Below the pieces are notes generated by a model. The model was not told the origin of the DNA and made no database searches. It saw only the letters and a list, made by a program, of their open reading frames with translations. The translations under genes were made by a program, and so were the position numbers. A DNA stretch of 64,000 bases from Planctomycetota bacterium (lineage in GTDB: Bacteria; Planctomycetota; PLA2), in contig JAJFFF010000051.1 of the NCBI GenBank assembly GCA_021776785.1, positions 1-64,000 on the forward strand, given 5' to 3'. Positions 1-64,000 of this stretch are shown here, one piece after another (position 1 is the stretch's first letter; each line of letters starts with the position of its first letter).

Positions 1-1161
1 CAGCCGCGGAGCTCCCGCGGGTCGGTCCGTCGTCGATGCAAGGCGCACCTTGATTCCCGCCCCTTTCTCCACGCGCACGTCGCGCCACTGTCGTGCGTTC
101 CCTTCCCTGAGCGCGAACGACTCGCTGGCGCCGCGAGCCCAGTAGTCGGCGCTCGCGGTGACCACGTAGCGACCCTGGAGCGGCACCCCGACGACCCGGT
201 AGCGCCCGTCGCCATCCGTTACGGTCTGCGTGGTCGCCCCCGAGGCCCCGATGATTCCGAAATCGTAGCCACCGTCCTGCTCCTCGCGCTCGACGTACAC
301 GTCAGCTTCGGCCACGGGGAGCCCCGCAGAGTCGAACACCCGACCCTCGACGACTCCGCCGATTCCGACGCGGACGACCAGGTCCTGTTGGGGACCATGT
401 ACCGCGTGGTAGCCGGCGTAGCCCGGCACGACCACGCTGAGGATGACCGGCCGCTCCGCCGCAACCGCGCCGATCTCGAAACGCCCCTGCGCGTCGCAGA
501 CCAAGAACGCGTCGTCGTACGGGTCGACCATCTTCACGTCGTGGTTGATCTCGGTGCGTTCCTTCTCGTCCCACGCATAGACGCGCGCGCCCGCGGCCGG
601 CCGATCGCCCGGAAGCAGGACCGTGCCCCGAAGTGGCTGCCCGGAGGTCAACTTCACTGTTTCCGGCATTTCCCGATCCCACCGGCTCCCGATCCAATCG
701 AAGTGGGTCACATACCCGGGCTTCTTGACCATCAGGGCCGCTGACCGACAGGACGCTTCGTGCAGAGCGACATCCCCGAGGCCGTTCGAGATTCCACCGC
801 GCACCTCGCGCTTCTTGATGCTGCACGCGATGATCCACGCCTGCGCGCCCTCGATCGGTTGACCGGTGGCGGCGTCGACGATGGTGGTCTGCTTGGTGCC
901 AAGCCAATCGATGGACTCGGCATCCTCTTCTTCCGTCTCTTCCTCTTCGATTTCCTCGTCTTCCACGTCCGTCTCGTCGAGTTCTTCCGACGGGCTCCGC
1001 GAATCCGCGATCTGCTGGGCTGGATCGGCGGGGGCGTCGAACGCGAATTGGGAGTCTGTCTCCTCGGTACGCGAGCGTCGGGCTGCTTCGCTGCGGAGTC
1101 CGAACACCATGAAAGCGGTCGCCCCGACGCTGACGAGGAGCACGAACAAGACCGCCTTCAC
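1..1161 (-). CDS. Membrane-anchored carboxypeptidase-regulatory-like protein, 3' end beyond window
   Basis: The gene is cut by the left edge of the window, so only the first ~387 codons are visible. I chose GTG at 1161 because it opens a single hydrophobic helix (about residues 3-21, starting MKAVLFVLLVSVGATAF), followed by RSEAARRS. There is then a highly acidic linker (about residues 55-80, rich in E and D) and repeats typical of carboxypeptidase-regulatory-like/CnaB beta-sandwiches, such as VDAATGQPIEGAQAWI, LRGTVLLPGDRPAAGARV and VVEGRVFDSAGLPVAEADV. No Shine-Dalgarno sequence precedes the GTG, so the start is uncertain. It is last in a same-strand run with the two lipoprotein genes at 1235-3983. 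The predicted location is the periplasm or cell surface, anchored in the inner membrane. No catalytic residues are recognisable, so a structural or binding role is inferred. Confidence 0.75.
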   Translation of the reverse strand, partial: MKAVLFVLLVSVGATAFMVFGLRSEAARRSRTEETDSQFAFDAPADPAQQIADSRSPSEELDETDVEDEEIEEEETEEEDAESIDWLGTKQTTIVDAATGQPIEGAQAWIIACSIKKREVRGGISNGLGDVALHEASCRSAALMVKKPGYVTHFDWIGSRWDREMPETVKLTSGQPLRGTVLLPGDRPAAGARVYAWDEKERTEINHDVKMVDPYDDAFLVCDAQGRFEIGAVAAERPVILSVVVPGYAGYHAVHGPQQDLVVRVGIGGVVEGRVFDSAGLPVAEADVYVEREEQDGGYDFGIIGASGATTQTVTDGDGRYRVVGVPLQGRYVVTASADYWARGASESFALREGNARQWRDVRVEKGAGIKVRLASTTDRPAGAPRL

Positions 1162-1234
1162 AAGGAGAGGAACGGGCGGCGCTCCAATCCGTTCGATCTG
1201 TGATTCGTGTCCAACCGGACAGATGTTCCAGCGC

Positions 1235-2386
1235 CTAGTCCTTCGAACTCGGGTCTTGGAAATCGATCCGAATCGCGGAGCGGTGATCGAACCCCCAAAG
1301 CGCGCCCTCTCCCGCCGCGAGCCTCAGGCTATCGGGGGTCCCGCGGCGCATGGGTAGACGGAGCTCGTCGGCAACTTCATTCGTGCGGAGATCGACTTTT
1401 ACCAAGACGTAGGGGACCCGAGCGATAGCGGAGCAAAACGTCGAGATCCATACACCGCCGTCCCAGTAAACCGGCGTTTTCGGCGCGGAGTGAACCGCGC
1501 AAGCACTCTCCATGCTCCTGAGCAGGGGGATCGTCGCGACGACAAGATTGGTGTCGACATCGATTCGCGTCGCGAAGGGTTTGGCGCCGGTGTCGCGTTC
1601 GCCCAACACCCAAATCGAGCCGCCAACGAACGCGATTCCATCGGTAGGCCGGTACGGACCAATCGGGATCTGCGCGATGATCTCGCTTGTGCGCGGATCG
1701 ATGCGGCGCACGACGCTTATGGGAACGGACCCCTTTGTAAGGTCCCAGGCCGATACGTTGCCCTCGAAGGCGAGCTGCCAAATGGAACCCGCACCGAACG
1801 TCATTGACCCGTAAGGCCCTCCTCGCGTGACGACCCGCTGTCGGATCCGGTTGTTGCTCCTATCGATGGCGGATACGGCACCCGTGTAGCGGTTGTAGGC
1901 CCAGACTGCGCCGTCGCCGACCGCGAACGGAGAGCCCACCGCCCCGATGGTCGCCACATCGCGATTCGTTTTGAGATCGCGTCGGTACAGATCGCCGCGG
2001 CCGGTGATCTTGGTCATACCGTCCGAGAACCACATCGAGTCATCGTCTATCAAGAGATCCGGCGATCCCGCCGTCCATGGCCTGGAGAGCGTCACGACAT
2101 CGTACGAATTCGGATCGATTCGTACGGTCTTGGGGAGTCCCCACACGCTTCCACGGGTCGCCCAAACCGAGCCCGCGAACGCATGCACGTGTGTGTAGAG
2201 ATGGGAAGGAACAGCGATGGTCGTGATCTGAACGGGCTGTCCGCGGAGCGTTCGACTCTCCAGCGCGTGCGTCGTACCGGTCGGCGTGGCGCAGCCAAAA
2301 AACGACAACGCGCCGCAGGTGAGCCATGCACACAGCAACGGTGTAGCGTTGAGAGGTTTGGTGGCGGCGATCGGGTAGCGTGTCAT
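1235..2386 (-). CDS. Beta-propeller lipoprotein
   Basis: 383 aa. ATG 2386 is preceded by AAGGAG with 8 nt spacing, and that Shine-Dalgarno sequence overlaps the stop of the upstream gene, so the two are probably translationally coupled. The N-terminus carries a lipoprotein signal ending SFFGC (Cys about residue 31). The mature part has repeated blades with the pattern G-x-V/I-W (GSVWATRGSVWG, GAVWAYNRYTG, GSIWQLAFEGN, GSIWVLGERD), alternating with IDPRT/IDVDTN and DLRTNEV turns. This resembles the YVTN/streptogramin-lyase-like six- or seven-bladed propellers. Virginiamycin-lyase catalytic histidines were not identified, so no enzymatic role is assigned. A surface or periplasmic binding role is inferred. 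Confidence 0.8.
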   Translation of the reverse strand: MTRYPIAATKPLNATPLLCAWLTCGALSFFGCATPTGTTHALESRTLRGQPVQITTIAVPSHLYTHVHAFAGSVWATRGSVWGLPKTVRIDPNSYDVVTLSRPWTAGSPDLLIDDDSMWFSDGMTKITGRGDLYRRDLKTNRDVATIGAVGSPFAVGDGAVWAYNRYTGAVSAIDRSNNRIRQRVVTRGGPYGSMTFGAGSIWQLAFEGNVSAWDLTKGSVPISVVRRIDPRTSEIIAQIPIGPYRPTDGIAFVGGSIWVLGERDTGAKPFATRIDVDTNLVVATIPLLRSMESACAVHSAPKTPVYWDGGVWISTFCSAIARVPYVLVKVDLRTNEVADELRLPMRRGTPDSLRLAAGEGALWGFDHRSAIRIDFQDPSSKD

Positions 2387-2390
2387 CGAG

Positions 2391-3983
2391 TCATCTCCTT
2401 CCGTCGTTTGTTCGAACCGCAGGCGGCGGCAATGCGACGCGCCACACGGCCAGGTAGACCTGGTCATGCGCCGCCTTCAGCAGGGCGGTCAGACGCCCCT
2501 CCGGCGTCAGAGCCAGTCGACAAACGCGTAGGGGGTGGTGGCCAGGAGAGGCGTGCGCGCGCTGGCCCCTGTCGAATCCGAGTGGCAGCGGTCCGAGTCG
2601 CGCGAGCCGTCGCCCGTCGTCGAGGCACCACACCGTGATGGAGGTCGCTGTCGCGGCGGCCACGAGTCGACTGTCGCTTGAAAATGCGATGGCGGCTGCA
2701 GGCTCAAGCCAGTCCTCGTCGAGATGGGCTTGCGCCATCACGAAGACGGCTTCCGGCGTTATCGCGTCGTCGCTCGCGCTGCTGGGCTTCGAAACTAGTT
2801 CTGCGCATCGCCAGAGCTCGACGTGGCGCCCCGAGTTGTGGGCAAGCCACCGGCCGCACGGCGAGAGCAAGAGACCCGGCGGCCCCCATCCGGTCGCTTC
2901 GGGTCGGCGTGTGTCAAACGTTGCAAGACCGCGTCCGCTGGCGGTAAGTACGAGCGCTTGGTCCGGTTGGAGCCATGCACCGTCGACGCGAGCGACGACG
3001 TACTCTCCCGCACGCGCCGCTCGCGCGACGCGAGGACCGCGCACGCCAAGCTTCAGATCGACTTGCACGGCGATGATGCCGCTTTGCGCCCCGACTCGGA
3101 GTTCGCCGCGCCTGGTGAGTCGCACTGGCTTCCCGTTCGTGCCGAAGGTTGCTTTCGCTACATCGTTCTCATCGGCAGCGAGAGTAAGGGCGAACCGACC
3201 TGCGGAGTCGCGTTCGAGTCGTCGCGCGAGTCCTTGGCGCTGCGCGACGAGCAGGGAATCACCGCGGGCCGAGAGTGCCGCGGACACGGTCCCCACGGAC
3301 GAGAGAAACGTTCTCGAGCGGCCCTCGTGCGCAAGATGCGCTCGGCGCGAATCCACGTCCAGCACCCAGACGCGATTGCGTTGGTCGATCAGCGCGAGGA
3401 CACGTCCGTCTTGCGAGAGGGTGGGGAGCGCGAAAAAACCACTGCCGGCGTCAGAGCGGGTCATGACGACGCCGGCGAGTTCCGGCACGGCAACGAGTCG
3501 GTAGCTGGTTTCGAGGGTGGCGCCCTCGCTTTTGCCGGCATCCGAACTCTGGACGTCTACGCTCGCGACCGCGCCGTGACCATCAAACCGAACCAGCGCA
3601 CGGAACCGCCGGCCGCCCGCAATACCTCCCACCGGCAAACCCGACGGTATGGCGGCGGTGACGAAGACACGGCGATCGGTGGCCCACTCGTAAATCCGGT
3701 GTGTTGGCGTGTCGAGTAGGTCGGGTGCACCCAACAGCGCGCGCACTTCTTTGGCACTCTTCCCGCGTAGGGTCTCGGGCAAATCGTCGATCCGGTCGGG
3801 ACCCTGATCGGGAAGCGGCAACGACAAGCAACCTGCGAACGCGAGGAGAAGCGGCGCCGCGGAACGGGCTGCGGTTCGCAAGAAGCGGAGGCTCAGCCTC
3901 GATCCGCGCACGACTCCCGGTGTGCGCACGCCCGTGCGTTGGTGTCGCGCATGTGTTTTTGTACTCCTCGCGGCCATCCTCAT
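2391..3983 (-). CDS. Lipoprotein with SmpA/BamE-like N-terminus and WD40-like repeats
   Basis: 530 aa from ATG 3983, which has GGAG 8 nt upstream; an in-frame GTG at 3992 is the alternative. An unusually basic N-terminus precedes a lipobox-like LLLAFAGC. The next ~110 residues resemble the SmpA/OmlA fold: LRGKSAKEVRALLGAPD, a conserved Y-E-W region, then a strand reading ALVRFDGHGAVASVDV. The rest is WD40-like propeller sequence (DGRVLALIDQRNRVWVLDVD, CGRWLAHNSGRHVELWRC, DSRLVAAATATSITVW). It is the first gene of the minus-strand run 3983-1 and is divergent from the permease at 4289. The fold combination is seen in the sequence; the function is unknown. Confidence 0.75.
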   Translation of the reverse strand: MRMAARSTKTHARHQRTGVRTPGVVRGSRLSLRFLRTAARSAAPLLLAFAGCLSLPLPDQGPDRIDDLPETLRGKSAKEVRALLGAPDLLDTPTHRIYEWATDRRVFVTAAIPSGLPVGGIAGGRRFRALVRFDGHGAVASVDVQSSDAGKSEGATLETSYRLVAVPELAGVVMTRSDAGSGFFALPTLSQDGRVLALIDQRNRVWVLDVDSRRAHLAHEGRSRTFLSSVGTVSAALSARGDSLLVAQRQGLARRLERDSAGRFALTLAADENDVAKATFGTNGKPVRLTRRGELRVGAQSGIIAVQVDLKLGVRGPRVARAARAGEYVVARVDGAWLQPDQALVLTASGRGLATFDTRRPEATGWGPPGLLLSPCGRWLAHNSGRHVELWRCAELVSKPSSASDDAITPEAVFVMAQAHLDEDWLEPAAAIAFSSDSRLVAAATATSITVWCLDDGRRLARLGPLPLGFDRGQRAHASPGHHPLRVCRLALTPEGRLTALLKAAHDQVYLAVWRVALPPPAVRTNDGRR

Positions 3984-4288
3984 CGGTCTCACTCCATCTC
4001 ATCGGGAGATCAGACAGGCTGGCGGGTTGGATCCAGCAGGCCATGTCGTCGCCCGGTATTCGCAAGTAGCACACAGCCCGTGCCAACGGCACAGTCCGGG
4101 TCGACCCGCCTGGGTTGGTGAGTGCCGCGCGGGGCGCTCGGAACGATGGGGCGCGCGGGGCGTTATTCCTCAGCGACTTCGTGATCGGAGGAAGCTTGTT
4201 CACGCGGCGCAAAAAGGTACAAGCCGGTGGCACAACGGTCGATGGTTTTTCCCCTTCGACAATCTCGACGCACGGGACTGAAAACACA
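3984..4288. other. Divergent intergenic region
   Basis: About 305 bases between the minus-strand lipoprotein operon and the plus-strand permease. It must contain promoters in both directions. I see no convincing -35/-10 pair, repeat or RNA structure. The plus-strand reading frame stays open back to 4115, but the residues before 4289 do not look like permease. Confidence 0.4.
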
Positions 4289-6079
4289 ATGGATCTCCAC
4301 GCCTGGATCTCGGTCGCGACGTTGCTCACGGCTATGACCCTGTTTGTAAGCCGCTGGATTCCGCTTGAGGCGACGGCGCTCGGGATCCCGGTCGTGCTTG
4401 CGTTCACAGGCGTGTTGAATCCGGAGCAATGTCTATCGGGATTTAGCAACCAGGCCGTCGTGGCGCTCGGCGCGATTTTCATTCTGGGCGCTGGCCTGAA
4501 AGAGAGCGGCGTCGCGACCCTCATCGCGCGCGGGCTCCAACGCGTCGGCGGCGGTAGCACGACGCGTACGATCGTCATTCTCATGATCGCGGCGGCCGTG
4601 ATGAGCGCGTTCATGTCGAACACCGCGACGGTGGCGGTGCTCTTGCCTGCGGTCGCCTTGCTCGGGAGGCAGTCGAACATGAACCCGGCAAAGCTCATGA
4701 TGCCGCTCTCGTTCGCGGCGATCCTCGGCGGCACACTGACGTTGATCGGCACGTCGCCGAACCTCATTCTCGGCAATGACCTGCAACTGCGAACGGGCTC
4801 TGGGCTGGGCATGTTTGAGTTCGTGACGGTCGGCGGGCCGGTGACGGCCGTGGGCGTCGCGTTCATGGCGTTGATCGGATGGCGCATGCTTCCCGAGCGC
4901 GGATCGGGAGAACGGCGGCCGCGCGCCGAGGAGGTCCTCGCAAGCGCGTACGGCCTCACCAACAAACTTGTTGTGATGCGAGTGAATCCGGACACGCCGA
5001 TCGTCGGACGAACCATCGCGGAGGTGGGCTTTGGTGTCAGGTACGGGCTCGACATTGTCCTGCTGATGCGCGGTCGCCGGTCGATCCATCCACGCCCGGA
5101 CCTCGTACTCGCCCTGGGCGACGAACTCTACGTCGAGGGTGAACCGGCGGATGTCGTGCGGGTGGTGGAAGAGAAGGGCTTGACCGCGGGGCCTACGGAT
5201 GCGGCGGAGCTGGAACGTATCCTGACGCACGGGCTTACGCTCGCGGAGGTTAGCGTCGCCCCGCGGAGTGCTGCGCTCGGCAAGACGTTTCGCGAACTCG
5301 CGTTCCGGCAACGCTTTGGCCTGAACGTGATTTCGATCTGGCGCGGCGACAAGGTGTTCACCGCGGCGACTGGGGATACTCCGCTGCGGTTGGGCGATGC
5401 ATTCCTCGTGTCCGGTATGCCGGCGCGCGTGCACGCGCTCGCCCATCATCCGGACTACGTCGTGCTCGGCGAAGGCGAGGTGAGCAGCGAGGATGTGCGC
5501 CGCGCGCCGCTGGCGGTTTTTCTGCTGGTGCTCACTCTCTTGCCGCCGCTTCTCGGTTGGATGCCGTTGGCCATCAGCGCGATCGCGGGCGCGCTTGCGA
5601 TGGTGTTTACGTCGTGCCTCTCGATCGCGAGCGCGCGGAAGTCGGTGGACTTCACGATTCTCTTTCTTGTGATCGGCACCATTCCCTTAGGGATCGCTCT
5701 GGAGCAGAGCCAGGTCGCGGCCAAAATGGCGACGGCGGTGCTGCTGCTCGAACCCAGCGTGGGGGTGCCGGGGCTGATCGGCGCCCTGTTTGTTCTTGCC
5801 GCCGTGCTTAGCACAACGAGCAACAACAGCGCCGCCGCCATCATCCTGGCGCCGGTGGCGGCAGAAGTCGCCGCGGCCTCGCCGCTCGACGTGTCGCGCG
5901 CATTCCTCGCGGTCGCGTTCGGTGCGAGTTGCACGTTCGTGCTTCCGTTCGCCCACCAGTGCAACCTGCTGGTGATGGGGCCCGCGGGGTACTCCACGCG
6001 TGACTTCGTTCGCGTTGGCGTTCCGATGTCGATCCTGATGGCCGTAACAACCGTTACGCTGTTGTCTTTGGGTTGGTAG
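4289..6079 (+). CDS. SLC13 (DASS) family permease with two TrkA-C domains
   Basis: 596 aa. ATG 4289 begins the first membrane helix (MDLHAWISVATLLTAMTLFV). An open frame extends upstream but has no transporter-like sequence. The two SLC13 half-sites are visible: SNTATVAVLLP near residues 110-121 and its pseudo-repeat STTSNNSAAAIILAP near 510-525. IGTSPNLILGNDL follows the first. Between the halves lie two TrkA-C/RCK-C-like domains (about residues 225-305 and 310-390), the layout of the SLC13/YfbS-like subfamily. It probably imports a small anion (dicarboxylate, sulfate or similar) with Na+, gated through the cytosolic RCK-C domains. It is monocistronic, with a short ATGGCC/GGCCAT hairpin after the stop near 6114. 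Confidence 0.9.
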   Translation: MDLHAWISVATLLTAMTLFVSRWIPLEATALGIPVVLAFTGVLNPEQCLSGFSNQAVVALGAIFILGAGLKESGVATLIARGLQRVGGGSTTRTIVILMIAAAVMSAFMSNTATVAVLLPAVALLGRQSNMNPAKLMMPLSFAAILGGTLTLIGTSPNLILGNDLQLRTGSGLGMFEFVTVGGPVTAVGVAFMALIGWRMLPERGSGERRPRAEEVLASAYGLTNKLVVMRVNPDTPIVGRTIAEVGFGVRYGLDIVLLMRGRRSIHPRPDLVLALGDELYVEGEPADVVRVVEEKGLTAGPTDAAELERILTHGLTLAEVSVAPRSAALGKTFRELAFRQRFGLNVISIWRGDKVFTAATGDTPLRLGDAFLVSGMPARVHALAHHPDYVVLGEGEVSSEDVRRAPLAVFLLVLTLLPPLLGWMPLAISAIAGALAMVFTSCLSIASARKSVDFTILFLVIGTIPLGIALEQSQVAAKMATAVLLLEPSVGVPGLIGALFVLAAVLSTTSNNSAAAIILAPVAAEVAAASPLDVSRAFLAVAFGASCTFVLPFAHQCNLLVMGPAGYSTRDFVRVGVPMSILMAVTTVTLLSLGW

Positions 6080-6162
6080 TGAGGGTGCTCTGAGCCGAGA
6101 GCGCATCAACTTTCATGGCCGGAGCGGGCCATCGCACGCGGCCCCTCCTAAGATTCGATGAC

Positions 6163-6198
6163 CGAAAAAAACGGAGCACGCGCATGGCGTACTCCGTT
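6163..6198 (-). terminator. Rho-independent terminator of the gene at 6224-7087
   Basis: Read on the minus strand, a 12-bp stem (AACGGAGTACGC pairing with GCGTGCTCCGTT, one T-G wobble) encloses a 5-nt loop and is followed directly by a run of seven T. It lies 25 nt after the stop of the minus-strand gene. Confidence 0.85.
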
Positions 6199-6223
6199 CC
6201 CATTCGGTTCCCTCGGGTAGCCG

Positions 6224-7087
6224 CTAGTCCTTGTGGCAAAGCCCGTCCGGCCCATCGGTTCCGGCGCGCGCCACTTCTTCCGTGACGTGTTCCGCATGAA
6301 TCGACAGTGGAGCTCCCCATCCGACCGCGAGCAGAGTCCACTCGAACTCCAGGACACCGCGCTTGATCCGCTTCACATGAAGCGCCACGAAAAAATCGCG
6401 ACGTTTATCGGCCCCACAACGCAGAACATAGGTGTGGCCAGGCTTCGCCTGAACGAGTTTGGTCCATGCGCCGTCCACTGGAATCGCGTTCACGGTCTGA
6501 AGCGCCACTTTGCCGAGATCGACAGCTTCGCCTTTCACATGAAGATCCTGGTTGTGGCAAAACCACACGTCGGCGCGGTTCTTAAACTTCTTCATGTCGC
6601 CCGAAACGCACGTGAAGGAGTACGCGCCGGCACCGTAGCTGTCATTTGTCATACGCATGCTCAACCGCGCTCTCGCGGGCTTGGTTCCGCAGCGCTTGGC
6701 GAGTTCGTTCCCGGAGAGAACAAGGCTGCGCCCGCTTGCGATTCGCCACTCGGTCCTCTCCTTCTTCATCAGAACGCCCAGCGATGCTCGCTCTTCGAGA
6801 TCGGGCGTTCTGAATACGACGAGCGCTCGATTCTCTTTTTCGATGACCTTGGTCACCGTCGCCGCCAACAGATCCTCATAGAGATCGCCCGGACTCAAAC
6901 GCGTTCGGTAAACCTGCTGCGTGAACAGGGCCTTGTCGAATCGTCGTGCGGCCGCCCTTTCCTTACGAACTTCCTTCAGGGCCTTTTGTATGTTCGCGAA
7001 CGCCTCCTTGGCCGACAGCCGAGACTCGGCCTCCGATCCCGCAGCGAGTACTCCGACGATCACAATCAAGGCTTTCCAGTTACTCAT
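6224..7087 (-). CDS. Secreted hypothetical protein
   Basis: 287 aa from ATG 7087 (AGGA about 8 nt upstream). The frame is open for another ~1 kb upstream, but that part is antisense to the histidine kinase and is not counted. It starts with a signal peptide (MSNWKALIVIVGVLAAGSEA), then a basic helical stretch (about residues 25-60) and a mixed alpha/beta region. Residues ~165-185 contain CVSGDMKKFKNRADVWFC, possibly a disulfide. No family is recognised. It is divergently arranged with the two-component system at 7211 and ends at a strong terminator, so it is a single-gene unit. An envelope or periplasmic location is inferred from the signal peptide. Confidence 0.75.
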   Translation of the reverse strand: MSNWKALIVIVGVLAAGSEAESRLSAKEAFANIQKALKEVRKERAAARRFDKALFTQQVYRTRLSPGDLYEDLLAATVTKVIEKENRALVVFRTPDLEERASLGVLMKKERTEWRIASGRSLVLSGNELAKRCGTKPARARLSMRMTNDSYGAGAYSFTCVSGDMKKFKNRADVWFCHNQDLHVKGEAVDLGKVALQTVNAIPVDGAWTKLVQAKPGHTYVLRCGADKRRDFFVALHVKRIKRGVLEFEWTLLAVGWGAPLSIHAEHVTEEVARAGTDGPDGLCHKD

Positions 7088-7210
7088 TTCTTTTCCTTTC
7101 TCCAGGGGAGAGCTGGATCCTAGCGCTGAATCGGTCGCTCCGACGCGAGGTTCACAAGTTCGTTGCATCCGCGTGTGGCGACATGCCGCGCGGCGGTGCA
7201 AAATTGACGT

Positions 7211-8791
7211 GTGAAGCGCGCCGTCGTCTCCGCCAGTCTTCTCGCAGCCGCGCTCGCGGTTGTGATGCTGGGCCTGCGTGCGGCTCGGTCGGCGTGGGAA
7301 TTGGAGCGCAACCGACATGAGCGTACCGTCGACCGTGAGTTGATCTGGTCCACCCGACGCGCGGCCCTTGCGCTGCGAGATCTCGTTCGGAGGAACCGTG
7401 TGGGCGAACCCGTTGCGGAGCTCGCTGTGCGCGCCGTCGTGAGCGACGCCTCCGTGCCCCTCACGCCCGCACTCGCGGATGCGCGCGAGCTTGAAAGAGA
7501 CAGTTCTGGCCGCGCCATGGACGCCTACATGGGGATCATCCTCGACACAAATAGCGCTCTCGAGGAATCGGCGGCGCGCCGCGCGGTCGCTCGACTCCTC
7601 GCGCGATCCAACTCGCCGCGCGCGGCGCTGGCTATGCTCCGCGTCGCCCAAGCATTGACCGACCTTCCGCAGGACGAGCGGGATCGTCTCACGCAGGCCA
7701 CCCAGCAGTATGCGACAGGCGCGCCGGACGTCCCTCTGCGCCCAAAATCGTTGCGCGAGGCCGAGGGACGCCTTCTGGCCGCTCCCGACCCCGACCAGCT
7801 CATCCTTTTCGGCGAGGGCGAAGTGGCCTGGCTCGGCCCGAACTCCGTCTCCAGCACATCGCTTGATGATCTCATGCGCGCGGTCGTGCCTGGCTACCGT
7901 CAAGTCCGATGGCAACGAAGCACGTCGGGAGAGGGGCGCGCTCTTCCGCGACCGTTCCCGCGCCTCTGGTTGGCCGCCACTCCTGAAACACTCGCCGCGG
8001 GCCACGCGGCGGCCCGGCGCCTCCGGCATGCACACACTCTCCTCGCGATCCTCGGTGGGTTCATACTCGGCGCCGCGGCGGTTGCTGCGTGGATCGTGCT
8101 CGGCCGGCAGCAACGATTCGAGCAGCGTCGTACCGGTTTTTTGTGCGCGGTCACCCACGAGCTAAAAACACCCATCGCGAATATCTCACTCTATGCCGAG
8201 CTCATTCGCGATCACGGGCATGAGGATCCTGAGCGCGTAGGGTCATTTGCAGGCATCGTCCTCGAGGAAACGGCCAGACTGCGGGAGCGCGTGGAGGAGA
8301 TGCTTGCAGTCGCAAGCGGGCGCGAGGAACTTCCGGCGGCCGACTCAAGTTTCGATCCCGTACTCGTGGTCGCCGACGTTGTTGCGCAGTTTGAGTCCCG
8401 CGTGGAGGACTCCGCCATGCGGATCGATATCCCCGAACCTGGCGAACGCGCGCGCGGAGCAGAGCCGCTCTTTCGGCGCGCGGTGGAAGGCGTTCTCTCC
8501 AACGCTGTGCACTACGCTGCGGGTACCTTGATCGCGGTGCAACTCTCGCGCGACGAGTCGAAATGGACGCTCCTCATCGACGACGCGGGGCCGGGGATCC
8601 CGGCCAGTGAACGCGAGAACGTGTTTCAACCGTTCTTTCGACTCGATACGGCGGTCCGGTCCAGTGGCGGCACGGGGCTTGGGCTTGCCCTCGTTCGGCA
8701 ATGCGTGCAAGACTGCGGCGGTGCCGTTACCGCCGAAGAATCCGACGCCGGCGGTACGCGCATCCGTTTGACGCTGGAGCGCGTGCGATGA
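7211..8791 (+). CDS. Membrane sensor histidine kinase
   Basis: 526 aa, GTG start at 7211. An N-terminal helix (residues ~5-24) and a second helix (~274-298, LLAILGGFILGAAAVAAWIV) flank a ~250-residue periplasmic sensor domain of no recognised family. The HisKA H-box is VTHELKTPIANI, with the phospho-acceptor His at about residue 316. The HATPase N box (NAVHYAA, ~431), G1 box (DDAGPGIP, ~456) and G2 box (GGTGLGLAL, ~486) are all present. The gene overlaps the response regulator at 8788 through ATGA, so the two are co-translated as a two-component system. The signal sensed is unknown. Confidence 0.93.
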   Translation: MKRAVVSASLLAAALAVVMLGLRAARSAWELERNRHERTVDRELIWSTRRAALALRDLVRRNRVGEPVAELAVRAVVSDASVPLTPALADARELERDSSGRAMDAYMGIILDTNSALEESAARRAVARLLARSNSPRAALAMLRVAQALTDLPQDERDRLTQATQQYATGAPDVPLRPKSLREAEGRLLAAPDPDQLILFGEGEVAWLGPNSVSSTSLDDLMRAVVPGYRQVRWQRSTSGEGRALPRPFPRLWLAATPETLAAGHAAARRLRHAHTLLAILGGFILGAAAVAAWIVLGRQQRFEQRRTGFLCAVTHELKTPIANISLYAELIRDHGHEDPERVGSFAGIVLEETARLRERVEEMLAVASGREELPAADSSFDPVLVVADVVAQFESRVEDSAMRIDIPEPGERARGAEPLFRRAVEGVLSNAVHYAAGTLIAVQLSRDESKWTLLIDDAGPGIPASERENVFQPFFRLDTAVRSSGGTGLGLALVRQCVQDCGGAVTAEESDAGGTRIRLTLERVR

Positions 8792-9471
8792 CGACCATCC
8801 TCATCGTCGAAGACGACGCGCACCTGGCCGCGGGGCTTCGCTATAGCCTGGAGCGCGCCGGATACAACGTCCGGCACGCCGAGGACGGACCGACGGGCCT
8901 GTTGTTACTCGAGGAGTGCCGTCCCGATCTGATCGTTCTCGATCTCATGCTGCCCGGCATCGATGGGCATACCGTGCTACGCCGCGTGCGCGAAACCAAC
9001 CCCCGACTTCCCGTGATCATTCTCTCCGCGCAATCCACCGAGAACGATCAGGTCCGCGGTTTTGCGTCCGGGGCGAACGACTACATGGGAAAGCCCTTTG
9101 GGGTGCGGGAGCTCTTGGCGCGAATCCAAGCACGACTCCCCGAGATCCCCCTTGCCGACACCACGTTTGCGTTCGGACCGGGAACGATTCGCCTCTCGGC
9201 GCTGGAGTACGTCGACCAAGGTCGATCGGTGGCGCTGACGCCTACCGAAGCTCAGTTGCTTCGCGTTCTTCATGCGTCGGTCGGGGAACCTGTCGATCGC
9301 CGTGACCTACTCCGAGAAGTGTGGGGCACACGAAGTTCCACGACGCGGACACTCGACACGCACATCCGTCGATTGCGCCAAAAACTAGAACCCGACCCGA
9401 CCAACCCGCGCTACATCCGAACGGTCCACAGCGTGGGCTACCGACTCGACCCAAACGGCATTTGTTCGTAG
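8788..9471 (+). CDS. OmpR-family response regulator
   Basis: 227 aa. ATG 8788 overlaps the kinase stop (ATGA). The receiver domain has the acidic pocket (VEDD, residues 7-10), phospho-acceptor Asp52 in LIVLDLMLPG, LSA near 79-81 and Lys102 in YMGKP. The C-terminal winged helix reads LTPTEAQLLRVL ... VDRRDLLREVWG ... RTLDTHIRRLRQKLE ... IRTVHSVGYRL, classic OmpR/PhoB type. It is phosphorylated by the kinase encoded just upstream. Its targets are unknown; the sigma-CnaB gene begins 185 nt downstream. Confidence 0.95.
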   Translation: MTTILIVEDDAHLAAGLRYSLERAGYNVRHAEDGPTGLLLLEECRPDLIVLDLMLPGIDGHTVLRRVRETNPRLPVIILSAQSTENDQVRGFASGANDYMGKPFGVRELLARIQARLPEIPLADTTFAFGPGTIRLSALEYVDQGRSVALTPTEAQLLRVLHASVGEPVDRRDLLREVWGTRSSTTRTLDTHIRRLRQKLEPDPTNPRYIRTVHSVGYRLDPNGICS

Positions 9472-9656
9472 CCTTGTAGTTCTTGGGGTGGTTCTAGGCA
9501 GGTTAATCCGTCGCCGGGGCGGCAACGCTCGGTCGCGTAAGGGCGATGCAATACGGCGCTCCGTTGCCGCCCGCGATCGTGAGCTTTCGCACGCAAGCTG
9601 CGCCTAGTGGTAACGTTGAAGATCAAAGGCACTCTGAGCGGGCATTCCATAGTGGT

Positions 9657-12600
9657 ATGAAAATCGTAACGATCGGCTGCCAGCACGTGCAACGGATCTG
9701 GCGAGCGGCTCGCGCCGTGAGCCGGAACGACGACGCCGCGTGGGACTGTGTTCAAGAAGCGTTTTTGACGGCGCTGGTTGTCAAGCGCAAGATCGCGGAC
9801 GAAGACGCCGTGGCGTGGCTGTGCGGTGTCGCGCGCAACCACGCACGCCACTGGACACGAGGCAACGAACGCCGGCTCGCCGCGCATGAACGACTCGCGA
9901 AACAACAGCGCCCGCGCGCGCCCGTCGATCGCCTGACTTTAAACGACGCCCTCGCGCAACTCCCGGCGACGAAGCGAGACGCGGTTGTGCTTCGTTACCT
10001 AACGCGGCGCACATTCGCCGAGGTCGCCGAGGCGCAGGGAATCACGGAAGCTGCCGCGAAGGCGCGCGTGCGTAGCGGCCTGGCTGCTTTGCGATCCGCT
10101 CTCGGCGCCGCCGTCGCGACGGCGTTGCTCGCCACGGCCGCGGTGGCCGGCGTGGCGCCGTCGCTCGCGCAAGCGGCGGCCGGCGGTGCCGCACCGCGGT
10201 GGCTACCCGTCACCGCGGTTGCGTGTCTCGTCGTCGTCGCGACTTTGCTGGCGTGGTGGCCCGACCGCGGCACGGGCTCGTTTGTGCGTGGATCGGCGGT
10301 GGACGTTTCTCCCATCGCATTGCTGCGCGACGGACAGGAGCCGGCCGTTTTACCCAAACCCGTTGCGGCGCAACAACGCAAGGCGCGCGCCGTCACCGTC
10401 CTCAAGGGCGTCGTCGCCGACGAGAGCGGCGAGCCGGTCGTCGGCGCCGAGGTAACCGTCGTGGCCGACGTCGGCGGCATGCGCCCGCAGTTTGAAACGC
10501 CGTCGCCGCCGCTCCCGCCGCGTTCGGTGCGGACGGGTGTGGACGGCGCGTTCGTGGTTGACATGGTCGAGGGGTTGTATCGCGTCGACGCCGTCGCACC
10601 GGATGCGCGCCGCGGTACGGTCAAGATGGCGCTCCCGCTGGCTGGACCGATCCGCGTCGTCGTTCGCGAGGTGACGCGGCGTGACATCGTCGTACGGGTG
10701 ATCGACCCTGCGCGCGTGCCGGTGCCGAACGCGCGGATAGAAATCGTCGCGTCGCGGAGACGGCGCGCGCAACCGTATCAATTCCAGGGCGTGACGGACG
10801 CACGCGGCGAACTGATCGCGCCTTCGGTCGGCGCGTCATACGCGATCGTGCGCGCGACGGCAGCGGACGGACGTTGCGGGTGGTGTGCTGGACACCAACT
10901 CGACACGGCGGACGCGGAGTCGATCGTGCTGACCGTGGATCGCGCCGGCGTGTTGTCGGGCGGTCTCCACGGCGTGCCGGAAGACGCGCTCGCCGACGCT
11001 GTTGTCGTCGCGCACCAGCGCGTGTGGCAAGTGCCCTATCTCCCGTCGATCGGGTGGACCCACGAGGCGCCGGTCCAAGCCGGACGGTACCGGTTTGACG
11101 CGCTCCCGGCGGGTCCGTACACCCTTTCGCTGCGGTCGCCCGCGGGCGTCCGTCTCGTGTTGCCGCCTTTCTCGAGCGGCGGCACGCCGTTACCGAACTC
11201 GCTCGACGCGCCGCGGGCAGCCGTCGCGTCAGGCGCCGTGACGACTTGCAATCTCGAGGTCACGCCGGGCGGCACGATCGCCGGCGTGGTCCGGACCGCG
11301 CGCGGACCGGTTACCGGTGCCCGCGTCGACGTCGCCTTTGTGCCGCTTCGCGCATACCAGTCGTTTGGCTATCGCATCCAGGGCGCTGAAATCTGGAGAC
11401 TCGAGTCGATGCCGATGGCGGAGTCGCCGAGTCCGCTGGTCGTACGCAGCGCCTTGACCGGAGCCGACGGGTCGTATTCCGTCGCGGGGCTTCCACCCGG
11501 GCTTCATCGCGTGGAAGTGTTCGCGCGCGGCCTGAGCTATGACCGTCGGGACGCCGTTCGCGTGGAGGATGGCGAACCCGTCATGCTCGCCCACGAACTC
11601 GCGCGTGCCGGCATGCTCCAGATCGCGACGTCGTTCAGTCGTATCGGCGTTGTACGGGCCGGCGCGCCGCAGCCGAATTGGATTGCGTACTTGCCGCTGG
11701 GGGAAGGCATGACGGTGGCCGGGCTGGAGCCGGGCGTCCATGACATCGTCGCGTTGGACGCCAAACGCGGCTTCGTCCGCATCGGCAGTGCAACGATCGA
11801 AGCGGGGCGTACGACCTGGGTGGACGCGCGCGGCGGCGGCCCCGTGCGCGTTCGCGGTCGTGTCACCGGGCCCGCCGGGCCGCTGGCCGGCGCAAGCGTC
11901 GCCAATGGCTACGGCTGGTGTGGTTGGACGGGGTCCGACGGCGCGTTCGAATTCGGACTCCCGTTCGCGGCGACGTACGTCAACGCGTTCCTGGTGCGGA
12001 ACGGACCGTTGGAGTGGCAGTTCGACTTTGCTCCGATGCACGCGCGGGAAAAACGGTGGAGCGGGGAGCTCCGCATGGGCGACCATGCCGTTGCGCTGCG
12101 CACCGTAGACAGCGACGGCGCGCCGGTCAGCGCCGTGTGGCGTCTCGCATCCGCGCGGCGCACGCGCGGAGCGCCCTGGTTGCGGGAAGGGAGTGGACGC
12201 ACAGGCGCCAACGGCTATGCCGGGCTCGAGAATCTGTCGCCGGGACCCTACGAAGGTGAGGTACGGTTCCCGAACGGAGTGCGCGCACCCGTGCGGTTCC
12301 GCGTTCCGGCGGCGGCGGCCGTGACCGTTCGAGCGCCGGCGGCGGGAACGCTATCCATCCGCGCGCGGCACAACGACCGGCACGGCGGCCGGCCGACGGA
12401 GGGCGCGCTCGTCGTCGTGTACGTTTGGAGCGGAGACGGGCCCGCGCCTCGCGACAACAACGAGCTCACTCGCCGGTCGGTTCAGCGCAGCGGACACACC
12501 GATCGGCACGGCGCACTGCGGATCCAAGGGTGCGTTGCAGGAACGGCCGTTGTGCACGTGTTCCCGCCGAATTCTCGAAGGCTCGACGCAATGGCGATTC

Positions 12601-12665
12601 GGCGGGTGACGGTTGTGCCCAATCAAACGACGGCGTTGGTCGTCGAGACCGGCGCCGCCGACTAA
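9657..12665 (+). CDS. ECF sigma factor fused to membrane segments and a carboxypeptidase-regulatory-like (CnaB) repeat tail
   Basis: 1002 aa. I chose ATG 9657 because sigma region 2 begins right after it; there is no clear Shine-Dalgarno sequence. Residues ~8-70 match ECF sigma region 2 (AAWDCVQEAFLTAL, AVAWLCGVARNHARHW). Residues ~96-147 match region 4 (LPATKRDAVVLRYL, FAEVAEAQGITEAAAKARVR). Two hydrophobic segments follow (about 150-175 and 182-201, WLPVTAVACLVVVATLLAWW). The remaining ~800 residues are a string of CnaB/carboxypeptidase-regulatory-like sandwiches (GVVADESGEPVVGAEVTVVA, GVVRTARGPVTGARVDV, GRVTGPAGPLAGASV). So a cytosolic promoter-recognition module is covalently tied to a long extracytoplasmic tail. 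Tail-extended ECF factors are known from planctomycetes; this pairing implies either membrane tethering or release by proteolysis (inference). Confidence 0.88.
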   Translation: MKIVTIGCQHVQRIWRAARAVSRNDDAAWDCVQEAFLTALVVKRKIADEDAVAWLCGVARNHARHWTRGNERRLAAHERLAKQQRPRAPVDRLTLNDALAQLPATKRDAVVLRYLTRRTFAEVAEAQGITEAAAKARVRSGLAALRSALGAAVATALLATAAVAGVAPSLAQAAAGGAAPRWLPVTAVACLVVVATLLAWWPDRGTGSFVRGSAVDVSPIALLRDGQEPAVLPKPVAAQQRKARAVTVLKGVVADESGEPVVGAEVTVVADVGGMRPQFETPSPPLPPRSVRTGVDGAFVVDMVEGLYRVDAVAPDARRGTVKMALPLAGPIRVVVREVTRRDIVVRVIDPARVPVPNARIEIVASRRRRAQPYQFQGVTDARGELIAPSVGASYAIVRATAADGRCGWCAGHQLDTADAESIVLTVDRAGVLSGGLHGVPEDALADAVVVAHQRVWQVPYLPSIGWTHEAPVQAGRYRFDALPAGPYTLSLRSPAGVRLVLPPFSSGGTPLPNSLDAPRAAVASGAVTTCNLEVTPGGTIAGVVRTARGPVTGARVDVAFVPLRAYQSFGYRIQGAEIWRLESMPMAESPSPLVVRSALTGADGSYSVAGLPPGLHRVEVFARGLSYDRRDAVRVEDGEPVMLAHELARAGMLQIATSFSRIGVVRAGAPQPNWIAYLPLGEGMTVAGLEPGVHDIVALDAKRGFVRIGSATIEAGRTTWVDARGGGPVRVRGRVTGPAGPLAGASVANGYGWCGWTGSDGAFEFGLPFAATYVNAFLVRNGPLEWQFDFAPMHAREKRWSGELRMGDHAVALRTVDSDGAPVSAVWRLASARRTRGAPWLREGSGRTGANGYAGLENLSPGPYEGEVRFPNGVRAPVRFRVPAAAAVTVRAPAAGTLSIRARHNDRHGGRPTEGALVVVYVWSGDGPAPRDNNELTRRSVQRSGHTDRHGALRIQGCVAGTAVVHVFPPNSRRLDAMAIRRVTVVPNQTTALVVETGAAD

Positions 12666-12763
12666 ACGCGTCCGGGTTGAATGAGAGCTTTTTCGCCCTT
12701 AGAGATCCGCCTTTCGTGGATTGACGTAGCAGCAATGCCTGAGTCGCACGGTAAATTGGATGG

Positions 12764-12964
12764 GTGGCACGCGAAGACACACGAGTGAAGCTGACGCGAT
12801 CCGACGGAGGGCGCGCGGCCGAGCACCCGCCGGTCGAGTCCGTTGCCAACGGGTTGGATGTCATGTGGCAGCTCACGCTGGATACATGGGCGTTCCGTGG
12901 AGAATTCGATGCTGAATCCCGACTATCGCGACATGTTGTCCGCGTTGTCCGCGGAAAGGGTTGA
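12764..12964 (+). CDS. Small protein overlapping a nucleotidyltransferase gene (possible antitoxin-like partner)
   Basis: 66 aa from GTG 12764; short and not recognised. It overlaps the nucleotidyltransferase start by 56 nt in a different frame. Its third-codon GC bias looks coding, and the C-terminus is strikingly basic (LSRHVVRVVRGKG). Small coupled partners are common beside MNT/AbiEii-like nucleotidyltransferases, so an antitoxin or helper role is possible. I cannot exclude that the frame is fortuitous. Confidence 0.45.
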   Translation: MAREDTRVKLTRSDGGRAAEHPPVESVANGLDVMWQLTLDTWAFRGEFDAESRLSRHVVRVVRGKG

Positions 12965-13358
12965 GTACCTCGTCGTGGGAGCGTACGCACTCGCGGCGCA
13001 CGGACTGCCGCGGGCAACCGGCGACATCGACATCTGGATTCGAGCGACTCCTGAGAACGCTGGCCGTGTGTGGAGTGCGCTGCAGCGATTTGGGGCTCCG
13101 TACGGAGATCTGACGCGGAACGATCTCGTCAGCCCCGGCACCGTATTCCAAATCGGAGTTGCCCCGCGCCGGATCGACTTGCTCACCGCGATCGACGGCG
13201 TGGACTTCGAATCGGCCTGGAGCCGGCGCGAGTCGCGGGTGATCGACGGACTCACGGTACCTGTCTTGTGCCGCGAAGACTTGCTTCTCAACAAGCGCTC
13301 GACGAACCGCCCGAGGGACCAACTTGACGCCGAGTGGCTGGAGCAGAACGACAGCTGA
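12909..13358 (+). CDS. Nucleotidyltransferase-fold protein
   Basis: 149 aa. ATG 12909 has GGAG 6 nt upstream. The sequence VEYLVVGAYALAAHGLPRATGDIDIWI is the pol-beta-type nucleotidyltransferase core: a G-[AG]-Y-A helix then the D-I-D metal-binding pair at residues ~39-41. A third candidate acidic residue lies in RRIDLLTAIDGVDF, followed by the strand-helix VPVLCREDLLLNKRST. Length and pattern fit the DUF6036/AbiEii-like stand-alone nucleotidyltransferases often found in toxin-antitoxin or mobile contexts. It probably transfers a nucleotide to RNA or protein. It follows and overlaps the 66-aa gene at 12764. Confidence 0.78.
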   Translation: MLNPDYRDMLSALSAERVEYLVVGAYALAAHGLPRATGDIDIWIRATPENAGRVWSALQRFGAPYGDLTRNDLVSPGTVFQIGVAPRRIDLLTAIDGVDFESAWSRRESRVIDGLTVPVLCREDLLLNKRSTNRPRDQLDAEWLEQNDS

Positions 13359-13532
13359 GACGGGCTCCCCGCGCCCCTTCTCATCCAGCTACCCCACCCC
13401 TTGAGCCAAACACCCATAGGGCTTGGAAACGGCGAGCAGACGCCGGCGAAATGATCACGCGCGCTGGCGTCGGCCGCGCGACTAGAAGACGTAAATCCGA
13501 ACTCCTTTGCTACCCGGAGTATCTTGCTGTCC

Positions 13533-14939
13533 ATGCCCGCCGGGTTCGATTCGCTTGCTCTTTCGCCTTCGTTGCTTGCTGTTGTTGCAGAACTTGGCTA
13601 CGTCGAGATGACGCCGATTCAGGCGCGGGGCATTCCTGTACTGCTTGCGGGCGACGACTTGATCGGCCAGGCGAAGACCGGTAGCGGTAAGACCGCCGCG
13701 TTCGCGCTGCCCATTTTGGAACGACTTCCGGCGGACAACCGGGGGCCCAGCGCGCTCGTGCTCTGTCCCACGCGCGAGCTCGCTGCGCAGGTCGCCCGCG
13801 AGATGCGCAAGCTCGGGCGCAAGCGCGCGGGGTTGCATGTCCTCACGCTCTGCGGCGGACAGCCGGTGCGTCCGCAACTCGCCGCTCTCCGGCGCGGGGC
13901 CCACGTCGTCGTGGGTACGCCGGGGCGCGTGCTCGACCATCTAAAGCGTGGGTCCCTCGAGCTGGACCGCGTGACCACGGCCGTTCTCGACGAAGCGGAT
14001 CGCATGCTCGACATGGGATTTCAAGACGACATGGAAACAATTCTGGGCGCGCTTCCGAAGTCACGCCAGACCGCGTTTTTGTCGGCTACGTTCCCCGCAT
14101 CGATCGAGGCCATGAGCCGGACGTACCAACAAAACGCCGTGCGCATCACCATCGACGAGCCGGGAAACGAAACCGCCGAGATCCGCCAGCGCGTGCTCGC
14201 GGTGGACCACGACCAAAAACTCCCCGCGTTGTACCGGGTGCTCGGCGAGCATCCGTGCGAGTCCGCGCTGATTTTTTGCCACCAAAAAGCCACCGTCGCG
14301 GAGTTAACCGACACGTTGATGATCCAAGGAGTCAGCGCCGCGTGCCTGCACGGCGACCTCGACCAATTCGATCGCACGCGCGTGATGGCGATGTTTCGCA
14401 ACCGGAGCGTGCGCGTGTTGGTCGCGACCGACGTCGCCGCGCGCGGCATCGACGTCTTAGACCTTGACCTTGTCATCAACTACGACGTGCCGTCCAAACC
14501 CGACGTGTACGTCCACCGCATCGGCCGCACGGGGCGCGCCGGAAAAACCGGGCTCGCGGTTTCGCTGGCCACGCCGCGCGACGAGTACAAGATCACAGCG
14601 ATCGAGGAGCGGATCCGCGCGCCGCTCGAACGAATGGCGCCGCACGTCGCAGACGCTGGCGCGAACGCGGGGATCACGCGCCAAGTCGCGCGCGCCGCCG
14701 CGATGGACACCATTCACATCGCGGGCGGTCGCAAGGACAAGGTGCGTCCGGGCGACATCTTAGGGGCGCTTACCGGCGAGGCGGGCGGCCTGGCCGGCCA
14801 AGACATCGGCAAGATCGAAATTCGCGACCGCTTCGCGTACGTGGCGGTCGCGACGGCCGTGAGCCACAACGCGGTCGCGAGCCTCAACAACGGACGCATC
14901 AAGGGCCGCCGGTTTCGCGCGTCGCTTGTGCGGCTGTAA
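13533..14939 (+). CDS. dbpA: DEAD-box RNA helicase, DbpA type
   Basis: 468 aa from ATG 13533; an in-frame TTG at 13524, nearer a GGAG, is an alternative start. All helicase motifs are intact: Q motif (GYVEMTPIQ), I (AKTGSGKT), Ia (PTRELAAQV), Ib (TPGR), II (DEAD), III (SAT), V (ATDVAARGID) and VI (HRIGRTGRAG). The C-terminal ~75 residues (KVRPGDILGALTGEAGG ... IGKIEIRDRFAYVAV ... LNNGRIKGRRFRASLVRL) are the DbpA RNA-binding domain (RRM-like), which in E. coli DbpA recognises hairpin 92 of 23S rRNA. The role is therefore ATP-dependent remodelling during 50S subunit assembly. It is convergent with the glycosyltransferase at 14957, only 17 nt away. Confidence 0.93.
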   Translation: MPAGFDSLALSPSLLAVVAELGYVEMTPIQARGIPVLLAGDDLIGQAKTGSGKTAAFALPILERLPADNRGPSALVLCPTRELAAQVAREMRKLGRKRAGLHVLTLCGGQPVRPQLAALRRGAHVVVGTPGRVLDHLKRGSLELDRVTTAVLDEADRMLDMGFQDDMETILGALPKSRQTAFLSATFPASIEAMSRTYQQNAVRITIDEPGNETAEIRQRVLAVDHDQKLPALYRVLGEHPCESALIFCHQKATVAELTDTLMIQGVSAACLHGDLDQFDRTRVMAMFRNRSVRVLVATDVAARGIDVLDLDLVINYDVPSKPDVYVHRIGRTGRAGKTGLAVSLATPRDEYKITAIEERIRAPLERMAPHVADAGANAGITRQVARAAAMDTIHIAGGRKDKVRPGDILGALTGEAGGLAGQDIGKIEIRDRFAYVAVATAVSHNAVASLNNGRIKGRRFRASLVRL

Positions 14940-14956
14940 AGATCGCGCCCACCGAC

Positions 14957-16300
14957 TTACGCGTGCGACCGCGCCGCCAAGGCGTCCACGCCTTTTAGGA
15001 TGCGGTCGCATTGCACGGTCAGGGTGTAGCGTGACGCCACATCCAATGCGGCTTTCGCCTTGTGCGACTTCCAGTTTTCTACGAGCGCGCGCGTGATCGT
15101 TTCGCCCAGCGCTTTTTGGAACTCCTCGTTGCTTTCGAAGTCGGTGACGAGTTCGCCCACCGTTTCGTCAACGAACTCGAGCGGTCCGCCGGCGGCCGTT
15201 CCGATGACGGGGGTCCCGCACGCCAGACACTCCAAGAAGACGAGGCCAAACGCCTCGAACTTGGTGGGAAAGACGCCCACGTCCGCGATGTTGTAGAGCG
15301 CGGCCAGCGCGGGTTGCGCGTGCGGGCCGACGAAGTACACGTGGGACAGGCCGAGCTCGACCGCCATGTCCTGATAGAGCTTTTGGTTTTCGAGCGGACC
15401 GGAGCCGGCGAGCACGGTGGCCACGCGCAGGTCGGTCGCTCTCTCGTAAACGACCGCCGCGTGGAGCAGGCAATCGATGCGTTTGATGTCGGCGAACTTG
15501 CCGACGAACAACACGACTCGCTCGTAGCCGGGTGGAATGTTGACGGACGCCGCCGCGCTGCCCTCATACGGCGTGGTCGGAAACCGCGCGAGAACCTCAT
15601 CTCGTTTCAGCGTGTCGTCTACGCGGAACACACGTGGGTCGATGCCGTTGGGAGTCACAAATATCTTCGCCGCATCAAACGTGTCAAACACCGACAAGAA
15701 GCGTTCTTTTTGGGAGTTGGAAATGACGAAGACGCCGTCGACGGCATCGAACACGCCTTCTTGGATCCAGCGCGGATAAAAACGGGGCGGGTACTCGGGG
15801 TCGTCGCCGGCCATTTCACTGCGAAACATGAGCAACGACGTGCCGTGGACAAACGCCATCAGGGGCACAGCCGGTCGGCCCGCGGCAACACGCGCGCGAT
15901 TGACGTCACCCATGACCATGGGATTGAGGAACGCGTGATGCGCGATAAACAAATCGAACGGCCGACCGAGCTCAGCTTCGACCTCATCGATGTAGGCGGT
16001 GACGAAGTCGCGCAGCCGGACGCGGTACGCATCAAACTCCTCGTCGCTCATGCTGTGCCAGCGATACGACGAGACCGGCGACACGGATTCGCAGATCGGA
16101 ATGTCGTGCTCGAGCGGAAAGACGCGCACGTCGGGTCGATCAAAGCGCTGGACGCGGGACGGAAACACGCTGTAGCACGCGACGCCATCTAAGTCGTTGT
16201 AGGTGTTGTGATGCTGCTCGTGAAGGATGCCGCTCCCCGGCGCAAACTCCTGTTCCGATTGCCAGTTGTTGGTCCCGAGCTGAAAGATGAGGCGGTTCAC
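14957..16300 (-). CDS. GT4-family (GT-B fold) glycosyltransferase
   Basis: 447 aa from GTG 16300, with AAGGA about 10 nt upstream. The N-terminal domain contains FIAHHAFLNP and FVHGTSLLMF. The C-terminal domain shows the GT-B/GT4 pattern: RVVLFVGKFADIKRIDCLLHA, VLAGSGPLENQ, VYFVGPHAQPALAALYNIADVGVFPT, then KFEAFGLVFLECLACGTPVIG, which is the E-x7-E donor-binding motif, and GGPLEFVD. It transfers a sugar from a nucleotide-sugar to an unknown acceptor. There are no sugar-biosynthesis neighbours. A short internal stretch (16003-16047) is repeated at 17405-17449. Confidence 0.9.
   Translation of the reverse strand: MNRLIFQLGTNNWQSEQEFAPGSGILHEQHHNTYNDLDGVACYSVFPSRVQRFDRPDVRVFPLEHDIPICESVSPVSSYRWHSMSDEEFDAYRVRLRDFVTAYIDEVEAELGRPFDLFIAHHAFLNPMVMGDVNRARVAAGRPAVPLMAFVHGTSLLMFRSEMAGDDPEYPPRFYPRWIQEGVFDAVDGVFVISNSQKERFLSVFDTFDAAKIFVTPNGIDPRVFRVDDTLKRDEVLARFPTTPYEGSAAASVNIPPGYERVVLFVGKFADIKRIDCLLHAAVVYERATDLRVATVLAGSGPLENQKLYQDMAVELGLSHVYFVGPHAQPALAALYNIADVGVFPTKFEAFGLVFLECLACGTPVIGTAAGGPLEFVDETVGELVTDFESNEEFQKALGETITRALVENWKSHKAKAALDVASRYTLTVQCDRILKGVDALAARSHA
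16003..16047 (-). repeat. Copy A of a 45-bp dispersed duplicate (inside the GT4 gene)
   Basis: This segment encodes SDEEFDAYRVRLRDF in the glycosyltransferase. It matches 17405-17449 at 42 of 45 positions in the same orientation. Confidence 0.8.
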
Positions 16301-16674
16301 TGCGATTGGTTCCTTGGCGGTGGATTCTAGCTGTCGGCTACCATCGGATTGTGTGTGCGAGCGGTGCGTTGCGCGCCGACATGCGGTGCGGCATCGTCCG
16401 GGCTGGTTTCAGCGGAGGCGTGTCGGAGTCGCAATCGTTGACGGTCTGCGCGCTACCGCTTGGCGCGACGTCGATGACGAATAGTCCGGTTGGCGGCAAG
16501 GCGACGGCGGTGTTTCGTGTGGATGGGATCGGTGGCAAAGTCACCTTTGTCCATTTTCGAAAACGTTATGGCCCTGCGCGGCAGCCCCCGAAAAACCAAG
16601 CCACAATGTGATTGACAACGGTCACGGGAACGGCGAGCCTGCGGACGGTAAATGGTCGCTCGAATGGAGGTCTC
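16301..16674. other. Intergenic region between divergent GT4 and PEP-CTERM genes
   Basis: About 374 bases. It contains stretches (TTCAGCGGAGGCGT near 16408 and AATCGTTGACGGTCTGCGC near 16433) that recur slightly altered near 17462 and 17514, beside copy B of the 45-bp repeat. This suggests an old duplication of the region around the GT4 gene start. No gene or clear promoter was seen. Confidence 0.45.
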
Positions 16675-17352
16675 GTGAAGCATGTTCTTTTGGTCCTGGG
16701 TGCGCTCGTTGCAGGGAGCACGCTAGCAAACGCCGACATCATCCAGTTTGAAGCTCGGGTGGTGCTGGCTCATCGCACGGCTCCCGATATCCTCGGGTCG
16801 ATCGGAGCCGACACGCTCGGGCTCGACGGAGCGACTCTCGTTTTCCGCGCGGCGTTCGACACTTCCGACACCTACATCGATCGATTCAATCAGCCGTTCG
16901 TTGAGTCCATCGCGAACTCGCTGACGATCACGGGCGCCTCGGTTGCCTCCACAAACGGCGTGCGCTCCGCTGCCCACGGCGTCGGCCTCTATCCGATCAA
17001 TGGCGGGCAGTACTATCCCTTCAACGGGCTCGACACAACCTGGGACGTCGAAGGGTCCACGCTGAGCTTGTTGAGTTTGACCAACGCCGTCCCGGGCATC
17101 TCGGTCGGCGACAACGTCGCGCTCTCTCACTTCTCAACGACCCAGCGCATCCGCCCGGCGCAGTTTGATTACGGGCTGTTCTTCGTCGGCTCCCTTGTGA
17201 CCTCGGCTCGGTACGACGCCACGTCGTTCTCGGCCAGCGTAACGCCGATTCCGGAGCCCGGCACGCTGACGCTGTTGAGCTTAGGCGCCGTCGTCGCAAT
17301 CTGGTTGCGACGCCGTCGAGCCGTCCACGCACGAACCGCCACCGACCTCTGA
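16675..17352 (+). CDS. PEP-CTERM sorting-domain protein
   Basis: 225 aa. GTG 16675 is preceded by a strong GGAGG 4 nt away, so I prefer it to a longer upstream frame. It has a signal peptide (KHVLLVLGALVAGSTLANA), a ~175-residue beta-rich mature domain rich in Ser/Thr/Ala, and a C-terminal PEP-CTERM signal: PIPEPGTLTLLSLG, a hydrophobic helix, then RRRR. Such proteins are exported, processed at the PEP motif by an exosortase (not encoded in this window) and placed on the cell surface or in the exopolysaccharide matrix. A stable hairpin follows the stop codon. Confidence 0.88.
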   Translation: MKHVLLVLGALVAGSTLANADIIQFEARVVLAHRTAPDILGSIGADTLGLDGATLVFRAAFDTSDTYIDRFNQPFVESIANSLTITGASVASTNGVRSAAHGVGLYPINGGQYYPFNGLDTTWDVEGSTLSLLSLTNAVPGISVGDNVALSHFSTTQRIRPAQFDYGLFFVGSLVTSARYDATSFSASVTPIPEPGTLTLLSLGAVVAIWLRRRRAVHARTATDL

Positions 17353-17366
17353 TTCGGCAGCCGCTT

Positions 17367-17397
17367 GTTGCCCCGTCGATGAAGTTGACGGGGCAAC
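17367..17397 (+). terminator. Hairpin after the PEP-CTERM gene
   Basis: A perfect 11-bp stem, GTTGCCCCGTC with GACGGGGCAAC, encloses a 9-nt loop 15 nt after the stop codon. There is no T tract, so it is a possible intrinsic terminator or mRNA-stabilising element. Confidence 0.55.
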
Positions 17398-17404
17398 TCG
17401 GCGC

Positions 17405-17449
17405 CGAAGTCGCGCAGCCGGACGCAGTACGCATCAAACTCGTCGTCGC
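17405..17449 (-). pseudogene. Remnant of a duplicated GT4 gene fragment (copy B of the 45-bp repeat)
   Basis: The minus strand still reads DDEFDAYCVRLRDF, matching residues of the intact glycosyltransferase encoded at 14957-16300, with 42 of 45 bases identical to 16003-16047. The flank to ~17535 resembles the upstream region of that gene (16405-16455), but the start of the coding region is missing. I read this as a decayed partial duplication. Confidence 0.6.
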
Positions 17450-17525
17450 CGGATTTCTGTTTTCAGCGAAGGCGTCCGAGCAGACCGGCGCCCGGGCGAA
17501 GTGGGGGGCGCGCGATCGTTGACGG

Positions 17526-18611
17526 TCAGCGCATCAGTGCCGCGCGGGTCTTTTCGGTGTACTCGGAGGGGAACGGTTTTTTGACGCCGCGTGCTTTGTG
17601 GATGCGCCGGGCCAGCGCCACGCACGCGCGCATCGCTCGCGCTTCGCCTTGCTCGGGGATCGGCGGGTAGGCTGTCTTGAGGGCCAGGTCCACGCTCTTG
17701 CGTGCGCTCTTGTGCCGCTTGGCGATCGCTGTGAGCGTGTCCACCGCGGCGCCGGTGAGCATGTTGAAGTATTTCCCCGATTGCGCCCAGGGCGCGACGA
17801 CCGCGACCGAGTTCGCGGTCCCGCACCGCGCGAGCGCCTGGACGGCGCGGGAGCGCAACACGTTGGGGTTGCGGCTCGGCGCCGGGTTCGCGACCAGCGC
17901 CTCAAGCGCCGGCGCTGCCTGGGCGGTGCCGGAGTCTTTTAAGACGCCCAACACGACGTAGCGAAACGGGTCGTTGGGCACCGCGAGCAATGCCACCGCG
18001 CGTTTTGCGATGACCGCCGGTTTTTTCTCGGCGAGATGGTTTAGAGCAAGGGTCCGCACGACGATGTCGTCTTGGTCGAGCAGTTTCTGAGCGCGCGCGG
18101 TCGTCGGCCGCGCCGTGAAGTCGCGGGCGCGCTCTTCGGCCGCCCGCACCTTTTCCCATGCGGTGAGCGAGCGATGCGGTTTGATATTCGTCGCATTCAC
18201 CGCCGCGAGAAACGACTCCACCTTACGTCCGGTCTGCGCCACGACCTTCATCGTCGCCGGGTCGACGAGAAAGATCTGGGGCCAACTCGAAACGCCGAAA
18301 CGGATCGAGATGCGCTCCGCGGCGCGGTCGTCTTTGCTCTTGGAGAAGTCGCGGTAGACGTATACCCAAACGATCTTGTCGTAAGTTTCTTTCAGGGCAG
18401 GATTCGGAAGCAACTGCTTCTCGACGACGACGCAATGGGGTCAGTACGTCTTCGTGAAGTAGCAAAAGATCGGCTTGCCCTCCTTGAGAGCTTGTTTTTG
18501 CGCAGCGACGAGGTCGCGCTGCCAGGGCGGGCCTTCCGGAGGAGTTTCACTCCCGGCGACAGCCAGCGAGCAAAAGAGCAGAAGCGAAAGCGAGCAAGCA
18601 ACACGACGCAT
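17526..18611 (-). CDS. Candidate selenoprotein: secreted thioredoxin-like domain (U-P-H-C) plus HEAT-like repeats
   Basis: 361 aa if the in-frame TGA at 18441-18443 is read as selenocysteine (residue 57). ATG 18611 starts a signal peptide (MRRVACSLSLLLFCSLAVAG). The thioredoxin fold is plain on both sides of the TGA: GKPIFCYFTKTY, then Sec57, then PHC (Cys60). After that come the helix VVVEKQLLPNPALKE, the strand IVWVYVYRD and the cis-Pro loop GVSSWPQIFLVDP. The TGA therefore occupies the first position of the CxxC redox motif, where selenocysteine occurs in many redox selenoproteins. Residues ~130-275 are alpha-helical HEAT/Armadillo-like repeats. A SECIS-like hairpin lies just downstream of the TGA. 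A periplasmic thiol/selenol oxidoreductase role is inferred. The alternative is a sequencing error or nonsense mutation of TGC/TGT; the intact flanking frame argues against decay. Confidence 0.75.
18404..18424 (-). promoter_or_regulatory. SECIS-like hairpin downstream of the in-frame TGA
   Basis: On the minus strand a hairpin of 8 bp (TCG, bulged A, GAAGC; loop AGTT; GCTTC, CGA) lies inside the coding sequence. The loop starts 26 nt after the TGA. Bacterial SECIS models require a loop about 16-37 nt after the UGA, an upper stem of at least 4 bp and a G within the first two loop bases; all three hold. SelB binding is inferred. Confidence 0.65.
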
Positions 18612-18722
18612 ACCCACAAAGAATACAGATTTCGAGCGCCCCCCGGGACGAAGACTTGCGCCGCCGTCGTCTCGTGACGGCTTCGTGGGTCCTATACCCT
18701 TCTCTTCTCCGAACGATCGCGC

Positions 18723-19919
18723 TTGCTCGCCCGTTACTATCCTTGCTTGGCCCAACACCGCACTACTCTTCTTTTGCTCGCCGTGCCGGTGATCGTCGTC
18801 GCTTTGACGCTCTTGTGGCCCGATGAATCCTTCGCGACGAGGGCGACCGACCGACAAAGTTCTTTGGACTCGGTTGTGCCAAGTCGTTTTGCCGAAGGCA
18901 TTGAGTCAGACCGCGCCAAAGCCGCCGCCGGAACTCGACCCAAGTCGGCCGACAACTCGCAGAAGACTGGTCCGCCCCTCACCGGCGTCGTCGGGTTGTT
19001 GCCCGAAGACGTTCGTGGCACGGGTACCGCCGCGTTGCACCTGCGATTGCATGACGCCGAGAGCGATCGGCCGATTTCCACGCGCGTTCGTGTTTGGCGT
19101 CTTGGCGCGCCTGCGGTCGGGCCGTGGGGTGCCGGGGATCACATTCAGTTCGACGGCGTCGTTGCGGCCAAGGGGCTCCGCGTTGTGAAATGGCCGGTGG
19201 GGCGCTACCGGTTGAGTTGCTCGCGGCAGCGGCGGGGGGCTTTCGATCCTCCAGCTTTCACGGTCGCGGCTGGGAACAACGACGTCGTGGTCTTGCTTCG
19301 CATGCCGCGCTCTCTGGATCAACGCGCTCGACTGTTTGACCGTCATGGCGCCGAGGTATTCACCGCGAAAGTTGGCGGCATCGGCGGCGCAACCGCATCG
19401 CTTGAATACCACGCGCCGGATTGGGCGAATGTGCGCGCGCATCGCAACCGCGCCTGGAAGTTACAAGTTGGTGCTTCCGCCAGCGACCAGGGCAGTTCCA
19501 AGAGGCGTCAACAGACGCACGCTGGGAACGGGTTCTCGCTCGGTGCCATCCCCGAGCGCACTCGCCTCGGTGGCCACTACCGGTCCACCTACGTTTATCC
19601 GGCGGGTCGCTCCCGTGTTGTTTGCCGGAGGAACAGCAAGTCTGCACGCGACGGCGATCTGTTCGTCGGCCCGACGATTTCTCTCGCGAAACTGTTTGCG
19701 CAAGTGACCACTCCGGCAGGAGTCGGCGTGATGAAAGCCGGGGCGCGCGTCTACGCCGTTGCGGAAGCCGTTCGAGTGAAGTCCGAGGCGCCGGCCGCCG
19801 CTGCCCTTCGTCTCCCCATCAAGCTACGAGTAGAACTCCGCGGTCACGAGTTGCTCGAACTCGTATGGAACGTCGGCGACCCTTTTCCGGTTCGACGTCT
19901 TCGCGCGAAGCGTCCCTGA
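18723..19919 (+). CDS. Membrane-anchored hypothetical protein
   Basis: 398 aa from TTG 18723. There is no ATG before the hydrophobic N-terminal helix (RTTLLLLAVPVIVVALTLLW), so the start is uncertain; other TTG and GTG codons lie just downstream. The rest is a low-complexity linker (residues ~35-90), then beta-rich sequence with LHLRLHDAESDRPISTRVRVW, GRYRLSCSRQRRGAF and FTVAAGNNDVVVLLRMPRS. This is reminiscent of the carboxypeptidase-regulatory-like sandwiches seen elsewhere in the window. It is divergent from the Sec-thioredoxin gene. No function is assigned. Confidence 0.65.
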   Translation: MLARYYPCLAQHRTTLLLLAVPVIVVALTLLWPDESFATRATDRQSSLDSVVPSRFAEGIESDRAKAAAGTRPKSADNSQKTGPPLTGVVGLLPEDVRGTGTAALHLRLHDAESDRPISTRVRVWRLGAPAVGPWGAGDHIQFDGVVAAKGLRVVKWPVGRYRLSCSRQRRGAFDPPAFTVAAGNNDVVVLLRMPRSLDQRARLFDRHGAEVFTAKVGGIGGATASLEYHAPDWANVRAHRNRAWKLQVGASASDQGSSKRRQQTHAGNGFSLGAIPERTRLGGHYRSTYVYPAGRSRVVCRRNSKSARDGDLFVGPTISLAKLFAQVTTPAGVGVMKAGARVYAVAEAVRVKSEAPAAAALRLPIKLRVELRGHELLELVWNVGDPFPVRRLRAKRP

Positions 19920-20079
19920 TGTCGCACTTCGTCGGGGCGGCCCTGGTAGTCGCTTCCACGTAGTCGCCGCTCAGGTCGGCCAAGTCTAGCCAAGCGCTGC
20001 CACTGTCATCAACCGACCACGGTTGTGTCAAATCGTCCGTGGGTCTGGATGTAGGCGGACGTGGCGTTACGCTCGTGAC

Positions 20080-21525
20080 ATGGGTACGTTCTTTCGTCGC
20101 GTTGGCATGGCGTTGGTTCTGACGGCGCTCGCGGACGTGTTTTTGTTTCATGAGTCGCTCGGAGTCGGGCTGACGTTTTTTTGTCTATGCGTCGGTGGCG
20201 TCGCCGTGGCGCGGTGGGGCGCGCGTCTGCTGCACGCTCGGTTGTGGCTCTTTGTTTGGTGTGCGCTCGTCGTTGTGGCGGCGGTCGAGCCATCCGCCAC
20301 GGGCTTGTTTCTTTTGATCCTCTTGGGTTGGGCGATCGTCGCTATGGCGGAGCTCGGCGCGGGGTGTTCTCTTTTTGAAGCGCTCGTTCGTGGTACGACC
20401 GGCGGCCTGCGCAGCTTCGTCGCCGCGCCACACGACACGCGTCGCGCCGTGTTGATTTCGACCCGTCGCGCACCAAGCGGCGTCATTCCGGTGCGCCTCT
20501 CGCTCGTTCCGATCGTCATTACGCTGCTGTTTGCACTGCTCATCGTTCCCGCCAACCTTGTTTTGTCTCGCTGGATCGCGGAGCTCGCGGATACCGTGCA
20601 TTCGCTCGCGAGTTTCGACGCTGTTCGCTTTGTGTTTTGGATAGCGATCTTTGCGGGTGTCTACGGGCTGATGCGCTTTCGGCTCGGCCAGCATCCGGGA
20701 CACGCGCGGCGGCGATCGGCATACGGCGCCAGCGAGGACAATCTCGCGCGAGAGCTCAAGACGTGCGTGACGACGCTCATCTTGACGAACTTGCTCTTCC
20801 TCGCCGCCAACGCAACGGACCTGGCATTCCTGTGGCTGCGCTTCGATCTTCCCGACGGGATGTCGTATAGCGAATACGCGCACCGCGGAAGCTACCGCTT
20901 GATTGTTGCCGTGGTGCTGGCCGCGTTCATGATCGTCGTCTTTTTTCGAAGCAATGCGCGGCCGCGCGAGCATCGAATGGCACGTGCTCTGGCGGCGGTT
21001 TTTGTTGTTCAAAACATTCTCGTGCTTGCCGGAGCCGCGTCGCGTCTTGGTCTCTACGCTGATGCGTACGGGCTAACTCGATTTCGTGTGGCGACGATGT
21101 TTTGGCTCGCGTTAGTGGCTGTCGGGTTTGTGCTTTTGGGGCTCCGCATTCTGCAGAACCGGTCGTTTCGTTTCCTGATGGATGGCAACGCCGCTAGCAC
21201 GCTCATTGTGCTGTCGTGTTGGGCGGGGCTCGACGTCGACGGGTACGTCGCGGACCGAAATGTTGCACGTCACACGCGCGATCCAAGCGTGGCAATGGAT
21301 GTTGACTACCTGGGCGAGTTGGGAGTCGGGGCGCTACCCGCGCTCGCGCGCCTCGTCCACGACAAGGATCTCGAACTGGCGGCACGCGCAGAAGTCATTT
21401 TGCGTCGTCGCACGAAAGAGGAGCGAGCAAACCATCAGCACTGGGCCGAGTGGTCGTACCGCAGCCACGTCGCGCTCCGCGAGGCGGAACATGCTCTGGC
21501 TGAAGTCGGGGTCCGAACAGATTGA
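20080..21525 (+). CDS. Polytopic membrane protein, DUF4173/DUF4153-like
   Basis: 481 aa from ATG 20080. It has about ten hydrophobic segments, for example TALADVFLFHESLGVGLTFF, LFVWCALVVVAAVEPSATG, LVPIVITLLFALLIVPANLV and LIVAVVLAAFMIVVFF. The motif region TNLLFLAANATDLAFLW ... GMSYSEYAHRGSYRLI resembles the G-[FM]-[ST]-[YF]-x-E-Y-A-[RH]-x-G-[FS] signature of DUF4173 proteins. The last ~110 residues form a soluble tail with LGELGVGALPALARLVHDKD and a helical EVILRRRTKEE stretch. The function of the family is unknown. It stands alone, with 160-280 nt gaps on both sides. Confidence 0.75.
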   Translation: MGTFFRRVGMALVLTALADVFLFHESLGVGLTFFCLCVGGVAVARWGARLLHARLWLFVWCALVVVAAVEPSATGLFLLILLGWAIVAMAELGAGCSLFEALVRGTTGGLRSFVAAPHDTRRAVLISTRRAPSGVIPVRLSLVPIVITLLFALLIVPANLVLSRWIAELADTVHSLASFDAVRFVFWIAIFAGVYGLMRFRLGQHPGHARRRSAYGASEDNLARELKTCVTTLILTNLLFLAANATDLAFLWLRFDLPDGMSYSEYAHRGSYRLIVAVVLAAFMIVVFFRSNARPREHRMARALAAVFVVQNILVLAGAASRLGLYADAYGLTRFRVATMFWLALVAVGFVLLGLRILQNRSFRFLMDGNAASTLIVLSCWAGLDVDGYVADRNVARHTRDPSVAMDVDYLGELGVGALPALARLVHDKDLELAARAEVILRRRTKEERANHQHWAEWSYRSHVALREAEHALAEVGVRTD

Positions 21526-21808
21526 TTCCCCGACTTGTGTTTTCAAAGTCCGAGAACACATCTCTTGGCCTGTCACCTTCGAGCCGAACTTCTCCTAGCT
21601 CCTCGGCACGTGAGAACGCTTCCGGGTTGGGAAACGGCCCGGGCCATGCGTGTCGGTCCTTACGTGACCGGTCGCGCGGTCGGCTCGTGGAGTTGTGCAA
21701 GATTTCTCCGGCGCCGTCTCGCGTCGCGACGTACGAATGTTATCACTCTTCACCTCGGTCGCCGCCTTGCTGTGGCCGGCACTCGACGAACCTGAAGGAG
21801 ATTCGACC

Positions 21809-22411
21809 ATGGATACGTTCGACGCCATCTACGCGCGCCGTGCCGTCAAGCAATACGACGACGCGCATCGACTGACGACTGAGGAGGAAAGCAAGCTGCT
21901 CGAGGCCGCCATCCAGGCACCGACCAGCTTCAACATCCAGCACTGGCGCTTCGTGGTCGCGCGCGACCCGCAACTGCGCCAAAAAATCCGGGAGAACGGC
22001 AACGACCAGGCGCAGATGACGGAGGCCTCGTTGCTCGTGATCCTCACCGCCGACTTAAAAGCGTGGGCGAAGGAGCCGAAGCGCTATTGGGTCAACGCGC
22101 CGGCCGAGGTTGCGGACCTACTTGTCAACTGGATGGGCCCGTTTCACGAAGGCCGTGAGTGGCTACAGCGCGACGAAGCGCAGCGATCGATCGGGATGGC
22201 GATGCAGACGCTGATGCTCGCCGCGAAGGCGATGGGCTACGACTCGTGCCCGATGATCGGCTTCGACATCGAAGCCGTCGCGAAGCTCATCCGACTGCCC
22301 GACGACCACGTCATGGGCCCGATGGTGGCCATCGGCAAGGGCACCAAGGCGCCGTGGCCGAAGCCGGGACAGCTCACGTTGGACGAAGTCGTCTTAGAAA
22401 ACGGATTCTAG
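21809..22411 (+). CDS. Nitroreductase-family protein
   Basis: 200 aa. ATG 21809 is preceded by GAAGGAG about 8 nt away. The N-terminus DAIYARRAVKQYD is the FMN-phosphate-binding R-R-x-V-[RK]-x-[YF] motif. APTSFNIQHWRFVVARDP is the second flavin-binding segment, and GMAMQTLMLAAKAMGYDSCPMIGFD is the conserved dimer-interface helix. It probably reduces quinones, nitro groups or similar substrates with NAD(P)H using FMN as a homodimer. The physiological substrate is unknown. It is a single gene followed by a hairpin at 22424. Confidence 0.92.
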   Translation: MDTFDAIYARRAVKQYDDAHRLTTEEESKLLEAAIQAPTSFNIQHWRFVVARDPQLRQKIRENGNDQAQMTEASLLVILTADLKAWAKEPKRYWVNAPAEVADLLVNWMGPFHEGREWLQRDEAQRSIGMAMQTLMLAAKAMGYDSCPMIGFDIEAVAKLIRLPDDHVMGPMVAIGKGTKAPWPKPGQLTLDEVVLENGF

Positions 22412-22423
22412 AGCGACGAAGGG

Positions 22424-22452
22424 GGGACCCGCACGCCCATGCGTCGGGTCCC
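22424..22452 (+). terminator. GC-rich hairpin after the nitroreductase gene
   Basis: GGGACCCG-C-ACGC pairs with GCGTCGGGTCCC (12 bp, one bulged C) around a CCAT loop, 12 nt after the stop. No T run follows, so terminator activity is uncertain. Confidence 0.5.
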
Positions 22453-22472
22453 GTCCCTTGTAGACTGTGTTT

Positions 22473-22781
22473 ATGGACAACGTAACGTGGAGCGATCGCG
22501 ACGGCGTGCGCTGGATCGAGCTCGAAGGCGACCTCGATCAGAACGCGTATCTCGACTTGAAGCCGTCGTTTGAGACCGTCGCTCGGGATTCTGAGTCCGA
22601 CGTCATCGTCTTGGGCAACGGCGTGACGTTTTTATGCAGCATGATGATCGGACTGCTTGTTCAGTCCCAAAAAAAGCTCAACGAGCGCGGCCACCAACTC
22701 CGCGTGCGCGGCCTCAACCCGGGCTTACGGTCCATTCTGGCGACGCTCCATCTCCAGGACACACTCGTCGACGACGGGTAA
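22473..22781 (+). CDS. STAS-domain protein (anti-sigma factor antagonist-like)
   Basis: 102 aa from ATG 22473. The pattern IELEGDLDQNAYLDLKPSFE ... DVIVLGNGVTFLCSMMIGLLVQSQKKLNERGHQLRVRGLNPGLRSILATLHL is the STAS fold of SpoIIAA/RsbV proteins. The usual phosphorylatable Ser sits in the D-S-[ST]-G loop; here the equivalent segment is TFLCSMMIG, so Ser at about residue 54 is the candidate site and the preceding Asp is not conserved. The role would be partner switching with an anti-sigma kinase, none of which is visible nearby. A cytosolic regulatory role is inferred. Confidence 0.82.
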   Translation: MDNVTWSDRDGVRWIELEGDLDQNAYLDLKPSFETVARDSESDVIVLGNGVTFLCSMMIGLLVQSQKKLNERGHQLRVRGLNPGLRSILATLHLQDTLVDDG

Positions 22782-22868
22782 CTGCGTCGCGGATGTCGGA
22801 CGACGAGAACTTCCCTTTTTCAGCCCTCCGGTGGCCAGGTGTGCGTTAGCTAGCGTTACCATGCGCAC

Positions 22869-23252
22869 ATGGCTGACAGCGCTGCCGAAATCTGGACTGC
22901 GATTCAGACAGCCCATGAGACGTGGCTTGCCGGGCGCCCGGAAGGCGTCGCCAAGCTTTTTCACCGAAACGTCGCGATGGATAGCCCCGACGGCAAAGAA
23001 ATCGTGCGCGGGCGCGATGCGATGGTGCGCAGCTATGTCGATTATTGCGCGCACGTAAAGACGCATGAATTCAAAGTGTTGAACCATGCCGTGCATGTCG
23101 TCGAAAACACGGCCGTCGCACACTATACGTTCACGGTGGCATACGAAGCTGCTGGCACGCAGCATCAAGAGACGGGCACAGAGACGCTCGTGTTTGTCCG
23201 CAACGGCGACCGATGGGAAGCGATCTGGCGCTCGCAACGCATCGGGAGCTGA
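22869..23252 (+). CDS. SnoaL-like/DUF4440-type cone-barrel protein
   Basis: 127 aa from ATG 22869. AAEIWTAIQTAHETWLAGRPEGVAKLFHRNVAM, then GRDAMVRSYVDYC, AVAHYTFTVAYEA and LVFVRNGDRWEAIWRSQ give the NTF2/SnoaL-like layout (helix, helix, curved sheet), ending with the usual W-x-x-x-x-x-S/Q strand. Members range from isomerases and cyclases to binding proteins. Catalytic residues cannot be assigned, so the function is unknown. Confidence 0.75.
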   Translation: MADSAAEIWTAIQTAHETWLAGRPEGVAKLFHRNVAMDSPDGKEIVRGRDAMVRSYVDYCAHVKTHEFKVLNHAVHVVENTAVAHYTFTVAYEAAGTQHQETGTETLVFVRNGDRWEAIWRSQRIGS

Positions 23253-23294
23253 CGACACCGACACAAACGCGCGAAGAAGCTGATCTCCTGCAAC

Positions 23295-24203
23295 TCAATC
23301 ATCGGAGAGGTAGTCGTCGAGGGCTACGGCCGGCTTCTTGTGACTGATCAAGCTGCCGTCGCAACAGAGGATCTTGATCGCTTGCGCGCGAAGTTTCTTG
23401 ATGGCGGCCTGGTCCTTGTCGTCGAGCGGTTCGACGTCATTTTTCTTGTCCTTTTTGCCCCGCTTCTTTTGTGCTTCTAGGAGCACCAGCGCCGCGTGCA
23501 TGCGGGCCTGCGGGTTGGGACTCCGCAAGACGGCGCGCACCATGTCGTGGCGCTTAGCTTTCACAAGTTCCTGGATGGCGAGGTAGCCGGGCGGGGCCTC
23601 CCCGGACTCGTAGCACGAGACTCCGAATTCGTAATCCTGTGTTGGATCCATGAGTAGCGCCCACGCGTCGGCAACCGCCTTCGGTAGTTTGCGATCGGCC
23701 GGATTACTCTCGACGACGGAGCCGAGGTCCTTTGCGATCGCAGCCTTCCACGTCGCGAGTCGCCCCGCGTTGCGCCATGTGAACACCATGCCGCCTTGAG
23801 CGCGCGTCACGTTCGAACCCCAAGCCTTGCGGAGCAGTGCGAGGCGGTTCTCGTGAAACGGGCCCCAAACTTCGAGGCGGAGCTGCACGATGCGCCCTTC
23901 GCGCTCAACCAACAGCGCGCGGAACGTGACTTCCTCGACGCCGACACGAGCCTCGGTGTGATGCGCGCCGTAGGCGAGGTTTCGTTGTTCGAGATCCGGC
24001 TCCGACTGAAACTTCTTGAGCCACTCCTTGGCTACTTGATTTTCAAGCGCGAGCAGAGGCTTCAGGCGCTGCACCTCGCCCCAGTCTTTGGGATGAAATC
24101 GCTTCTGGTCTTCCAGGTAGTCGGCGTCCGCGTCCTCGGCTTTGAGTTCGGTCACAGCAACCACCGCCAACGCGGCACCGAGAACGATCCATTTCCATTG
24201 CAT
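23295..24203 (-). CDS. Secreted hypothetical protein
   Basis: 302 aa. ATG 24203 begins a signal peptide (QWKWIVLGAALAVVAVTELKA). The mature part has a helical segment (RLKPLLALENQVAKEWLKKF), a beta-rich central domain (VTFRALLVEREGRIVQLRLEVW) and a helical C-terminus with HEAT-like character (IQELVKAKRHDMVRAVLRS, ARMHAALVLLEAQKK). A very basic KKRGKKDKKND patch lies near residue 258, and a Cys pair (CC) near 285. No family is recognised. It is divergent from the kinase gene at 24374. Confidence 0.7.
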   Translation of the reverse strand: MQWKWIVLGAALAVVAVTELKAEDADADYLEDQKRFHPKDWGEVQRLKPLLALENQVAKEWLKKFQSEPDLEQRNLAYGAHHTEARVGVEEVTFRALLVEREGRIVQLRLEVWGPFHENRLALLRKAWGSNVTRAQGGMVFTWRNAGRLATWKAAIAKDLGSVVESNPADRKLPKAVADAWALLMDPTQDYEFGVSCYESGEAPPGYLAIQELVKAKRHDMVRAVLRSPNPQARMHAALVLLEAQKKRGKKDKKNDVEPLDDKDQAAIKKLRAQAIKILCCDGSLISHKKPAVALDDYLSDD

Positions 24204-24373
24204 GGCGCCACCGTACCCGCGATCGGCCGCCCCGGTCTGTGCATGAACCAAATTTTGACAGGGTGGTTGCGCCCAACGACGCCGCACACCAAAGCCGCGC
24301 TAGACGACGCACTGCAGCCTAGTTTCCGGCTAGGCCCCTTGTGTTGTGCGCTTTCGCTAAGATACGCAGCCCC

Positions 24374-27300
24374 ATGCCGGATGACGGGTTAATCGGAACG
24401 CAACTCGGTGCCTACCGCATCCAAGGCGAGCTCGGCTCGGGCGGGATGGGGAGCGTCTACCGGGCCGAGGCGGTCGAGGCGGGGCCCGGTCTTGCGTCGG
24501 GCGACACCGTTGCGCTCAAGGTGATGCATCCCAATCTCCTGGAGCTGCCGGGATTTTTTCGGCGTTTTATGTTGGAAGCGGAGTTGGGCAAGCGGGTGCG
24601 GCATCCCAAGGTTGTCCGCACGTATGACGCGGACGCGATCGTCCATGATGGACAGCACTATCACTTCCTCGTGATGGAGTATGTCGAGGGCAAGAGTCTT
24701 CGCGAGCTGCTCAACGAACTGGGACGTATCCCGGAAGCGCTGCTGCGCGAGATCGCACTCCAGACCGCCGCCGGCCTCGCGGCCATCCACGCCGAAGGGA
24801 TCGTGCACCGCGACATCAAACCGGAAAACGTTTTGATCACCGATGACCACGACGTGCGCGTCATGGACCTCGGCGTGGCCAAGCTTCGCGATGCGGACCT
24901 AGCGATTACCACGCCCGGCTGGTTTGCCGGGTCGTTGACGTATGCGGCGCCGGAGCACTTTTCGTCCGACGATGTGACCACGTCCGCCGATCTCTACTCG
25001 CTCGGCGCGATGCTGCACGAACTGGCCACATGCGAACACCCGTTTCAACAAGATGATGCGGCCGCGCTGATCCACGCGCACTTGTCGCACGTGCCCCCGC
25101 GCCTCGCCGACTCCGGTGACACGTCCGATTTTTTTTCAGAGTTGGTCGCCTGCCTGCTTGCCAAAAAACCCGAAGAGAGGTTTGAGTCCGCCGCGGTGTT
25201 GGAAGACGTCGTTGCGCGTGGAGAGCAAGCGCCGTGGTGGACCGACCTGGCAACACGGGTTCGCAAGCCCGACGTGCACCTACCGGAGATCCGCGTGAGA
25301 AAAGACACGCGGCTGCACGGCCGGGAAACTGAGCTCTCCACCCTGCACGCCGCCTGGGATCGTGCGCGCGCCGGGGACGGCAACGCCGTTTTGATCGAGG
25401 GCGAAGCCGGGATCGGGAAGACGCGGCTTGTGGACGCGTTTTTGCGTGAAATCGAAAGCAGCGAAAGCCACGTGTTGTACGGCGCCTACGCCCCCTCGGG
25501 CGGAATGGGCGCGATTTCGGATGCGTTGCTCGCGAAGTTTGGAGAAGGCGGGTTTGCGGACGCCATCGCGCCTTACCTGACGGTGACCCCTTTGCTCGTC
25601 CCCGCGTTTGCGGCGGTGATTCGACGTGAGAGTCCGCCGCCCGGAGCCGAGCCCTTGGGGGGAGATGCGTTCGCCGCCGTGTGCGTTCATCTCATGCGTG
25701 CGTTGGCCGAAGAGAAGCCGCTGATCTGGATCGTCGAGGATCTAAATTTCGCGAGCGAGGAAGGCCGCGATCTTGCGCTCGCCCTTGTCCGCGCCGCGGA
25801 GCATCAACGCGCGCTTCTTTTGTTTACGGCACGGCCCGGCGTGGCCATTGAGGAGGCCAGCCGTCTTCCCAACTACCAACGGATCATCGCGAACCGACTT
25901 GGCGCGCGCGAAGTCTTCGAGCTGTTGGAAGAGGCACTGCAAAACGACACGCTCGCCGAAAAGTTGGGCGGGAAGATCGCAAAGAAGTCCGACGGCGTAC
26001 CGTTCTTTGTCTTCGAGATGATTCGCGGGCTGACGGAAGCGGAGTTCATTCGGCGCGAACCGGATGGCCGTTACGTCCAAACCAGCGCCATCGAGAAAAT
26101 CGAGGTTCCGTCCGCCGTTAAAGACATCATCGATGGGCGTCTCGGTGGGTTGACGGGGGAGCAGAGGAGAATCCTCGATGTCGGTTCCGTGATCGGGATG
26201 GTTTTCGATCCGGGACTGATCGTGACCGTGCTCGAATCCAAGCGGATTCAGATTCTTCAACAACTCGCGGAGATCGAACGCGGGTGGGGCCTTTTGCACG
26301 GCGAGGCCGGCCACACGAGGTTTGACCAAAACCAGATTCAAGAGGTCTTGTACCAGGAGCTTCCGCCCGACCTGCGCGCCGAATACCACACCCTCGTGGC
26401 GGATGCGTACGCCGCGCGGCTGGACGGAGATGCGCAACACGAGGACGCTGTGTTTCTTGCGTCGCATCATCTGCGCGGAAGCCGGCCGCGTGACGGCGTG
26501 ACGTGGCTCGGTCGTGCGCTCGATCACCTCGAGAAAACGATCCGCTACGAGGAGGCCATCGAACTCGCGACGTTGGCGCTGGACGTGCCGCGGTTGCTGG
26601 AGGGCGCGGCGCGCGCCGGCATCTTGCTGCGGAAAGCGGAGCGACACCGTGTGCGCGGCGAGCACGGCATCGTGCGGCCGATCCTGGATGAGGCGTTGCG
26701 ATGGGCGGACGAAAGCGGGAAGCCCGCACTGCGCGCGCGGGCGCGGATCGCCATGGGGACACACCTTTGGCAGACCACCGATCTCTTGGCCGCGTTGGAG
26801 CAACACAAGAAAGCCGAGGAGCACGCAATCGAAGCCGACGACGAGAAGCTGCGGTGGCAGGCCACGGGCAACATCGCTGTTGTCTTCCGGGGGCTTGGTC
26901 GCTACGAGGAAGCGCTCGCGCAGTTTCAGGCCAGCCTCGCCCTCGCGCGCGATCGCGGCGACAAAAAGTGGGAGGCCAAAGCGACGTTTAACGTGGGGCT
27001 TGTCTCTTGGAACCTCGGTCGGACCGATAAGGCGCAAGCTTGTTTTGAACGGGTCCTCGTGCTCGCGCGCGAAACGGGAAACCGGCTCGACGCACTCCAG
27101 GCCACAGGCAACCTCGGCATTGTGATGCAAAACACCGGCCGCATCGAAGAGGCGCGCGCGCAGTACGAACGGACGCTCAACCTGTCCCGCGAGGTTGGCG
27201 ACCGGCGCTCCGAGACGTACGCCACGGGCAACCTCGCTTCGATTCTTTCGCAGGCCGGCCGCATCGAGGAAGCCACAACGCATTTCGAGAAGACGCTCGC

Positions 27301-27970
27301 CCTGGCTCGTGAAACGGGCGACCGCCGGGGGGAAGCGCGCGCCGTCAGCAAGCTCGGTTCCGATCGCGCGCGCCTCGGCCGCTTCGAGGAGGCGCGCTCG
27401 CACTTGGAGCGATCGTTGGAGATCGCGGTCGAGGTGGGGAACCGCCGCCAGGAAGGCGAGGCCCTAAAGCGTCTCGCGCGCGTTGCCGAAGCCGAGGGCG
27501 ATGGCGACAAGGCGCAAAAGTTCGCGACCGACAGCCTCACCGTGCAGCGCGAGTTGGGCGCCCAACTCAACGTGGCCACGTCACTCGTGGTCTTAGCGCG
27601 GATCGAAGCCGCGCGCGGAAAGACGACGCACGCGGCGACGTTGCTCGATGAAGCTCTCGCCCTTGCAAGCGAGACCAAAACGCCCAACGTGGTGGTGTCC
27701 GCCGTCACGGAACGCGCACGTTTGCCCGGCGGAAGTATTGAAGCCGCCGAAGCCGCACTAAAAGAGCACAAGGGCCACGTAGACCACGAAATCGAAATGG
27801 AGTCCCGCTTCCGGCTATGGGAGTTAACAAGCGACGAAGGCCATCGCGACGAGGCCCACCGCCTACTCGACTTTTTACGCGAGCACGCACCGAAGCAAGA
27901 CCGCGAGACGATGGTCCGCGACGTCCCACTACACCGCGCGATCGTGGCAGCGTGCGACCGGACTTGCTGA
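24374..27970 (+). CDS. Ser/Thr protein kinase with AAA/STAND ATPase and TPR repeats
   Basis: 1198 aa from ATG 24374. The Hanks kinase domain covers residues ~13-275: glycine loop GSGGMGSVYRAE, VALKV lysine, catalytic HRDIKPEN (~144), metal loop VMDLGVAKL (DLG instead of DFG, ~163) and YAAPEHF (~192). An ATPase of the AAA_16/adenylate-cyclase-associated type follows: LHGRETELSTL then Walker A GEAGIGKTRL (~340) and LIWIVEDLNF as Walker B. Residues ~740-1150 are tandem TPRs with repeated LGRYEEALAQF, GRTDKAQACFERVLVLARE and GRIEEARAQYERTLNLSRE units. There is no transmembrane helix, so it is cytosolic. It probably integrates a TPR-bound signal into phosphorylation. It is a single gene with no partner sigma factor next to it. 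Confidence 0.93.
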   Translation: MPDDGLIGTQLGAYRIQGELGSGGMGSVYRAEAVEAGPGLASGDTVALKVMHPNLLELPGFFRRFMLEAELGKRVRHPKVVRTYDADAIVHDGQHYHFLVMEYVEGKSLRELLNELGRIPEALLREIALQTAAGLAAIHAEGIVHRDIKPENVLITDDHDVRVMDLGVAKLRDADLAITTPGWFAGSLTYAAPEHFSSDDVTTSADLYSLGAMLHELATCEHPFQQDDAAALIHAHLSHVPPRLADSGDTSDFFSELVACLLAKKPEERFESAAVLEDVVARGEQAPWWTDLATRVRKPDVHLPEIRVRKDTRLHGRETELSTLHAAWDRARAGDGNAVLIEGEAGIGKTRLVDAFLREIESSESHVLYGAYAPSGGMGAISDALLAKFGEGGFADAIAPYLTVTPLLVPAFAAVIRRESPPPGAEPLGGDAFAAVCVHLMRALAEEKPLIWIVEDLNFASEEGRDLALALVRAAEHQRALLLFTARPGVAIEEASRLPNYQRIIANRLGAREVFELLEEALQNDTLAEKLGGKIAKKSDGVPFFVFEMIRGLTEAEFIRREPDGRYVQTSAIEKIEVPSAVKDIIDGRLGGLTGEQRRILDVGSVIGMVFDPGLIVTVLESKRIQILQQLAEIERGWGLLHGEAGHTRFDQNQIQEVLYQELPPDLRAEYHTLVADAYAARLDGDAQHEDAVFLASHHLRGSRPRDGVTWLGRALDHLEKTIRYEEAIELATLALDVPRLLEGAARAGILLRKAERHRVRGEHGIVRPILDEALRWADESGKPALRARARIAMGTHLWQTTDLLAALEQHKKAEEHAIEADDEKLRWQATGNIAVVFRGLGRYEEALAQFQASLALARDRGDKKWEAKATFNVGLVSWNLGRTDKAQACFERVLVLARETGNRLDALQATGNLGIVMQNTGRIEEARAQYERTLNLSREVGDRRSETYATGNLASILSQAGRIEEATTHFEKTLALARETGDRRGEARAVSKLGSDRARLGRFEEARSHLERSLEIAVEVGNRRQEGEALKRLARVAEAEGDGDKAQKFATDSLTVQRELGAQLNVATSLVVLARIEAARGKTTHAATLLDEALALASETKTPNVVVSAVTERARLPGGSIEAAEAALKEHKGHVDHEIEMESRFRLWELTSDEGHRDEAHRLLDFLREHAPKQDRETMVRDVPLHRAIVAACDRTC

Positions 27971-28270
27971 CGGCGATTTTCGCCCGGTCGACGTGCGTAT
28001 ACGCATGGCGAAATGATGCGACGTCGCGGCCCTATGGAATCGCCGACAGCAAACCCCGACGCGGCTGTTGTTCGACTTCGGCTCGTCGCCGTCGCTGTAA
28101 GCCGCGTCGCCCGGCGCTGCGTGCCAGCAGTCCGTTGGGAAAGTCCTCGGGGGCTACGACCGCAGGGTTGTTGTTTCGGCGAATCCGAATATCTTCATCG
28201 CGCATCCTCGCCCTAGCTGTGGCCAAGGCTCCGGTGCGCTCCTCGCTCTCGCCTACCTGCTACCTTTTCA

Positions 28271-28304
28271 ACGGGCTGCCAGGTTGGTTAGCCCGTAGTT
28301 TTCT
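28271..28304 (+). terminator. Hairpin with T-rich tail
   Basis: ACGGGCT pairs with AGCCCGT across a 12-nt loop, followed by AGTTTTCT. It lies 300 nt after the kinase stop and may end readthrough or an unannotated RNA. Confidence 0.4.
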
Positions 28305-28307
28305 GTG

Positions 28308-28338
28308 TTGCAAGACGCGATCATAGATCGAATACAAT
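28308..28338 (+). promoter_or_regulatory. Possible sigma-70-like promoter of the eIF-2B-like gene
   Basis: TTGCAA and TACAAT separated by 19 nt lie in a locally AT-rich stretch 117 nt before the start codon. Spacing is slightly long and the assignment is tentative. Confidence 0.3.
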
Positions 28339-28454
28339 AGAAAGCGGCGCTCCAGTCGCTCCACCTGATTTGGTCACTGCGAACATTGTGATTGGATCGG
28401 CTACTCTTTGGGGGCTCGTCGAGGGCGCGATTGGATTCTTCGGCAGGGTATGCA

Positions 28455-30533
28455 ATGACAGAACAGACGGAACTCCGTGGGCGCCTTTCCGCAATCTTGC
28501 ACACGGCGAGAGAATTTCTACTGCGTGGCGCACCCGTAGACAAACTCGAAGGAGAGTCTCTACGCGCGCTCTTGTCAGTGGATGACAAGACCGCGCTCCA
28601 TGCCTGCGTCGAAGAACGGCAGCGCTGGCGGGCGGCCCGCCTAGATGCGGGAAGAGTACTTACGGCGCTATTTGGCTGGGCTTCTTTGGTGCTCGCGCTC
28701 TGGTCACCCTGGCTTCCGTGGTTGCTCGATTCGTCCGGCAAGGTCTGGTATCGCGTGATGGCGTTCTTGGCTGCGTGCACCGCAACCTACATGTTCATGC
28801 GGTGGCGAAAGAAGTGCGAGAGCGCGCTTTCTTTGCGCTTGCTCGACGCTAGAGCCTATGCGGAAGTCTCCATAGGCAACCAACATCCGGAAGTGATTCT
28901 GCTCACAATCGCGCGTCATATTCGAGCTGTCTGCGATCAGTTTCTCCATTGCGACGTGCCCCAAGCGCTTTGGGAGTTGGCCGACCAGACCCGACAAGAC
29001 AGAGAAGACCGCGCGGCGGGAGGCGTCGTGCGATCGGTGTTGGACGATGAGGTTCCCGCCAACGAGCTGAAGATCCGTCTTTCGCGTCACGCGGGTGCGG
29101 TCCGGAGCGCGGCCTCTGCCTTGGACGCTGTGCTAGACAGCCAAATGTTGCAGCTCGAATGCTTGCAATCCATGGTTGAACTCGGGGCGGAAGAGCTGGA
29201 CCTCTCCGTTCGGTCTCTCTCTGACTATGTGTTCCAGTTCAGGCCCGACATGTACGAACGGCGCGCACGCAAGTTTGCGAGAAATTGGATCGAATTGCTT
29301 GAGTTCGCCTCTCTCAAAGGAGTGATTACGCCGCAGGCGCGATCACGAATGATAGGCCTGCTCATTCAGAACCGGCGAATCCGCAAAAAGATGGAGCGTG
29401 GTCGGGAGTACCAAGTCCAACTCGAAGATCATAGCCTTACGCTCCGAGACGTATTGGCGTACAGCACGACTAACTCGACCACGGCGGCCGTTCGTCACTA
29501 TGCCGAGGTTGTATCCAAAGAAACCGCGCGTTGTTTCAAGAAACTTGCCGATCCGGGAATAGAAGGCGCAACGGACCTGCGACGTGCCTTGACGTTTCAG
29601 TTCTACAAACAGCGTGCGCATGCCGGGTACCAGGTTCACGCGCTCTGTGAAAACATGTTCGATCGCTCTTTGAGCGGAAACCTGCGGCGTTTCGGAGAAA
29701 AAGAAAGCGCCGAGAAGATGCTGCGCGCGCTCAAGCTCATCGGCAAAGTGAGTGCCGAGCAACGCTACCCCGACGGCCGAGAACTGTCGGAAGTGTTAGA
29801 TGAGCTGAGGCCGCTTCAGTACCTTCGGAAGGAGGTAATGAACATTTTGGATATCGGTAGGTGGCAAGTCGTCAAGCGATTCGAAGAGCTTGTTCGTCAC
29901 TGGTTTGTGCAATCCAAAAACAGGCTGTCCGGCGTCATCGTTGTTCATGGATACAGCAAGACCATCCGGGACGCGCTTCGTATTGGGGTTCGTCCAATTC
30001 TAGCTAGCCAGCAATCACCGGAGCTCCGCATTGTCGTGCTTCAAGGATCGGCCAACGACGAGTCGGGCGCGCACGACATGGTGTACGAACTCAAGCAAGA
30101 TCTGCCCAACAACAGCAAACCGATTTTGGTGCATAACCATGAGTTTATCGAAGGCCTACTAGACTCGACGACCCGCGTCCTTGTGGTGGTCGGAGCCGAG
30201 TGCTTTGACGAAGAGCGGCGCGTGCTGCATCCGCGCGCGGGACAGGGTGCGTTGAAGTGGCTCGCACGCGCCTCGCAGACCAAGGCGTTCCCCTATCTAG
30301 TCGTTGCGGTTGCCGAAGGCTACAAGTTCCGACCCGATCTGTCGCTAGATGCGTCGGCGTTTCGCGATCACCTGGACCAAGTGCAGCTTCTTCCCGCAGG
30401 CGCGGTCGACCTTGTTTTAGGGGACGACCTGGTCGTGGATAGGAAGGGCGGGAAAACACTGGGTTGGATTCCCGCGCGCTGGAAGAGCGTGTGCAAGCAC
30501 TGCAGCCAGCGCGGGCAAGGCGAAAGTCCGTGA
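28455..30533 (+). CDS. Membrane protein with C-terminal eIF-2B-like domain
   Basis: 692 aa from ATG 28455 (AGGG about 9 nt upstream). Two hydrophobic segments lie at about residues 70-90 and 100-118 (ALFGWASLVLALWSPWLPWL and VMAFLAACTATYMFM). A long helical middle follows. From ~494 there is a Rossmann-like region resembling the eIF-2B alpha/beta/delta family: VIVVHGYSKTIRDALRIG (compare the family's HGYS motif), LRIVVLQGSANDESG, a Asn-His-Glu loop, RVLVVVGAECFDEERRVLHPRAGQGALKWLA and FPYLVVAVAEGYKF. Bacterial members are normally methylthioribose-1-phosphate or ribose-1,5-bisphosphate isomerases; their catalytic Cys and Asp are not evident here. So a phospho-sugar or nucleotide-binding regulatory role is possible (inference). 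Fusion to a membrane-anchored N-terminus is unusual. Confidence 0.7.
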   Translation: MTEQTELRGRLSAILHTAREFLLRGAPVDKLEGESLRALLSVDDKTALHACVEERQRWRAARLDAGRVLTALFGWASLVLALWSPWLPWLLDSSGKVWYRVMAFLAACTATYMFMRWRKKCESALSLRLLDARAYAEVSIGNQHPEVILLTIARHIRAVCDQFLHCDVPQALWELADQTRQDREDRAAGGVVRSVLDDEVPANELKIRLSRHAGAVRSAASALDAVLDSQMLQLECLQSMVELGAEELDLSVRSLSDYVFQFRPDMYERRARKFARNWIELLEFASLKGVITPQARSRMIGLLIQNRRIRKKMERGREYQVQLEDHSLTLRDVLAYSTTNSTTAAVRHYAEVVSKETARCFKKLADPGIEGATDLRRALTFQFYKQRAHAGYQVHALCENMFDRSLSGNLRRFGEKESAEKMLRALKLIGKVSAEQRYPDGRELSEVLDELRPLQYLRKEVMNILDIGRWQVVKRFEELVRHWFVQSKNRLSGVIVVHGYSKTIRDALRIGVRPILASQQSPELRIVVLQGSANDESGAHDMVYELKQDLPNNSKPILVHNHEFIEGLLDSTTRVLVVVGAECFDEERRVLHPRAGQGALKWLARASQTKAFPYLVVAVAEGYKFRPDLSLDASAFRDHLDQVQLLPAGAVDLVLGDDLVVDRKGGKTLGWIPARWKSVCKHCSQRGQGESP

Positions 30534-30728
30534 TGAGTTAGGACAAGGGACATACCAGTGCGTGACCCGCTTTCCGCTGTCGTTCAAGCCTTGGGCTGGG
30601 TGCGGTACATCCAATAGGCGTCTAACCGTGTCCGCGGCGAGGCGCGCGCGGCGCCCGCTCCCGACCGATGTCGGTCGTTCGTCGCCGAACTATCGCCCTG
30701 GCAGCGACCTTGTTAACTTGGGTGCACC

Positions 30729-31097
30729 ATGTCAGCAAAATTAACGATCAGTCTCTCGCCCGAAATCTTGGCGGCCCTGTCCGATGGCGACGTCGCGATC
30801 AACATCACGACCACCGCCCCCGAGCCGAAACACGCGCATGCCGCGGCGCCCGGTAAGTCCCAGCGCGCGGCCAAGAGCGGTGCGACCGGGAAGCGAGCGG
30901 GCAAGGTCCGCAGCGGCAGTCACGCCGATCGCCTCCTGCAATGGGCGGCCAAACAAAAAGGCGTGTTCGCAGCACCCGCCGCATCGAAAGGGATCGGAGT
31001 CGACCGCGTCCAAACGTCGATGCTCCTCAGCCGCCTCGCCAACGGCGCGTACCCCGTCCAGCGCGAGGCGCGCGGTCAGTACCGGTACACGGGTTAG
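30729..31097 (+). CDS. Small protein with possible C-terminal winged helix
   Basis: 122 aa from ATG 30729. Residues ~1-30 are a short beta/alpha start (AKLTISLSPEILAALSDGDV). Residues ~35-65 are a basic Ala/Lys/Arg-rich linker. The last ~55 residues (ADRLLQWAAKQKGVF ... RVQTSMLLSRLANGAYPVQRE ... YRYTG) have the helix-helix-wing look of a small winged-helix DNA-binding domain. The basic linker supports nucleic-acid binding. No family is recognised and there is no operon partner. Confidence 0.6.
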   Translation: MSAKLTISLSPEILAALSDGDVAINITTTAPEPKHAHAAAPGKSQRAAKSGATGKRAGKVRSGSHADRLLQWAAKQKGVFAAPAASKGIGVDRVQTSMLLSRLANGAYPVQREARGQYRYTG

Positions 31098-31167
31098 GGT
31101 GTGCGCGGGGTCTAGCGGAGTCGCTGGGAGCCACGTTGGATAAACAGATCTCTCGGACCCCGACGCA

Positions 31168-31521
31168 GTGAAGGTCACGTTCGTCCTCGGATCAATCTTG
31201 GCCGCAGCGTTTGCGGGTTGTCACGGAACCCGGCAAAGCAACGCGTCGCGATTCCCAGCCGTCATCTGGTGCGTCGTGGAGGAGGGCGAGTGGGACGCGT
31301 TCGAGAGCGTGGGCGGGAAGCCCTTGGTCGTGTTCTACGTGCGAGGCTACGAATCCGATTCGGGGCGACTCACGATCGGCGAGCTGGCGCCGGCCCAACC
31401 GACAAAAGCGGGGATGCTCGCCGAGAGGCAGCTCAAGAACGAGACGGACTACAAGCGATCCGGCGAGACGCGCCGCGCGGACGGCGTGACGTGGCACGAG
31501 TTCGTACGACTCGCGGATTGA
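31168..31521 (+). CDS. Small lipoprotein
   Basis: 117 aa from GTG 31168. It has a signal peptide with a lipobox ending AAAFAGC (Cys about residue 18). The mature region is a small mixed domain (FPAVIWCVVEEGEWDAFESV, PLVVFYVRGYE) with no recognised family. It probably locates to the envelope. Confidence 0.6.
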   Translation: MKVTFVLGSILAAAFAGCHGTRQSNASRFPAVIWCVVEEGEWDAFESVGGKPLVVFYVRGYESDSGRLTIGELAPAQPTKAGMLAERQLKNETDYKRSGETRRADGVTWHEFVRLAD

Positions 31522-31761
31522 GAGCGGAAACTCTATGGCAGGTGCTGCGGTGTGTGGCGCTGGTCGCGATGGGGGACGCCCTGTCGGCTCGCGCGGCAGT
31601 CCCGCTCGTCCGCCGACTCGATTCTAACTGCATGCGAATAAAGGTCTTAAGGTCATGCACAAATCAGCAGAGTCCTCCGGATGAGGGGGGGCAGACCGGC
31701 TTAAGGTTAAATATTCTCACGTCCGACTCTTCAGTTTCGCTCTCCAACGGTCCGAAAAATA

Positions 31762-31770
31762 TGGTATAGT
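31762..31770 (+). promoter_or_regulatory. Extended -10 promoter element of the abiE pair
   Basis: TGGTATAGT matches TGnTATAAT with one mismatch. It ends 8 nt before ATG 31778, so transcription would begin at or next to the start codon. There is no Shine-Dalgarno sequence, consistent with a leaderless mRNA. The region around it is unusually AT-rich for this window. Confidence 0.45.
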
Positions 31771-31777
31771 TTCTGAC

Positions 31778-32410
31778 ATGAAGTCCGTGCAGGCCGCCGT
31801 CCTTTCTCGAGTCCGCAAGCAGCGTCCGGGGGCGATCTTTGTGCCGGCCGATTTCTTGGATCTTGGGAGCCGCGCGGCGGTGGATCAAGCGCTGTCGCGA
31901 CTCGTTCGCGCCAACGTGATTCGGCGGCTGTCGCGAGGTGTTTATGACCGGCCCAAGCGGCACCCGCGCCTCGGCGCGCTGTCGCCCTCGCTCCCGAAGG
32001 TGGCGGCCGCGATGGCGCGTTCGACCGGCAGCCGGATTCAGGTGCACGGTGCGCGGGCGGCGAACCAGCTCGGTCTGTCGGCGCAGGTTCCGGCGCAGTT
32101 GGTGTACTTGACCGACGGTGCGACACGAACGGTTCGGGTGGGTAGGCGCGCCATCGGCTTTCGACATGCTTCGCCGCGAGCGCTCGTTGGTGCGGGAACA
32201 ACGGCGGGGCTTGTACTTCAGGCGCTTCGTCACCTTGGACCCGATGGCATCTCGAGCGATGTCGTTGCAACGTTGCGCAGCAAACTCCGCGATCGAGACC
32301 GCGCCGCGCTCAAGAAGTATGTGCGTCATGCCCCGGCGTGGATGCGTCCAGCGCTGAAAGCCATCGCGCAAGAAGAACAAGATGCCGCGCTGACCGTGAC
32401 GAACGCATGA
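31778..32410 (+). CDS. AbiEi-type antitoxin (DUF6088-like)
   Basis: 210 aa from ATG 31778. The N-terminal winged helix (QAAVLSRVRKQRPGAIFVPADFLDLGSRAAVDQALSRL, shown here only in outline, then RRLSRGVYDRPKRHPRLG) is typical of DUF6088/AbiEi antitoxins, which bind DNA and autorepress. The C-terminal part (HGARAANQLGLSAQVPAQLVYLTDG) is the AbiEi_3-like domain. It overlaps the toxin gene by ATGA. In type IV AbiE systems the antitoxin does not contact the toxin and counteracts its effect. Confidence 0.88.
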   Translation: MKSVQAAVLSRVRKQRPGAIFVPADFLDLGSRAAVDQALSRLVRANVIRRLSRGVYDRPKRHPRLGALSPSLPKVAAAMARSTGSRIQVHGARAANQLGLSAQVPAQLVYLTDGATRTVRVGRRAIGFRHASPRALVGAGTTAGLVLQALRHLGPDGISSDVVATLRSKLRDRDRAALKKYVRHAPAWMRPALKAIAQEEQDAALTVTNA

Positions 32411-33447
32411 ACGGCGTTGCGATCTCGTCAGCCGAAGACCGCGCTGCGCTTTTCGGTGAGACAGCCGCAAGGATGGGGCTCGCGTCTGCAGTCATTGTGG
32501 AGAAGGACTTTTGGGTGTGCTTCACGTTGCACCACTTGTTTTCGCTCGAGTTCCCACAACGCATTCTCTTCAAGGGCGGCACCTCGCTATCGAAGGCGTT
32601 CGGGTTGATCGATCGCTTCTCGGAAGACATCGACCTTGCGTTTGATCGCGCCGACCTTGGATTCAGCGGAGAGAACGATCCTCTCAACGCCACGGGAAAG
32701 GCGCGCAAGCGCAAGATTGCAGGTCTTGCGTCGGCGTGCGCGGACGTCGTTCGAACTTCGCTTCGACCCAGACTTCGCGAATCCTTTGCCTGTGTGCTGG
32801 GGACAGATGGGTGGGCACTTGAGCCGGTGGATGGGCACGGAGGCCTGGCCGATCTACACTTCGAGTACCCGCGCGGGCTCCCCACGGTCGAGTATGGCAA
32901 CCTTAGCTACATCCGACCGATGGTCCGTCTAGAGATTGGGGCTCGCTCGGATCACGATCCGGTTGAGCAGGCGATCATCGCAAGCTACGCGGCGCAACAC
33001 TTCCCCCAAATGTTTCGCCAAGCCGAAACGGAAGTCCGTGTGCTTTCGCCGGAGCGAACCTTTTGGGAGAAGGTCACGATCTTTCACGCAGAGTCCCATC
33101 GACCGCCTCCGTACGAAAGCGCCACCGTCAACGCATGGAGGCAGATGTCGCGCCATGCCTCCGACATCGTGATGATGGCGCGCAAGGGGATTGCCGATCG
33201 AGCGCTCCATCGGCTCGACCTCCTACAGCAGGTAGTGCGCCACAAGATGGCGTTTTTCTCAAGCGGTTGGGCGAACTACACCGAAGCGGCACCCGGCACT
33301 CTTCGATTAGCGCCGGCGGGCGAGCTGCGCAACGCGCTTCGAGAAGACTACCGCGAGATGCGATCAATGTTCCCAAGCGAGCCGCCGAGCTTCGACGACC
33401 TGATGACGGAACTGAAACGGCTTGAGGATCGGATCAACGGCGCGTAG
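32407..33447 (+). CDS. AbiEii/AbiGii-family nucleotidyltransferase toxin
   Basis: 346 aa; ATG 32407 overlaps the antitoxin stop. The DUF1814 signature is complete: VEKDFWVCFTLHHLF, then ILFKGGTSLSKAFGLIDRFSEDIDLAF, which holds the G-[GT]-[TS]-S motif (~residue 57) and D-x-D metal site (~74-76), followed by VLSPERTFWEKVTIFH and RHASDIVMMA. Family members transfer nucleotides to target RNA (tRNA acceptor stems in characterised cases) and cause growth arrest, giving abortive phage defence. Together with the gene at 31778 it forms an AbiE toxin-antitoxin unit at the left part of the accessory island. Confidence 0.92.
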   Translation: MNGVAISSAEDRAALFGETAARMGLASAVIVEKDFWVCFTLHHLFSLEFPQRILFKGGTSLSKAFGLIDRFSEDIDLAFDRADLGFSGENDPLNATGKARKRKIAGLASACADVVRTSLRPRLRESFACVLGTDGWALEPVDGHGGLADLHFEYPRGLPTVEYGNLSYIRPMVRLEIGARSDHDPVEQAIIASYAAQHFPQMFRQAETEVRVLSPERTFWEKVTIFHAESHRPPPYESATVNAWRQMSRHASDIVMMARKGIADRALHRLDLLQQVVRHKMAFFSSGWANYTEAAPGTLRLAPAGELRNALREDYREMRSMFPSEPPSFDDLMTELKRLEDRINGA

Positions 33448-33630
33448 GCGCGCGAAATTTCGCGGAGCGTTAACGGCGCGTACTCCATCAAGCGCGCAGG
33501 CCAGTACCTGGTAGACGGGCCCACGTTTGCGCGATCGAACAAGGCGACCGCGCGCAAGCGCAAGCAACCGCGCCCGCCGCGACGTGTTGTAAGCCGTGGA
33601 CCATAATCAGCTTACGGCTCAGCCCTTGAG

Positions 33631-33677
33631 TGTACGGAAGTATGCCGTACACAATGTCCGGCGAAACGCCGTACATT
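33631..33677 (+). promoter_or_regulatory. Double palindromic operator of the DUF1778-GNAT pair
   Basis: Palindrome 1 at 33631-33651: TGTACGG, 7-nt spacer, CCGTACA (perfect). Palindrome 2 at 33653-33677: 11-bp arms AATGTCCGGCG and CGCCGTACATT around AAA, with one mismatch. Both share the half-site TGTACGGC and end 9 nt before the antitoxin ATG, the position expected for autoregulation by a ribbon-helix-helix antitoxin. Confidence 0.8.
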
Positions 33678-33685
33678 GGATTGCC

Positions 33686-33952
33686 ATGGCTACCAAGACC
33701 GAACGCATCGAAGTCCGCCTTTCTGCGGCGCACAAGGCTTTGCTTGAGGACGCTGCAGCGTTGCGCGGGCAGTCTCTTTCGGCGTTTGTTGTTTCCGAGG
33801 CCTTGGAGCAGGCGCGGCGGCTCCGTCTCACGGTGTTGACGCGACGGGATTGGGAGATCGTTCTCGCGGTCTTGGATGGTGACGACGAGCCGGCGCCCGC
33901 GCTTGTGGAGGCGGCGCAAAAGCACGGCCGCTCACGAGGCGACGGCAACTGA
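33686..33952 (+). CDS. DUF1778 (TacA-like) ribbon-helix-helix antitoxin
   Basis: 88 aa from ATG 33686. TERIEVRLSAAHKALLEDAAALRGQSLSAFVVSEALEQA is the DUF1778 ribbon-helix-helix, described here by its key strand (ERIEVRLS) and helix (SLSAFVVSEAL). The C-terminal tail RRDWEIVLAVLDGDDEPAPAL is the toxin-neutralising segment seen in TacA antitoxins. It lies 8 nt before the GNAT toxin and right after a double palindrome. Confidence 0.9.
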   Translation: MATKTERIEVRLSAAHKALLEDAAALRGQSLSAFVVSEALEQARRLRLTVLTRRDWEIVLAVLDGDDEPAPALVEAAQKHGRSRGDGN

Positions 33953-33960
33953 GCCGGGAC

Positions 33961-34455
33961 GTGGAAATCTTCCGCCTCGGGGCGCGCCACGTGCGCGAGC
34001 ATTTCGATTGCGGCGTCCCGGCCCTCGACGAGTTCTTGCGTCGATACGCGCGCCAAAACGATCAGCGCGAACTCTCGCGCACCTATGTCGCGACGCGCCC
34101 CGATGACCACGCGGTACTCGGATACGTGACGATTCGAGCGGGGGAGGTTGCTTGCGCGGATCTGCCCGAGGAAGAACGCAAACGCTTACCGCGCTATCCG
34201 ATACCCGTGTTGCACATCGCGCGACTCGCGGTTGACAAACAGGCGCGTGGCGCCGGACTCGGAGAGCAACTGCTGGTGTACGCGTTGCAAAAGGCGCTGG
34301 ACGCCGCCGAGAAGATCGAACTGTGGGGCGTCGAGGTGATCGCAAAAGACGAGTCCGCGCGGAGCTTCTACATGCGGTACGGATTCAAGGCGCTTTTTGA
34401 TGATGAGCTGCATCTTTATGTTTCGATGAAGACGGTTCGCCGGGCGTTTGGTTGA
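33961..34455 (+). CDS. GNAT acetyltransferase toxin (TacT-like)
   Basis: 164 aa from GTG 33961. It has CGVPALDEFLRRYARQNDQRELSRTYVA at the N-terminus, the acetyl-CoA pyrophosphate loop QARGAGLGEQL (about residues 95-105) and the catalytic-type Tyr in FYMRYGF (~140). TacT-type toxins acetylate the amino group of aminoacyl-tRNAs and stop translation. Paired with the DUF1778 gene just upstream, it forms a type II toxin-antitoxin module. Confidence 0.92.
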   Translation: MEIFRLGARHVREHFDCGVPALDEFLRRYARQNDQRELSRTYVATRPDDHAVLGYVTIRAGEVACADLPEEERKRLPRYPIPVLHIARLAVDKQARGAGLGEQLLVYALQKALDAAEKIELWGVEVIAKDESARSFYMRYGFKALFDDELHLYVSMKTVRRAFG

Positions 34456-34683
34456 AACCGGCATGTTCATCGAACGCGGAGCTCTTTTCTAACGCCCTCG
34501 GTCGTCTCTAAGTCGCTCTGTGCTACCGTGATTGAAACAACTTGCCCTGTCGGGCCAAGAGAACGAGCGCTGGCGCGCATCAGAGTCATGGACATGACCT
34601 CTGGTGCCGGATCATCTGATTCGCTTTATCTCGGACGTCTCGATGGGGAGGCCGCAACGCTCTGCGGTAAGCCGACTCCGTCC

Positions 34684-34692
34684 AAGGAGGTG
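34684..34692 (+). promoter_or_regulatory. Strong ribosome binding site of the biosynthetic operon
   Basis: AAGGAGGTG, a near-perfect anti-16S match, ends 2 nt before ATG 34695; its core GGAGG is 4 nt away. It fixes the start of the first operon gene. Confidence 0.8.
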
Positions 34693-34694
34693 TC

Positions 34695-37061
34695 ATGCGC
34701 GACTCTGCATTACAGCCGCAGATTGCCGTCGTTATCGCGACGAAAGACCGGACCGACTTGCTCGCTCGTCGAGCGCTCTGTTCAGTCGCTTCGCAGTCCC
34801 GCATCCCAGATCGACTTGTTGTTGTTGACGATTCGAACGAGAGTAGTCGGCCAGCGAATCGCGACATCGTTGCCCGTCTTAGCTTGAACGATTGCCAGGT
34901 TGTCTATCTCGAGAACGACAGGACGCCTGGGGCAAGCGGCAGTTGGAACACCGCGCTGGAGTTTCTCCTTTGCCAAGTCGATGATCCCGCCTCGCTCTTT
35001 GTGGCCGGACTCGACGACGACGACGCCTGGGCTCCTGACTACCTGGAGCGATGCAACGCCCAAGCGCAGACACACAGGCTCGACATGGTCGCGTCGGATC
35101 TCTTTCGAATCGAGACGCTGGACGGCGCCCCGTTGATGAATGAAGCTCCCGAGTCGCTGCGCGCCGACGACTTCTTGATCGGGAACCCCGGTGTACAAGG
35201 ATCGAATCTGTTTGTGCGGCTGAGTGTTCTTCTCGCGGCGGGTCAGTTTGATGAGGCTCTCCGCAGTACCACCGATCGAGATCTTTGCATCCGCATCTCC
35301 GACATGGGGACGGTCCGCTACGGCCGACTCCCGGTCGCGCTCGTACACCACTTCGCTGAATCATCGAGGCCTCGATTGAGTGCGCGCGGCTCCGAGGACA
35401 AACTTCGCGGGCTTTCTGCGTTTTGGAGAAAACACGCCGGCCGTATGACTCCTCTCCAGCGGGAGACTTGCCGTCAGAGAGCACGGAAACTGTTCGATTG
35501 GTGTCCGGAGGCGTCTGGCAACGCTCGTGACCGAGATCGTCGAACTTCGCGCGCGGCAACTCTCAGTCGTTCGGCTCCCGACCATGCGCCGTACCCCTTG
35601 TACGTGGGGGTTATCAGCTCCGAGCCGGCCACGCTCGCCCGGTTGTTGCGCGGACTCGCAGCGCTTCGCTTGAGCCCCAGCGTCAAACGCCTGGCCGTCG
35701 TGGTGTTGGACAATGGGAGCCCGGCGCGCGAGCTAAACGGCGTCGTCGCGAAAGCCCGACGGCAAGGTCTAGCGGTGGCGATAGCGTCGGTGTCGCGTCA
35801 GCGTCGCGATGCAGCGGCCGGCGCCTTCGGAGAGCGCTTCCGAACACGGACCGATGGACAGGTCGGGATCGCGCAGGCGCGAACCATGGTGCAGCGGTAC
35901 GTGGGCGAACTGCTCCGTACGGACTCGGGATCGATCGGCTGGATTCTCGATGACGACATGCGCGTTGATGAACGGGCGTTGGCGTTTCTTCCTTGGCTTC
36001 CGGCGTTCCGAAACAACGGCACGGCTGTTCTCATCGGCTCATCCGAGGGGGCGTCGCCCAACCCTCCACTCAACGGCACGCGCGTCCAATTGGTCGATCT
36101 GCTGCACAACCTGACTTGGCTGCGTGCGCTGCCGGCGGACGCTCGGTTGCCCGACCGAAGTCCTGAGAACGCGGAGTTGCGCGCTACGTACCCGGATTAC
36201 TACTACGACCTGTCGCGCAAGCACACGGGCCACCTCGAAACGCCGTACTGGCTCGAACCAGGGAGGGAAGGGGGGACCGTTCGGGAAGCGTACGCACGGG
36301 TGCTGGCGGCAGCGCCGGGCATTCTGCACGGCATTCCCCTCACTCGTCCGTTGATCGCGAACATGAAACGCGATCCGTTGTCCGCAGCAAAGGACTCGGT
36401 GAACCGCGGCGGAAACACGTTCATTCTCGACAGCCGCGCGCTGACTTCTACGCCGAACACGATCACTCGCCTGCGAGGACGTGAGGCAAGACGGTCAGAC
36501 ATGATCTGGGCGATCGTGAACCGACACTATCGACGCATGGAGATCAAGGCGGTCGAGTTCCCGGTCCACCACGTAGGCCGCGTTGTTGGCTCGCCAAGCC
36601 TAGAGATTGACAAGGTTCAGGGCGAGCTGATCGGCTCGGCGTTGTACGGAGGCGTATCAGAGTTCCTCGGCGATCAGCCCAATCACGAGTTGGAGTTCTC
36701 CGCCGTGGAGATGGAGCAAGTCTGCCGTTTGGCGCGACAGTACATGGGCCGTCGGCTCGCCTCGTTGCGGCAGAGTTTCCTGCGAATCGCGGGTCTTACC
36801 AAGGCGATCCGCAAAACTGTCGAGCCGGGGGAACTCGACGATTTTCTTCGTCATCTGGACTGCTGGTCCACCCCGGAGACCTTCGCCGAGATCCGTGCGG
36901 GAGTGCGCGCCCAGCGCCTTGAGGACGTAGCGGGTTTCCTCGCGTCATTGCGGCCCACCGCCGACGACTTTGCAGCAGCGAGCGTCGACGTTGCGTTCCT
37001 CCAAGAACAGTTCGGCCCGGCCCGTGACAGGAAAGCACTTGGAACGGAGTGTGAGGCATGA
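34695..37061 (+). CDS. Double glycosyltransferase (two GT-A/GT2-like domains)
   Basis: 788 aa from ATG 34695. Domain 1 (about 8-250) is GT2: QIAVVIATKDRTDLLARRAL, RLVVVDDSNES, GASGSWNTALEFLL, LFVAGLDDDDAWAPDYLE (donor/metal DxD), and GNPGVQGSNLFVR. Domain 2 (about 295-630) is a divergent GT-A-like unit: YVGVISSEPATLARLL, LAVVVLDNGSP, GIAQARTMVQRYVGE, GSIGWILDDDMRVDERAL (DDD near 416-418), then HGIPLTRPLIANMKRDP. Residues 630-788 are helical and unassigned. It is the first gene of an operon; its stop overlaps the RibA-NADAR start (ATGA). The acceptor is unknown; in this context a pyrimidine-derived or peptide scaffold is possible (inference). Confidence 0.85.
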   Translation: MRDSALQPQIAVVIATKDRTDLLARRALCSVASQSRIPDRLVVVDDSNESSRPANRDIVARLSLNDCQVVYLENDRTPGASGSWNTALEFLLCQVDDPASLFVAGLDDDDAWAPDYLERCNAQAQTHRLDMVASDLFRIETLDGAPLMNEAPESLRADDFLIGNPGVQGSNLFVRLSVLLAAGQFDEALRSTTDRDLCIRISDMGTVRYGRLPVALVHHFAESSRPRLSARGSEDKLRGLSAFWRKHAGRMTPLQRETCRQRARKLFDWCPEASGNARDRDRRTSRAATLSRSAPDHAPYPLYVGVISSEPATLARLLRGLAALRLSPSVKRLAVVVLDNGSPARELNGVVAKARRQGLAVAIASVSRQRRDAAAGAFGERFRTRTDGQVGIAQARTMVQRYVGELLRTDSGSIGWILDDDMRVDERALAFLPWLPAFRNNGTAVLIGSSEGASPNPPLNGTRVQLVDLLHNLTWLRALPADARLPDRSPENAELRATYPDYYYDLSRKHTGHLETPYWLEPGREGGTVREAYARVLAAAPGILHGIPLTRPLIANMKRDPLSAAKDSVNRGGNTFILDSRALTSTPNTITRLRGREARRSDMIWAIVNRHYRRMEIKAVEFPVHHVGRVVGSPSLEIDKVQGELIGSALYGGVSEFLGDQPNHELEFSAVEMEQVCRLARQYMGRRLASLRQSFLRIAGLTKAIRKTVEPGELDDFLRHLDCWSTPETFAEIRAGVRAQRLEDVAGFLASLRPTADDFAAASVDVAFLQEQFGPARDRKALGTECEA

Positions 37062-38101
37062 ACACCCTATTCAACTGGTGTCCACTTCCGACTCCCGAAG
37101 GCGAGTTCCGCATGTATGACACTGGCGACGAAAGCGTGCGCATCGTGTCCTTTGGCGACCTGTACGACCAGGGGGCGCAGCCGCTTCTTCGCATGCACTC
37201 CTCCTGCGTGGCGTCCGAAGTGTTTGGGGCCATCGACTGCGACTGCGCGGACCAGCTGCGCGAATCGATGAAGCGCATCGCGAGGGAGAGGCGCGGCCTG
37301 ATCGTCCATCTACACCAAGAAGGACGGGGCCAAGGACTTTCCAACAAGATCCGCGCGGTCCACGCCATGCACCGCGATCGCATCGACACGGTCGAGGCGT
37401 TCGAAGCGCTCGGCCTTGAACAGGACGTGCGCAGCTACGAGCCGGTCGTGCGCCTGCTACGTCATCTCAAACTCGATCGCGTTCGGCTCATATCGAACAA
37501 CCCCGCCAAAGTGCGGTTCTTACAGAACAGAGGCGTTGATGTAGAGATGGTCAACACGCGCCCGAACGTTCGAAAAGAAAACGCGGAGTACTTGCGGACC
37601 AAAAAGTCCAAGTTGGGCCACCACCTCAAGCTTGAGGTCGATGCCGCCTCCAATGGGACGATTCGTTTCTACCACTCCGATCAACCGTGGGGGGAGTTGT
37701 CGAACTTCTCGCCGCATGCGGTGTTCCTCGACGGAAACGTCTGGCCGACCGTCGAACACTTTTATCAGGCGCAGAAGTTCACCGAGGCCGAGTACCGCGA
37801 GTACATCCGGAGTAGCGCGACGCCGACGCGGGCCAAGCAACGAGCGTACGAGCGATCGGCCGTGCGACTCCGCGAGGATTGGGAGTCGGTGAAGGAGCAG
37901 GTGATGTTGGAGGGGTTGCGAGCGAAGTTCGAGCAGCACCCCGACTTGCGCGATCGTTTGGTGCAATCGGGCGACCGGCTTCTCGTCGAGCACTCCGACC
38001 AGGACGCGTATTGGGGAGACGGTGGCGATGGGACGGGACTCAACCGGCTTGGCTGTCTCCTGATGCAGGTCCGGTCCGAGATTCGGAAACTCGGGAGCTA
38101 G
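37058..38101 (+). CDS. GTP cyclohydrolase II-like domain fused to NADAR (YbiA-like) N-glycosidase
   Basis: 347 aa; ATG 37058 overlaps the preceding stop. Residues 1-190 are GTP cyclohydrolase II: zinc Cys50, Cys61, Cys63 (C-x10-C-x-C), LHQEGRGQGL (85-94), D-x-R at 123/125, SNNPAKV and the C-terminal LRTKKSKLGHHL. The E. coli catalytic Tyr105 (in IRAYAL) is missing; here KIRA is followed by V101-H102 with a one-residue insertion. Residues ~200-345 are NADAR: IRFYHSDQPWGELSNFSP, WPTVEHFYQAQKF and YWGDGGDGTGLNRLG. NADAR proteins cleave N-glycosidic bonds of early riboflavin intermediates (YbiA/COG3236) or remove ADP-ribose. Predicted combined action: open the guanine of GTP, then release the base or ribose-phosphate from the product. 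No other riboflavin genes are nearby, so this is a dedicated copy. Confidence 0.9.
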   Translation: MNTLFNWCPLPTPEGEFRMYDTGDESVRIVSFGDLYDQGAQPLLRMHSSCVASEVFGAIDCDCADQLRESMKRIARERRGLIVHLHQEGRGQGLSNKIRAVHAMHRDRIDTVEAFEALGLEQDVRSYEPVVRLLRHLKLDRVRLISNNPAKVRFLQNRGVDVEMVNTRPNVRKENAEYLRTKKSKLGHHLKLEVDAASNGTIRFYHSDQPWGELSNFSPHAVFLDGNVWPTVEHFYQAQKFTEAEYREYIRSSATPTRAKQRAYERSAVRLREDWESVKEQVMLEGLRAKFEQHPDLRDRLVQSGDRLLVEHSDQDAYWGDGGDGTGLNRLGCLLMQVRSEIRKLGS

Positions 38102-38111
38102 GGAGTCGGCT

Positions 38112-39551
38112 ATGTGCGGAATTGTCTTACTCCAGGGGCCCAACGCAGGCGCGCGATTGCGCGGCTGTCTCGATCGTCTGAAGCACCGTGGGCCGGATGA
38201 GTTCGGCGTGTGGACCGACGGTGACGTGGCGCTTGGGTTCACAAGACTCGCGATCAATGGCGACGGGCCGGACGGTCGCCAACCGTTCCGTCACGGCGAG
38301 ACCGTTGGCGTGGTCAATGGCGAGGTCTACAACTATCGCCAGCTAGCGCGCGAGTTCGGGCTTGGGGGGCAAGGCGAGTCCGATGCGCATGTTGTCTTAC
38401 CGCTGCTTGCGGCGCGTGGGGCTCGCGTCATCGATGACGTGGACGGGTTTTATTCAGCCGTGGTGCTGCGCCCCTCCACACGGGAGGTGACCTGCCTGCG
38501 CGACCACATCGGAAAAAAGCCGCTCTTTGTCGGTCGGTCGCGCAGCGAGTTGTTCATCACGAGTGAACTCAAGGCGATGGACGAAATGGATTGGTTCGAG
38601 CTACTTCCGCGAGGTGTGGCTCGTGTCCAGTTGGGTAGCGGGAGGGTGACGCGGATCGCCGCGCACCAACCCGTGGAGCCCTCTGCTGGGATTGTGCCGC
38701 TCTTTGAGGCGGCGGTTCGCAAGCGCATGCCGCGCGCCGACCAGCCGGTGGGCGTGTTCCTGAGCGGCGGACTCGACAGCTCGCTCGTGGCCGCGATCGC
38801 ATCGCGGTTGCGTAACGATGTCGTCTACTTCACGTTGGGCGATCCGAGTGGGCCGGATCGCTGCGCTGTCGGCACGGTCGTCGAAGCGCTCGGCCTCACC
38901 GATGTACGAACCATTGCCTTGCCGTCGCGCGAGCGCCTTCCTGAACTCGTACGCGCGGTCGTCTACGCAGCCGAAAGTTACAACCCCTCGGTGATCAGCA
39001 ACGGCCTCGCAACGTACTTGCTCGCGCAGGCGGCTCACCAGGCCGGCATCAAGGTGGTTTTGACAGGTGAGGGCGCAGACGAGTTGTTCGGCGGCTACCA
39101 CTCGTTTGGGAGGCTGGACCCGTGGCGCGAGGTCCGAGCCCAACTCATCAACGACCTGCAGTTCACCGAGTTGCGACGTCTCGACAACTGCTGCATGGCG
39201 CATAGCGTGGAGGCGCGATGCCCATTCCTCGACCGGGCCGTTCGCAGTTTCAGCGATCAGTTGAACTACGACGAGATGTACGACGGCGAGCGAAACAAGC
39301 TCTCGCTACGCAGGAGCTTTGAGAAGTTCCTTCCTTCCACCATTCTCCAACGACCCAAGACTTCGTTCGACGTCGGCAGCGGAATCCGCCGAGACGTGGT
39401 GAACTACCTCCGACGCAATGGGAAGACGGAGCGGGAAGAGCTTCGCCGGATTTGGTTGGAGCGCTTTGCGTTCGACCCGGCGGATGAGCACTTCCATCGC
39501 TATCCCTGCTTCGACGAAGCGATCGACCGACGTGGCGTGGTGCATCGATGA
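38112..39551 (+). CDS. Asparagine synthetase (AsnB-like, glutamine-hydrolysing)
   Basis: 479 aa; ATG 38112 with GGGAG 6 nt upstream. The N-terminal glutaminase has nucleophile Cys2 (MCGIV), HRGPDEFG and NGEVYNYRQL; the synthetase half has the PP-loop SGGLDSS (~217-223), TGEGADELFGGYHSF and EARCPFLDRAV. It is about 75-150 residues shorter than primary-metabolism AsnB, like family members in natural-product clusters. It would activate a carboxylate with ATP and form an amide, with ammonia from Gln or with an amine. It is the third gene of the operon and overlaps the next gene by ATGA. Confidence 0.9.
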   Translation: MCGIVLLQGPNAGARLRGCLDRLKHRGPDEFGVWTDGDVALGFTRLAINGDGPDGRQPFRHGETVGVVNGEVYNYRQLAREFGLGGQGESDAHVVLPLLAARGARVIDDVDGFYSAVVLRPSTREVTCLRDHIGKKPLFVGRSRSELFITSELKAMDEMDWFELLPRGVARVQLGSGRVTRIAAHQPVEPSAGIVPLFEAAVRKRMPRADQPVGVFLSGGLDSSLVAAIASRLRNDVVYFTLGDPSGPDRCAVGTVVEALGLTDVRTIALPSRERLPELVRAVVYAAESYNPSVISNGLATYLLAQAAHQAGIKVVLTGEGADELFGGYHSFGRLDPWREVRAQLINDLQFTELRRLDNCCMAHSVEARCPFLDRAVRSFSDQLNYDEMYDGERNKLSLRRSFEKFLPSTILQRPKTSFDVGSGIRRDVVNYLRRNGKTEREELRRIWLERFAFDPADEHFHRYPCFDEAIDRRGVVHR

Positions 39552-40258
39552 ACGCCAACACCGACAAAGTACGAGCCGTGGAATCGTTGATGCTTGAGAA
39601 GTTTCGGACGGAGCCGTTTCAGAATCTCCATCTACTTCAGGGGCGACAGCCTTCATTGCCGGAACACGGGGGAACTTGCTCGGACAAGACGCTGAACTTT
39701 ATCCACGCAGCGAAGCGAGCTGGAATCGACGCGTCGTTGCACACCGGATTCATCGGTGGCGAGGAGATCCACCGGCTCGCGCGAGTGCAGATCGATGGAG
39801 AGGACTTCTTTGCCGATGTCGGCAACGGCTGGCCGGCGCTCAGGCTGTATCCAACGAACCGGGAGATCAGCTACGGTTGTTTCGGCATGAACTTTCGGAC
39901 CGAGATCAGCGCGCACCGTATGGCGGTGTTTCATCGCCGGAACGGAACGGAGTCGCTTCAGCTCGAGATCGAGTTTCGTCCCAAGCCGGAGGCCGAGATC
40001 TTGGCGGACATCGCGTCGCGGTTCCGGCCGGGAGCGGTTTATCCGTTCAGCAATAGCGTGCGTTTCTCGCTCGTCGTCGATCAACGGTTTTTGTTCCTGC
40101 GCGGGGAGCGGCTGGAGATCTATGGCGATGGCGAGTTCGAAGTGGTGGAGGGAATAGGCGCAGCGCAGGTTCCCGCGATTCTTCGTGAGCACTTCCGGTT
40201 CGACTATGAGCGCGTCCTCGGACTACCGCCGACTAGGAGCACGGAGAAGTCGGGATGA
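39548..40258 (+). CDS. Arylamine N-acetyltransferase/transglutaminase-like papain-fold enzyme
   Basis: 236 aa; ATG 39548 overlaps the AsnB stop. The order HGGTCSDKTLNFIHAAKRAGI ... GGEEIHRLARVQIDGEDFFADVGNG gives a Cys44-His75-Asp90 triad in the spacing of NAT enzymes (C...HR...DVG-G). The N-terminus (FQNLHLLQGRQPSLPEHGGTC) also follows NAT. NATs acetylate arylamines or hydroxylamines from acetyl-CoA, and related enzymes in natural-product pathways close amide bonds. An aminopyrimidine amine made by the RibA-like enzyme would be a chemically sensible substrate (inference). The C-terminal lid domain is short and divergent. Confidence 0.75.
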   Translation: MNANTDKVRAVESLMLEKFRTEPFQNLHLLQGRQPSLPEHGGTCSDKTLNFIHAAKRAGIDASLHTGFIGGEEIHRLARVQIDGEDFFADVGNGWPALRLYPTNREISYGCFGMNFRTEISAHRMAVFHRRNGTESLQLEIEFRPKPEAEILADIASRFRPGAVYPFSNSVRFSLVVDQRFLFLRGERLEIYGDGEFEVVEGIGAAQVPAILREHFRFDYERVLGLPPTRSTEKSG

Positions 40259-40326
40259 GAGTGTCGGCTACCAACGGTCGCGATGTCGCCGACGCCGAGC
40301 GTCCGCTTGCGCCGTGGGAACTCTGA
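40255..40326 (+). CDS. Possible 23-aa coupled ORF or displaced N-terminus of the deacetylase
   Basis: ATG 40255 overlaps the stop of the NAT-like gene (ATGA) like every other junction in this operon, but the frame ends at TGA 40324 after 23 codons (from MRVSATNGRD to LAPWEL). The deacetylase frame takes over at GTG 40314 or 40329. It is either a real mini-gene, a leader for re-initiation, or the true deacetylase start shifted by one base (frameshift or sequence error). Confidence 0.35.
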   Translation: MRVSATNGRDVADAERPLAPWEL

Positions 40327-41168
40327 CGGTGTATGTCCTCTGCTACCACCGCGTGATCCCCGATGATGGGGCGCCCGAGCACATTCCCTACTTCCTGCGC
40401 GGGACCGCGGTCTCTGTCGCTTCATTCGCAAGCCAAGTGGCGGATGCCAAACGCCGTTTCGAGTGCGTGAACGAAATGCAGGCGCTCGCCTACTTGCGCG
40501 GTGAGATCTCGTTCGATCGTCCGCCGTGCTGGTTCACGTTCGACGACGCCTACTCGGACAGCCTCGAGTTCGCGGCGCCGATCCTGCGGGAGCATGGTGT
40601 TCCGGCAACGATGTTTGTGAGCACAGGCGTCTTGGGCGGTCAAGCGCTCGCGGCCGACCGCTGGTATGCCGTGTTGACAAGCGCAGAAACGCCGGTCGAT
40701 GTCGTGTCGCACGTTGACAGCGATGCAAAGCGACGCTATCTGCGCTCATCCGAAACGGACCGTGAGGAAACGCTCTCTGACTTGGCCCAACAACTTCGCG
40801 CGACGCGCACGACACCGGCGCCCGGGCTCTACCTTGACGCGGACGGTGTGCGTTCGTTGGTTGAACGGGGGTGGTCAATCGGGAGCCACTCGATCTCCCA
40901 CCCGATTCTCACCGAGGTGGACCAGGAGACGCAACGCGTGGAACTTGTGGAGTCACTTGCGACGCTACGCCTGCTGTGCGGGCGCTCGCCCAGGACGTTT
41001 TCATACCCCGATGGCGCATGGGACGAGGCAATCGCTCAACGCGTACAAGAGGCGGGGTATCGAGCGGCGTTGACGCTGATCCCAGAACCCGCCGAGCCGG
41101 GTGTGGACCTGTTTCAGATCCCGCGCTTGCTGGCCCGGGACGACGCTGCGTTTGTGCGGAAATTGTAG
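40314..41168 (+). CDS. Polysaccharide deacetylase (NodB-like, CE4)
   Basis: 284 aa from GTG 40314; GTG 40329 is an alternative and leaves MYVLCYHRV, a common family start. NodB motifs: LCYHRVIPDDG, then motif 1 CWFTFDDAYSD (Asp-Asp ~76-77), HGVPATMFVSTG, and motif 2 IGSHSISHPIL (H-x3-H ~191-195). RTFSYPDGAWDEA is motif 3 and TLIPEP/DLFQIPRL the later motifs. It hydrolyses N-acetyl (or N-formyl-like) groups from amino sugars or small amides with a divalent metal. There is no signal peptide, so it acts in the cytosol, which favours a small-molecule or nucleotide-linked substrate. It is the last gene of the operon. Confidence 0.85.
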   Translation: MGTLTVYVLCYHRVIPDDGAPEHIPYFLRGTAVSVASFASQVADAKRRFECVNEMQALAYLRGEISFDRPPCWFTFDDAYSDSLEFAAPILREHGVPATMFVSTGVLGGQALAADRWYAVLTSAETPVDVVSHVDSDAKRRYLRSSETDREETLSDLAQQLRATRTTPAPGLYLDADGVRSLVERGWSIGSHSISHPILTEVDQETQRVELVESLATLRLLCGRSPRTFSYPDGAWDEAIAQRVQEAGYRAALTLIPEPAEPGVDLFQIPRLLARDDAAFVRKL

Positions 41169-41426
41169 TGCCTCGGGCGGTTGCGGTGCTATAGACGCTT
41201 CGGCATCCGCACGGGTCCGGATTCATACAATCGTCGCGGGACGCAGGCGGCGCCTGGGCCGGGAATAGTCAATCGCCCGCGATTTTCTGTTGAAGCGGCT
41301 GCATACTGTGGCTCGGGACACGCCCGATCAGTCTCGACCATATGTAACACTGTGTGCGGGAAACATGGTGCTTGGGAAATATCCGAAGATTTGTCTGAAG
41401 GTTTCGGTTTGCGCTAAGCCGCGCGG

Positions 41427-44387
41427 GTGATTGCGTTGACTGAGTCACTTGAGTACTTCGCCTGGAACCGCAAGATCGCGGACGCCTTCTTTCGACCCGA
41501 GCTCAAATCGCGGCCAGTTCGCTTGGCCGTAGATGAAGAGACGCTGAGCCAAATCGGCGGTGAGAGGGATGATCTTGCAATTGCGGTGCTTGAGGCAGCA
41601 GAGGCCCGCAAGAGCTCAACAGTTCAAGGGCTTGGATTGGAACTCTTCGGCCGTTGGAAACAAGACGTCAGCAATTGCGACTCCGTCCCGACTCCACCCT
41701 TCATCGCTGTCTTAGCACTGTATGTCCTCGCTGTGAACCATCGTGGTGGCGAGTGGAAGCCCCATGCCTACTACCACAGGCTTCACGACCTGCTTGGTAG
41801 GCCGGCGATCCGGATCAAATCGCTTGCGCAGTCTTGGCCTCTGTGGGTGGCGTTGGAGCGTTGGTCTACGCGATACAAAGCCGGATCGCTCGGCGTGTTT
41901 CGGGCGGAGTCATTTGGGAAACAGAAACATGTTGGCGTCCCGCGGCGACAGATCCTACTTGCGCCACGGGAACACGACGCCCTCAGCAAAGAGTTCTTGC
42001 GGGCCGGCCTGACTCCAGACTCCGATCCATCTGACCGGCGACTGCACGACGTTGCCAAGGCAGCCAAGCTGCTGAGCCGGACGCGACGTCTCCTCGCGAG
42101 GTGGCCAACCGACGAGGCTGCTCCCGCGTTGCTTCAGGAGATCCGAAGCCAGCTTCAAGCCTGGGATTTACGGGCACTTGAGGAAAAAGGGACGGTTGTG
42201 CGCGTCAAGCTTCCATTGCGCCTCAGTTTGGAAGCGAGGGGCCGTAGCTTCGTAGCGGCGCGCTTTGTGACAGATCTCGTGACCGGTATGACAGATTCAG
42301 ACCGTCATCTCGTTTCGACGATTCGTAGCCGCACGTCAACGGTTGCGCGTGAGTATGAGCTTGCGGCCGGAGATGGTGTGTCAGGGAAGCCCGTCGTGCT
42401 GGATGATCGCGGAGATCCAAGCTGGGCGGAGGCGGCCTCCTGGTTCGAGGCACTGCGATTCCAAGTCCGCGGGTCAAAGACCGTTTTGTGGCGCAGCAAG
42501 GCGGAGCATCGGGTCCTTCGTCCCAGCGATCGCCGGGGGCTGTTTGAAGAAGTGGATGTTCGAGACCTGTCTCAAGGGGGAGACTATCTGCTCCTCACGG
42601 AATCGAGGCACAGATACGTCCTGCCGAAGTATGTCGGCGAGTTTCTCAGCGATTGGGCCGAGTGCGACATCGCTAGCGGTGTCCTATATCGAAGGTTCCG
42701 CGCAATGGAACGGTCAGGTTCTGCAGACTTGGCACCTCGGATTCGGCTCGTCGGCGGCATACCATCTGCCGCTGGACGACGCTCGTTCCTATACTTCGGT
42801 CTGCCTGGTCTTTCGATAACGGTTCCGAGTGCAATGGCCGCTGAACCTGAAGTCGAGATCAGAGCCGTGAATGACGATAGTCGCGAGGTAGGTACGGTGG
42901 CGGCCCGCAGTGAGACTCTCGCACACGCCTCAGCCGAAGGCGGGCTTTGGGACGATAGTGAGCACGAGATTCACAGGTTCGTCATAGACGAAGTGCCGGA
43001 GTCCTGTACCCGCTGCGAGATCCGAGCATCGGTCGGCGCTGCGTCGGCGTTCGTCGCCTTTTATGTGGATCTAGAGCCAGTTACCGACGAGTTCGCGGAA
43101 CCGCTCCCGCGAGACGGATTGGGCTTGGCCAGTCGGCGCGCCGAGGCCATTTTCCAGGGGTTGTCAGTCAACAGAATGACAAGCCTGCCAACTGCACCGC
43201 TGCCGCCAGCGTCCCGCCCGATCAAGTGTGACATCGCCAAACAAGTTGACCGGACTGCTCAGCGTGTGATGGAACTAATACGCACGCGCCATCGGCTGGC
43301 CTGGAGCGAGGCCAAGCGGTTGCTGCCCGGCTGCCTGCCTCAAGATGGATCGCGCGCTGTCAGCCCCAGATACCTCGTGCACGAAGTCCAGACCCTGCAC
43401 GCACTAGGCGTTGTTGAGCTTGAACAGGACGCCAACGGAGCTATCGTTTCATTGGCCGAGCTCCCTCCGCAGATAGCACTACTTCCGCGTCTCGCGAATC
43501 GAGCGTACGAGCTACGCCTGGCCCCCTGGCTAGCTCATCAGGGTGTGCTTGTTGGTTGTTGGCTGCCTCGACAACTGTCAGCCCTCAAGCGCGCAGCCAA
43601 AAAGCACGCAGTTGACCTTCACGTCGGCCTGCGCCCGGAGCGCCCTCTCTTTGCGCCACATTCCCGAGTGCTTCTCACGACTGGTGACAACGCGATCGAC
43701 CGATTTAGTCAACTCGCCAAGCGGATTGGAGTCGGGTTCACAGGGGAGGTTCCGTTGGCATCCCAGATCGTCGCCGGGTTAAAGAACATTGAATCGCTTC
43801 TTGAATCCCAGGGCTGGACCGACGGCAAGCCAGCGGCGACGTTCATCGTCCGTTTCTTTGATCCGAGAACTCTGGGGGTTGTAGTCGAGCCCCCGACGTC
43901 GGGAGACCGGTACGTTCTCTGGGAGTGCAGATACCCAGATCGTCCCGTCTGGCGGTTCTTCCTCGTTGACACGGAAGGCAATAAGCGCCTTGAGGTCCCC
44001 GATCGTCAAGTCGCGCGCTGGTTCGTAAGGCGTCGGGCGATGCCCGATGCCCCCATTCCTGGAATGGAGCACGATGTCTTCGTTCCGATTGAATTGCGCT
44101 TCCCTCCGATACTGGAGCGTGCGCTTGTTCTCAGCTCTGGCCGAACTGCGGTACTGCGCCGGTACAGACAAGGATCCCCATTCAAAGTAGCGGGCGTCAG
44201 TGAGCACTTCGGCATCCCAGCGCCGCCTGAGGAATCAGTCGATTGGATGAGCTTTCGGGGGAGGTGCACCGGGAATTTCTGTATGTACAGTGGGGCGTAC
44301 GGGACACAGGCCTGGCCAAAAGGTGCCCGCTTGCCGATGCTGGGCGTCCATGTCAAAGCGGTCAGTCAAGCAGGATTGGAGGGCTGA
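41427..44387 (+). CDS. Large unknown protein of a Druantia type II-like system (DruF-like candidate)
   Basis: 986 aa from GTG 41427. I recognise no enzymatic motif. It begins MIALTESLEYFAWNRKIADAFF. There are beta-rich stretches in the middle (ALRFQVRGSKTVLWRSKAEHRV, LLTESRHRYVLPKYVGEFL) and a helix-turn-helix-like segment near residue 620 (VMELIRTRHRLAWSEAKRLLPG). It directly precedes the giant helicase gene (4-nt gap), followed by a PD-(D/E)xK nuclease and a C5 methyltransferase. Druantia type II systems contain DruM (methyltransferase), DruF, DruG and DruE (DUF1998 helicase); by size and place this would be DruF. That assignment is by context. Codon use is less GC-biased than in flanking chromosomal genes, consistent with transfer. 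Confidence 0.6.
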   Translation: MIALTESLEYFAWNRKIADAFFRPELKSRPVRLAVDEETLSQIGGERDDLAIAVLEAAEARKSSTVQGLGLELFGRWKQDVSNCDSVPTPPFIAVLALYVLAVNHRGGEWKPHAYYHRLHDLLGRPAIRIKSLAQSWPLWVALERWSTRYKAGSLGVFRAESFGKQKHVGVPRRQILLAPREHDALSKEFLRAGLTPDSDPSDRRLHDVAKAAKLLSRTRRLLARWPTDEAAPALLQEIRSQLQAWDLRALEEKGTVVRVKLPLRLSLEARGRSFVAARFVTDLVTGMTDSDRHLVSTIRSRTSTVAREYELAAGDGVSGKPVVLDDRGDPSWAEAASWFEALRFQVRGSKTVLWRSKAEHRVLRPSDRRGLFEEVDVRDLSQGGDYLLLTESRHRYVLPKYVGEFLSDWAECDIASGVLYRRFRAMERSGSADLAPRIRLVGGIPSAAGRRSFLYFGLPGLSITVPSAMAAEPEVEIRAVNDDSREVGTVAARSETLAHASAEGGLWDDSEHEIHRFVIDEVPESCTRCEIRASVGAASAFVAFYVDLEPVTDEFAEPLPRDGLGLASRRAEAIFQGLSVNRMTSLPTAPLPPASRPIKCDIAKQVDRTAQRVMELIRTRHRLAWSEAKRLLPGCLPQDGSRAVSPRYLVHEVQTLHALGVVELEQDANGAIVSLAELPPQIALLPRLANRAYELRLAPWLAHQGVLVGCWLPRQLSALKRAAKKHAVDLHVGLRPERPLFAPHSRVLLTTGDNAIDRFSQLAKRIGVGFTGEVPLASQIVAGLKNIESLLESQGWTDGKPAATFIVRFFDPRTLGVVVEPPTSGDRYVLWECRYPDRPVWRFFLVDTEGNKRLEVPDRQVARWFVRRRAMPDAPIPGMEHDVFVPIELRFPPILERALVLSSGRTAVLRRYRQGSPFKVAGVSEHFGIPAPPEESVDWMSFRGRCTGNFCMYSGAYGTQAWPKGARLPMLGVHVKAVSQAGLEG

Positions 44388-44391
44388 GTAG

Positions 44392-47300
44392 GTGGCGAAA
44401 CTAGTCGATCCGTTAGGGCCGGTCGATCACATCCGTGACGATCTAATCAAGTACATTGAGACCGCTTTCGGTACTCGGTTCGACAGCTTTGATATCGAGA
44501 GACGTTCTCTCTTGGAGGTGGCGGGAACGCTCGCAACCGATCCAATTGTCGAGTTGCTTCCTGGGTATGTGACTGACCGACCTATTCGCCAGTTGCGTGC
44601 TACCGACCTTCCTGGCATGTCCGATGAGGCGATCGATCTGTTCAAGGCCGTTGTCGCCGCCGAAGGGGGTCTATGTCCGGAATGGGATCTTTTCGAGCAT
44701 CAGTGCGAGATGCTGCGGGAGTCTCTCGCTGGTCGTCCCTGCGTGATCACGTCAGGTACCGGATCTGGAAAAACGGAGTCGTTTCTCTTGCCGATCTTCG
44801 CAGGGCTTGTTCGCGAAGCGGCCGGTTGGGACCCGGTTCCTAATCCCAGCCGTGATGAGTGGGAGGGTCTGCTCCCGGGCCGGTCAATACCCAAGGGCAA
44901 TCGCCGCGAACTAAGAGGAGAGACCGATGTTCACGAGCCCGCAGTTCGTGCGCTGATTCTCTATCCCATGAACGCTTTGGTCGAAGATCAGTTGACGCGC
45001 CTGCGGTCGTCGCTGGACAGTGCTGGGGTGCGAAGCGTATTGGATGCCCGACTTGGAAAGCATCGGTTCTACTTCGGAAGATTCAATGGATCAACACCAG
45101 TCGCAGGTCATCCGCGCAGGCCGGACGGAAAGGCGAACAGCCAGAAGCGATCAGAGCTCCGGCAGAAGACCCGTGCCTCCTACGAGCTCTCGCAGAGGAT
45201 CGAAGAATATGTCCGAGTGAACCCGGACCAGTTAAGCCATTCGGAGCTCCTTGAGGTCCGAAGCTTTTTCCCGCGAGTAGCTTTTGACTCCGCTGAGATG
45301 CTCCACCGATGGGAGATGCAACAGACGCCTCCAGATATCTTGATCACCAACTACAGCATGCTCCAGACGATGCTCATGCGGCACGCCGACGATGCGCTTG
45401 GCGGTGATCTGGGGGATGGGGACATCTTCCAGCAAACGCGGGACTGGCTCCAGCGCAGCCCCGAGAACAGGTTTCATCTTGTCGTCGACGAACTGCATCT
45501 CAACCGAGGGGCGGCGGGAACCGAGACCGCGTACCTTTTGCGCCTTTTGATGGACCGACTTGGCTTGCACCCAGATCACCCCCAGCTCCGTATCTTGGCT
45601 TCGAGTGCATCGCTAGTCACCGAGCCACTTGAAAATCTCCGGAAAAGCCAATCGTTCTTGTCCAGCCTTTGGGGCGTTAAGGACAGCGCCACATTCCGGA
45701 TCATAGGTGGCACGTTGCGCCGCCATCCTCAAAAGGGAGAGAGAGCCCCCTTGCCGGGTGCCGCACTAGCCAATCTTGGCTGTGCGCTTCGAGCAGACGG
45801 CAGCCTAGATGTCAGTTCGGAACTGGTTGATCGAGTCGCAAAGGAGTTCGACGTCGATATCCACATCCAGTCAAAGGTGTCGTCGCTGGTTCGCGGGCTC
45901 ATCACAGACTGGGATCTTTGCGGACGAATGGAGGCCGCGTTCGGCCTTGAAAACGGCGATGCGCGTCCCACAAAACTAGCCAACTTGGCGCAAGCGCCCA
46001 CTCTCTTCGCATACCAAGAGAGCCGCGATGACGCGCTCCGCGGACTGCTATCCCTGCTGCACGCCGCAGAAAATGCTGACGACAACGTCTTGGCCCAACT
46101 CCCCCGGTTTCGCGTCCACGCTTTCTTCCGGAATCTGGAGGGGTTGTGGGCAACGGCGCGACCGGCAGATGGTGAAGGGCGCACGTTCAACGAGCTGCGG
46201 GTTGAGCCCATGGCAGTGACGGATCCGCCCGAGCGCTCGCGCCTTCTCGAACTCCTTTATTGCGAACATTGCGGAACGGTGCTTTTCGCGGGTGGCCGCC
46301 TCGGGCGCGAGGTTGAAGGAGTTATGGGACCGGAGATCGCTGGCTGGGAGCTAACTGTGATTGAGCCAGATCCGGATCGCCTACCCTTTCGCTCGGACTC
46401 AGAGTTGACGGAGTTCAAGTCCCACGGCGACTTAGTCGTGTTCTGGCCTGGAAAAGACCTCCATTCGATCGCGCAGCGGTGGACGCAATTTGACATGCAC
46501 GAGCTGGCTCGGGTGGGCGGACGCCATTGGGAATTACCTGCCCCGCGAGCGACGTTCGAGTGCGAGTGGAGGCGCGCTTCGCTCCACCCCTCGACAGGGT
46601 TTGTTCACGACGGCGCAACTCAGGCTGGCGAGATCGAGGGTTTTCTCTATTCCCTTACTCGTGCCGAAGCCGCAAGTCTTCACGGGTACGTTCCGAAAGC
46701 GGAGCAGGTTTCCGGCCTGCCGTGCCTTTGCCCCGCTTGTGGCGCGGACCACTCTGACCGGATACGCAAGAGCCCTCTTCGTAACTTCCGCCCTGGCCTC
46801 AATCAGATTGCACAGGTCCTTGCTCGTGCGGCACGCGTGGGACTGGAACCCATGACCGGTCACCAAAGCCGGGCAACGAAGATGGTTGCGTTCTCAGACT
46901 CACGCGAGCAGGCCGCCGTTGTCGCAGCCCAGGTGCAGCTTCGCCAGTACGAGGATTGCGCACGCCGGATCATTGCCGGGTACCTACGCCAGAGGAAGCG
47001 TGAGGCTCGGCTTGAATCTTACATACTCAAAGAACTCAATTCTGGAGCCCGTCCGCAGGACGTCCTTCGTCGGTTCCCTGATGCTGAGGGCGCGGTAAAG
47101 CGGATCAACCGCTGGCGGAGAGACATAGATGACGCGCTCGATCCTCTGTTGGTCACCCAGGCGACCGCCGGCTTGGCGCTGATAGGTGGGCCGGTAAGCA
47201 TTCGGCTCCAGGATCTACTCCTTGAAACGGACTTTCCGAGGCCTTGCCATTTCTTGGCGGAGTGTTTGGCGGTTGGCCTGAATCCGGTGGGCCCCTCCGA

Positions 47301-50300
47301 GTGGGGGCGGTCTTTCTCTGACCAGTACCACTGGACTGCGCTCTTCGACAAGGGGGAAGATGGGAGATGGCATTGGACCCCGGAGGCCCGTGAGGGAGGT
47401 GAACTCTGGGGGCGTCGCGAGCGATGGCTGGTCGCTCAAGATGCCGTGCTTCGCTTTCGACTCATGGAATTGGTGTTCAGCCGGAGTTACTTCGGGCTTG
47501 AGTCTATGGGAGTCGCGCGGGCAGCGCTCCCAAGAGCCGGAGAAGCTGCCGCCTTGATTGCTCAAGGGGCCGCACGACTAGGCATCCGGGAAGCGAAGCT
47601 CCGGTCAGCGTGTGAGGGCTTCTTGGAGTTGTTGGCTTCGCAGCTTTATCGCCGTTACCCATCGAACCCCCAACGTAGTCAGGCAGATGCCGGTTGGGCG
47701 AAGAGGGGCGCTGCGGAAATAGGCGTTCCCGTGTCCGGGAAGGAGAAAAGGAAGAAGGCGTTGGCTCGTCTCTTTGTGCATCGGGCCGCAGCTTCGCTTG
47801 GCGTCGAGCAAATGGAGCTTGCACGAGCCATCTTCGCGGCGCTGAATGCCGCGAATCACAACGACTTGATCGTGCATTTCTCGCAGCTGGAGGTGGTTGT
47901 CGTGGACGATGACGCGCCCGTCCTTCGTTGCGAGAATTGTCGTCGCCCCCACTTGGATGTTGGTGCGAAAGTCTGTGTAGCATGCGCTCATCCCTCGCTT
48001 CGCGAGTCCGGGGAGTCGGCTGGTGAGCTTCGCTTGCGGCACTTCTACGCACCTCCCGTCTCGAACGACCTCGGTGTGCGGCGCCTGGCGTGTGAAGAAC
48101 TTACGGGCCAGACCGACGACCCTCTCTTTCGGCAGCGCCGCTTCCGGAACGTACTCTTGGGAGGCGAGCCGTCGGCTGATCCGGTTTCGCACGGTGTGGT
48201 TCCTGAGTTTGATAGCGTGGACTTCCTTAGCGTGACGACCACGATGGAAGTTGGTGTGGATATCGGCTCTCTTAGTTCGGTGCTGCTGGCGAATGTCCCT
48301 CCGGAACGATTCAACTATCAACAGAGAGTAGGCCGTGCCGGGCGAAAGGGACAACGCTTCGCCTATGCATTTACTCTCTGCCGGAATACCTCACATGACT
48401 CCTTCTACTTCAAGGAGCCAGAGCGGATTACAGGGGACTCGCCGCCGATACCGTTCCTCGCGATGGACCGCGAGGAGATTGCGCGTCGCGTTCTGGCGAA
48501 GGAAGTATTGCGGAGGGCATTCTGGGCTGTGGGTGCGCGGTGGCACACACTTACGAGCTCAGATACGCATGGCGAGTTCTGTGATTTGTCTGCATGGAAG
48601 AGCTCCTACCGCCAGAGGCTCCTCGACTGGATCGCCGCCTCATCGGACCAGATCGCTTCCGTCTCGCGGACGATTGTGCGTTCCTCACCTCTCAATCGGG
48701 GAAGACTACAGCGCTGGGTCGAGGAGGACATGATTGCGCAGATCGACGAGGCGGTATCTCGTGAAACGCGTCCAGATCTGGCTTTGGGCGAAGTTCTTGC
48801 GGAGGGAGGATTGCTGCCAATGTTGGGTATGCCAACCCGGGTGCGGTTTCTATATCTCGATCTGACAGAGCAGGATTGGAGTAGTTCTTCGTCAGGCCAG
48901 AGCAGCATCGACCGTGACCTGGAACTTGCGATTACCGAGTTCGCGCCGGGGAGCAGACGAGTAAAGGACAAGCTCATCTATCAATGCAACGGATTCACTC
49001 CCTCGCTCCGATGGGATCGATCTTCCGGCCGTGGCCAGTGGGTTCCGACGGGAGATGCCCTGGAGCAGCATCGAAAGCTACTTTGGTGTCCCGAATGTCA
49101 GCACTTCTCCATAGAGGATGATAGTGCAAGCCCGACTGGTTGTCCGACTTGCGGCTGCCCCGTCGGCGATGATCACGGGACCTGCCTCTTCTGCGACGCC
49201 TACTCTCCAGCTGCGTTTCGAGTAGTGAATGAGAGGTCTGCTCCTGTAGGTGAGGACGATACCCATGGCCAGACGTCTAGGTCGTATCTCGCCGTTCCAT
49301 CGGAACAGTTCGGCCAACCTAAGCAGGTCGCGAACTCTATTATTGAGTCGGGTGTGCCGGAAGTGTATCGGCTCAACGATTGCCGCCGAGGGCTCTTCAG
49401 GGTGAAGCGAGCCGCTGGAAGGGAGCGCCCGATCGCTCAAGGTAGACCCAATAGCCATGGCCCGTGGACTGACCAATACATAGCTGACGCCACCGCGCCG
49501 CAGCCTTTCGTGATCTATGCAAGCAAGCGCACCGACGTCATTCGAATTCGACATGCGCGGTTGCCGGCGGGCATCCAGCTCGATCCAATTCTGGGTGGCT
49601 CATCGGCTAGAGCTGCGTTCTATTCAGCAGCGGAACTCCTGCGTCGCGCGTGGACGATTGAGCTGGACATCGATCCCGACGAACTCGATATTCCTCCTAT
49701 CACTGTGATGCCAATCTCGGATGATCCGGTGCGGCGCCAAGGGGTCCTGGTGCTCGCGGATCATCACGCGAACGGCGCGGGATTTGTGTCAGAACTCGAA
49801 CGAAGGTGGCCCGAATTCCTCCCTCGTCTTCTTTCTGGCGACACGAAGTACTCGAACCGAGTCCTCGACTCAGTGGAGCACGTAAGTGAGTGCGATCGCG
49901 CGTGCTATGTCTGTTTGCGCGGGTATCGCAATCGGTTCATAGACGGTTTGTTGGACTGGAGATTGGGATACGATGTGCTGCGACTTCTGGCCGAGGATTC
50001 CTACTTTGTTGGCCTCAATGGCAGCTTCAATGAGTCTCCATCGCTGCGAGGTTGGCGAGAAGCGGCGAGCGTTGCGGTCGAGAACTTCGCGTCTCTTGCT
50101 AGTGATGAAGACGAGATCGCATACGAAGCCGTGGTTGATGCGGCGTTGCCGGCAATCAAGCGCATCGACGGTGACGATGTGCGGTTCGTCGTCGTACGAC
50201 ATCCTCTCTGGTCTGGTTTCGGCGGGCGCGCGGGCAACATTCTCGACCAAACAGTTGTGAGCTTGGAAACGCAGGGCGTTCGTCCCCATTCGACGATACT

Positions 50301-50397
50301 CATCGATGATTTCACATTGCGTCATCGCCCGACTCGCGCCAAACACCTGATAGAAGCGGCAGCAACTCGTGCCATGGCCGACGAATCTGATGGATGA
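44392..50397 (+). CDS. druE: Giant DEAD/DEAH helicase with C-terminal DUF1998 (DruE-like)
   Basis: 2001 aa from GTG 44392 (GGAGGG 11 nt upstream, overlapping the previous stop region). Helicase core: FEHQCEMLRESLAGRPCVITSGTG ending in Walker A SGTGSGKTES (~121-130), motif Ia LYPMNALVEDQL, motif II VVDELHLNRG (DELH, ~366), motif III SSAS, then a long insertion, and motifs V-VI TTMEVGVDIGSL ... RVGRAGRKGQ (~1310-1320). Several zinc knuckles are visible: CEHCG, CPACG, CENC...CVAC, CPEC...CPTCGC...CLFC and the DUF1998 signature CDRACYVCLRGYRNRF (~1834). Size and the helicase-plus-DUF1998 layout match DruE of Druantia anti-phage systems; DISARM and Dpd helicases are related but shorter. It probably translocates on phage DNA. 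Confidence 0.82.
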   Translation: MAKLVDPLGPVDHIRDDLIKYIETAFGTRFDSFDIERRSLLEVAGTLATDPIVELLPGYVTDRPIRQLRATDLPGMSDEAIDLFKAVVAAEGGLCPEWDLFEHQCEMLRESLAGRPCVITSGTGSGKTESFLLPIFAGLVREAAGWDPVPNPSRDEWEGLLPGRSIPKGNRRELRGETDVHEPAVRALILYPMNALVEDQLTRLRSSLDSAGVRSVLDARLGKHRFYFGRFNGSTPVAGHPRRPDGKANSQKRSELRQKTRASYELSQRIEEYVRVNPDQLSHSELLEVRSFFPRVAFDSAEMLHRWEMQQTPPDILITNYSMLQTMLMRHADDALGGDLGDGDIFQQTRDWLQRSPENRFHLVVDELHLNRGAAGTETAYLLRLLMDRLGLHPDHPQLRILASSASLVTEPLENLRKSQSFLSSLWGVKDSATFRIIGGTLRRHPQKGERAPLPGAALANLGCALRADGSLDVSSELVDRVAKEFDVDIHIQSKVSSLVRGLITDWDLCGRMEAAFGLENGDARPTKLANLAQAPTLFAYQESRDDALRGLLSLLHAAENADDNVLAQLPRFRVHAFFRNLEGLWATARPADGEGRTFNELRVEPMAVTDPPERSRLLELLYCEHCGTVLFAGGRLGREVEGVMGPEIAGWELTVIEPDPDRLPFRSDSELTEFKSHGDLVVFWPGKDLHSIAQRWTQFDMHELARVGGRHWELPAPRATFECEWRRASLHPSTGFVHDGATQAGEIEGFLYSLTRAEAASLHGYVPKAEQVSGLPCLCPACGADHSDRIRKSPLRNFRPGLNQIAQVLARAARVGLEPMTGHQSRATKMVAFSDSREQAAVVAAQVQLRQYEDCARRIIAGYLRQRKREARLESYILKELNSGARPQDVLRRFPDAEGAVKRINRWRRDIDDALDPLLVTQATAGLALIGGPVSIRLQDLLLETDFPRPCHFLAECLAVGLNPVGPSEWGRSFSDQYHWTALFDKGEDGRWHWTPEAREGGELWGRRERWLVAQDAVLRFRLMELVFSRSYFGLESMGVARAALPRAGEAAALIAQGAARLGIREAKLRSACEGFLELLASQLYRRYPSNPQRSQADAGWAKRGAAEIGVPVSGKEKRKKALARLFVHRAAASLGVEQMELARAIFAALNAANHNDLIVHFSQLEVVVVDDDAPVLRCENCRRPHLDVGAKVCVACAHPSLRESGESAGELRLRHFYAPPVSNDLGVRRLACEELTGQTDDPLFRQRRFRNVLLGGEPSADPVSHGVVPEFDSVDFLSVTTTMEVGVDIGSLSSVLLANVPPERFNYQQRVGRAGRKGQRFAYAFTLCRNTSHDSFYFKEPERITGDSPPIPFLAMDREEIARRVLAKEVLRRAFWAVGARWHTLTSSDTHGEFCDLSAWKSSYRQRLLDWIAASSDQIASVSRTIVRSSPLNRGRLQRWVEEDMIAQIDEAVSRETRPDLALGEVLAEGGLLPMLGMPTRVRFLYLDLTEQDWSSSSSGQSSIDRDLELAITEFAPGSRRVKDKLIYQCNGFTPSLRWDRSSGRGQWVPTGDALEQHRKLLWCPECQHFSIEDDSASPTGCPTCGCPVGDDHGTCLFCDAYSPAAFRVVNERSAPVGEDDTHGQTSRSYLAVPSEQFGQPKQVANSIIESGVPEVYRLNDCRRGLFRVKRAAGRERPIAQGRPNSHGPWTDQYIADATAPQPFVIYASKRTDVIRIRHARLPAGIQLDPILGGSSARAAFYSAAELLRRAWTIELDIDPDELDIPPITVMPISDDPVRRQGVLVLADHHANGAGFVSELERRWPEFLPRLLSGDTKYSNRVLDSVEHVSECDRACYVCLRGYRNRFIDGLLDWRLGYDVLRLLAEDSYFVGLNGSFNESPSLRGWREAASVAVENFASLASDEDEIAYEAVVDAALPAIKRIDGDDVRFVVVRHPLWSGFGGRAGNILDQTVVSLETQGVRPHSTILIDDFTLRHRPTRAKHLIEAAATRAMADESDG

Positions 50398-51571
50398 CCC
50401 CCAGGTTGTGACGACCGTATCCGCTCCGGATCGGATCTCTCCCGGTCAAGTAGAGATGGCGGAGGACTGCCCGCTGCAGCTCGCCCTCAACGCGACGATT
50501 CCGGAAAACTCGCGATCACTGCCAAGCTCTTCGCCCGCCCGCTACGTTGGCACTGCCTTCCATGGTGTCATCGAGTCGGCTCGAAGAGGCGACGGCGGGA
50601 ACCCGCCATCGCGAGTACAGCTGGAAGAGATTTGGAGCCAGCAGATCGCCAAAGTAGAAGATCAGGCGCGTGATAACGGGGACGCATGTTGGCTCCCTCT
50701 GTCCCGATCCTACGGCCTCCTTGAGCGCGTGCGGCTCTCCGCCGTTCAGCTGGCTCTTAGCCAGCGCGTCTATGGCAACGCGGGTCAGAGCGGCGAAATC
50801 GGCACGACCGAGACCCGGCTTGAAAGCAGCGATGGATTGGTCGCGGGGAGAATAGATGCCATCGATCGGTCGGACGGCTCGATTGTGCTTCAGGATTTCA
50901 AGTCGGGTGTAGTGGCCGACCCATCTGGGCAGCCAATCGGGGCGCACACAACTCAGATGCTGTTGTACGCCGCTTTGCACCACGAGGTCTGTGGAATCTG
51001 GCCGTCTCGGCTAGAGCTAGTCGACCGGACAGGACGGGTTCTCGAAGTAAGCTTCACGCCAGACGATGCAATGCGAGCGCTCGATTCAGCGAAGGCCCTA
51101 CTCCGCGGCGTGGTGAGTGTTATTGGCACGGGCAAGTCGCTCAGTGATTCCGAGGTCGGGGGACTGGCTCGTCCGACTCTGGACACGTGTCGATTCTGTC
51201 GCCACCGGCCAGTGTGCGCCCGCTATCTTGCCGATTTGGGTGCAGAGGGTACCAAAGTGCAGGGTCGATCGCGGTTCTCGCCTGTGGATGCAATCGGCAC
51301 TGTCACCGCCGCTGGCAGCATGCGAGGCAACCGTGCGTGGATTACTTTCGAGCACGCCGGAACCACGCGGACTATTCGGGGTTGCACGCGGCATGGGCGG
51401 TACATTGACGCGGACGGCACTCAAGCTGCCACGGCACTTCCCGGTGCCGGCACGCGCATTGCTGTTTTCAACGGACATCCGAGGCGCAGTCTAGAGTCAT
51501 TCCCCGAAGCCACAATGCTCGTTGCCGGCCCGAACGTCCGTGTGTACACCCTCATGGAGGACGGGGAATAG
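50390..51571 (+). CDS. Cas4/RecB-like PD-(D/E)xK nuclease with Cys cluster (DruG-like candidate)
   Basis: 393 aa; ATG 50390 overlaps the helicase stop by 8 nt (GTG 50369 is an alternative). AEDCPLQLAL (Cys20) and CRFCRHRPVC (Cys ~267, 270, 276) give the four cysteines that hold a 4Fe-4S cluster in Cas4/AddB nucleases. The core GRIDAIDRSDGSIVLQDFKSG provides the Asp of G-x-I-D and the D-x-K pair (~154, ~169-171), and TTQMLLYAALHHEV is the Q-x-x-x-Y motif IV. The C-terminal ~100 residues form a small beta-rich domain. It would cut DNA unwound by the helicase. In the Druantia type II frame it would be DruG (context-based). Confidence 0.75.
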   Translation: MDDPQVVTTVSAPDRISPGQVEMAEDCPLQLALNATIPENSRSLPSSSPARYVGTAFHGVIESARRGDGGNPPSRVQLEEIWSQQIAKVEDQARDNGDACWLPLSRSYGLLERVRLSAVQLALSQRVYGNAGQSGEIGTTETRLESSDGLVAGRIDAIDRSDGSIVLQDFKSGVVADPSGQPIGAHTTQMLLYAALHHEVCGIWPSRLELVDRTGRVLEVSFTPDDAMRALDSAKALLRGVVSVIGTGKSLSDSEVGGLARPTLDTCRFCRHRPVCARYLADLGAEGTKVQGRSRFSPVDAIGTVTAAGSMRGNRAWITFEHAGTTRTIRGCTRHGRYIDADGTQAATALPGAGTRIAVFNGHPRRSLESFPEATMLVAGPNVRVYTLMEDGE

Positions 51572-51615
51572 TATCCAACGAGAAGTTGGGTTGGGCCGTT
51601 GCCTATACTCTCGTT

Positions 51616-52761
51616 GTGACCGCACGAACCAGAGACCAGTCGTTCCTGCGACGCCGCTCTTGTCCCGACTACAAGAATGCGGGACCTGCAGTACGCGTCG
51701 TGGACCTTTTCGCTGGCTGTGGAGGGATGACTTTGGGGATTGCCCACGGGGCTTTCGAACTTGGTTGCGCAACAGACATTCGGTTGGCGGTGGACTGCGA
51801 GCTAGCCGCAATTCGGACATATGGACGCAATTTTGGGCGCAAAAACACTCGCCATGCCACGGTCGAGTCACTCTTCGACGGAGGTCGTCGGAAACGGCTT
51901 ACGGGATCCGAACTTGAGGTTCAAGCCAGCGTCGGGCGGTCGCTTCACTTCTTGGTGGGCGGACCACCGTGCCAAGGGCACTCAGATCTAAACAACCACA
52001 CGAGGAGATCCGATGGGAAGAACGCACTCTATCTTCAGATGGCACGTGCAGCGATGGTCCTCCGACCGCGGTGCGTGATCATCGAAAACGTCCCAGCAGT
52101 CTTGCACGATCGCAACCAAGTCATGCAAGAGACGGAGCGGGTGCTCGATGAGTTGGGGTATCGCACGGCGAGTGGCATCGTGGACCTCAGCCGGATTGGA
52201 GTGCCTCAGACTCGCCGGCGGCACGTATTGCTTGCTACCAAGCGCCCCCTCCGAGTCCCGACGGCGTACCTTGGTCCGCTTTTGGCGGCCGCTGGGAAAC
52301 GCCGAACCATAGCTTGGGCCATAAGCGATCTCGCCGGGAAGCCGCGTGGGGCAATGGATGAGCCGTCTCGACAAAGCAAAGAAAACGAAAGACGTGCGGG
52401 ATGGCTCTATGACAACGAACAACACGACCTGCCGGACGGTTTACGCCCACCCTGTCATCGAAGGGGCGGCCACTCGTACAGATCGGTCTATGGCCGGCTC
52501 AAGTGGGACGAGCCGGCACAGACGATTACATCCGGCTTCACTTCGATGGGGCAAGGCCGTTTCCTCCACCCCTCTCAGCGGAGAACGCTAACTCCTCGGG
52601 AGGCTGCAAGACTGCAGTTCTTTCCTGACTTCTTCGATTGGGGTAGCGCGAACAGAACTTCCGTCGCAAAGATGATTGGAAACGCGGTTCCGCCCAAGCT
52701 CACCATGGTGTTGGCTCACCAGCTGATCCCAGACATTGGCCTCCCCATTGTGCAGGCGTGA
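51616..52761 (+). CDS. DNA (cytosine-5) methyltransferase (DruM-like candidate)
   Basis: 381 aa from GTG 51616; a TTG at 51586 would add ten residues. C5-methyltransferase motifs are complete: I RVVDLFAGCGGMTLG (~26-41), IV GGPPCQGHS with catalytic Cys (~118), VI IENVPAV (~156), VIII QTRRRHVLL (~198), IX/TRD region ETITSG-like QTITSGF, and X GNAVPP (~355). It probably marks host DNA for self-recognition by the adjacent helicase-nuclease, as DruM does in Druantia type II. Target sequence is unknown. It ends the plus-strand anti-phage operon. Confidence 0.9.
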   Translation: MTARTRDQSFLRRRSCPDYKNAGPAVRVVDLFAGCGGMTLGIAHGAFELGCATDIRLAVDCELAAIRTYGRNFGRKNTRHATVESLFDGGRRKRLTGSELEVQASVGRSLHFLVGGPPCQGHSDLNNHTRRSDGKNALYLQMARAAMVLRPRCVIIENVPAVLHDRNQVMQETERVLDELGYRTASGIVDLSRIGVPQTRRRHVLLATKRPLRVPTAYLGPLLAAAGKRRTIAWAISDLAGKPRGAMDEPSRQSKENERRAGWLYDNEQHDLPDGLRPPCHRRGGHSYRSVYGRLKWDEPAQTITSGFTSMGQGRFLHPSQRRTLTPREAARLQFFPDFFDWGSANRTSVAKMIGNAVPPKLTMVLAHQLIPDIGLPIVQA

Positions 52762-52960
52762 TTCAACGTCCTTATCTGTAGTGCTTCTTGTGCATGCGCG
52801 TGTTTCCAAGCGAGACACGGAACCGCGAATTGACCGTACGCCGGGAACTGCTACTCGCTGTTCCTCCTTTTTGAACCCGCGTTGTGGATAGCGCTTTCCT
52901 GTGCCCCGTGTGACGTCGTTGTTGGTATTTTTTTCTTGATCCGCCCGTACGTTGACTGGC

Positions 52961-53449
52961 ATGGTCGAAGAATTTGCAGCTGCGCTCGGAATCGCCGCGG
53001 GACGTTTAAGGCAACTCAAACCCGAAGACGTAGTCACCCCGAGTGTTGGCGTCCGCTCGTCTCTTGAATTGGCAAATGAGCAGCTCGCGCTCGCTGTTCG
53101 GCTGCTTCCGCGCGTGCTGGAGCGTGTTCCGCGCGATGAACCCGCTGCAAGCGACGCCGATCAACAATTGCTCGTTCTTAAGGCCCAGGTCATTCGATTG
53201 GCGAATCAGCTTGAGCCGGACGGCCGGTTGGAGGGCGAGCTCACGCAGGCGGTCGCCCACGCGGAGACCGCATCGACTCTCAAAGGGGCACCGGAGTCGA
53301 TAAACCATGCTCTCGCGCTACTGAAGGTGGCATCCCGGAGCTTTCGTCGAGAGGCCGCCGAAGGACGAAGCTTGTTCCAGTCCATCCGCGACAAACTAGT
53401 AGACTTAGAGGGACCATTTTGGGGGTGGATTGTGAGTGATGCAGCATGA
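52961..53449 (+). CDS. Unknown helical protein, first of a coupled pair
   Basis: 162 aa from ATG 52961. Entirely alpha-helical in appearance: an N-terminal EEFAAALGIAAGRLRQL segment that could be an HTH, then long helices (LELANEQLALAVRLLPRVLE, DQQLLVLKAQVIRLANQLE, INHALALLKVASRSFRREA). It ends with hydrophobic residues FWGWIVSDAA. No family is recognised. It overlaps the next gene by ATGA. It sits between the Druantia-like operon and McrBC, so a regulatory or accessory defence role is possible, but nothing in the sequence shows it. Confidence 0.65.
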   Translation: MVEEFAAALGIAAGRLRQLKPEDVVTPSVGVRSSLELANEQLALAVRLLPRVLERVPRDEPAASDADQQLLVLKAQVIRLANQLEPDGRLEGELTQAVAHAETASTLKGAPESINHALALLKVASRSFRREAAEGRSLFQSIRDKLVDLEGPFWGWIVSDAA

Positions 53450-54102
53450 ATGAATTCGACACGTTGGCGAACGTCCCCGAATCCGACGCGCCGTACCGCG
53501 AAACCGGAGAGCTCCTAGTTCGCCTGCGGGAACTTGCCGGTTTGGGGCCTGGCGAACTTGCGGAGCGCCTTCGCGAGCTGTTGGGCGGGACTGCGCGGAG
53601 ATGGAGGAATCGGCTCTACAGCTGGCAGACGGGCAGAGTTAAGATTCCGCTGAAGGATGCGGCCCCGGCGCTTTCCGACATTTTGGCCGACTCGGGTTTG
53701 TTGAAGTCGGCGATGCTCGACCATCTCGCGTCAAAGGACCCGTCGGCCAAGGAGATTCACTCGGCGCTTTTCCAGTTGATCGAGCCGCCGCGACTGAAGG
53801 TCTCGGCGCGAAATCAACTCGGTCTCTTGCACCACACGACCGGTTTCGCATACGTGAGACAACTACAGGTTAGTGGCTTGCTTCCAATCGAGGAGGGAGG
53901 CCGCATCGAGTTTCGATTTTGCCTGCGGCCTGCAACGTCCGAGAACGTCTTGAATTCACGGGAACTTGCCGAGGGGCTCCAGGCGTATCTTCGGGACATG
54001 GGCCACAATGATGCGACGGTCGAAGTTGTTGGTCGTGAGCTACGCGGCGCAGATGTCATGAGCGACCAAGTCGAATCGCCGACCGCGTCCACGGGCCTGT
54101 AG
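53446..54102 (+). CDS. Unknown protein with N-terminal HTH-like region
   Basis: 218 aa; ATG 53446 overlaps the previous stop. Residues ~18-70 (GELLVRLRELAGLGPGELAERL ... NRLYSWQTGRVKIPLKDAAPAL) look like an XRE-type helix-turn-helix, with W-Q-T-G-R in place of the usual W-E-x-G-R. The middle (HHTTGFAYVRQLQVSGLLPI) and C-terminus (IEFRFCLRPATSENVL, AEGLQAYLRDMGHNDATVEVVGREL) are of no known family. Likely a DNA-binding regulator of this accessory segment (inference). Confidence 0.65.
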   Translation: MNEFDTLANVPESDAPYRETGELLVRLRELAGLGPGELAERLRELLGGTARRWRNRLYSWQTGRVKIPLKDAAPALSDILADSGLLKSAMLDHLASKDPSAKEIHSALFQLIEPPRLKVSARNQLGLLHHTTGFAYVRQLQVSGLLPIEEGGRIEFRFCLRPATSENVLNSRELAEGLQAYLRDMGHNDATVEVVGRELRGADVMSDQVESPTASTGL

Positions 54103-54109
54103 AGAGCCT

Positions 54110-54128
54110 GGCGGCGTTCGACGCCGCC
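54110..54128. terminator. Hairpin between convergent genes
   Basis: GGCGGCG and CGCCGCC form a perfect 7-bp stem with loop TTCGA, 7 nt after the plus-strand stop. A T-rich stretch (CTTTCTTTTTAT) lies about 40 nt on. It could serve the plus-strand pair and, being symmetric, mcrC. Confidence 0.45.
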
Positions 54129-54214
54129 CCAGCCCCAAACGCAACGCGCCGCGTTCAGTCCACTTTCTTTTTATGGGGTCTCCGGATCGGGTTACTCGTA
54201 CAACGTAGCTTCTC

Positions 54215-55510
54215 TTACGCCGATCCGACAGCGCCGAACGCAAGTTGATCCGCAAGGTCTCTTCGTTCGCGGGTCGTCGTGCGCCCTCCTTCCACGAGCT
54301 GCGCGAGCATGCCCAAATGGACCGGTCGGAGAACGATCGTGCCGCGTCGGCCGCCGCGTACCGGGTCTCGGATTTCGAGTCGTGCTTCCGTGGCCTGTTT
54401 GCTCATCGTCGGGTACAGGATCGCTGCTTTGTCCACGTCGGGCTGTCCGAGTGCGTAGATGGCGAGCTGGTAGAGCATGTTGCTCGGCACGGAATGGACC
54501 CATAAGTCTCGATACTTTGCGTCCAAGACGGCAGCGACCTTTCCGCGGGACATGACGACGAAGTCGGGGCGGGGGACCGGCGCCTTTTTATTCTGGGGAT
54601 TGAATCCCGACTCGTATTCGAACACGGTCTTGAGGCCGACCTCGTCGCGGAAGTCACATGACGGAAGGTTTTCGCGCAGGAATCGCGACAGCAGTTGCTG
54701 AAAGAACGTGTTCATGTCGAACAAGAACCCCGGGACCGAAACGCCGGCGTCTTCTCCTCGAATCGCAGCTCCGCAACCGGCGACTAAGAGTTCGGTCAAT
54801 CGGAACGCGGGCTCATACGCCGCGAGTTGGCGATTTGATTCGCGCTTGTTTCTTAAAAGGACGTGCGGCGTAAGCTGAATCGCAGCCACGCGTTCGCTCA
54901 GCACTGCGGCCGTGCGCCGTAAGCTCGTGCGCAGTGTTCGGTCGTGCGTCAGTTTGACGCCGAGGCGCAACGCAGCTAGGAGGACTTGGTTCGGCAGGCA
55001 GTCCTCGAGGCGGACGTGATGGCGGCACGGAAGGCGTGCCTCCACGAGCCCGGGCCCTTTTGCGATGCGGTTGAAGTCGAACCGCCCGCGCGGTCGCGCG
55101 AGCGACTCCTCCCGACGGCGATAGCGACGGTGGAGCCCGCGCGCCATGAGTTCGTTGACCTCCGCGATCAGTTGCTCAAGAAGTATGTCTTGAAACGCGG
55201 CGTCGGCGATGCGCGCCCGGTGCTGGCCCAGGAGTCGCAGGTCCCTGAGTCGGTACGCGTATCGAAGCAATGCGGCAAGCGGCGCTCCTTCAATCTTGGG
55301 TCGGATCTGAAGCTGGAGCGATCCAAGCTGGAGCGAACCGACGTGAGACTTCGTTGTGATGGACAGGCCACGGGCAAGCTCCACAATGCTGACCGTGCCG
55401 GCCTTGTCGAGGTCTGCCGCGATCGATCGGGTGCGCTCGTCGTCAAACGACACGTCCTCGAGGAGTCCTAGCTTGGTCCATTCCGACAGCTCGACCGTAG
55501 TGACGCTCAT
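54215..55510 (-). CDS. mcrC: McrC-like nuclease subunit of a McrBC restriction system
   Basis: 431 aa from ATG 55510, overlapping the mcrB stop (ATGA). The N-terminal McrC domain includes SITTKSHVGSLQLG, LQIRPKIEGAPLAALLRYAY and EQLIAEVNELMARGLHRRYRRREE. The PD-(D/E)xK nuclease site is PRPDFVVMSRGKVAAVLDAKYRD: Asp ~315 and D-A-K ~334-336. McrC docks on the McrB GTPase ring, stimulates GTP hydrolysis and cuts modified DNA. It is transcribed toward the Druantia-like block. Confidence 0.93.
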   Translation of the reverse strand: MSVTTVELSEWTKLGLLEDVSFDDERTRSIAADLDKAGTVSIVELARGLSITTKSHVGSLQLGSLQLQIRPKIEGAPLAALLRYAYRLRDLRLLGQHRARIADAAFQDILLEQLIAEVNELMARGLHRRYRRREESLARPRGRFDFNRIAKGPGLVEARLPCRHHVRLEDCLPNQVLLAALRLGVKLTHDRTLRTSLRRTAAVLSERVAAIQLTPHVLLRNKRESNRQLAAYEPAFRLTELLVAGCGAAIRGEDAGVSVPGFLFDMNTFFQQLLSRFLRENLPSCDFRDEVGLKTVFEYESGFNPQNKKAPVPRPDFVVMSRGKVAAVLDAKYRDLWVHSVPSNMLYQLAIYALGQPDVDKAAILYPTMSKQATEARLEIRDPVRGGRRGTIVLRPVHLGMLAQLVEGGRTTTRERRDLADQLAFGAVGSA

Positions 55511-58212
55511 GCTTCGTCGCCGGGCTCTACGTCGTCTTCCGGATCGGCCGCTTCATCTTCGGAGTCTTCGTCGGCGCCGTCCGTCGCGTCTCCGGTGGTC
55601 GCGAGGCTCGGGTCGATGGCCATCAACGCTTGGATCAAGTTGGGCGCTTGGTCGAGTCCGAAGAGATCGTCCTTGAATTGTTGTCGCTTCAAGTCCACGA
55701 ATCCGCTGCCCAGGATGCTCTTGAGTGCGTCCCAGTCGTCATAGCAGTACTCTTCCAGAAGCGGCAAGATGTCCTCGCTCAGGATGCGGCGGAACTGTCC
55801 CATGTCCGATACGGGCTTGCCCTGCACCATGAGATACGAGTGGCCGATTTGGAGGTTGCGTGCGTCGCGCCCGATGCTCTCGCAAATGCGGCGGTTCAGT
55901 ACGTCGAGCCACTTGTTGATCGGGATGCCCTCGATCTCTGTGTCCTTCAGAACGGTCGGGTCCGGCATCAGTTCGATGAACCCAAACCGCCTTCGCAGCG
56001 CGGTGTCGAGCAACGCAATGGAACGATCGGCGGTGTTCATCGTCCCTATGACGCTTAGGTTGCGCGGCACGCGCAACGTCTTCCCGGTGAGGGGGAGGAG
56101 AATTGGCATGTTTCTCTTGGAAAGCTCCAGAACGGTTAGCAACTCACCAAAGATTCGGGGAATGTCGCCTCGGTTGATCTCGTCGATGATGAGTATGTGC
56201 GGCGTGTCGGGAGCGTCGGCCGCGTCGCGGCACATCTGTAAGAAGATGCCGGGCTCAACGCCGAACGAAAGCTGATCTCCGTGGAGGTTGGGGCGGTACC
56301 CTTCGATGAAATCTTCGTAGCCATACGCGGGGTGAAACGAGCACAGCCGGACCAGCCCCGTGTTGGCCGCGGATTTGCCAAACACGCGCTCTTGTTCTTC
56401 GCCGGCAAGCTCATCAAAACGCTTGCCGAGTAGCCGCGTTGCCACGATGTCTTTGGCGGCTTTCTCGGCCCAGTACGTCTTTCCGGTGCCCGGTGGCCCG
56501 TAAAGAATCACCTGCCCCTTGCGGTCGAGCACGCGTTGGATCTTGCCGGGCATGCCGTCGAGCGCCACTCGAACCGGTTTGGGTGGAGTGGGGCCTACAG
56601 GAGGCCGTTGCACGCGATCGGGGTCGAGGAGTCGACGCTCGATTTCGATCAGAAGGCGTGGGTTATCGCGGATCTCTTCAAAATTCATCCGCGCCGGTTG
56701 TTCGAAACCTGGTTCCCACGTCGTGTTGTCGAGCACTCTCATCGGAGCGGAGTGGGGGAAAGGGGAGTCCGGCGCGAACTGATACGTCTCCTCGATTTCG
56801 CAGATCGCGATCGCCTTGTCGCCGCGACACACCAAAACCCGGTCGCGCGGGCGCACCCTTTTGCGGAGTTCCCACAGCGCGCGCGATTCGCGGTCGGCCT
56901 GCTCGTGAGTCCAGCTGTACGTTGCGGCCAGCTGGTCGCGCAGCTCAACGCGTCTCTTCGTTTCAGGCAAGTCTTCGGCGTCGCCCCAGTCGGGGCCGAT
57001 GCACTTGCGATCGACCATGCTCCGCCAATGCTGCTTACCCTCCGTGCTGTTGCCAATGTCGAATCGTCGGTAGGCAAACGGCCAACCGTTTCGACTGACC
57101 AGCGTGCGGCAGGTGTGCGATAGCGAGAGGTCGAGCTCGTTCGCCAGTGCGACGTACCGGCCAGCGGAAACGTAACGTCCCGGCGTCGGAGGCGGCTCTT
57201 GGAGGATCCGAACGAGATTGAACCGTTGCCAGTTTTCGACGTGGAACTGATCGATCTTGTCGGGATGAATCAATGAGCAGTACTTGTGGCCCCAGACCGT
57301 GTTTTGAACAGCGGGCGCCACTTGTTCGAGTGTGGTTTGAAGCTTGGCGTAGTCTTCGTCGGAGGCTTGAGCGGGCAGCGCAGCGATCGCCTCCACACTT
57401 GCGATCAGTTCGTCTCGATGTCGTCGGGCGATCTCGATCGCTTCTTCAACTGAAATCTCGTACTGGCTTGCCGGACTACCGGTCATCCACGCGCCGGTTT
57501 CTCTCTTGCGATAGATCCCGAACTTGAGGGCGCTACCGCCACCGATGCTCCCGAAAATCTCCGGAAACTCTTCGTCGTTTTTGAACTCGAGCCAGTAGAC
57601 AAGGCTGTCTTGGGTTCCATGCTCGTGCATGTGTCGCAAAAGCGCTTCGCCATCGAGAGCCTTCAGCGCTTCGGGGCCGAACCGTTCGATGAACGCTCGT
57701 TTGTAGCGATCCAAATCGTCTTGCTTGTCGATCTTCTCGTCGGATACGAGCCGCCGGTAGGTTTCCAGCAATTCGTCGCGGACTTGGTAATGCAAGTTGG
57801 AATCACTCCGATCCAGAGAGAGGAAGACGAGGCTACTGAGATCGCGGTTGCTGAGACAGTCCTGTCCGAACGCCGACTTGAAGCGTTGGGTTAACTGCTC
57901 GAGCAGCTTCCCGTTCGGTTCGAACGCACGCCCGGTCAATCGCTCGACATGTCGCCTCGCCCTTGTGCCGTTGAATCCGCGAACCGGCGTGCTGCGTTGT
58001 CGTTCCTGGAGCGCGGCGTACCGATCCGCCGTCATGTTCGAAAAAGCGACCCACTTGGCCGGTGCGATCGAGTCGTCGCGGGGATCGTGTACCCAGTAGC
58101 CAGGATGCCGTATCGAAAACTCAGCTCGCGAGTCGCCAGCACGAAGTGCGGCCGCGAACGTACCCAGACTCTGACGGAGTTCTTCCGTCGTTCCCGCTCT
58201 CTGTAGATCCAT
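55507..58212 (-). CDS. mcrB: McrB-like AAA+ GTPase subunit
   Basis: 901 aa from ATG 58212 (GAGAGG about 10 nt upstream; an in-frame TTG 58296 is the alternative). The C-terminal AAA+ module has Walker A LYGPPGTGKTYWAEKA (~570-577), Walker B ILIIDEINRGDIPRIFGELL (~672) and the McrB signature IGTMNTADRSIALLD (~722), then the arginine-finger region LRRRFGF. The first ~550 residues are the target-recognition part. They are much longer than in E. coli McrB and end with a possible EVE/ASCH-like or OB-like segment (DRVLVCRGDKAIAICEIEE). The C-terminus is an acidic tail. It recognises modified DNA and drives translocation with GTP, together with McrC. Confidence 0.92.
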   Translation of the reverse strand: MDLQRAGTTEELRQSLGTFAAALRAGDSRAEFSIRHPGYWVHDPRDDSIAPAKWVAFSNMTADRYAALQERQRSTPVRGFNGTRARRHVERLTGRAFEPNGKLLEQLTQRFKSAFGQDCLSNRDLSSLVFLSLDRSDSNLHYQVRDELLETYRRLVSDEKIDKQDDLDRYKRAFIERFGPEALKALDGEALLRHMHEHGTQDSLVYWLEFKNDEEFPEIFGSIGGGSALKFGIYRKRETGAWMTGSPASQYEISVEEAIEIARRHRDELIASVEAIAALPAQASDEDYAKLQTTLEQVAPAVQNTVWGHKYCSLIHPDKIDQFHVENWQRFNLVRILQEPPPTPGRYVSAGRYVALANELDLSLSHTCRTLVSRNGWPFAYRRFDIGNSTEGKQHWRSMVDRKCIGPDWGDAEDLPETKRRVELRDQLAATYSWTHEQADRESRALWELRKRVRPRDRVLVCRGDKAIAICEIEETYQFAPDSPFPHSAPMRVLDNTTWEPGFEQPARMNFEEIRDNPRLLIEIERRLLDPDRVQRPPVGPTPPKPVRVALDGMPGKIQRVLDRKGQVILYGPPGTGKTYWAEKAAKDIVATRLLGKRFDELAGEEQERVFGKSAANTGLVRLCSFHPAYGYEDFIEGYRPNLHGDQLSFGVEPGIFLQMCRDAADAPDTPHILIIDEINRGDIPRIFGELLTVLELSKRNMPILLPLTGKTLRVPRNLSVIGTMNTADRSIALLDTALRRRFGFIELMPDPTVLKDTEIEGIPINKWLDVLNRRICESIGRDARNLQIGHSYLMVQGKPVSDMGQFRRILSEDILPLLEEYCYDDWDALKSILGSGFVDLKRQQFKDDLFGLDQAPNLIQALMAIDPSLATTGDATDGADEDSEDEAADPEDDVEPGDEA

Positions 58213-58435
58213 TAACACTGCCTCTCCCGCCCGAGATTCTAGCGAAAGATCGGCGAATATTCTCTGCGTTGCTTCCTTACGAGTTAACCGAAGCAACTTT
58301 CATGAGTCACGCCCCGTGAACTCCGTTTCGCGCTACACCGAGATGGAAAGAAGTTCGTCGTGGGCGATGGAACCGATGCGAACAGGGGGGCTTGATCGCG
58401 ACGGACCGAGCCCGGTTTCAGTACCATGGGTGCTC

Positions 58436-59023
58436 ATGGGGGCACCGGACCGCGTTACTCGTACTACGCAGCTGCTTTTGCGGATGGCTCGTGGGGATTC
58501 TCTTGCTTCGGCTGAGCTCTTGCCTCTTTTGTATGACGAGCTTCATGGGATTGCGCAGCGCTTTATGGCTGGTGAGCGGCGTGACCATACTCTGCAGCCG
58601 ACCGCACTCTTGAACGAGGCTTGGCTTCGGCTTGCTGGGTCCCCGGATGCTCAGTACGTGGATCGCACGCACTTTTTGCGCGTTGCCGCTCGTGCGATGC
58701 GGCATGTTCTTGTTGATCATGCGCGCGCTAAGCGTTCGGCCAAACGCGGCGGTGGGCGTGCGGCCGTTTCGCTCGACATTGACGAGGCGCTTGCGTACTG
58801 GGAGAGCGACCACACCGACCTGCTCGCGCTTCACGAAGCGTTGGAGCGTCTCAACGAGAAAGATCCTCAGCTCAACGACATCGTCGAGCTTCGTTTCTTT
58901 GGCGGCCTGACCGCGGAGGAAACCGGGAGCGCGCTCGGTCTTACCGAACGCCAGGTCGGCCTCGGCTGGTCGTTTGCGCGCGGCTGGCTCCACCGCGAAC
59001 TACAACGGGGCACGCATGAGTGA
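58436..59023 (+). CDS. ECF RNA polymerase sigma factor, TIGR02999 type
   Basis: 195 aa from ATG 58436; the frame is open upstream but lacks sigma sequence. Region 2: LLPLLYDELHGIAQRFMAGER, HTLQPTALLNEAWLRLAG, THFLRVAARAMRHVLVDHARAKRSAKRGGG, the hallmark of TIGR02999/ECF-X6 sigma factors. Region 4: LNEKDPQLNDIVELRFFGGLTAEETGSALGLTERQV. It overlaps the kinase gene by 8 nt, the standard planctomycete pairing in which the kinase is thought to control the sigma factor. Confidence 0.93.
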   Translation: MGAPDRVTRTTQLLLRMARGDSLASAELLPLLYDELHGIAQRFMAGERRDHTLQPTALLNEAWLRLAGSPDAQYVDRTHFLRVAARAMRHVLVDHARAKRSAKRGGGRAAVSLDIDEALAYWESDHTDLLALHEALERLNEKDPQLNDIVELRFFGGLTAEETGSALGLTERQVGLGWSFARGWLHRELQRGTHE

Positions 59024-61370
59024 CCGCTGGCGCGAGATCCGCACGCTCGTCGAAAGCGCGCTCGAACAACCAAGCGACGAACGCGCCTCGTGGCTCGACG
59101 CCTCCTGCGATCCCGCGCTGCGCGCCGAAGTCGATGACCTACTCCGCGCGTGCACCAAAGAGCACCGCTTTCTCCAACCACCCGAGCGCCCATCCGCACT
59201 CGAAGCGGGCGCATCCATCGGCCCGTTTCGCATCGTGCGTGCGATCGCCACCGGCGGCATGGGATCGGTTTACGAAGCCGAACAAAAATCCCCGCGGCGG
59301 CGCGTCGCGCTCAAGATCATTCGCGAAGGATTGCTCACGCCCGCCACCAAGCGGCGGTTTCGCTACGAGGTCGAAACGCTCGCACGCTTGCACCACCCGG
59401 CGATTGCGCAGGTGTATGAAACCGGCGTCCACGGGGCGGGGGCGGGGCGTCCGTGGTTTGCGATGGAGTTTGTCGAGGGGGCGCGGCCGATCGTCAGCTT
59501 TGCGGCGAGCCTCGACACCGCCGCGAAAACGCGCCTGTTCGCTGAGGTGTGCGACGCCGTGCAACACGGGCACGGCAAGGGCGTGTTGCACCGCGACCTA
59601 AAGCCCGACAACTTGCTCGTGGACGCGCACGGGCGCCCGAAGGTGATCGATTTCGGCGTCGCGCGCGCGGTCGGCGCCGAGTTCGACGGCGCGACGATGC
59701 ACACGCGCGCGGGCGAGATCGTCGGCACGCTCGCGTACATGAGCCCCGAACAGGTGTCGGGGCAAGCGCCCGACACGCGCAGCGACGTGTACGCGCTCGG
59801 CGTCGTGTTTTACGAGATACTTTGCGGCGATCTTCCGTACGCGCTTGCGGGCGACGATTTTTTTACGTCCGCGCAGACGATTCGCGAGACCTTGCCGCGC
59901 CGCTCCGACGCGCTGCGCGGCGACCTCGAAACGATCGTGTTCACGTGCCTCGATAAGGACCCGGCGCGACGGTACGCATCGGCCGCCGAATTCGCCGCCG
60001 ACCTGCGGCGCTACCTCGCGCGCGAACCGATCGCCGCGCACCCGCCGTCGGTCGCGTACCAGTTTCGGATGTTTGCGCGCCGCCACCGCGCGCTCGTCGC
60101 GAGTGCGGCCGTCGTGTTGATCGCTGCGACCATCGCCACGATCGTGAGCGTGCGCTTTGCTGTGCGCGCGGCCGACTCCGCGGAAGCCGAGCGCAAAGAA
60201 AACGCGCGTTCGCGGGTGTTGCTCACCACCTTGCTCGACCGGAGCGTGCAATCGACGCTGCGGCACGCGCCGCTCGTTCTCAAACTCGAAAACGGCGCCC
60301 CGACGAGCCGCGCCATGGTCGAGTCCGCACTCTTGGACTTAGCCACGCTCGAGCGCGAGGCGGAAGACAACCCCGACGCCGGCGCCGCGATTGCCCAAGC
60401 GTACGTTTCGCTCGCCGACACGGTGGGGCACCCCGACCTGCCGAGCTTGGGCGACACGGCGACGGCGCGTACGTACTACGAACGCGGTCTCGAGCGGGCG
60501 CGCCGCGTGCTCGCCGCGCATCCTGGGTCGGCGCGCGCGCGTTTTGCAGCCGCGCTGGCCGAGGATCGCATCGCGCGCCTCGAGTTCGAGGCCGGCGACA
60601 AAGACTCCGCGCGGGCGCGCATGAAGCGCGTGCTCGCCACGTTGGAGTCGTTGTGCGAAACGAATCCGGACAACGCCACGTTCGGGACGCATCTTCCGAC
60701 GATGTACTCGACGCTCGCGCGCATTTCGGGGAACGAGCGGCACGGCGACGAGGCGCTCGCACTCGCGCGGAAACGGCGGGACGCGTGCCTTGCCAACCAG
60801 CGGCGCTGGCCGGATCGGCCGGGTGTGGACCAGGCGTTGATCGAGGCGCAGTACGACGTCGCGGGGTTTTTCTGGGCGCGCGAGGAGTTTGCGTCCGCGC
60901 TTGTTGAGTTCACAGCGCTGCAAACACACATCGATCGCGTGTTGCCCAACGATCCGGAGTCCGTCAACGCCGCCGCGGAGGCCGCCCTCGGGCGCGGGGT
61001 CGCGCTCGGTAAACTCGACCGTTCCGACGAAGCGGAAGCGTGGCTCAAGAAATCGCTCTACCACTTTCTCGCGTTGCACGAACGGCATCCGGACGAGGCG
61101 CGCGTGATCGTGCGCATCGGCGACATGTACGATCGTCTGAGCATGATCGCGTGGAAACAATCACAGGTCCGTGCCGGGGACGGGATGTCGCACTTTCAGC
61201 GCGCGCTCCAGTGGAGCCGGGCCGGTGTCGCGTTCTTGGAGCGCCTGCAAGCGGCGGGGAAACTTCCCAAGAAGTCGCGCGCGCGGTTGGCGCTCCTCAA
61301 AATGCGGCGGGACCGCGCCGAAGATTTCGTGCGGTCCCGCGCCAAAACTAAGGCCGGTACACCGCGATGA
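59016..61370 (+). CDS. Transmembrane Ser/Thr protein kinase with TPR-like C-terminus
   Basis: 784 aa; ATG 59016 overlaps the sigma gene. A short N-terminal helical region (1-60) precedes the kinase domain (~68-345): ATGGMGSVYEAE, RVALKII, LHRDLKPDNLLVD (~190), VIDFGVARA (~209), LAYMSPEQVSG. One membrane helix follows at ~362-385 (ASAAVVLIAATIATIVSVRF). The C-terminal ~400 residues are TPR-like (GDTATARTYYERGLERARRVLA, HGDEALALARKRRDACLANQ, DEAEAWLKKSLYHFLAL). All catalytic residues are present. It senses an unknown signal outside the cytosol and probably regulates its partner sigma factor. Its last 23 nt overlap the convergent lipoprotein gene. Confidence 0.94.
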   Translation: MSDRWREIRTLVESALEQPSDERASWLDASCDPALRAEVDDLLRACTKEHRFLQPPERPSALEAGASIGPFRIVRAIATGGMGSVYEAEQKSPRRRVALKIIREGLLTPATKRRFRYEVETLARLHHPAIAQVYETGVHGAGAGRPWFAMEFVEGARPIVSFAASLDTAAKTRLFAEVCDAVQHGHGKGVLHRDLKPDNLLVDAHGRPKVIDFGVARAVGAEFDGATMHTRAGEIVGTLAYMSPEQVSGQAPDTRSDVYALGVVFYEILCGDLPYALAGDDFFTSAQTIRETLPRRSDALRGDLETIVFTCLDKDPARRYASAAEFAADLRRYLAREPIAAHPPSVAYQFRMFARRHRALVASAAVVLIAATIATIVSVRFAVRAADSAEAERKENARSRVLLTTLLDRSVQSTLRHAPLVLKLENGAPTSRAMVESALLDLATLEREAEDNPDAGAAIAQAYVSLADTVGHPDLPSLGDTATARTYYERGLERARRVLAAHPGSARARFAAALAEDRIARLEFEAGDKDSARARMKRVLATLESLCETNPDNATFGTHLPTMYSTLARISGNERHGDEALALARKRRDACLANQRRWPDRPGVDQALIEAQYDVAGFFWAREEFASALVEFTALQTHIDRVLPNDPESVNAAAEAALGRGVALGKLDRSDEAEAWLKKSLYHFLALHERHPDEARVIVRIGDMYDRLSMIAWKQSQVRAGDGMSHFQRALQWSRAGVAFLERLQAAGKLPKKSRARLALLKMRRDRAEDFVRSRAKTKAGTPR

Positions 61371-62772
61371 ACATGTCGTCTCCGGCTTGACCCGGGAACG
61401 GCATGCCGGCGATCGTCGCGGGACCGACGAAGTGGCCCGTGACGATGATCGAACCGTCGCCGAGTTCGGCGACGCCGTCGGCTTGGTCGTTGCCGGCGCC
61501 GCCGCCGCTAAACGCCCAAAGCGGCGTCCCGTTGGGACTGTATCCGGCCGCGAACGCGTCGTCGCTGCCCGCGCTCGTCAGCACCGTCCCGTTGACCGTG
61601 AGCGTGCCGCGGAACTCGCCGACGATGTACAGGTCGCCGTTGGATCCAACGTGCAAATCGCGCGCCTCGTCGTCGTCGTCGCCGCCGGCGCGCGCGGCCC
61701 AGCGCAACGACCCGTCCGCCACGTTGATCGAGCAGAGAAACACGTCGAATCGGTCGGCGCTTTGCAATATCGACTGGTTCGTTGTGCCGAGCGTGATCTC
61801 GCCCTGGAACGATCCCGCGACCGCGATGATCCCGGGAGCCGTTTCGGCCACACCGCGCACGTCGATGGCGTCGGCGTTTTCGCTTGTGGCGAACGCGGCC
61901 TTCAGTTCGCCGTTGCCTTCGTACCACGCGAGAAACATGTCATCCTCGTCGCCGGTCAGGCCGCCGCCTGTTCCGAAGAAAGCTTCGAGGCTGAATTCCC
62001 CGACGGCGACCACCGTGCCGTCCGACATGACGGTGAGCGCTCCCAACCGGGATACAAAGTCCGAGCTCACGGTGCGCGCCCACGAGAAGGCGCCCGCCGC
62101 GTCGAACCGCGCCACGAACATGGACCGGGTGGCCGCGTTGGTGATGGTGGTTTCGTTGGCTTCGCCGCGGGCAAACGTCATCGTCGTGTCGATGAATTCG
62201 CCGCCGATCACGCACGAGCCGTCGGGAAACGTTGCGATCGATCTCACCGTGTCGTTTTGCGGACCGCCCGCGCTCGCCGCCCACGCCAACGTACCGTTTG
62301 AGTTGTAGCGGGCAACGAACACGTCGGAATCTGCGAGGCCGGCGAGCGTCCCGCTCGGCAGCGTCGTCTCGTTCGCTTCCCCGCGGCCGAGGACAGCGGT
62401 CCCCCGGTACCGTCCCGACACGACACACGTGTTGTCGGGCAAGAGATCGACCGTGCAAACTTCGGCGTCGACATCGGCGTCGACCAAGGCCGCCCAGCGA
62501 AGCGCGTGGCCGGCGGTAAAGCACGCGACGAAACCAGCCCCTTGCGACTGCGCCGTAAGCGTCGTCTCCGTGATCTGACCGACCTCGAACGTGATTTCGT
62601 TCTCGAATTCGCCGACGACGACGTACGAGCCGTCGGGCGCGACCTTCATATCGGCGGGACGGTAGTCGAAGTCACCCGCGATCGCGCGCGACTCTTCAAA
62701 CAACAGCTCCTTGCCGTTCCCACTACAACCGACGGCGCCCAAGACGAGCAAAAAACAAGCGATCTGATTCAT
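61348..62772 (-). CDS. SBBP-like beta-propeller lipoprotein
   Basis: 474 aa from ATG 62772 (GGAGG about 11 nt upstream). Lipoprotein signal FLLVLGAVGC (Cys16). The mature protein is a tandem repeat of ~50-60-residue blades of the pattern D-x-F-V-A-R-Y-x-x-x-G-x-L-x-W-A-x-x-x-G-G, e.g. SDVFVARYNSNGTLAWAASAGG, DDMFLAWYEGNGELKAA and FDVFLCSINVADGSLRWAARAGG, each followed by IATFPDGSCVIGGEF-like strands. This is the SBBP repeat family. Surface location, binding or structural role (inference). The 3' end overlaps the kinase gene's 3' end, convergently. Confidence 0.88.
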   Translation of the reverse strand: MNQIACFLLVLGAVGCSGNGKELLFEESRAIAGDFDYRPADMKVAPDGSYVVVGEFENEITFEVGQITETTLTAQSQGAGFVACFTAGHALRWAALVDADVDAEVCTVDLLPDNTCVVSGRYRGTAVLGRGEANETTLPSGTLAGLADSDVFVARYNSNGTLAWAASAGGPQNDTVRSIATFPDGSCVIGGEFIDTTMTFARGEANETTITNAATRSMFVARFDAAGAFSWARTVSSDFVSRLGALTVMSDGTVVAVGEFSLEAFFGTGGGLTGDEDDMFLAWYEGNGELKAAFATSENADAIDVRGVAETAPGIIAVAGSFQGEITLGTTNQSILQSADRFDVFLCSINVADGSLRWAARAGGDDDDEARDLHVGSNGDLYIVGEFRGTLTVNGTVLTSAGSDDAFAAGYSPNGTPLWAFSGGGAGNDQADGVAELGDGSIIVTGHFVGPATIAGMPFPGQAGDDMFIAVYRP

Positions 62773-62908
62773 GATGTATATGCCTCCGCTCCCAAAGGCG
62801 CGAACGGCGACCGGCGGCCACGCGAAATCCAAAACTTTTTTTTGGGGGTGCGGGGACACCCCGCGCGGGCCATGTCGGCGGGTCGGGATCCTTGGGTAGG
62901 ATTCCGGC

Positions 62909-63226
62909 ATGCGCACGTGGTTTCTGCTCTTGCTCGTAATGCTTGCGATGTGTTCGAAACGCCAAACCGAGTTCGCAAACTTCAAGGAATTCCAGGATGC
63001 CCAAACCGAAGCCGGCTACGTCCGCGTTGCTAGCTTCGAGCCGGTCAAGTGGCCCGCGAAGATCGTCGAAGAGCGCACGGCAGACGACGAGATTTCGTTT
63101 CATCGACCGAACGGCACCCCGCATAAGTACGCTGGCTACGACGGATACACGCTGAAGTTCATCCGGCTGCGCGGCGCGGACGGCGAAGAGGCCGTTTGCG
63201 TGTATCGTTCCAAAAGCAAACGCTAG
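62909..63226 (+). CDS. Small exported hypothetical protein
   Basis: 105 aa from ATG 62909. N-terminal signal (MRTWFLLLLVMLAMC) with Cys15 in a non-canonical lipobox (LAMC). The mature part is a small mixed alpha/beta domain (FANFKEFQDAQTEAGYVRVA, YDGYTLKFIRLRG, AVCVYRSKS). No family recognised. Its 3' end forms copy 1 of a repeat that recurs at 63483-63513. Confidence 0.6.
   Translation: MRTWFLLLLVMLAMCSKRQTEFANFKEFQDAQTEAGYVRVASFEPVKWPAKIVEERTADDEISFHRPNGTPHKYAGYDGYTLKFIRLRGADGEEAVCVYRSKSKR
63196..63223 (+). repeat. Repeat copy 1: GTTTGCGT ... GTTCCAAAAGCAAACGC
   Basis: At the end of the 105-aa gene. GTTTGC and GCAAAC are complementary and could form a hairpin; the 17-bp right half (63207-63223) is identical to 63497-63513. 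Confidence 0.55.
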
Positions 63227-63291
63227 CGTCGCCGCCACGTCCGCTCCCGCGCGCGCTACTGAATCGCCTCCGCGATCAGAGCCGAACTTTG

Positions 63292-63489
63292 ATGGAGCAC
63301 TTCGTGGCGTGCCAGAAACAACTCGTGGGCCTCCGTGACATCGAAACCTGGTTAGGGACATCGAGTGATACCGGCCACGAATCCTTGCGGGCGACGGTGC
63401 AAAAACTCAGAGACGAGCTTCTCGCGCTCGGGTTAGATGCCGTGAACGCGCGCCTGCAGGATTTGGATGACGGATACCGGTTTGCGTAG
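63292..63489 (+). CDS. Small hypothetical protein
   Basis: 65 aa from ATG 63292; the frame is open further upstream but overlaps the previous gene. Helical (EHFVACQKQLVGLRDIETWL, LRATVQKLRDELLALGLDAV). No family recognised and no clear Shine-Dalgarno sequence. It may be a real cytosolic small protein. Confidence 0.4.
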   Translation: MEHFVACQKQLVGLRDIETWLGTSSDTGHESLRATVQKLRDELLALGLDAVNARLQDLDDGYRFA

Positions 63490-63513
63490 ACCGGATGTTC
63501 CAAAAGCAAACGC
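63480..63513 (+). repeat. Repeat copy 2: GTTTGCGT ... GTTCCAAAAGCAAACGC
   Basis: Overlaps the end of the 65-aa gene. It shares the GTTTGCGT left half and the 17-bp right half (63497-63513) with copy 1; the middle differs in length. Confidence 0.55.
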
Positions 63514-63570
63514 CAAGTCCCTGCGTAGACGAAGTGCGGGTGAACGATCGGTTGGATAGAATTCACGGCC

Positions 63571-63864
63571 ATGTCCGACGCCTCTCGCGACGAACTTCTT
63601 CAGCGGCTTGGTGAGTTGATGAGCGACGTTTCCGAGCGTTGCTACAGCGCGCAGTGGATGGGGGACACGCTCACCGCGATCGAGTCCCGATGTCGCCGCG
63701 CGCTGCTCGACCATGAACCGCAGCCGTGGGGCATAGACGAGATCAGCGTCGCCGAGGCCACCGAACTCTGGTCGCTTGCGGCGCAGGTCGGCGGCTGGCC
63801 CGAGCCCGATTGGGACGGCAACTTCGACACATACGTTTGCGACACCCCGTTCACGTCGCTTTGA
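63571..63864 (+). CDS. Small hypothetical protein
   Basis: 97 aa from ATG 63571. Amphipathic helices (ASRDELLQRLGELMSDVSERCYSAQWM, TLTAIESRCRRALLDH) then an aromatic/acidic tail (WPEPDWDGNFDTYVCD). It loosely resembles small immunity-like proteins, but no family is recognised. GC-rich codon use supports it being real. Confidence 0.55.
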   Translation: MSDASRDELLQRLGELMSDVSERCYSAQWMGDTLTAIESRCRRALLDHEPQPWGIDEISVAEATELWSLAAQVGGWPEPDWDGNFDTYVCDTPFTSL

Positions 63865-63954
63865 TTCCAGTTGGCGGGTTTTCGCGGAGGCGCGGGCCCG
63901 TTTTTTGACAAGGTGCGCCTTGCCGAGCGTGCCGGCCGTCGCTAGATTCGTTGT

Positions 63955-64000
63955 ATGACAGGTCGTTTGGGTCTTCTTGTTCTGACGTTGTTTGTTAGTG
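63955..64000 (+). CDS. Start of a gene with a signal peptide, cut by the window end
   Basis: ATG 63955 opens MTGRLGLLVLTLFVS, a hydrophobic signal-peptide-like start; the rest lies outside the window. Confidence 0.4.
   Translation, partial: MTGRLGLLVLTLFVS

Follow-up and report, generated by a model that had tools for sequence, protein, structure and literature searches.

A planctomycete thioredoxin-HEAT protein with an in-frame UGA almost certainly read as selenocysteine in a UxxC motif

A gene in a 64,000-nucleotide stretch of DNA from a Planctomycetota bacterium (hereafter the window) harbours a TGA, in frame, where the first Cys of a C-x-x-C-type redox motif would stand, which raises the question of whether this codon ends translation, results from an error or specifies selenocysteine (Sec). 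A preliminary description had claimed that this TGA splits an otherwise continuous protein. Translation with TGA left open bears this out, as it yields a single gene of 361 codons (termed Trx-HEAT; Table 1) whose sole interruption is the TGA at codon 57, the terminal codon being a TGA as well. The gene is located on the minus strand, a detail absent from that description. The local protein context of the UGA is PIFCYFTKTY-U-PHCVVVEKQLLP, and the motif TKTY-U-PHC, with U in place of the first Cys, reads as had been described. The gene stands alone between a divergent upstream neighbour (18723-19919, plus strand) and a convergent downstream neighbour (16612-17352, plus strand). The latter ends in PEPGTLTLLSLGAVVAIWLRRRR, a PEP-CTERM-like sorting signal. 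Comparison of the gene neighbourhood across the family brought up no conserved (operon) partner and thus does not reveal the substrate. In one group of members from the same order, genes for an ABC transporter, a glycosyltransferase, a formiminotransferase-cyclodeaminase and a KDPG-aldolase are found nearby, which are not common to the other members and look like plain synteny.

Table 1. Features of the Trx-HEAT gene, given as positions in the window.
Feature	Position	Strand	Remarks
Complete selenoprotein gene	17526..18611	-	ATG to terminal TGA, UGA-Sec at codon 57
Predicted signal peptide	18555..18611	-	residues 1-19, cleavage AVA/GSE by inspection
Thioredoxin_7-type domain	18192..18524	-	about residues 30-140; Pfam and predicted fold
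UGA read as selenocysteine	18441..18443	-	codon 57; conserved TGA column
Active-site U-P-H-C motif	18432..18443	-	residues 57-60
Candidate bSECIS hairpin	18404..18424	-	lower stem UCG/CGA, bulged A, upper stem GAAGC/GCUUC, loop AGUU
Invariant Pro111	18279..18281	-	invariant column of alignment A2; directly before strand 112-117
HEAT-like alpha-solenoid	17589..18164	-	about residues 150-341; profile search and model

If the TGA really ended translation, or had arisen through faulty sequencing or assembly, the locus would represent a pseudogene or encode a 56-residue peptide followed by a 295-residue protein. The list of open reading frames does contain a 295-amino-acid frame (18413..17526) initiated by a TTG at 18413. 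This alternative start, however, sits within the thioredoxin fold, a conserved part of the protein, and the TGA itself is strictly conserved. In 119 related genomes a search found 14 close relatives, a number that includes the gene of the window; each is interrupted by exactly one TGA. End-to-end alignment places it in the same column in 14 of 14 orthologues, within the context [FLM]TK[TK][YH]-U-P-[HS]-C. Throughout this 14-row alignment U, P and C of UPHC are invariant while H is replaced by S in one row; in the scan of named genomes, locus L062 shows an Ala at this position. The latter scan, which covered about 85,000 named species, was run with only the part after the UGA as query and returned 22 loci, all from Planctomycetota and all 22 with the TGA. 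Since the query did not include the UGA column, this result could favour neither Sec nor Cys. Likewise, in a profile search of 392 planctomycete genomes all 19 full or fragment matches reaching the site have the TGA. A scan of viral contigs revealed no relatives. At least 24 distinct sequences, taken from genomes that were assembled independently, share the TGA in this column, a recurrence well beyond coincidence. The part behind the UGA is under purifying selection, with dN/dS values of 0.13-0.48 for the eight closest pairs (300-344 codons). A stop or an error would, moreover, leave the covarying hairpin described below without a role. The TGA at all 22 loci of the named-species scan refutes this alternative for practical purposes, and we grant it virtually no probability.

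A twentieth carrier among the 392 genomes, G042, is devoid of the whole Sec/thioredoxin core. In its copy (locus L025, 1186-1836) an in-frame gap takes out the Sec codon and the SECIS together with most of the domain of thioredoxin type, which leaves the signal peptide and a shortened HEAT part, and the genome possesses selA and tRNA-Sec. The gap reflects either a real loss or a mis-assembly.

The preliminary description had proposed inspecting homologues for a Cys at the TGA column. No Cys is present at this column in any close-family member covering the site, be it among the 22 loci of the named-species scan or the 19 matches in the 392 planctomycete genomes. In contrast, distant thioredoxin_7 paralogues from the same phylum do carry Cys there (FTGSDW-C-GWC and others), which identifies the Sec column as the catalytic one. 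The close family is Sec-only, with Cys confined to the distant thioredoxin_7 paralogues.

The genome from which the window derives (5.0 Mb in 57 contigs, 92.6% complete) contains the entire machinery for Sec incorporation: selA (2.9e-126), selB and selD (4.9e-109) are clustered in one stretch of contig C27, and a tRNA-Sec scoring above the Rfam cut-off, with the anticodon UCA according to ARAGORN, is located on contig C45. SelD of this organism is itself encoded by a TGA-containing gene (locus L088, 1501-2427) with the classical GG-U-AAKL motif (GGUAAKL). Within the 392 planctomycete genomes selA is present in 241, namely in 19 of the 20 Trx-HEAT carriers compared to 222 of the 372 non-carriers. 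In one carrier, G004 (77% complete, 760 contigs), selA, selD and tRNA-Sec were not detected, probably due to missing sequence. G005, a genome of the same order (92% complete), shows a tRNA-Sec, whereas neither selA nor selD nor the Trx-HEAT gene was found, a pattern which suggests either gaps in the assembly or a lineage on its way to giving up Sec. The complete Sec system also speaks against the notion of a genome-wide reassignment of UGA (to Trp or Gly) or of its non-specific suppression, by which residue 57 would be something other than Sec. We found no specific support for this notion, which is at odds with the single internal UGA per gene always occupying the redox position. It was rejected because UGA terminates the Trx-HEAT gene and those of many orthologues, and we deem it hardly conceivable.

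Sec insertion in bacteria is expected to be directed by a hairpin, and a candidate for such a bSECIS element follows the UGA. Its sequence, UCG-A-GAAGC-AGUU-GCUUC-CGA, comprises nucleotides 20-40 counted from the U of UGA (17-37 nt after UGA) and forms a 5-bp upper stem and a 4-nt AGUU loop (18412-18415) with G as second loop base, 25 nt after UGA. It complies with the published bacterial SECIS model, which calls for a distance of 16-37 nt, an upper stem of 4-16 bp and a loop of 3-9 nt with a G among its first two bases (PMC13188914). A search of the region around the gene against Rfam gave chance matches only, as is expected in view of the diversity of bSECIS elements, and the single-sequence folding-energy z-score of -1.95 is modest and unconvincing alone. 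The strength of the case lies in covariation. Across 24 sequences, 16 cells with changes on both sides of the hairpin are observed compared to 5.9 expected, and the covariation score amounts to 0.230 compared to 0.111; none of 500 shuffles reaches either the count or the score of the hairpin, and shifting the register lowers both. The key pair links the first base of codon 8 (Lys AAG, Glu GAG or Gln CAG) to the third base of Leu codon 11 (CTT, CTC or CTG), at which changes are silent; the two bases complement each other in 19 of 23 sequences (p ~1.5e-5 by permutation). On the protein tree the A-U type of this pair was gained or lost at least five times, two of these events being forced by well supported branches. 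The four non-complementary sequences form, as judged by eye, shifted hairpins, with GGUC in the loop in L051 and L054. In addition, Leu codon 10, inside the hairpin, is TTG in 21 of 23 sequences, compared to 10% of the Leu codons elsewhere in Trx-HEAT genes; the binomial probability of about 2e-19 is too small given the relatedness of the sequences. The earlier proposal that this organism decodes UGA as Sec is accordingly backed by the machinery, the conserved TGA column and the covarying hairpin. As far as sequence evidence reaches, we consider the bSECIS-directed reading of codon 57 as Sec, within a UxxC thioredoxin domain, to be shown or nearly shown.

The preliminary description had further ascribed to the protein a signal peptide ahead of the TGA and a thioredoxin-HEAT architecture. 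The former looks plausible on visual inspection: in the members read, the start codon, in one case GTG, lies 54-66 codons before U and is followed by a conserved hydrophobic core and an A-x-A/GS cleavage site, while residues 2-19 of the predicted model show low pLDDT. As to the latter, Pfam, a profile search against the PDB and the predicted fold agree. The N-terminal part scores above the cut-off of 27 bits with both PF13899 (Thioredoxin_7, 36 bits) and PF13098 (Thioredoxin_2, 32.5 bits). For the single protein, PF13646 (HEAT_2) reaches 25.0 bits and thus stays just under its cut-off of 27.7. A solenoid is nevertheless indicated by both profile and model, and we therefore name the C-terminal part HEAT-like rather than filing it as PF13646. 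Compared against the PDB, the family profile matches HEAT-like chains (alphaRep, deoxyhypusine hydroxylase) with a best E value of 2.7e-13 and DsbH (2ju5) at 1.8e-4. The AlphaFold2 model calculated from the 14-row alignment (mean pLDDT 91.8, pTM 0.87) begins with a thioredoxin fold, in which residue 57 immediately precedes helix 58-67, and continues as a helical solenoid from about residue 150 to 341. The invariant Pro111 is presumably the cis-proline expected of the thioredoxin fold. The nearest solved folds of the N-terminal part are ERp19, DsbD-gamma and DsbH, while the C-terminal part resembles alphaRep and TOG/HEAT proteins; none of the listed structure matches spans both parts in the arrangement of Trx-HEAT.

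Taken as a whole, we consider it very probable that Trx-HEAT is an exported selenoprotein composed of a thioredoxin_7 domain with the pair Sec57-Cys60 and a HEAT-like solenoid. SelA, SelB, SelD and tRNA-Sec would decode the UGA under direction of the downstream hairpin, and the product would be exported with the catalytic UPHC motif in its thioredoxin_7-type domain, followed by the solenoid. The cell envelope is its most likely place of action, where it would serve one or a few protein partners as a thiol/selenol-disulfide oxidoreductase, with Sec attacking or donating a disulfide, Cys60 resolving it and the HEAT solenoid supplying partner binding. Periplasmic export, redox direction, dithiol-type chemistry and the role of the solenoid are what we infer from these features. 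With regard to direction, the fold is like that of the reducing domains DsbD-gamma and DsbH, whereas E. coli DsbA has PH as its dipeptide; our preference is that a protein partner would be reduced or isomerised. As a rule, selenols lend themselves to reduction or to peroxidase reactions, a preference which speaks against a Sec protein that mainly introduces disulfides as DsbA does. UPHC does share its PH with the CPHC motif of E. coli DsbA (PMC5193440), yet this dipeptide varies within the family (PH, PS, PA), and the closest folds are reducing domains of the DsbD-gamma/DsbH kind, whereas DsbA carries an inserted helical domain. Mainly DsbA-like oxidation thus seems unlikely to us, at perhaps one chance in a few. 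Still less probable is a Sec-dependent peroxidase or repair reductase acting, for example, on methionine sulfoxide or peroxides instead of a dithiol oxidoreductase acting on protein disulfides. Several thioredoxin-fold Sec proteins are indeed peroxidases or repair enzymes (PMC13188914), but UxxC together with an invariant resolving Cys and the invariant Pro111 represents the layout of a dithiol oxidoreductase, and none of the Prx, GPx or Msr profiles was hit in the Pfam search.

Trx-HEAT is not the only TGA-containing thioredoxin-like gene encountered. Beside the tRNA-Sec gene on contig C45 of the window's genome (G000), the minus strand of locus L003 (about 1730-2155) encodes a thioredoxin that has a hydrophobic stretch near its N terminus and reads VEFTGDW-U-PACRSL through a TGA; it is a probable second selenoprotein of this genome. 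Among other genes of the phylum, loci L034 (1501-1773, minus strand) and L035 (1501-1827, plus strand) are thioredoxin_7-like with one in-frame TGA and the motif YFTRSY[AS]P-U-PPC, and two further thioredoxin_7-like genes of the window's genome (C1:198342-198671 and C46:9762-10067) contain one TGA each. These genes may represent further selenoprotein families.

Use of Sec in Planctomycetes is already known, as a study of selenoproteins in this group shows (PMC4807772). The claim that Trx-HEAT would be a new selenoprotein family or an unusual member has held up, as no curated selenoprotein family matches. In NCBIfam (June 2026) no model comes near its cut-off, the best score for the window's protein being 20 bits against 300, and none of the 14 members gives a strong match. 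Within our search of open-licence papers, the terms HEAT, PF13899 and Planctomycet- are all absent from the text of the 2026 inventory of selenoproteins in prokaryotes (PMC13188914). We read Trx-HEAT as a Sec-only, Planctomycetota-restricted UxxC thioredoxin-like selenoprotein of new architecture with no Cys form so far. A review states that Cys homologues exist for nearly all selenoproteins, and deep-Sep retains new candidates by their Cys homologues (PMC12013277); the family may have stayed unlisted because discovery leans on such homologues. It is conceivable, and we offer this tentatively at somewhat below even chances, that Trx-HEAT is an obligate-Sec family without a viable Cys form, which occurs only in Sec-decoding Planctomycetota and escapes searches requiring Cys homologues. 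In that case nothing could take over the function of selenium in this enzyme, and current inventories may lack further Sec-only families. The family adds a strongly supported selenoprotein to a phylum with selA in about 60% of the sampled genomes; lacking Cys forms, it lends itself to the question of why Sec, not Cys, is kept, and it suggests that entire families can escape discovery methods built on Cys/Sec pairs. Genes of this type would come out of standard annotation split or truncated.

Among known systems, two NCBIfam models match Trx-HEAT weakly. NF041199, a Trx7/PDZ domain-containing (seleno)protein, shares the Thioredoxin_7 domain and gives a weak local match in all 14 members (20.3 bits for the window's protein against a cut-off of 300), but has PDZ and, according to the inventory, a CxxU motif, whereas Trx-HEAT combines UxxC with HEAT. 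NF041383, the VPGUxxT thioredoxin-like (seleno)protein type 2, is likewise a thioredoxin-like selenoprotein and matches weakly over residues 30-130 (19.7 bits against 275), its UxxT motif, however, being devoid of a resolving Cys. The thiol:disulfide interchange selenoprotein of the inventory (PF13098, UxxC; PMC13188914) corresponds to Trx-HEAT in Pfam superfamily and motif, yet is a broad entry with no HEAT fusion listed, while for Trx-HEAT no Cys form was found. DsbA (CPHC) has the same PH between its redox residues but belongs to another thioredoxin subfamily; Trx-HEAT has Sec for Cys and no inserted helical domain, its thioredoxin_7 domain being continuous in the model. Trx-HEAT further resembles the periplasmic thioredoxin-like domains of the Thioredoxin_7, Thioredox_DsbH and DsbD-gamma type (PF13899, PF13098; PDB 1sen, 2fwf, 2ju5), with which it has in common the fold, the export signal, a redox motif starting the first catalytic helix and an invariant Pro at the cis-Pro place. 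It is not fused to the membrane domain of DsbD, and differs from all of these domains in carrying Sec for the first Cys and a C-terminal HEAT-like solenoid.
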